Shown here: one piece after another, positions 1-22,373 of the stretch
Position numbering within the stretch: position 1 is the stretch's first letter
Layout of the letters: each line of letters opens with the position of its first letter
The notes under the pieces: model-generated
What the model saw: only the letters and a program-made list of their open reading frames with translations
Told to the model about the DNA's origin: nothing
Databases searched by the model: none
Made by a program: the position numbers and the translations under genes
Virus record (IMG/VR): IMGVR_UViG_3300044797_000129
Span: 1 to 22,373 of that record
DNA from: a virus
Length of the DNA stretch: 22,373 bases
Direction: 5' to 3' (one strand)

Positions 1-176
1 GGAAAGTCAAAGGAAATAGCCACATATCGTTGTATGGCGACTGCCACCGGTTTCCACCGAAGAACGAAGGTGATGATAGGCCAGTCTTTCCGAATACTTG
101 GGCGGCTACGTGGTGTGGCGAGTACAAGCGTGAGCCAGGAAGTCCGATTGATCGGCTGTGCGGAGAAACGACATGA
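1..176 (+). CDS. 3' end of a small conserved phage protein with a WCGE motif (5' partial)
   Basis: The reading frame whose first full codon is at base 3 is open from the window edge to TGA at 174-176, leaving about 57 residues. The visible part contains a Cys-His-Arg-Phe-Pro-Pro stretch (GDCHRFPP), then a Phe-Pro, then TWCGEYK. I recognise this Cys-rich 'FPP...WCGE' pattern from small phage proteins of unknown function, possibly metal-binding. Its stop overlaps the ATG of the ERF gene as ATGA, which supports it as the real frame over the competing frame with an ATG at 34. The start lies outside the window and the role is unknown. Confidence 0.6.
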   Translation, partial: KVKGNSHISLYGDCHRFPPKNEGDDRPVFPNTWAATWCGEYKREPGSPIDRLCGETT

Positions 177-1009
177 GCCAGGGAACAATTCAGGAGGCAG
201 AGTCGGTCAACGTCGGTGATGCGTGGAAGCCGGAGATTGTGGAAACGCGGGAGGCCTCTCTTGCGATCGCAACGCCACTGTCGCTGCTTCAATTGGCCAT
301 CGAAAAGAATCTGGATGCTGAGCGAATCCAGCAATACATGGATCTTCAAGACCGGATGGAGAAAAAGCGGGCTCTTCAAGAATACACAGCCGGAATGGTG
401 AACTGCCAGAAGCGAGCCGCCATCGTCGTCAAGGACAAAAAGAACGAATCAACCGGAAGCTGGTTCGCACGCCTGGAAACGGTCGCAAAAGAGATCAAGC
501 CAATCTACACCGATGAAGGATTCATCCTCGAATTCAGTGAAGCCGATTCACCTCTTGAAAATCATCGTCGGATCATCTGCGATGTGACGCACGAAGGCGG
601 TCATTGCAAGCAATTCCACCTTGACAGCAAAATTGATGACGTCGGTGCGAAAGGGGCCGCGAACAAAACAGCCGTCCAGGGCCTCGGGTCAATGGTGTCA
701 TATTTGAGGCGTTATCTAACCTTGATGATTTTCAACATCGTCGTCGCCGATGAGGACAATGATGGGCAGTCCAATGATGCATTGCTTACCGAAGAGCAAT
801 GCGCCTATCTGCGATCGAAGCTTGAGGAATGCGAAAAACTCGGGCGGGCGATCAACCAGAACAGACTAATTGCGTGGATCGCGGAAGAGCAGAAAGACAA
901 GGAGCGCGTGCAGGTTTTCGAGGACGTTCAGCAGCGATTCTACGCCAAAGCCAAAAAGGCACTGGAAGCCGAAGTCGAGAAGGCGATAAAGAAGCGGAGT
1001 GAGCCATGA
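173..1009 (+). CDS. erf: ERF-family single-strand annealing protein
   Basis: This is a 278-aa protein of the ERF superfamily, phage annealases that bind single-stranded DNA and pair complementary strands during recombination. The family core spans about residues 70-195. It includes the conserved stretch around ARLETVAKEIKPIY (99-112), a GGH turn near 142-144 and the helix GLGSMVSYLRRYLTLMIFNI (170-189), followed by an acidic ADEDNDG. The C-terminal third is charged and helical, as is usual for ERF tails. I chose ATG 173 because GGAGA lies 7 bases upstream and the ATG overlaps the previous stop; GTG 158 in the same frame is an alternative adding 5 residues. The stop overlaps the nuclease start (ATGA), so the two are probably translationally coupled. 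Family assignment is firm; activity is inferred. Confidence 0.9.
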   Translation: MSQGTIQEAESVNVGDAWKPEIVETREASLAIATPLSLLQLAIEKNLDAERIQQYMDLQDRMEKKRALQEYTAGMVNCQKRAAIVVKDKKNESTGSWFARLETVAKEIKPIYTDEGFILEFSEADSPLENHRRIICDVTHEGGHCKQFHLDSKIDDVGAKGAANKTAVQGLGSMVSYLRRYLTLMIFNIVVADEDNDGQSNDALLTEEQCAYLRSKLEECEKLGRAINQNRLIAWIAEEQKDKERVQVFEDVQQRFYAKAKKALEAEVEKAIKKRSEP

Positions 1010-1878
1010 AAGTATTCACCGAATTCGAACAACGTTCGGCTGAATGGTGGTCGATCCGTCGCGGCAGGCCAACGGCCAGCGAATTCCATCGCATCATCAC
1101 TCCAGTCCAGATGAAGCCGAGCACGTCACAGGACTCGTTCATTGACGAGTTGATCGCCGAAGAAATCGACCAGCAATATTCAATCGAGCCAGACGATGCG
1201 TATGTGTCGAAGTCGATGCAAAACGGCATCGATCGAGAAGATGCGGCGAGGGCTTGGTACTCGTTTGAAAAAGATGTCGACGTTACGAAAGTCGGCTTCT
1301 GCCTGTCGGACTGCGGGCGGTACGGTTGTTCACCAGATGGCTTGATGCCGGAGCTTCGGGGTGGTCTCGAAATCAAATGCCCGGACCTGAAAACGCACAT
1401 CCGCTGGTTGCGAAACAAGGGACTGCCGAGCGATCATCGTTGCCAAGTGCACGGCGAACTTGCGGTATCGGATTATGACTGGTGGGACTTCCTGTCATTC
1501 AGTCCATGCGATGATCTGCCGTCATTGATCGTTCGCGTCTACCCAGACAGCTTCACGATCGCGTTAAAAGACGAACTCGAACGATTCCTGGCACGTTATC
1601 AAGCGGCCCTGAAAAGCGTGCGAGAGCCAATGTGGACTAATGATGGAATTCAACTGCGATCGAAGCTCGGCGAGTGCGTCCGATTCCTATCATATGAGTC
1701 GGACGTGTATGCGGTGTCACCGAGCGGCGGAATTCATCAGTTCATTCTTCCTGGCCATCGGATGCTGACGCTCCAAGATGGAGCGGTCGGGTTAAACGCC
1801 GTGAACACTTTGGAATCCGACGCCCTTGAACAAGTCAAGGCGTTTGTGTCGATGGCGAAGGAAATGGCGTCAGCGTGA
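1006..1878 (+). CDS. YqaJ-like (lambda-exonuclease fold) viral recombinase nuclease
   Basis: This 290-aa protein matches YqaJ-type nucleases, which chew one strand of double-stranded DNA ends to feed an annealase. Visible landmarks are the N-terminal QRSAEWWSIRRGRPTASEF helix/turn (9-27), MQNGIDREDAAR (71-82) with the family Glu, GCSPDGLM (107-114) with the metal-binding Asp111, LEIKCP (121-126) with the E-x-K pair (Glu122, Lys124), and the Gln147/His149 region. This is the PD-(D/E)XK arrangement. About 80 residues at the C-terminus lie beyond the usual core and I do not recognise them. It starts by ATGA overlap with the ERF gene, the classic exonuclease plus annealase pair. Confidence 0.9.
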   Translation: MKVFTEFEQRSAEWWSIRRGRPTASEFHRIITPVQMKPSTSQDSFIDELIAEEIDQQYSIEPDDAYVSKSMQNGIDREDAARAWYSFEKDVDVTKVGFCLSDCGRYGCSPDGLMPELRGGLEIKCPDLKTHIRWLRNKGLPSDHRCQVHGELAVSDYDWWDFLSFSPCDDLPSLIVRVYPDSFTIALKDELERFLARYQAALKSVREPMWTNDGIQLRSKLGECVRFLSYESDVYAVSPSGGIHQFILPGHRMLTLQDGAVGLNAVNTLESDALEQVKAFVSMAKEMASA

Positions 1879-1914
1879 TGTCATGCGTACAGGTGTTTTA
1901 ATGAAAGAAAGTAA

Positions 1915-2907
1915 ATGCTGAAACAAGTTAGGCTACCGAAACATCACAACAAGCTCGTGACGTTCGTGCATCGCGATCAGATGCGTAAGCAAGCGTCGCA
2001 GTCGAAGGCATACGGAACCAACTTGCCCCCTATTGTATTGCCGGTCGACGGCACGAACAACATGGGCGTTTCGGTGCCGATGGATTTGAATAACAGTCTC
2101 GGCGACTGTGGAGAGGCGATGGCGTGTCATGGCGACAATATTTACACGTACATGCGAGGATCTGGACAGGAGAGCATTTTCGGGCTGACAGCAATCCAGA
2201 ATCAATACCTGAAAGTCAGCGGCGGCGATAACGGGCTCGATGAAGATCAGGTGATCAACCAGATCTGGAAAGTCGGCATCGCCGGAAATACGGCGGCAAT
2301 CATTCAAGACAACCTGGATGTCGACATCACGAACGTCGCGTTGGCTCAATCTCTAATCGACAATAATCTTTTCATTTGCATGGCATGGAGTGTGCCTGAC
2401 GATTTTCTCAACGACTTCGCCACGGGAATCGTATTTGCCGATGCGGACTCTCCAGATCCGGAGAATGGGCACTTCACCCCCGTCGCGGACGTCGGCGGTC
2501 CAAGTTCGGTGGCGTCTGATGGAACGAACGTGAATGGATTCTATCGAATCATCACATGGGGCTCATGGTGCTGGGCTAGTCCAGCATTCATCAAGTCAGT
2601 CGATCCATCATGCTTCGTTGTGTTCTCAAGCCGGCAATTCAATTCCAGCGGCCTTGATTGCAAGGGAAGGCATGTTTCTCAACAGGCGCAATATTGGATC
2701 AACATCGGAGGCAACGCGGCAATCGCGGCAAAAGTCGTCGCGATGTTTCCGCCGCTGCCGAGCCCTGTGCCTACGCCCGCCCCAGTTCCGCCGCCGCCAA
2801 AGCCAGCTCCCTTACCATCCACGTTTCCGAAATACAGCGGAACGATGCAATTCTCTCTCAATGGAACCGCTGTCAGCGGGACGGTCGATCTGACGCCATT
2901 GACATAA
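1915..2907 (+). CDS. Papain-like cysteine-peptidase-fold protein with proline-rich linker
   Basis: The product is 330 aa. The order of motifs resembles papain-like enzymes: Cys65 in NNSLGDCGEAMA (59-70), His186 in NGHFTPVADV (184-193), then a TWGS turn (214-217) where papains have their Asn-Ser-Trp-Gly. These are candidate catalytic residues, not proven ones. A Pro-rich linker (about 278-305) leads to a short C-terminal segment ending GTVDLTPLT. No signal peptide is visible. The gene follows the nuclease after a 36-base gap with a purine-rich GAAAGAAAG just before ATG 1915. It is unrelated in sequence to the replication genes around it. It may be a virion-associated or host-directed peptidase, or an inactive relative. 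A second papain-like protein is encoded at 13884. Confidence 0.65.
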   Translation: MLKQVRLPKHHNKLVTFVHRDQMRKQASQSKAYGTNLPPIVLPVDGTNNMGVSVPMDLNNSLGDCGEAMACHGDNIYTYMRGSGQESIFGLTAIQNQYLKVSGGDNGLDEDQVINQIWKVGIAGNTAAIIQDNLDVDITNVALAQSLIDNNLFICMAWSVPDDFLNDFATGIVFADADSPDPENGHFTPVADVGGPSSVASDGTNVNGFYRIITWGSWCWASPAFIKSVDPSCFVVFSSRQFNSSGLDCKGRHVSQQAQYWINIGGNAAIAAKVVAMFPPLPSPVPTPAPVPPPPKPAPLPSTFPKYSGTMQFSLNGTAVSGTVDLTPLT

Positions 2908-2937
2908 AAGCGGTTGTTCGTCGGCGGAGATTCGATC

Positions 2938-3513
2938 ATGAATGCAATACCATCTACCGTCATCGGCCTTGATGTCTCGTTGACATCAACCGGCCTGATA
3001 GCTCTTGCCAAATCGGGAGATATTGTTCGAAGCCGAGTGATCGAATCTCCGCCGTGCGGCCCGTCTGTCCGAAGCCGAATGAGGAGAATTGAAAAGATCG
3101 TCACAGAAATCAAAACCGAGATTGAGTCGCTTAGGCCGTCGATCATTTGCATTGAAGCATACAGCTATGGAAGCAACACTCCTGGTAATGCGGCCAGGAT
3201 CGAACTCGGTGGTCTGTTACGGTACGTCATTTGCGCAAACTGCGGCGAGGTCCACGAAGTTGCACCGTCGACGCTCAAGAAATTTGCATGTGGGAAAGGC
3301 AACGCGAAAGGCAAAACGCTTGTCGCTGTCGCATTGTCTCAGCGGTACGGCGTCACATTCCAAACTGACGACGAGTATGACGCTTACGCATTGGCGAGAA
3401 TGGCCTTGCAAATCGCTGGCTATGATAAACCGGCGAATGAATCACAGCGCGAAGCGATTGCGGCCGCGACACAACCAAAAGAAAAGAAGCCGAAGAAAGC
3501 GAGAGGGCGATGA
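2938..3513 (+). CDS. ruvC: RuvC-like Holliday junction resolvase
   Basis: This 191-aa protein has the RuvC/RNase H fold signature of phage crossover-junction endonucleases. The acidic residues are Asp12 in VIGLDVSLTSTGL (8-20), Glu73 in IICIEAYSYGS (69-79) and Asp145/Asp148 in TDDEYDAYALARMA (143-156). The LKKFACGKGNAKGK stretch (113-126) is typical of phage RuvC relatives. The last 15 residues are Lys/Arg rich, likely DNA contact. It would resolve recombination intermediates made by the ERF/nuclease pair. ATG 2938 has GGCGGAGA about 7 bases upstream, so I prefer it over TTG 2914 in the same frame. Its stop overlaps the next gene by ATGA. Confidence 0.88.
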   Translation: MNAIPSTVIGLDVSLTSTGLIALAKSGDIVRSRVIESPPCGPSVRSRMRRIEKIVTEIKTEIESLRPSIICIEAYSYGSNTPGNAARIELGGLLRYVICANCGEVHEVAPSTLKKFACGKGNAKGKTLVAVALSQRYGVTFQTDDEYDAYALARMALQIAGYDKPANESQREAIAAATQPKEKKPKKARGR

Positions 3514-3782
3514 ACTGGACGAAGGAATCCGAAGTGCATCTAAGAACGATCAATGAGGAGTGGCTGGAGTTCTCCGCAAAAATATTTGCCAACATCGACC
3601 CATCGTCGGCGCAGAGGGAAGAAATGCGGCGCGCCTTTTTCTGTGGAGCGCATGTAATGCTCACGAACGCCTACAACATTGGAGATGAGTCAATATCCGA
3701 AGATGATGGCGTCAGATACCTGGAAGAGCGGCTATTGGAATGCGGTGAATTCTTCAAGGGGATTGCGAGACGGCCGGCATGA
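3510..3782 (+). CDS. Small helical phage protein of unknown function
   Basis: A 90-aa, largely helical and charged protein. The central EEMRRAFFCGAHVML (37-51) resembles the MRRAF(F/Y)xGA stretch seen in many small phage proteins that lie in replication operons, none with a known job that I can name. It starts by ATGA overlap with the RuvC-like gene and ends in another ATGA overlap with the frameshifted gene that follows, so it sits firmly inside the operon. No membrane segment or metal site is visible. Confidence 0.7.
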   Translation: MNWTKESEVHLRTINEEWLEFSAKIFANIDPSSAQREEMRRAFFCGAHVMLTNAYNIGDESISEDDGVRYLEERLLECGEFFKGIARRPA

Positions 3783-3947
3783 GCACTCAGCCCATTTCGA
3801 AGTGAGGTCGTTGACATAGCTGAAAACGACACACGCGACCTGATGGAAGGCCTCGTTGCGATCCTTACCAGCTTTTCGTCTAGGTTATACGGGCAGAGGC
3901 GAGGCAGAAAGAAGGCGCTGGCGGCAATCAAGGCACTCAAGCAATGA
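3779..3947 (+). pseudogene. Frameshifted small gene resembling the C-terminus of IS607-type serine recombinases
   Basis: ATG 3779 overlaps the previous stop but the frame ends after 8 codons (MSTQPISK) at TGA 3803-3805. Skipping the T at 3803 (a +1 shift at AAG-TGA) moves into a frame open to TGA 3945-3947, giving about 55 aa with EVVDIAENDTRDLMEGLVAI and LTSFSSRLYGQRRGRKKALA. This second part resembles the C-terminal helix of IS607-family serine recombinases (pattern LTSF.aRLYGrR), without any catalytic serine domain. Without a shift, the only ATG in the second frame is 3843, giving 34 aa. The restored gene would overlap its neighbours by ATGA at both ends, which suggests a single-base indel or programmed frameshift in an otherwise intact operon gene. 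Which of these is true cannot be told here. Confidence 0.55.
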
Positions 3948-3978
3948 AGCGACCAGCGATGCAAAGCGTGAACTAACC

Positions 3979-4176
3979 ATGAAAGGCCAGTGCGTTCTCC
4001 CGTGCTCAATCGGCGGTCGATGCAGGACCACGGGACGCAAAACAGGCTCGCGTCATCGCTGGAAAGGCGGAAACGGCAGATGCCTTTATTGCGGAAAAGC
4101 ATTGAAGCAGGTTATCGGCAAAAAGAAGATTGAGAACGTCGATGCGGCGTTGATGAAAATGGGATTTGAAATCTAA
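3979..4176 (+). CDS. Small Cys-rich, zinc-ribbon-like protein
   Basis: A 65-aa basic protein with cysteines at 5, 9, 15, 35 and 38. The CLYCGKAL motif (35-42) is a zinc-knuckle half, and CVLPC with a following GRC probably supplies the other ligands. ATG 3979 has no clear Shine-Dalgarno. A 10-codon frame (ATG 3944, stop 3974-3976) ends two bases upstream and begins at the end of the preceding gene, so translation may arrive by stop-and-restart coupling. The frame is open further upstream, but those residues look like a shadow of the preceding gene. It sits 9 bases before the sliding clamp gene. Function unknown; a nucleic-acid-binding role is a guess. Confidence 0.6.
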   Translation: MKGQCVLPCSIGGRCRTTGRKTGSRHRWKGGNGRCLYCGKALKQVIGKKKIENVDAALMKMGFEI

Positions 4177-4185
4177 GGGAGCGGA

Positions 4186-5268
4186 ATGAAAGTCGATCGC
4201 AACAAGTTCACGGAAATCTTCAGTCGAGTCGCGGCTGGATGTCCAACGAAAACTACTCGGGAGGTCTTGCGTAATCTCTTATTCGCATCTGATGGCCTGA
4301 TGATCACGATGGCATCGTCAGACGGAGAAATCCATCTGAAAGAAGAATGGAACCAAGCTTGCGAACCGTGCTCGCTGCTGATCCCGGCGGCACGGATGCT
4401 GGTGATTCTGCGGGAACTCGATGGCGAAACATTGACGCTCACGGCATCGCCCGGAAAACTGCGACTCCAGTGCGGATCGTCGGATTACAAGGTCACTCTG
4501 GATGGTTCGGACTTCCCGCCGGTCCCGAGCTTTGACGCTGATCAGTATTTCAGCGTTGATGCGAAGCGTCTGGCGGATGCGATCACCAAGACCGCGTTTT
4601 CCACGGACGAGAAGTCGACGCGATATTCGCTCGGCGGAATTCAATGTGAGTTCGATTCAGTGCTGACGTTGGCGTCGACGGATTCTAAAAGGCTTTCGGC
4701 GGTTCAATTGCCGTTCGAGAAAATCAACGGAGCGGCATCAGCGAAAGCTGTCATTCCCGCGGTGGCGATGCGGATGGTCAAGGATATTCCGTGCGATGGC
4801 AACACTCTCGTTGCAATCAGAGCCAATGATGTAACCTTCAAGATCGCGACTTTGTCGGTGACGTGCCAGCAAGTGCAAGGAATGTTTCCGAACTGGCGTA
4901 AGGTGATTCCAGGCGATGAAGCAAAGCGACGAACGTCAATTCCTGTCAATCAATTTGCGAATCTCGTCAAGCGGGTTCGCGCCATGGAAACTGGAGAATC
5001 GAATGCGATCGACTTGAGTTTCGGAGAAGGAAAGCTTGTCGCGGCGAGCATCGAAAAAGACATCGGTTCAGCGGTCGATGAGATTCCAATCCCGGACGAC
5101 GGCGAAAAGATGACAATCCGTATGTCGGCTCCATACATCTCGGAAGTGCTTAAGGTTCTTGATGCGTCAACGTCCGTCGAAGTGCGATTGATGTCCAAGG
5201 AAGATCGGGTGCTTTTTGTGAGCGACAATTACCAGCACGTGATCATGTCGATACAAGCGGTCGATTAA
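4186..5268 (+). CDS. dnaN: DNA polymerase III beta subunit-like sliding clamp
   Basis: A 360-aa protein, nearly the length of bacterial beta clamps (about 366). Clamp landmarks are in order: the FPPVP loop (110-114), FSTDEKSTRYSLGGI (138-152), the TDSKRLSAV segment (165-173) equivalent to TDGHRLA, and QGMFPNWRKVIPG (231-243) equivalent to EGRFPDYRRVLP. The C-terminal end (VIMSIQAVD) differs from the usual MPMRL-type ending. A strong AAGGGAG lies 6 bases before ATG 4186. The clamp encircles DNA and tethers polymerases and other factors. No polymerase gene is in the window, so it probably engages the host replicase or phage factors such as the QLNLF protein at 7890. Confidence 0.9.
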   Translation: MKVDRNKFTEIFSRVAAGCPTKTTREVLRNLLFASDGLMITMASSDGEIHLKEEWNQACEPCSLLIPAARMLVILRELDGETLTLTASPGKLRLQCGSSDYKVTLDGSDFPPVPSFDADQYFSVDAKRLADAITKTAFSTDEKSTRYSLGGIQCEFDSVLTLASTDSKRLSAVQLPFEKINGAASAKAVIPAVAMRMVKDIPCDGNTLVAIRANDVTFKIATLSVTCQQVQGMFPNWRKVIPGDEAKRRTSIPVNQFANLVKRVRAMETGESNAIDLSFGEGKLVAASIEKDIGSAVDEIPIPDDGEKMTIRMSAPYISEVLKVLDASTSVEVRLMSKEDRVLFVSDNYQHVIMSIQAVD

Positions 5269-5271
5269 CGC

Positions 5272-5300
5272 TTGCGTGCCGCTTTCCAGTCGCATACAAA
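5272..5300 (+). promoter_or_regulatory. Weak candidate promoter before the helicase gene
   Basis: TTGCGT (5272-5277) and TACAAA (5295-5300) are separated by 17 bases in the 68-base gap between the clamp and helicase genes. They match the sigma-70 hexamers at 3 of 6 and 4 of 6 positions. The spacing is ideal but the match is modest, so this may be chance. Confidence 0.2.
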
Positions 5301-5336
5301 TCGTCAACAATAAACCTCGTGTCGGAATTCGCGTCG

Positions 5337-6734
5337 ATGCTGGACTACCAAGAATTCATTCGCGGAAAGAGAATCTATGTCGAGGATCGAGGTATTGACG
5401 GCCCGTGTTCTTCCATGAATCAGGCGATGAAAGAATTTCAATCTGAGTCGACGAGATACGTCCTCAAAAAAGGGCGTGGCGCGTTGTTTTTCGCTCCCGG
5501 ATTAGGAAAGACGATCTGTCAATTGGAGTGGGCGAAGCACGTCATCCAAAATGCGAACGGAAATGTACTCGGATTATGCCCATTGGCCGTCGCCCCGCAA
5601 ACCGACCGGGAGTTTCATAGATTCGGAATTGGAGGTGGGCGGTTTCCGATCAAGATCTGCGAATCACAGGACGATGTTGGATTCGATCAGGGAATTGTCC
5701 TGACAAACTACGAAAAGCTACACAAGTTCGATTCGTCGAAATTCGTCGGCGTCTTCGGAGATGAGTTAAGTTGCATCAAGAGCTACACAGGCAAGCTGAA
5801 GCGGCAAATGTGTTCATCATTCGCTGAAACTCCGTTCAAGCTCTCCTGTACGGCGACTCCCGCTCCAAACGACGTCCTGGAATTAGGCCAACAAGCGGAA
5901 TTTCTTGGCGTCATGCGATCAAACGAGATGATCAGTCGATGGTTCATCAACGATTCAATGCAGGCTGGAAAATACCGGCTCAGAAATCACGCCAGGGAAG
6001 ATTATTGGGACTGGGTATCATCATGGGCGGTCAGCATCGAAATGCCGTCCGATCTCGGCTATTCGGACGAGGGATATATCTTGCCTCCGATCCAAATTAT
6101 CGAGCACGAGATTGAATTCGAATCGGAGCCCGACGATGGGCGTCTGTTTGGCAATGCAACGATCAATGCGACGTCAATCCATCGCGAAAAGAGGCAATCA
6201 AACGCCGCGAGGGCGGAAGAAGTCGCGGGCCTCGTCAACGGCAACTCCGAGAAATGGATCGTCTGGTGCGATACCGATTACGAGTCGGACGAATTGAAGC
6301 GGCGAATTCGCGATGCCGTCGAGGTGAAGGGGTCGCATCCGGAACAAAAGAAGATCCGCGACATCGACGCATTCTCGACCGGACAGTCGCGGGTCATCAT
6401 CACCAAGCCGTCGATCTGCGGATTCGGACTCAATTGGTTTCATTGCCACAACGTCGCATTCGCGGGGGTGTCATATTCGTTTGAACAATTCTATCAAGCG
6501 TTGTGCCGAGTCTATCGATTTGGTCAGGTTCATCCCGTCAACATTCACGTCTGCTTCTCGCCGATCGAGCGTGCGATATGGAACGTCGTGAAGAGCAAGG
6601 AGTTGGAGCATCGGACGATGAAGCGGTCCATGAGCGCCGCGATGCGTGCCTCTCAAATGGAAAAAGTACGCGGGACACTGCGATTATCGACGTCTTCCGG
6701 ATCGAGGAAAATGGAGCTTCCATCATGGATTTGA
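5337..6734 (+). CDS. SNF2-like superfamily 2 DNA helicase/translocase
   Basis: A 465-aa ATPase of the SF2/SNF2 type common in phages. Motif I is APGLGKT (53-59), motif II is GDELSCIKS (141-149) with Asp142-Glu143, motif III is SCTATPAPND (170-179), and motif VI is QALCRVYRFGQ (387-397) with its arginine fingers. The product probably moves along DNA using ATP. The N-terminus MLDYQEFIRGKR matches the '(M)xYxEFLxxK' opening I know from related phage helicases, so I chose ATG 5337; GTG 5319 adds six residues. Neither start has a strong ribosome site. The last 10 bases overlap the methyltransferase gene. In related phages these two activities are neighbours or fused, which suggests joint action on DNA, such as modification or counter-restriction. 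Confidence 0.85.
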   Translation: MLDYQEFIRGKRIYVEDRGIDGPCSSMNQAMKEFQSESTRYVLKKGRGALFFAPGLGKTICQLEWAKHVIQNANGNVLGLCPLAVAPQTDREFHRFGIGGGRFPIKICESQDDVGFDQGIVLTNYEKLHKFDSSKFVGVFGDELSCIKSYTGKLKRQMCSSFAETPFKLSCTATPAPNDVLELGQQAEFLGVMRSNEMISRWFINDSMQAGKYRLRNHAREDYWDWVSSWAVSIEMPSDLGYSDEGYILPPIQIIEHEIEFESEPDDGRLFGNATINATSIHREKRQSNAARAEEVAGLVNGNSEKWIVWCDTDYESDELKRRIRDAVEVKGSHPEQKKIRDIDAFSTGQSRVIITKPSICGFGLNWFHCHNVAFAGVSYSFEQFYQALCRVYRFGQVHPVNIHVCFSPIERAIWNVVKSKELEHRTMKRSMSAAMRASQMEKVRGTLRLSTSSGSRKMELPSWI

Positions 6735-7834
6735 ACGCGATGTGCATTCATCAGGAAAATGGGAAGGACTTTTCGCTTTATCGCGGCGATGCGTGCGAGG
6801 TCATCAAAGGAATTCCGGATGAATCGATCGGCTTCACGATTTACTCTCCGCCGTTTTGTTCACTGTACATTTACTCCAGTTCAGAAGCGGACATGGGGAA
6901 TTGTTCGTCGATGGAAGAGTTCATTGAGCATTATAAATACCTGATTCGCGAGCAATTGCGAGTGACGATTCCAGGGCGGTTGTGTGCAATCCACGTCAAA
7001 GATTTGCCGCTCTATATGAATCGGGATGGAGCGGCGGGATTGATCGATTTTCCAGGAGAATGTATTCGGGCGTTCACGGCATGCGGCTGGACCTATCATT
7101 CACGTGTGACGATCTGGAAATGTCCAGTGACCGAGAGGGAACGCACGAACAATCACGGACTGCTGCACAAAACAATCCGGAAGGACTCGTCCGGCTGTCG
7201 CCAAGGAATGGCGGATTATTTAATTGTGTTTCGCAAAAACGCCGGAGACACGATGGTCAGCGACGTGCCAGTGCATCCAGATGGGTGTGACGGAGAGTTG
7301 GAACTGGAAGTCGATGAAGACGGCGAAGCAACTGGCAATGTTCAGTCGTCTGAGAAAAGCGTTGGCCTGAGACGTTATGTCGGCGATGAACAATTCAATC
7401 CATTGAAAAGCGATTTTCATCCATCGCCATACGCGAGAACTGGGAGGCCGAGCGAGGACGCGGGCGGAAACATGGACGCGGTTCGGGCCTCGATCACGAT
7501 CTGGCGTCGTTACGCGGAACCAGTCTGGTGGGATATTGATCAAACCGATGTCCTGAACTACAAGCCGGGGCGTTCCGAGGAAGACGAGCGTCACATTTGT
7601 CCACTCCAAATGGGAGTCATTGAGAGGGCGGTGCATCTCTGGTCAAATGAAGGCGAGATCGTTTTCACACCGTTCGCGGGAATCGGCTCTGAGCTTGTGG
7701 GGGCGATTCGGCAAAAGCGAAAAGCGATTGGAATCGAACTGAAGGAATCGTATTTCAGTACGGCCATTCATAATCTACGGATCGAAGAGAGAAAGCTGAA
7801 CGCTCCGAGACTTCCTGGGTTCGAGGACTTATGA
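6725..7834 (+). CDS. DNA N4-cytosine/N6-adenine methyltransferase (permuted, beta-type order)
   Basis: A 369-aa amino-methyltransferase. The catalytic motif IV is SPPF (41-44), preceded by the FSLYRGDACEVIKGIPDESI stretch. The SAM-binding motif I, FTPFAGIGSE (314-323), comes at the C-terminal end, followed by AIGIEL, the usual acidic strand. Motif IV before motif I is the beta-class order. SPPF is compatible with N4-cytosine or N6-adenine methylation; the target sequence cannot be read from the protein. A conserved LLHKTIRKDSSGCRQGMADY block lies in the middle. ATG 6725 has GGAG 8 bases upstream and overlaps the helicase end by 10 bases; the frame is open upstream to 6503, but that part is helicase sequence. 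It probably protects phage DNA from restriction or marks it for replication. Confidence 0.88.
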   Translation: MDLNAMCIHQENGKDFSLYRGDACEVIKGIPDESIGFTIYSPPFCSLYIYSSSEADMGNCSSMEEFIEHYKYLIREQLRVTIPGRLCAIHVKDLPLYMNRDGAAGLIDFPGECIRAFTACGWTYHSRVTIWKCPVTERERTNNHGLLHKTIRKDSSGCRQGMADYLIVFRKNAGDTMVSDVPVHPDGCDGELELEVDEDGEATGNVQSSEKSVGLRRYVGDEQFNPLKSDFHPSPYARTGRPSEDAGGNMDAVRASITIWRRYAEPVWWDIDQTDVLNYKPGRSEEDERHICPLQMGVIERAVHLWSNEGEIVFTPFAGIGSELVGAIRQKRKAIGIELKESYFSTAIHNLRIEERKLNAPRLPGFEDL

Positions 7835-7889
7835 TGGCCCTTCATTCACGAAAACAACGTTGGGAAATCTCACTCAGATAAGGAAATCT

Positions 7890-9206
7890 ATGGCGACAAA
7901 AACAAAAGCGAAACCGAGCAACAAGGCTGAAGAAAAATGCTCATACGATTTCGGCAGAGTGTCGCGGGAGAACGGCGAACCGATAACCGAATGCCCAGCC
8001 GATGATCCGTATCCAGAAAAATGGAAACAGGGCTGGACTGAGGCCGACAATACGATCCGCGAAGCCGAAGCGATCGACGCAGCTGTCAAGGCATCGGAGC
8101 ACAACCTTGACGATCCGGACGTCGTCGAATTCGGCGTTGACCTGGCCAAGCTGATGCAAGCCTTCGACAACGCTGGCGTATCGATCGTGGAAGAGCAATT
8201 TCGGGCCTTGTCGCCGGAGCAAATCAACCAAGCCACGAAATGGGCCAATGATTCACGAACTGGCCAGAAACGATGCGTTCCTGAGTTTCTGCGCCAATAC
8301 GCGACTCAGGAGCTGATCGCATTTTCGGACGGCTATCTTGAAGCCCAAGAGGAAATGCGGAAAGTCCTGATGAAATGCCGCTACGGAAAGCCGAGTCCCA
8401 CAAAACCGGAGGGCGACGACGGCGAACCGAAGATCAAGATGACATGCCTCGTGCCGCTCGGTGAGCTTAGACCAACGACCGCCGAAGAGATTTGGGGCGG
8501 AATGCGATGCCGAGTCGAATTCGCGTTGAAGTCGGTGAATCAATGGCAGCGGGAACTACCAGGAATTGAACAGGCAATTTCGTGCGAAACAGAGATTCGC
8601 GGATACTCCCGAAAAATGAAGGACTGGCAATTCAGTTTTCTTGTGTCGCAGGAACTTCTGCCGGTTGACGAGGCGTTCGATCGGTTCTGGAAGTCCAATG
8701 GGTCATGCCGATTGACTCCGATCGGAGAGATTCAACGAGAGGCTGGCCACGGCAAGGACTCGGATGATGCGATTGATGCGACGTCGCTTCCGGACGCTCC
8801 GCCGAATCAACTGAACCTGTTTGACGGCAAGCGAGAAACGAACAAATTGAAAGACAAAGATGGCGAGTTCACATGCCCCGACGAATACGTGATCCCAATG
8901 CCGGTCGGCGGCAAGAAGCATTATTGCGTTGCGTATGTCGGCCACGGATCGAATGGACGTTTCTACGCCTCAATGAGGCTTGATTTCGTGGACGACGACG
9001 AAGAAAGCGATTTGGACTATGGAAACCCCAGAGAAATCGGCGATGGAAGCGTTACAGCAAAAGAAGCGGTCCGCGAAAAGATCGGCACGTTGATTGACGT
9101 CGTGAAGAGAGACTGCGTCGCTCCAAATGCGGTCTATGACCTGCAAAACGAATTGAAGCGGCTTGAAACAGAAGACTTGATTCCGATGCCGGAGGATGAG
9201 GAATGA
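7890..9206 (+). CDS. Unknown replication-region protein with a sliding-clamp-binding motif
   Basis: A 438-aa acidic protein I cannot assign to a family. Visible parts are a Lys-rich N-terminus, a charged helical region (about 50-165), a middle domain rich in Trp and Glu (about 185-285), a linker, and a C-terminal domain (about 325-430). In the linker lies NQLNLFDG, whose QLNLF (307-311, bases 8808-8822) is a near-perfect bacterial beta-clamp-binding pentapeptide (QL-S/D-LF type). Because the clamp is encoded 2.6 kb upstream, a direct contact is likely, but this is inference. ATG 7890 follows AAGGAAATCT, a good ribosome site; TTG 7860 is a weaker in-frame alternative. The stop overlaps the next gene by ATGA. 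Confidence 0.75.
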   Translation: MATKTKAKPSNKAEEKCSYDFGRVSRENGEPITECPADDPYPEKWKQGWTEADNTIREAEAIDAAVKASEHNLDDPDVVEFGVDLAKLMQAFDNAGVSIVEEQFRALSPEQINQATKWANDSRTGQKRCVPEFLRQYATQELIAFSDGYLEAQEEMRKVLMKCRYGKPSPTKPEGDDGEPKIKMTCLVPLGELRPTTAEEIWGGMRCRVEFALKSVNQWQRELPGIEQAISCETEIRGYSRKMKDWQFSFLVSQELLPVDEAFDRFWKSNGSCRLTPIGEIQREAGHGKDSDDAIDATSLPDAPPNQLNLFDGKRETNKLKDKDGEFTCPDEYVIPMPVGGKKHYCVAYVGHGSNGRFYASMRLDFVDDDEESDLDYGNPREIGDGSVTAKEAVREKIGTLIDVVKRDCVAPNAVYDLQNELKRLETEDLIPMPEDEE

Positions 9207-9472
9207 TCATTCACACATGCGGATTGTTCGGTAATTCGTCCGGCATGAGTCGCACCGACTGCGGCCTAATGCTTCCTCGGACGTCGGATCATTTTGCGTT
9301 TGTTGGAAGTCCGAAGCCGAAAGAGTTTCGTCGATGCAAGCGTTGCGCTAAGGCTAAACGCCTACAGTATTGGAAACAGGCCGTCCAGCAAGATATTAAC
9401 AAGAGGATATCTGAAGGGATGCGATTGGCGTGGGCGCGAAGAAAATGCGAGCAGCATCAATCGGGTCACTGA
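9203..9472 (+). CDS. Small Cys-rich, zinc-finger-like protein
   Basis: An 89-aa basic protein. Candidate metal ligands are His4, Cys6, Cys20, His30 and the pair Cys45/Cys48 in RRCKRCAKAK (43-52). The second half is a basic helix with Lys/Arg and Trp. It starts by ATGA overlap with the previous gene. The shape is that of small phage zinc proteins that bind nucleic acid, but no function can be assigned. Confidence 0.65.
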   Translation: MIIHTCGLFGNSSGMSRTDCGLMLPRTSDHFAFVGSPKPKEFRRCKRCAKAKRLQYWKQAVQQDINKRISEGMRLAWARRKCEQHQSGH

Positions 9473-9496
9473 TCTTCCCAAAGGACTGTCGAAATA

Positions 9497-9745
9497 ATGG
9501 ACGACCAATCGTATCTATTCTTCGCCGGGGCGCTGTTCGCTTTTGTTCTCTGTGGGACTGCATGGATTATGTTCCACGGCGATAGCCGATTGTCAAATGA
9601 GAACATTGAATCCCGACTGAGAAGAAGAGAAGAAGAAAACAGAAGACTCTCGGCTTGGTTTGAACACGGTCAATGCGAGGACTGCAAAAAGCGTGGTCTG
9701 GAGTCGTTCCGTCAGATGCGAGAGGAAGACAACAATGTCGGATGA
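9497..9745 (+). CDS. Small single-pass membrane protein with coiled-coil tail
   Basis: An 82-aa protein with one clear membrane segment (about 7-26, LFFAGALFAFVLCGTAWIMF), a charged Arg/Glu-rich helix (about 38-54) likely to coil, and a CxxC pair (Cys60, Cys63 in QCEDCKKRG). AAAGGA lies 12 bases before ATG 9497, somewhat far. The end overlaps the next gene by 11 bases. The pattern resembles small phage spanin- or Rz-like or membrane-anchoring proteins, but nothing more specific can be supported. Confidence 0.6.
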   Translation: MDDQSYLFFAGALFAFVLCGTAWIMFHGDSRLSNENIESRLRRREEENRRLSAWFEHGQCEDCKKRGLESFRQMREEDNNVG

Positions 9746-9959
9746 TGATTGGAAGCAACGAGCCAGATATCGACTTCAAGGCGGCGAGATGGACGAATGG
9801 GAGTGGGATTCCGTTCTGCGCGTTCTTCTTTCGGCGTCGAAAGAAGGCTGTCTAAATCGGCGATTCGATGAGGAAACTGGCGTCAAATTTAGCGGATTGA
9901 TTCGTGATCGGCTTGAGTTCGCGAAAATGAAAGATAGAGAGGACGGCAATCGCACGTGA
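9735..9959 (+). CDS. Small charged protein of unknown function
   Basis: A 74-aa protein, acidic at the N-terminus (MSDDDWKQRARY) and basic towards the end. ATG 9735 has GAGAGGAAG 7 bases upstream, a strong ribosome site that decides the start over an earlier ATG at 9660 in the same frame. The earlier stretch lies inside the preceding gene and is probably a shadow. The stop overlaps the next gene as GTGA. Confidence 0.6.
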   Translation: MSDDDWKQRARYRLQGGEMDEWEWDSVLRVLLSASKEGCLNRRFDEETGVKFSGLIRDRLEFAKMKDREDGNRT

Positions 9960-10636
9960 TCACGCTTCCGCCAATTCCGAAACAGATGACCGCATTGCCT
10001 CTTGATGAGCGAGGATATCCAATTCCTTTCTTCGTCGCGTTTGTTGGCGGGAAACCAGAGTTCCGCGTCGCCGACGCCGAGAAGCGATATCGCTGCGTCA
10101 AACAGAAGCTCTGCTGGATGTGTGGCAATCCATTGAACCACGGAAAGCACACGTTCGTTATCGGGCCGATGGGCGCTCTGAATAGAACGACTGACGAGCC
10201 GCCATGTCACAACGGATGCGCCGAGTTCAGCGTTAAAGCATGCCCGTTTCTTTCGATGCCAAAAGCGAAACGGCGCGATGCCGGAATCCCAGAAGAGGCA
10301 CGCCATCCGGCAGGAATATCGATCGACAGAAATCCAGGCGTGACATGCCTCTGGACCTGTCGCGGTTATCAATTATTTCATGACGGACGAGGCGGGGCAC
10401 TTTTCAAAATACCAAATCCATCCTGCGTTCGCTGGTGGACTGAAGGGCGAAAGGCAAGTCGAGGCGAGGTTTTGGCGTCAATCAATTCCGGGCTTTCGAT
10501 CCTCCAAGAAATGGCGAATCAGGATGGTCCTGAATCGACGGCGTTGTTGGAAAAGTTAAAAGCCGATGTCATGAAATTCATTCCAGCTTTCACGCCGATG
10601 ACGTGCGGCGATTTAATGCCAGAAGATCGAGATTGA
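9956..10636 (+). CDS. Conserved phage protein with Cys/His metal-binding motifs
   Basis: A 226-aa protein I recognise as a widespread phage hypothetical. It opens with a Pro-rich stretch and GYPIPFFVAFVGGKPEFRVAD, followed by a CWMCGNPL zinc knuckle (Cys53, Cys56), then FVIGPMGALNR (67-77), PPCHNGCAEFS (82-92) with Cys84, His85, Cys88 and a further Cys96 in CPFL. These clusters probably bind one or two zinc ions. A later stretch (RNPGVTCLWTC) is also conserved. The start is GTG 9956, overlapping the previous stop. No activity is known to me. Confidence 0.75.
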   Translation: MITLPPIPKQMTALPLDERGYPIPFFVAFVGGKPEFRVADAEKRYRCVKQKLCWMCGNPLNHGKHTFVIGPMGALNRTTDEPPCHNGCAEFSVKACPFLSMPKAKRRDAGIPEEARHPAGISIDRNPGVTCLWTCRGYQLFHDGRGGALFKIPNPSCVRWWTEGRKASRGEVLASINSGLSILQEMANQDGPESTALLEKLKADVMKFIPAFTPMTCGDLMPEDRD

Positions 10637-10647
10637 AAGGAAATCGA

Positions 10648-11019
10648 ATGACAAGAGAAATCACGAGCCACAAAGTGAACGGACTAAATGATGCATTGAC
10701 AATCCGCGTTCTTGGTGAGCCGGGCTATGGCAATGCATGTCACGAGTATGAAATCAGCCTACAAAAAGACGAGACAACTCGTAAGGAATGGCTAATCATT
10801 TTTCAAGACGGACCGACTCTGGAAGTCGGATTCAACGGACTCAGTGGAGAGGCGTTGCTGGCGATTATTGAAGACAGATTACTTTCGTTTCAGAATGGCC
10901 CCTTTGCCTGCCGCGAAAACGCCATCGCTCTAACACACGTACAAGACGCGATGATGTGGTTGGAGAGACGCACGAGAAGCCGAATCAATCGCGGAGTTGA
11001 GGGGACGCATCAGAGATGA
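10648..11019 (+). CDS. Conserved phage protein; candidate Acb2/Tad1-like hairpin domain
   Basis: A 123-aa protein. The opening MTREITSHKVNGLNDALTIR matches a conserved phage family with a mixed alpha/beta start. The C-terminal half contains NGLSGEALLAIIEDRL (63-78), then FQNGPFACRENAIALTHVQD (81-100), a helix with AMMWLERRTR and the ending GVEGTHQR. The last helical hairpin resembles the helices of the Acb2/Tad1 type, which in other phages sequester cyclic nucleotides that trigger CBASS or Thoeris defence. I hold that link as a hypothesis: it rests on memory of the pattern. ATG 10648 follows AAAGGAAAT; the frame is open back to 10603 inside the previous gene. The stop overlaps the HD gene by ATGA. 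Confidence 0.7.
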   Translation: MTREITSHKVNGLNDALTIRVLGEPGYGNACHEYEISLQKDETTRKEWLIIFQDGPTLEVGFNGLSGEALLAIIEDRLLSFQNGPFACRENAIALTHVQDAMMWLERRTRSRINRGVEGTHQR

Positions 11020-11594
11020 CGGAAGCTTTTGGTTGCGTCGGCAACACAATCCGAACTCGAAGCGGAAAATATCTCGACCTCGTCGATCCGAATCCGGATC
11101 AAATCACACTCGGAGACATCGCTTGCGGGCTTTCTCGAATCTGCCGGTTTGGAGGCCAAATCGATCGTTGGTATTCAGTGGCGGAACATTCCTATCACTG
11201 CTGTCGAATCGCAATGAACGACGGTCGATCGAACGACGCCTGTAAAGCCGCCTTGATGCACGACGCATCAGAAGCGTTCATCGGCGACGTGGTCAAGCCA
11301 TTGAAACAGCTTCTCTGCGGATACGATCTCGTCGAAAACAGGTTGATGAAAATCATCGGTGAGAAGTTCGATGTCGACTTTGAGTTTCATGAAGAGACAA
11401 CGAAGGAGATTGACAGAGCCATGCTGATCGCTGAGCGAAAAAGGATGTTCGAAAAATCGGAATGCGAACCGATCTGGCATGACGAAAACAAAGTACGGCC
11501 ACTGAACATCGAGTTCTATTTTTGGGATTATCGCGATGCGGAAACAATGTTTTCTCTGCGGGCACGCGAACTCGGCATGTCGTTCTCTGAATAA
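11016..11594 (+). CDS. HD-domain phosphohydrolase (YfbR/nucleotidase-like)
   Basis: A 192-aa metal-dependent HD hydrolase. The H...HD...D ligands are visible: His58 in YSVAEHSYHCC (53-63), His82-Asp83 in ALMHDASEAFIGDVVKPLK (79-97) and Asp133 in KEIDRAML (130-137). The DIACGLSRICRFGGQ stretch (34-48) is typical of phage relatives. Such enzymes cleave phosphates from deoxynucleotides and reshape the nucleotide pool. The dATPase DatZ of 2-aminoadenine phages belongs to the same broad family, but neither a PurZ- nor a MazZ-like gene is in the window, so base replacement is not implied. Starts by ATGA overlap. Confidence 0.85.
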   Translation: MTEAFGCVGNTIRTRSGKYLDLVDPNPDQITLGDIACGLSRICRFGGQIDRWYSVAEHSYHCCRIAMNDGRSNDACKAALMHDASEAFIGDVVKPLKQLLCGYDLVENRLMKIIGEKFDVDFEFHEETTKEIDRAMLIAERKRMFEKSECEPIWHDENKVRPLNIEFYFWDYRDAETMFSLRARELGMSFSE

Positions 11595-11600
11595 GTTCGC

Positions 11601-11629
11601 TTGACAAATCGCGATTCTATCCTCAGACT
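11601..11629 (+). promoter_or_regulatory. Weak candidate promoter with perfect -35 hexamer
   Basis: TTGACA at 11601-11606 is a perfect sigma-70 -35 element lying just after the HD gene. The hexamer 17 bases downstream is CAGACT, only 3 of 6 matches to TATAAT. It would serve the cassette starting at 11667 or 11838. It could equally be coding sequence if the next gene uses the TTG at 11601. Confidence 0.2.
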
Positions 11630-11666
11630 CACGACTACTTTTGCGACTCGGATTGCTAGCAACGAC

Positions 11667-11819
11667 ATGAAACTTGTGGCCATCACCAGGCCAAGCGTGA
11701 GTCAACCCGATTTCAAGGCACGATTCGGAGCACTCGCAAAAGGCCGTTTAACAGAGCGGGGATATTCGACTTACGTCGACGGCCCTCGCGGAAGACTTTT
11801 GAGCGAATGGTTTCTGTGA
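11667..11819 (+). CDS. Short hypothetical protein
   Basis: A 50-aa protein from ATG 11667, or 72 aa from TTG 11601 in the same frame. The sequence (MKLVAITRPSVSQPDFKARF onward) is basic and has no recognisable motif or membrane segment. Neither start has a good ribosome site, so this is a low-confidence gene. It lies between the HD hydrolase and the first exported protein. Confidence 0.4.
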   Translation: MKLVAITRPSVSQPDFKARFGALAKGRLTERGYSTYVDGPRGRLLSEWFL

Positions 11820-11837
11820 TCAAATCGTGGAGAATTT

Positions 11838-12062
11838 ATGCGGGCCAACTTTTTTATCGCGGCAATTCTGTGCTGCTCAGTTCTTGAAGCCGGAACAACG
11901 CGAACTCGGACTGTCTATCGTGGAGTCGCGTCGGAAGGCGAGCCGGTGGCGACGTCCAGTATTGTCGCATCCTCATCGATAAAGAAAACTCGGCACAAGT
12001 CGAAAACGCGATGCACATGCGGTTGCGGAAAACTGGCTTCGCGATGCAACTGCGGAAAATGA
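11838..12062 (+). CDS. Small exported protein with Cys-rich C-terminus
   Basis: A 74-aa protein with an N-terminal signal peptide (MRANFFIAAILCCSVLEA, cleavage likely after Ala18). A Ser/Thr/Val-rich stretch and a basic segment lead to a tail with five cysteines in 14 residues (Cys59, 61, 63, 70, 72; CTCGCGKLASRCNC). GTGGAG lies about 6 bases before ATG 11838, which supports expression. The Cys cluster could bind metal or form disulfides outside the cytoplasm. I know no named family. Confidence 0.65.
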   Translation: MRANFFIAAILCCSVLEAGTTRTRTVYRGVASEGEPVATSSIVASSSIKKTRHKSKTRCTCGCGKLASRCNCGK

Positions 12063-12073
12063 AATACCTCAGG

Positions 12074-12092
12074 CTGAGCGCGGCATGCTCAG
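12074..12092 (+). other. GC-rich inverted repeat downstream of the Cys-rich gene
   Basis: CTGAGC (12074-12079) and GCTCAG (12087-12092) form a perfect 6-bp stem with a 7-base loop, 12 bases after the stop at 12062. There is no T tract, so it is not a typical intrinsic terminator. It may mark an RNA 3' end or a processing site ahead of the tRNA. The rest of 12063-12168 shows no gene. Confidence 0.25.
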
Positions 12093-12168
12093 GCGACGTC
12101 GATAGCCGAACATAATGATTAGTCATCGGGAGTTTCTTGATGACGGCGAATCGCCAAAAGCCGCATTT

Positions 12169-12240
12169 CGGGAACTGGAGAAATGGCATCTCGGAAGTCT
12201 CATAAGCTTCAGATATCAGGTTCGATTCCTGAGTTCCCCA
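12169..12240 (+). tRNA. tRNA with CAU anticodon (Met or initiator-like; Ile2 possible)
   Basis: A full cloverleaf folds by eye. The acceptor has 6 perfect pairs (GGGAAC 12170-12175 with GTTCCC 12233-12238), with C1 (12169) facing C72 (12239) unpaired. U8 is 12176. The D-stem is GAGA/TCTC with loop AATGGCA (A14, G18-G19, A21). The anticodon stem is GAAGT/GCTTC with loop CTCATAA, giving anticodon CAU. The variable loop is AGATA, the T-stem TCAGG/CCTGA with loop TTCGATT. The discriminator is A (12240); CCA is not encoded. The 1-72 mismatch and the A11-U24 pair are initiator features in bacteria, but the three G-C pairs of an initiator anticodon stem are absent. CAU could also be an Ile2 tRNA after lysidine modification. 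Confidence 0.88.
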
Positions 12241-12271
12241 ATCGAAAATCAACTCATTTCTTAGGAATCCG

Positions 12272-12565
12272 ATGCCAACCGCTCCTGTCGTAACGCCACC
12301 AACGGCGTGGGAAAAGATCGAGGATCTCGGTTCAGCGATCGAGACCACGGCGAAAACGATTCTTTCGAAAGTCAGCCCCGCAACCGTGGCGACCATTGCG
12401 ACGGAGTTCGAAGCGGGCGTTTCGACAACGTTTCCATTCTTGGCTCCCGTCATGGCCGATTTGAATCCGTACGTGCAGGAGTTCGAAGCTCTCACCTCGC
12501 TCGCGGCACAGGTGTTAGCGCTCAAGGCCGTTCCGGTATCGCCGCCATCAACGCCAGCGACCTGA
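12272..12565 (+). CDS. Small hypothetical protein, Pro/Thr/Ala-rich
   Basis: A 97-aa protein with a TTAGGAAT ribosome site about 6 bases before ATG 12272. Both ends are Pro/Thr-rich; the middle (about 15-85) is predicted helical and hydrophobic in places (for example TTFPFLAPVMADLNPYVQEF) without being a clear membrane span. It is the first gene after the tRNA and lies 17 bases before a two-TM protein. I recognise no family. Confidence 0.6.
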   Translation: MPTAPVVTPPTAWEKIEDLGSAIETTAKTILSKVSPATVATIATEFEAGVSTTFPFLAPVMADLNPYVQEFEALTSLAAQVLALKAVPVSPPSTPAT

Positions 12566-12582
12566 TTTACATCGAGGGCCAA

Positions 12583-13044
12583 ATGACTCACAAGAGAAAC
12601 GCTCTGATCTTCGGCGGCCTGGCTCTCGTATTCATCATCGCATATCTCGCGATTCACGGAATGACTCTCGGGCCTGCAATCGCACGGGGAACGGGTCCTG
12701 GTGGAGTGCAAGTCACGGGACAAGGATGGCTAGCGCTGGCGATCTCGGCCATCGGAGCGAGCGGGTTGTCTGTGGCAACGGTCGTGGAAGCGATACGAGC
12801 GATGATCGTCGCCGCGTGTCCACCAAGCGCCCAGGGCCAACAAAGTTCGACAGCGAAAGCGTTGCTAGCCGCAGTGGACCTTGCGGAAATGCCGCTCTAC
12901 GCGAAAATTTACAATCAAACAACAGATCCAATAGTCAAAGTAGCACTGAGGCAGACGGCAAAATTAGCGAACGACAGCAACTTCGAAAAACAATTCCCGG
13001 TTCTATCGAGTCCGTCGCCGCTCGTGCCGACCGCTACGGCGTGA
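12583..13044 (+). CDS. Membrane protein with two predicted TM helices
   Basis: A 153-aa protein from ATG 12583. The first hydrophobic segment (about 7-26, ALIFGGLALVFIIAYLAIHG) is a TM helix or signal anchor, the second lies at about 48-68 (GWLALAISAIGASGLSVATV). The remainder is a soluble Ala-rich helical domain ending Ser/Pro-rich. The frame is open upstream to 12307, but that part overlaps the previous gene. Two membrane spans and a soluble tail would fit a small holin-like or anchoring protein; nothing specific is recognised. Confidence 0.65.
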   Translation: MTHKRNALIFGGLALVFIIAYLAIHGMTLGPAIARGTGPGGVQVTGQGWLALAISAIGASGLSVATVVEAIRAMIVAACPPSAQGQQSSTAKALLAAVDLAEMPLYAKIYNQTTDPIVKVALRQTAKLANDSNFEKQFPVLSSPSPLVPTATA

Positions 13045-13107
13045 CATTTCTGCCGTGCGATCAAGAGACTGTTGAACAGATCAAGAAATTCTGCCAGAGA
13101 CGCCAGT

Positions 13108-13509
13108 ATGCTGAAATCAAGAAGATTTATCGCAGTCTTTCTGGTCATTGCGGTCGGCTGTCAATTCACGGTTCCAGTCAATCCGAACATCGGACCAACG
13201 CCTCTCGTCGTTGAGCATCCTCCGGCGCCTGAGGTCTGGACAACGCTTGCTCAGTACGTCGAATGCGGAATCATCGCAACGCCCCAAATGATTGAGCGGT
13301 ATGTGAAAATTCTGGTTGACAACGGCGACTTGACGGCCGGTGAGGCATCGAAAATCGATTCGGCATTTCCAAAAGCGTCCACCGACACGAGCGACTTGAA
13401 CGCGAAAGAGGCTGGGGCGAAACTAAGAAAACTGGCGACAGGGCAGGCCAACACTCGAAGCGAATCGCAGATCAAAGTCGCGAGGGCAGCGCCACGAGCA
13501 ATCCCCTAA
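13108..13509 (+). CDS. Putative lipoprotein
   Basis: A 133-aa protein with a short basic N-terminus (MLKSRRF), a hydrophobic core and a lipobox-like IAVGC ending at Cys18. The mature part begins Pro-rich and is then helical and charged. I chose ATG 13108 because it places the signal at the very start; the frame also has ATG 13072, which would add 12 residues and spoil the signal. The lipobox is not perfect (Val at -2), so the lipid attachment is probable, not certain. It would sit on the outer face of the inner membrane or in the outer membrane. Confidence 0.6.
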   Translation: MLKSRRFIAVFLVIAVGCQFTVPVNPNIGPTPLVVEHPPAPEVWTTLAQYVECGIIATPQMIERYVKILVDNGDLTAGEASKIDSAFPKASTDTSDLNAKEAGAKLRKLATGQANTRSESQIKVARAAPRAIP

Positions 13510-13523
13510 GCTCCCGTGGGTTC

Positions 13524-13721
13524 GTGGCCTACGAGGAATACATTCGCGTAAATAATGAATCCGGGCGTCATGCAAGCAACTGGGAAGACCTGTCTCATAT
13601 TCAGCGGATGGGCTGGGAAGCCGCCGCGAACGCTGTGGCGGCCACTGTGATGCCGGAGGAAGCGAGACAAAATTCGGCGCGAGCGATTGCGATGAGCGAA
13701 AAAGCGAGAGGATTCTTCTAA
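13524..13721 (+). CDS. Small hypothetical protein (GTG start)
   Basis: A 65-aa protein starting at GTG 13524 (no ATG in the useful part of the frame, and no clear ribosome site). The content, AYEEYIRVNNESGRHASNWE followed by LSHIQRMGWEAAANAV, has the 'W..L...QR.GW.AAA' shape common in small phage proteins. Its TAA shares a base with the next ATG (TAATG), which supports translation coupling. Confidence 0.55.
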   Translation: MAYEEYIRVNNESGRHASNWEDLSHIQRMGWEAAANAVAATVMPEEARQNSARAIAMSEKARGFF

Positions 13722-13882
13722 TGACGATCCAGATTGAGTTTCCGATTCATGGTGGCGAGTATTTTACGCCAGACAGCACGATCTGTGAAAATGTCATCGT
13801 GATCGTCGATCGGATAATGAAATACCCCGACGGTTGGCGTACTCAGAAAACGATCTACGACCTAATGCTTTCTGGATTCTAA
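13721..13882 (+). CDS. Very small hypothetical protein (53 aa)
   Basis: ATG 13721 begins at the last base of the previous stop (TAATG) and the frame ends at TAA 13880-13882, one base before the ATG of the intein-containing gene. The 53-aa product (MTIQIEFPIHGGEYFTPDST onward) is mixed beta/helical and shows no membrane segment. Tight packing on both sides is the main evidence; the function is unknown. Confidence 0.55.
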   Translation: MTIQIEFPIHGGEYFTPDSTICENVIVIVDRIMKYPDGWRTQKTIYDLMLSGF

Positions 13883-13883
13883 G

Positions 13884-15332
13884 ATGCCAATCCCAAATTT
13901 CGTCGCCGGTTGGATCAGCGACCCAGCAAGAGTCCAGGAATCGATCCAGGCCCGCGAGGAACGCGGCCAAGCGGTCATGGGAGCAAACTTCGTCGCGACG
14001 AACACGCCGCAACTTGCCGGGTCATGGAAGCGATTTGTCGCATCTGGCGGAACGGGAGTGTTTCTTCGGGATCGAGAGAAGCATCTGCTTGGCGGCCACT
14101 ATCGCAGGCCGTATTTCCAAAAAGCGGGAACGTGTCATCCGTCTCGAACAAGAATAGCAATGGCGGACAAATCGACGAAAAACATCGAGGACGTGAAAAT
14201 CGGCGACGAAGTCCTGTCGCATAATTTCGAAGCACGAAAAGTTCTTGACGTCGGATCGCGGGACTACGGCGGCATCCTGGTCACATTGGCGTTGAGGCAT
14301 TCGGACCAAAGAACGAGGCTTACCGCCGATCATCCAGTTGCTGTTTTCGGAAGCGAAGACGGCGGCGGCGTTCGCATCTTAACGAGGCTCCAATGGGTTT
14401 CCGCGATGCGGATGATGCCGCTCTATCGCGTTCTCGGATCGTGGGGAAAAATGGCGACGGTGGATTCTGTCGAGAAGCGATCTTTCGAGGGAAAAGTATA
14501 CAGCCTGGAAGTCGAAGAAGAACACAGCTATTTCGCCGACGGAATCGCGGTTCACAACTGCGTCAGTCGCGGAATGACGAGGGCTGCTCAGGTCAGTCTT
14601 GACGTCTCGATCGTCGACAACGTTTCGCTTCAAAAGCCAGTCGAACTGACGTTCGCTCCGGTCTATTCGATGGCACGCCACGAGATCGGAAAAGACCGGT
14701 GCGGCTACGGAGACGGAGCGATTCTGGCCGACGCGGCGGAAGCGATTCATGAACTTGGAATCGCGGTCCTGTCAGATTTGTTTCCCGGTCTGACGGAAGT
14801 TCAAGTCGAGCAACTCGCGGTCAAATACGCCGCGCCGGGCGTCGGCACTCCGAAAGCATGGATGCAAGCCGCTGCCGGGCACACGGCCGTCACATTCTTT
14901 CCAGATTCATTGGACCTGATTTTTGACTGTCTGACGCAAGGCTACGCCGTGGCCTACGCGAATGGCTACATCACTGGCCAACCGAATGCGAAAGGAATTT
15001 CCGGGCCAGGTTCAGCGGGCGGCCACTGTCGATTCTTCAGCGGCGTGTTCCTCGACGAAAACGGTGATACTCAACTGGAATCGTCCGAATCCTGGGGCGA
15101 GTTCCCAGCGGGAAATCCGAGCGATGCGGATTACACGATGTCGATCGACCGGATGCCGACGATCCAATTGCATTATGCGGGCGGAGTGAAATCACTGTGC
15201 CCCGGATGCGTTGGCGTGAACGCGAAGCAGTTCTGGAATTTGATTCAGTCGGGCGGAGAGGCTTGGGCAGTCGGACCAGCTAAGTTCGATGCCGATTCAT
15301 TCTCCGACATCACAAGTCAACTGGGATCGTAA
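13884..15332 (+). CDS. Papain-like cysteine-peptidase protein interrupted by a mini-intein
   Basis: The precursor is 482 aa. Residues 84-225 form an intein (separate entry); joining 1-83 to 226-482 gives a 340-aa host protein reading ...QKAGT-CVSRG.... In that product the junction Cys (Cys226 of the precursor) sits where papain-like enzymes have their nucleophile. Downstream are DGAILADAAEAIHELGIAVL (278-297), GGHCRFFSGVF (379-389) with candidate His381, and ESWG (402-405), matching the usual NSWG position with Glu for Asn. So the intein would block the active site until it splices. No signal peptide is seen. The altered Asn position leaves catalysis uncertain. The gene begins one base after the previous stop and ends one base before a 28-aa membrane peptide, so all four genes are probably co-translated. 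Confidence 0.8.
   Translation: MPIPNFVAGWISDPARVQESIQAREERGQAVMGANFVATNTPQLAGSWKRFVASGGTGVFLRDREKHLLGGHYRRPYFQKAGTCHPSRTRIAMADKSTKNIEDVKIGDEVLSHNFEARKVLDVGSRDYGGILVTLALRHSDQRTRLTADHPVAVFGSEDGGGVRILTRLQWVSAMRMMPLYRVLGSWGKMATVDSVEKRSFEGKVYSLEVEEEHSYFADGIAVHNCVSRGMTRAAQVSLDVSIVDNVSLQKPVELTFAPVYSMARHEIGKDRCGYGDGAILADAAEAIHELGIAVLSDLFPGLTEVQVEQLAVKYAAPGVGTPKAWMQAAAGHTAVTFFPDSLDLIFDCLTQGYAVAYANGYITGQPNAKGISGPGSAGGHCRFFSGVFLDENGDTQLESSESWGEFPAGNPSDADYTMSIDRMPTIQLHYAGGVKSLCPGCVGVNAKQFWNLIQSGGEAWAVGPAKFDADSFSDITSQLGS
14133..14558 (+). other. Mini-intein (Hint domain, no homing endonuclease)
   Basis: These 142 residues (84-225 of the precursor) show the intein blocks. Block A is Cys84 followed by RIAMADKSTKNIEDVKIGDE. 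Block B is RLTADHPVAVF (145-155) with Thr147 and His150. Block F is KVYSLEVEEEHSYFADG (204-220). Block G is AVHN (222-225), followed by Cys226 as the +1 nucleophile. His224-Asn225 is the usual splice-end pair. The length fits a mini-intein and leaves no room for a homing endonuclease. Cys84 is the only cysteine within the intein. The insertion point, immediately before a conserved active-site residue, is typical of inteins. Confidence 0.85.
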
Positions 15333-15333
15333 A

Positions 15334-15420
15334 ATGAGCGAATTGAAATCCATCCTATTCGCGGCGGAAATCATCCTCACGCTTTTCAGGGTCATGTTTT
15401 TCTGTCTTGGATTGGGCTAA
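15334..15420 (+). CDS. 28-aa hydrophobic membrane peptide
   Basis: ATG 15334 lies one base after the stop of the intein gene; the stop (15418-15420) lies three bases before the next ATG. The product, MSELKSILFAAEIILTLFRV plus eight residues, is one hydrophobic helix. Its tight packing between two well supported genes is the main evidence. Short single-span phage peptides often act in the membrane (for example in lysis or as toxins), but no such role can be shown here. Confidence 0.5.
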   Translation: MSELKSILFAAEIILTLFRVMFFCLGLG

Positions 15421-15423
15421 CAA

Positions 15424-16776
15424 ATGAATTACGGGCCATCTGGATTCGAAACCTATGGTAGTTCAGCAGTCATCATTAAAAGCGTGAAGTTGATCTATCC
15501 GAAAACTGACGTCGATCGTCGACGACGAGCCAAACTACTGCTCCTGATCATCGCGATCCTGGCCTTCATTGGCGCATGGTGCGAAGCCGGAACGCCTCAC
15601 GAAAAAGCGTTGGCGGCAATGTCAGTCGCACGAGCGAGATTGCAAGTCGCGGATGACAAGGCTGTTCTGCCAGATTCATCGAATCGATTCAGCACCGTTC
15701 CGGAAACGGTGCCCCCGCGACAAGAATCGCCTGTTCCAAATCCAGCGCAAGAGGTTCCGGTCGCCGAGTCGGCACCAGTCTATCGTCCATTGGAAGCGAG
15801 ATTCGAGCCGTTCGCGCCGATTCAATCAAGCGGTCAGAGAAAGCTGAAAGCTTATTTCTACACCGGCGAAAGAGCCTACGGAAAAGGCTGGTGTGTCAAC
15901 TGTCCAGAAGCCAAGCGGACATTTCGAAGCAATGACGATCTCGACGTGATTTGGAGCGATGACAAAGCGAACGGTCCGCAGCAATATCCAGCGGCTCGAT
16001 TCTTTGGTCCCGATGGAATCGAATACATGCCATCGGATGCGGCCAAAAATTACACCAGACCGACTTCAATGGATGGTCTTGCGTCCTACATGAGACGGTA
16101 CGGCATGGGGTCGGACCATGAATCCTATTCCGCATCGGGACCGGCGGGCACGTTCCATGCTTCCGACAAAATCGACCAGGTCAAAGCCTACATGCGAAGA
16201 TATGTCGGCGAAGGAAATGAAGTCGCGGTCATCTGGAATCACAGCGAAGGCAAACTGAATCTCCTGGCGGCGAAAGACTGGGAACCGAAAGACTTGATCG
16301 GCACAAACGGAAGGCTGGAAGTGGACATCCCGAAGGCGATCGGATTGCCAGTGAAGTCGATGGCCGTCAACTATCGGATTATCGGTCGCGGAATGCAGTT
16401 GGCGGCCGAGCCGTTCACCGTTGACGGCTTGCTGGACAATCTCAAGCCACAACAGGCAAGCTTCGGCGCTCAGCCTGTCGGATTTTTCGTTTTGGACGAC
16501 ATGCTGGAGATTTATTGGATTGTGAGTATGTTTCACGATCTGTTCGCCGTTTTGCATCCGTCGGCTGATCTGATTCTGCCCGATGAAATCTCCCTGAACG
16601 CGGTCCTGAACGGCGAAACGATCACTGTCAAATGTGACAAGCCTCCCTCTGTGTGCTTGAAGTGGTTGTTCACATTTAGCCTTGCGATCAAAACCGTCAC
16701 GATTACAAATTCGAATATCCATGTGGAGTTTAGCGGAAGCCGGTGGATTAAATCACGGGATTTCGCCGTTCAATGA
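15424..16776 (+). CDS. Membrane-anchored thioredoxin-like protein
   Basis: A 450-aa protein. A basic stretch (DRRRRAK, 31-37) precedes one TM helix (about 38-51), so the rest probably lies outside the cytoplasm by the positive-inside rule. After a Pro-rich linker (about 90-125) comes a thioredoxin-like domain (about 138-230): strand LKAYFYTG, then KGWCVNCPEAK with the redox pair Cys157/Cys160, then QQYPAARFFGPDG with Pro189 in the cis-Pro place. The larger C-terminal region (about 235-450) is beta-rich and unrecognised. The role may be disulfide exchange on an envelope or virion protein. It follows the 28-aa peptide by three bases. Confidence 0.7.
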   Translation: MNYGPSGFETYGSSAVIIKSVKLIYPKTDVDRRRRAKLLLLIIAILAFIGAWCEAGTPHEKALAAMSVARARLQVADDKAVLPDSSNRFSTVPETVPPRQESPVPNPAQEVPVAESAPVYRPLEARFEPFAPIQSSGQRKLKAYFYTGERAYGKGWCVNCPEAKRTFRSNDDLDVIWSDDKANGPQQYPAARFFGPDGIEYMPSDAAKNYTRPTSMDGLASYMRRYGMGSDHESYSASGPAGTFHASDKIDQVKAYMRRYVGEGNEVAVIWNHSEGKLNLLAAKDWEPKDLIGTNGRLEVDIPKAIGLPVKSMAVNYRIIGRGMQLAAEPFTVDGLLDNLKPQQASFGAQPVGFFVLDDMLEIYWIVSMFHDLFAVLHPSADLILPDEISLNAVLNGETITVKCDKPPSVCLKWLFTFSLAIKTVTITNSNIHVEFSGSRWIKSRDFAVQ

Positions 16777-16848
16777 GGTTCCCGTATCGGAGAATCAACC
16801 ACCCGTGTAAAACCCCTCCGTCCGATAAATTGCAGCAGGGGCGGCGAA

Positions 16849-17322
16849 ATGATCAGCGTTCTGGCCGAAACCGACGCGAACACGATGATTCTTCAGGTCA
16901 CAACATTGATCTGCGGGATGTTGACCACAATCGTGGGTGCATACATCTCGTACAAAATGTCGCAACTGAAGACTCAGCAAGAACTCGCCGCGACGAAGGT
17001 TCAGGAAGTGAAGTCGACGCTTGAAGGCGTCACGGCGGCTCAAAACGAAAAGCTGGAAACTGCCGTCAGTGCCGTCCAGGATGTTAAGCAAGTTCTTCAC
17101 GAATCAAATCAGACGAGGGACGACAAGCTGGACAAGATTGTGTCGGAATCAGAATTGGGCAGGAAGCTGGCTGATGGAGTCATGACCGCTCAGCTCGACA
17201 TCAATAGGGCGGCGTTGCAAAAGATTGCCGATATCACGAAACTCCCAGAAGATATTGAGGCGTCATTGAAGGCGTGCGAGATTTATGAAAACCATGCATC
17301 CCGGCAGAGAAGTTCGTCGTAG
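16849..17322 (+). CDS. Single-TM protein with coiled-coil tail
   Basis: A 157-aa protein from ATG 16849, preceded by GGGGCGG as ribosome site. One TM helix (about 13-36, MILQVTTLICGMLTTIVGAY) is followed by a long charged helix rich in Lys/Glu/Gln/Val (about 37-115) that probably forms a coiled coil. The shape fits a small phage envelope or lysis accessory protein. CCCCT (16813-16817) and AGGGG (16837-16841) could pair and hide the ribosome site, a weak suggestion of translational control. Confidence 0.65.
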   Translation: MISVLAETDANTMILQVTTLICGMLTTIVGAYISYKMSQLKTQQELAATKVQEVKSTLEGVTAAQNEKLETAVSAVQDVKQVLHESNQTRDDKLDKIVSESELGRKLADGVMTAQLDINRAALQKIADITKLPEDIEASLKACEIYENHASRQRSSS

Positions 17323-17342
17323 GCCGCATCGCCAGGGCCCTT

Positions 17343-17372
17343 TTGGCACAAAAATAGCTTTCTCTGTATAAG
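17343..17372 (+). promoter_or_regulatory. Candidate sigma-70-type promoter
   Basis: TTGGCA (17343-17348) and TATAAG (17367-17372) are 18 bases apart in the gap after the coiled-coil gene. Each matches 5 of 6 consensus bases. It would drive the holin-like gene and possibly the tail-fibre gene. This is the best promoter-like match I noticed in the window, though no transcript evidence exists. Confidence 0.4.
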
Positions 17373-17531
17373 GTCGATAATCCTAAGCAGAGGCGAAAGA
17401 AAATGCTGAAACTAAACTTTGGGACCGGTTTCCACGAAGGTCATCGAATGAGCGTTCCGTGGGCAATTGAACTGGGAAACATCCGACGAACGGCGACGAA
17501 AATTCGTGGCCCTAAATCAAATGGGAGCTTC

Positions 17532-17936
17532 ATGATGAAGTCGGTGCTGCTGGGAATGCTTCTCTTTCTTGGCGGCATAGAAACCGTCGCGGCGGATGGG
17601 GCGGACAAAACGTTTCAGGTGTTCGCGATGTGTATAGGCGGCGGAATTCTTGGCATGATTGGCGGCATAAGCTGCTATCCGCCGAAAGACTTGCGATCTC
17701 TCGCTCAGGAAATCTTCGGAAATCTATCAATGGCGATCGCATTCGGACCAATGGCCACATTTTGGATTTCTGACCGATGTTCGGCCAAGCCGGACGCTTA
17801 TTGGTTCGTTGCGACATCGGCGTTGTTGGGAATTTGCGGATTGACAATCGTGAAGGGGCTTCGATCTGAGGTTGTGTCATGGATCTGGTCCCAGTTTGGA
17901 TTCAAGCCAAAGTCAGACGAAAAGACGGCCCCGTAA
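17532..17936 (+). CDS. Multi-span membrane protein, holin-like
   Basis: A 134-aa protein with a hydrophobic N-terminus like a signal (about 3-21, ending TVAAD) and three further membrane segments (about 28-48, 63-80, 89-108), then a basic tail. The size and topology fit a phage holin or similar pore-forming lysis protein, but no family signature is certain. I chose the ATG pair at 17532/17535 because GGGAG lies about 5 bases upstream and the hydrophobic segment then starts at the N-terminus. The frame is open to ATG 17403, which would add 43 non-hydrophobic residues. No endolysin is recognised nearby. Confidence 0.55.
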   Translation: MMKSVLLGMLLFLGGIETVAADGADKTFQVFAMCIGGGILGMIGGISCYPPKDLRSLAQEIFGNLSMAIAFGPMATFWISDRCSAKPDAYWFVATSALLGICGLTIVKGLRSEVVSWIWSQFGFKPKSDEKTAP

Positions 17937-17961
17937 TCGCGAATGACAGATCTTTGCGTTG

Positions 17962-18010
17962 CCAGAAAAACAGTGAAGAGTTAGGCTTCGAACGAACTCA
18001 ACTGTTCTGG
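17962..18010 (+). promoter_or_regulatory. Structured leader of the tail-fibre gene
   Basis: CCAGAAAAACAGT (17962-17974) can pair with ACTGTTCTGG (18001-18010) as a 10-bp stem with a 3-base bulge. A small GAAG/CTTC hairpin lies inside the loop (17975-17989). The right arm ends 8 bases before ATG 18019 and runs into the GGGG that may serve as ribosome site, so pairing could limit translation. There is no T tract for a terminator. Confidence 0.35.
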
Positions 18011-18018
18011 GGTCGCCT

Positions 18019-21000
18019 ATGACGGGCATCTTCGCTCCCGCCTCTTTTAATAATGGGGCCGACGTCACGTTTCCGACGACTATTGGCTCGCTCGGCCAAT
18101 CGATCGTGTCTGGAGGTGACGGAACTTCGTCATGGGGGTCTTCATCAAGCTCGTTTAGCGGACTCGCGAGCGGAACAAACACATCTGCGGCGATGGTTGT
18201 TGGATCTGGCGCATCCATTTCGGCCACTGGAAGCGGCTCAATTGCCGCCACTACGTGTCCAGCGGGCGGAATCACGGGAGTTCTTGGCGTCACGTATGGA
18301 GGGACCGGCGCAAACCTGTCTTCGACCGGAGGCACGAGTCAGGTCCTGAAGCAAACATCGAGCGGCGGAAATATCACGGTCGGCCAACTAGCCTACGCGG
18401 ACATCTCTGGACTCGGTACGCTCGCCGAGCAGAATTCGGGCTCCATCAACGTCACGGGAGGATCGATTACAGGGCTTTCAGCGGCCATAAATCCAAGCGA
18501 CGTCACGATTCTTTCGCAGGTCCAGAGCCTGATTGCGACAGGAATTCACAGCTATCTCGAAGTCGAGGCGCTGTTCAATTCGAATGTGGCGATCGGTTCG
18601 CCGGGGAGCTTGACGGACGGGTCGTATACCATTGTCGCGACAAATCGCATTCTGTTGATCAATCAAACGGCCGCCAGCCAGAATGGACCGTGGATCTACA
18701 ATAGTTCATCAACGCCGATGACGCGGCCCATAGATTACACGCATGGCTCTACGCAAACAGCCGGTCTGGTCTATCTCATTACTGAAACAGGCTCAGCATA
18801 TCAGGGCTATCAATATGTACTGAACACGGCGACTGTGACCGTCGACACCACGTCAACATCATGGGGAGTTTTCAGCGGTCCCTATTCCGGCAGCGGACCG
18901 ATCACAGTTTCCGGCCAAGTTATCTCGCTTGGGACAGTCGGCATCCCAAATGGCGGGACCGGACTCGGGACATTGGCCGCTCACGCTGTGATGCTTGGTG
19001 AAGGAACCGGCAATGTCGGATTCGCGACGATCGGCACGGCGGGCAGATTGTTAATCGACCAGGGTTCCGGTGCCGATCCGTCCTTCAACGCGATGTCGGG
19101 CGATGCGACGATAGCGAGCGACGGGGCGGTTACGGTCGTGTCCACGAACGGCAACGATTTCACGTCAGCCAGCTATACGGCGATCGGCACGAGCGGCGCG
19201 ACGATTCCTCTCTGCGCTGGGACCAACACGTTCAGCGGCGATACGACGTTTTCCGCAAACGCCGCCGCGTCCGCGCCGTCGGTGGCGTTTACCGGCTCGT
19301 TCAACGTAATTAATAATGGATCAACAAACGTCCCCGCAATTCTGTTGCAACCGTCCGGCACATCGGCCGTGACGTCGTGGGGATACAATTCCTATCTCGG
19401 CACCTACAACAATTGGACGTCGATTGGAGTCAATGGCCCGAGTGGAAATGGGTTTTTTGTAGACTTCCATCAAAACGGCGGCGGATCGATATTCAGCGTC
19501 AACAGTGGTGGAGCAATCTATTCTGCGTCAAGCGTCACTGTGACGTCGACCGGCCAGGCGTCCCTCGGGAACATTCAAACCACACAAGCGCCATATAGCG
19601 CTGGGACTTCGACGACGTGCTTTCCACAATGGTTCGCGAACTTCGGCGGCACGGCCGTTACGAATTGGAGCAACGGAACGAATGGCGGAACAGTGTGGGG
19701 CGGCAACGCGACTGGGTCCTGGACCGGAAACTGGTTTGACCTGCATTGCTCATCGAATACGTCGGTGTTTCTTGTCAATTACGCCGGAGCATTGACGACG
19801 GCCGGTGCGGTGACGATGTCGAATTACGGGTCAGGGATCGCGACCTTTAGTTCGGCAGGGCTGATTAGTTCAACGGGGACAACAGGGTCGGGGAACGTCG
19901 TGCTTGCGACGTCGGCGACGCTTGTCACACCCGCTCTCGGAACACCCGCATCAGGCGTGTTAACAAATTGCACCGGCACGGCATCTGGACTGACGGCGGG
20001 AGTGGTATCAACGATTTCCGGCCTGGTCTCAGCAGGGTCGAATATCACAATCAGCGGGTCAGGCACGTCGTCGAGCCCTTACACGATCACAGCGTCTGCC
20101 GCGTCATCGCTCGCGTTCAGCGCATTGACGGGCGCGACGAACACGACGGCGGCGATGGTTGTCGGGAGCGGCGCGAGCCTGACGACGAGCGGCTCGGGAA
20201 CGATCACGGCGACAGCATGTCCGGCGTCGGGGATGACAGGCGCAACGCTCGCTTCCGGCGTGACGGCGTCATCGCTGACCAGCGTCGGCACATTGACGAG
20301 TCTCGCGTGCGCGGGGGCCATCACAGATACACAATCCATCGGAGTGACTTCGACAGACGGCCTTCTACTAACCTTCGCGTCTGGAACTCCGGCCACAGTC
20401 AGCCTCAATCAATGGTCGTCACGGCTGCATTTTTCCGGCAGTGGCTGGAAAACCGCATCAACCGCCGGCGCACAGACGGTGGACGTCGTTCAGGAACTTC
20501 AAACTGTCACCGGGACTTCAAATCCAAGCGGCAATTGGGTCTTATCAGCCCAGGTCAACGCGGGCGGTTATTCACCGATCTTGACGGTTTCCACGGGGGG
20601 TGCGGCCACATTCGCTGGTAATGTGACGATATCCACCTTTAACCTCGTCACTGACACTTCGACAGGTACCAAGATCGGCACGTCGACGAGCCAGAAGCTT
20701 GGTTTCTTTAACGCGACGCCGGTCGTTCAACAGACCGGTGACGCGACAACGGCACTGTCAAATCTGGGCCTCGTGACATCAGCGACATTCGCAGCAGCGT
20801 CTATCACGGGAACGACGCTCGCCTCAAGCGTCGTCGCATCTTCATTGACGTCCGTTGGAACTCTAACAAGCCTTGCATGCAGCGGTGATGTGGCATTCAC
20901 AGGGGCCGGAGCGGCGTCAACATCTCAACTCATGATCAACGGCACGTGGTATATATCAGGTACGTCGAGCACGAATTATCCCGCGCTCTACGTTAAAGCG

Positions 21001-22373
21001 AGCGGAGTTTCCGATCCAAACTTCAGCACAAGCGGCGAATCCCTAGTTGTTAATGCGCCAACAAGTTTCGGGGGGAACTTACTGAATTTGTGTATCGCGG
21101 GAACATCCAAATTCAGCATTTCGTCAGGCGGCGGCCTGACGTGCGTAAACGTCGCATCTTCTGGAAAGATTTCAAGCTCCTCTGTTCCGGGTGCATCAAC
21201 CTCCGTATTCACGACGACGGGAGCCCCGTATGCGGCGGGGAGCGGCACAACGAACTTCCCCCAATGGTTCGCAAATTGGGGCGGAACGGCAGTAACTAAT
21301 TGGTCAAACGGCACAAATAATGGGACGGTGTGGGGTATCAACGCCGCGAGCACTTTTACAGGAAACTATTTCGATTTTCACAATTCCTCGAACACATCCA
21401 CGTTCACATTAACGTCCTCTGGCAACGTCACCGCTGGTACATGGCAGGCCGCGCTGATCACAGGAACTTATGGAGGAACGGGGGTCAACAACGGGTCGAA
21501 CACGATCACAATTGGCGGCAATGTCACGATGTCGGGGGCGTACACGTTTGCCGGTACGTTAACTAATACAACAGCAGTCACGTTTCCGACGAGCGGCACG
21601 CTGGTGAATACGGCTGTAACAGCTCTGTCTTCGTTGGTTTCCGTCGGTACGATAACGACTGGAGCATGGAACGCTGGGGCCGTTACAAGTAGCGGCAACA
21701 TTATTTGCGGTTCATCGAGCTATTTCGGGTGGGGCTCGACCTACATGACGAGCCCCACGGCGGCGACGATGCAGTTGGGGCAGGCCGATGCGGCGTCACC
21801 AGTGGCCCAATCGCTTTATTTTCAAAATGTCGTCGCGGGCACTGCGAATACGAGTGCCGCCAACGCCACACTCCAGAACTCGCTAAGCACGGGGACCGGG
21901 ACTGCCGGTACGTTGATCCATACGTCCGGCTTCGCGGGACTCAGTCAGAACGCGACCGTCACGCTGACGATCGCTTCTCCATGCGTCGTGACATACACCG
22001 CACATGGATTTGTGCCGGGGCAGGCGGTTAGCTTCACGACGAGCGGCACACTTCCAACAGGCATTACGGCGAGCGTGACTTATTACGTTCTCGCCACGTC
22101 GCTAGCCGCGAATACATTCCGCTTCTCCGCCACACCGGGCGGTTCGGCGATCAACACGTCCGGGTCTCAATCAGGAACACAAACCTGCACGGCGCTGACA
22201 ACGATTCAAAATCCCGCATCGACGATCGCAACATGGGGACCGAGCGGTCTGACGGGCAGTCAGGCGATATCAGTGCTGTCGCTCGCGCAGACGTGGAATA
22301 CGACCGGCAACGTCAATGGATTGTTGCTGAACGTGACGAATATCGCGTCAGGCGCGTCCAGCAATCTTCTGGC
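18019..22373 (+). CDS. Very long tail-fibre-like protein (3' end beyond window)
   Basis: From ATG 18019 this frame stays open to the last base, at least 1451 codons. The protein is dominated by Ser, Thr, Gly, Ala and Val in short beta-like strands. Recognisable tail-fibre phrases are VTYGGTGANLSSTGGTSQVL near the N-terminus, a YTIVATNRILLINQTAASQN domain (about 180-280), GGTG turns, AVTFPTSGTLV near the C-terminal part and a FVPGQAVSFTTSGTLPTGIT domain (about 1315-1365). Three pairs of internal repeats are listed separately. Such proteins form trimeric fibres that contact the host surface. Few Lys/Glu/Arg residues and no signal peptide are seen. Other forward and reverse frames here are shadows. 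Confidence 0.85.
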   Translation, partial: MTGIFAPASFNNGADVTFPTTIGSLGQSIVSGGDGTSSWGSSSSSFSGLASGTNTSAAMVVGSGASISATGSGSIAATTCPAGGITGVLGVTYGGTGANLSSTGGTSQVLKQTSSGGNITVGQLAYADISGLGTLAEQNSGSINVTGGSITGLSAAINPSDVTILSQVQSLIATGIHSYLEVEALFNSNVAIGSPGSLTDGSYTIVATNRILLINQTAASQNGPWIYNSSSTPMTRPIDYTHGSTQTAGLVYLITETGSAYQGYQYVLNTATVTVDTTSTSWGVFSGPYSGSGPITVSGQVISLGTVGIPNGGTGLGTLAAHAVMLGEGTGNVGFATIGTAGRLLIDQGSGADPSFNAMSGDATIASDGAVTVVSTNGNDFTSASYTAIGTSGATIPLCAGTNTFSGDTTFSANAAASAPSVAFTGSFNVINNGSTNVPAILLQPSGTSAVTSWGYNSYLGTYNNWTSIGVNGPSGNGFFVDFHQNGGGSIFSVNSGGAIYSASSVTVTSTGQASLGNIQTTQAPYSAGTSTTCFPQWFANFGGTAVTNWSNGTNGGTVWGGNATGSWTGNWFDLHCSSNTSVFLVNYAGALTTAGAVTMSNYGSGIATFSSAGLISSTGTTGSGNVVLATSATLVTPALGTPASGVLTNCTGTASGLTAGVVSTISGLVSAGSNITISGSGTSSSPYTITASAASSLAFSALTGATNTTAAMVVGSGASLTTSGSGTITATACPASGMTGATLASGVTASSLTSVGTLTSLACAGAITDTQSIGVTSTDGLLLTFASGTPATVSLNQWSSRLHFSGSGWKTASTAGAQTVDVVQELQTVTGTSNPSGNWVLSAQVNAGGYSPILTVSTGGAATFAGNVTISTFNLVTDTSTGTKIGTSTSQKLGFFNATPVVQQTGDATTALSNLGLVTSATFAAASITGTTLASSVVASSLTSVGTLTSLACSGDVAFTGAGAASTSQLMINGTWYISGTSSTNYPALYVKASGVSDPNFSTSGESLVVNAPTSFGGNLLNLCIAGTSKFSISSGGGLTCVNVASSGKISSSSVPGASTSVFTTTGAPYAAGSGTTNFPQWFANWGGTAVTNWSNGTNNGTVWGINAASTFTGNYFDFHNSSNTSTFTLTSSGNVTAGTWQAALITGTYGGTGVNNGSNTITIGGNVTMSGAYTFAGTLTNTTAVTFPTSGTLVNTAVTALSSLVSVGTITTGAWNAGAVTSSGNIICGSSSYFGWGSTYMTSPTAATMQLGQADAASPVAQSLYFQNVVAGTANTSAANATLQNSLSTGTGTAGTLIHTSGFAGLSQNATVTLTIASPCVVTYTAHGFVPGQAVSFTTSGTLPTGITASVTYYVLATSLAANTFRFSATPGGSAINTSGSQSGTQTCTALTTIQNPASTIATWGPSGLTGSQAISVLSLAQTWNTTGNVNGLLLNVTNIASGASSNLL
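18154..18279 (+). repeat. Internal protein repeat A, copy 1 (42 aa)
   Basis: Encodes FSGLASGTNTSAAMVVGSGA followed by SISATGSGSIAATTCPAGGI and TG. It aligns without gaps to 20116-20241. The two copies differ at many synonymous and some non-synonymous positions, so the duplication is old. Confidence 0.8.
19591..19770 (+). repeat. Internal protein repeat B, copy 1 (60 aa)
   Basis: Contains FPQWFANFGGTAVTNWSNGT and a GTVWG turn, then NWFDLHCSSNTSVF. It aligns without gaps to 21226-21405, with an unusual aromatic content (Trp, Phe, Tyr) for this fibre. Confidence 0.8.
20116..20241 (+). repeat. Internal protein repeat A, copy 2 (42 aa)
   Basis: Encodes FSALTGATNTTAAMVVGSGA and continues SLTTSGSGTITATACPASGM. 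Exactly the same length as copy 1 at 18154-18279. Confidence 0.8.
20245..20310 (+). repeat. Internal protein repeat C, copy 1 (22 aa)
   Basis: Encodes TLASGVTASSLTSVGTLTSL and AC, the 'SLTSVGTLTSL' phrase frequent in phage fibres. It matches 20815-20880 in length and nearly all residues. Confidence 0.8.
20815..20880 (+). repeat. Internal protein repeat C, copy 2 (22 aa)
   Basis: Encodes TLASSVVASSLTSVGTLTSL and AC. The DNA differs from copy 1 at many third positions while the protein is almost the same, so the repeat is kept at protein level. Confidence 0.8.
21226..21405 (+). repeat. Internal protein repeat B, copy 2 (60 aa)
   Basis: Contains FPQWFANWGGTAVTNWSNGT, GTVWG and NYFDFHNSSNTSTF. 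Same length as copy 1 at 19591-19770, 1.6 kb apart. Confidence 0.8.

Follow-up and report, generated by a model that had tools for sequence, protein, structure and literature searches.

Does an intein that lies immediately before the putative catalytic cysteine of a phage protein act as a switch for that protein, or is it a passenger? The question is raised by an open reading frame at 13884-15332 (+), open throughout its 482 codons, in a 22.4-kb linear virus record from IMG/VR. The sequence is a single metagenomic record, and its whole length (22,373 nucleotides) is termed the window here. Its gene content includes ERF and YqaJ recombination genes, a RuvC-like gene, a beta clamp, a helicase, and a DNA methylase, with a late-looking cassette after the replication and recombination genes. 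The original prediction, made from the sequence, placed a mini-intein exactly before the nucleophile of a papain-like protein and proposed that splicing would switch the protein on. On the sequence evidence described below, the frame very likely encodes a papain-like (clan CA type) phage cysteine peptidase that carries a class 1-type mini-intein before its catalytic cysteine as a constitutively spliced passenger. The features of the locus are collected in Table 1.

Table 1. Features of the intein-containing gene and its neighbors in the window.
Feature	Position	Strand	Basis
Small membrane protein (GPGGVQVTGQGWLAL...), counterpart upstream of relatives	12583..13044	+	ORF list, neighbor families, by eye
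Small lipoprotein-like gene, signal sequence ending VGC, counterparts upstream of relatives	13072..13509	+	ORF lists, neighbor maps
N-extein, residues 1-83	13884..14132	+	Alignments with intein-free relatives
Gln79 in N-extein, papain oxyanion glutamine position	14118-14120	+	Same alignments
Class 1-type mini-intein, residues 84-225 (142 aa), without endonuclease domain	14133..14558	+	TIGR01443 above cut-off, tblastn, direct reading
Intein Cys1 (TGT)	14133-14135	+	Read directly
TADH, intein residues 64-67	14322-14333	+	Read directly
Intein C-terminal splicing block VYSLEVEEEHSYFADGIAVHN	14496-14558, His-Asn at 14553-14558	+	Read directly
Cys226 (TGC), +1 splicing residue and aligned papain-fold catalytic cysteine; Cys84 once spliced	14559..14561	+	Invariant in viral and prokaryotic alignments
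C-extein including stop, residues 226-482, papain-like catalytic domain	14559..15332	+	Homologues, Peptidase_C1 in relatives, structure match of a relative
His381, aligned catalytic histidine	15024..15026	+	Invariant in alignments
Glu402-Ser-Trp-Gly where papain has Asn-Ser-Trp-Gly; Glu specific to the clade of the window	15087..15098	+	Alignments, counts
Secreted or anchored protein with WCxxC thioredoxin-like stretch	15424..16776	+	Neighbor clusters F1, N1

Identity of the Intein

The insert is an intein, and the predicted coordinates were retained without change. The NCBIfam model TIGR01443 (intein_Cterm) scores 33.4 bits against the whole protein and 35.6 bits against the insert alone, above its curated cut-off of 15.6 bits. 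The Pfam models Intein_splicing (2.8e-7), Hom_end_hint, and PT-HINT match the ends of the insert, all below their own curated cut-offs. In a tblastn search of GenBank phages, residues 84-226 or 84-227 align to inserts carried by Vibrio phage helicases (E ~1e-7) and to an insert in the portal protein of an Eggerthella phage, and the end points of these matches agree with the predicted boundaries. The predicted splicing blocks can all be read in 14133-14561, where the class 1 residue set of Cys1, TxxH, penultimate His, Asn, and Cys at +1 is complete. The window contains the C-terminal intein motif a single time, and none of 100 shuffled sequences contains it.

With only 142 amino acids, the insert is a mini-intein without an endonuclease; it has no Pfam match to an endonuclease domain and no room for one. 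Its G+C content is 53%, compared with 57-59% for the exteins and 53% for the window. In a structure model of the precursor the intein region has a pLDDT of about 27, and intein rows are absent from the underlying alignment. This region of the model is unreliable and says nothing for or against a Hint fold.

Splice Junction and Intein-Free Relatives

Removal of the insert yields a sequence that is continuous with those of intein-free proteins. The spliced sequence retrieves a relative that lacks the intein, encoded in a Planctomycetota genome (E 5e-24), and a two-row alignment retrieves further relatives in the same bacterial family. These relatives read FQRRGT-CASR or LQRAGT-CVSRGM at the junction, without a gap. 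Viral contigs L050, L051, and L052, which are 57-63% identical over the extein, also lack the intein and read GT-CVSRG, and the joined flanking DNA aligns straight across the junction in L036 and L042. Because intein-free relatives run gapless through GT-CVSRG, the splice junction is exact, at the place where the exteins had been expected to join. Several of the prokaryotic copies sit in a conserved neighborhood that also contains genes for the terminase large subunit and the portal, and are therefore prophages or phage remnants.

The viral relatives were recovered only with a 15-row alignment; viral scans with the window protein alone, or with the first two-row alignment, found no relative. 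Intein rows are excluded from the extein alignment since they misaligned when added. Neither the spliced protein nor the catalytic part of L209 has a significant match among 50,697 GenBank phages; L067 has one weak match there, in the 595-kb record of an uncultured phage. The family members tested fall in no PHROG family. As a separate observation on distribution, the papain-like family yields 470 candidate relatives in one IMG/VR scan, yet it is almost absent from the same GenBank phages.

A Papain-Like Host Protein

The assignment of the host protein to the papain fold rests on its relatives, through both their sequences and a model. The window precursor has no match to PF00112 or to any other Pfam peptidase model, and the spliced protein has no family match in PHROG or NCBIfam. 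Pfam Peptidase_C1 matches 19 of 46 viral relatives (best 2.7e-9), and among the columns that do not vary in these 46 sequences are the Gln, Cys, His, and Trp that a papain active site should have. In a 17-sequence alignment, Cys226, His381, and Ser-Trp-Gly 403-405 (window numbering) are invariant and Gln79 is nearly so. The +1 cysteine is thus aligned with the papain nucleophile, with His381 and ESWG downstream, in agreement with the original prediction. Divergent members carry the canonical RNQGxIG[TS]CVSFGTA...DNSWG, one relative aligns weakly with a plant papain-type protease at the Cys (GSC in the plant protein), His, and NSWG, and the listed matches of the family profile to the PDB are papain-family proteins.

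The fold of the window protein is reached through a model of L050, a 63%-identical relative (pLDDT 90.7). This model superposes on xylellain (3ois) with a Z of 20.3 and an rmsd of 3.1 over 235 aligned residues, followed by procathepsins and papain. A long helix (82-102) begins at the Cys, and His 236 lies within the strand 230-245 of the core, as expected for papain. L050 shares its fold and the positions of Cys, His, and Gln with xylellain and the C1 family, although identity to xylellain is 17% in the structural alignment. In contrast to papain-family C1 enzymes, the clade of the window has Glu for Asn, is phage-encoded, and has no signal peptide evident by eye. Among about 175 sequences, with close copies counted, the first position of NSWG is N in 118, E in 26, and Q in 18; the Asn is absent from the window clade. 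Since ESWG replaces NSWG there, the protein is called a papain-like relative rather than a canonical C1 member, and peptidase activity is predicted.

A second gene in the window, at 1915-2907, looks papain-like by eye (LGDCGEAM ... GHFTPV ... TWGSW); it has no family-model match, and its BLAST comparison with the spliced intein host is not significant. In L133, L167, and L203, about 195-298 residues precede the papain-like domain within the open frame, and those of L133 and L167 have no Pfam match.

Recurrence of Inteins at Catalytic Residues

The position before the papain-type cysteine is a recurrent intein site. The whole IMG/VR collection was scanned with a pattern in which the intein C-terminal end is joined to CVxxxG, a context so fixed that the frequency of inteins elsewhere cannot be read from the scan. 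Ten records were found, of which eight match the papain-like family profile. Three of these (L207, L210, and L211) encode an identical protein, leaving six distinct family members besides the window with an intein at the same site (L207, L208, L209, L212, L214, and L215). L216 has no family-profile match; it reads DQGHEGA|C...N|CVGFG...NSWG and is papain-like by eye. Seven distinct inserts beyond that of the window therefore directly precede a papain-type cysteine, which makes the site a recurrent one. Mini-inteins occupy it in the window (142 aa), L208 (148 aa), L214 (150 aa), and L212 (182 aa). At 351-379 aa, the inteins of L207, L209, L215, and L216 could accommodate an endonuclease.

Occupancy is sporadic, as is usual for inteins, because no same-site intein was seen among 80 members retrieved with a query that leaves out the cysteine. 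The C-terminal intein pattern is also absent from 392 Planctomycetota genomes. A different catalytic residue is occupied in the family member L111:5800-7848, in which a 371-aa intein (6505-7617) lies directly after the catalytic histidine, with junctions PH|CFPPG...VHN|CMLF where close relatives have PHCMLF.

Two of the scanned records have further features of note. The partial record L213 (1050 bases) has an intein C-terminal end followed by CVWAGAAHES..., possibly from a papain-like phage protein. In the 608-aa open frame of L216 (reverse strand, around 1549-1580), no obvious catalytic histidine motif is found between the cysteine and NSWG.

Origin of the Inteins

In a tree of the splicing domains, the window pairs with L208 and L212 pairs with L215; L209, L214, and L216 form a third group, and the deeper forks are unresolved. 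Forcing the same-site inteins together fits worse by 16.5 log units with a p-AU of 0.083, a value that does not decide between one origin and several. The splicing domain that scores highest against that of the window intein belongs to a LAGLIDADG intein within the PrkA kinase of the viral contig L112. The two share KNIEDVKIGDEV and TADHPVAV stretches; unlike the window intein, that of L112 carries a homing endonuclease and resides in an unrelated host protein. The L112 intein (L112:3104-6364) splits the AAA domain of the PrkA serine kinase.

Proposed Mechanism

In class 1 splicing, the +1 residue is the nucleophile of transthioesterification, and its thiol is free at the end. In the window protein, intein Cys1 (residue 84) would attack the bond following Thr83, and Cys226 would take the N-extein through transthioesterification. 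Asn225 would then cyclize with the help of His224, and an S-to-N shift would form the Thr-Cys peptide bond. The freed thiol of Cys226 would then become the peptidase nucleophile alongside His381 and the oxyanion position of Gln79, so that the peptidase would be complete only once the intein has excised itself. The unspliced precursor is probably inactive because 142 extra residues part Gln79 from the nucleophile, as was also expected in the original prediction. One thiol would thus serve two chemistries, with the residue of the splicing step being the residue needed for enzyme catalysis.

Constitutive splicing is the most economical view of this arrangement, with the intein as a passenger at a recurrent target. 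Imprecise loss of the intein would destroy the enzyme, and inteins can therefore persist at such a site without a regulatory role. The main rival is a maintained post-translational switch, in which slow or conditional splicing (governed by redox, timing, or metal) would delay the peptidase to late infection in the manner of a zymogen. The identity of the +1 splicing nucleophile with the aligned catalytic nucleophile, the intein at the catalytic histidine of L111, and the endonuclease-less mini-inteins in four sequences (window, L208, L212, and L214) would suit a switch, and conditional splicing has been reported for other inteins (PMC10663303). However, nearly all members lack an intein at this site (0 of the 80 retrieved without spanning it), and a switch is therefore not required. 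Native inteins lie on average 8.3 Å from active-site residues, compared with 21.1 Å for other Cys/Ser/Thr sites (PMC3359363), and mycobacteriophage inteins also occupy active centers, in terminase, RecB-like, and TOPRIM proteins (PMC5050341). Active-site placement is general among inteins and needs no regulation, so placement alone is no argument for it. The same two studies, with the seven other occupied sequences, call for a revision of the description of the placement as unusual. The constitutive passenger fits at least as well, and the switch is considered unlikely. The broader proposal that inteins at phage papain-like catalytic residues (ahead of the Cys in eight distinct sequences and behind the His in one) are selectively kept as an autocatalytic zymogen system appears similarly doubtful. 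If it were true, the splicing nucleophile would become the protease nucleophile, and splicing rate or redox state would time peptidase activity in infection.

Other readings depart further from a spliced, active peptidase. The host may be a papain-fold protein without peptidase activity, with a role in structure or binding or with a different thiol chemistry. The Glu in place of the papain Asn and the lack of any family model that names the window protein fit such a role, which is nevertheless improbable in view of a Cys, His, and oxyanion Gln that vary little or not at all even among very divergent phages and an NSWG retained in most relatives. It is still less probable that the Hint domain cleaves without ligating, as in bacterial intein-like or pretoxin-Hint domains, and releases two pieces. 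PT-HINT does score about 4.6 bits below Intein_splicing on the insert; however, the insert has Cys1, TxxH, His-Asn, and the +1 Cys, and the continuous form in intein-free relatives is a complete papain-like chain. An assembly chimera or sequencing artefact that inserted a Hint domain could be imagined for one metagenomic virus record, yet the insert is in-frame with exact splice sites, its G+C is similar to that of its surroundings, and the same arrangement recurs in other viral records, with one protein identical in three. An artefact is thus extremely improbable.

Relation to Known Systems

The passenger intein of the window appears to use ordinary intein chemistry. It resembles the class 1 inteins of phages, such as those of Vibrio phage helicases and of mycobacteriophages, in its Hint domain, Cys1, His-Asn-Cys ends, and location in a conserved active-site motif. 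It differs from them in having a papain-like peptidase host, in which the +1 residue is the aligned catalytic nucleophile. No papain-like, C1, or cysteine protease with an intein was found in the open-access literature searched, and within that literature the host type and the recurrent site are new. Proteins of uncultured Caudovirales annotated as "Peptidase_C1" in BFVD (e.g., A0A6J5TCZ4) match the L050 model in structure at about 14% identity, and their listed descriptions mention no intein. The map of inteins gains a host type, the papain-like peptidases of uncultured phages, along with a recurrent insertion site. Since empty, mini-intein, and long alleles of one site exist, the question of passenger versus switch is testable with natural pairs.

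Genomic Neighborhood

The genes around the intein host are shared with its relatives. The product of 13072..13509 resembles a gene of L051 by eye (APEVWTTLAQYVECGIIATPQ / ASDVWEVMAQYVENKIITTPK), and 15424..16776, whose product has no Pfam match, is homologous to the gene after the papain-like gene of relatives. A few genes separate the cassette from terminase in the prophages, a region in which lysis genes are often located. PHROG matches to holin and spanin near the cassette are weak. A late peptidase directed at lysis or the envelope is plausible. The original prediction spoke of an envelope-type cassette; a cassette conserved beside phage genes is indeed present, and the label "envelope-type" is supported in part. 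At the end of the window, a long open frame without a PHROG match (18019-22373, 1451 aa) is rich in Gly, Ser, and Thr, runs off the end of the record, and is tail-fiber-like by composition.
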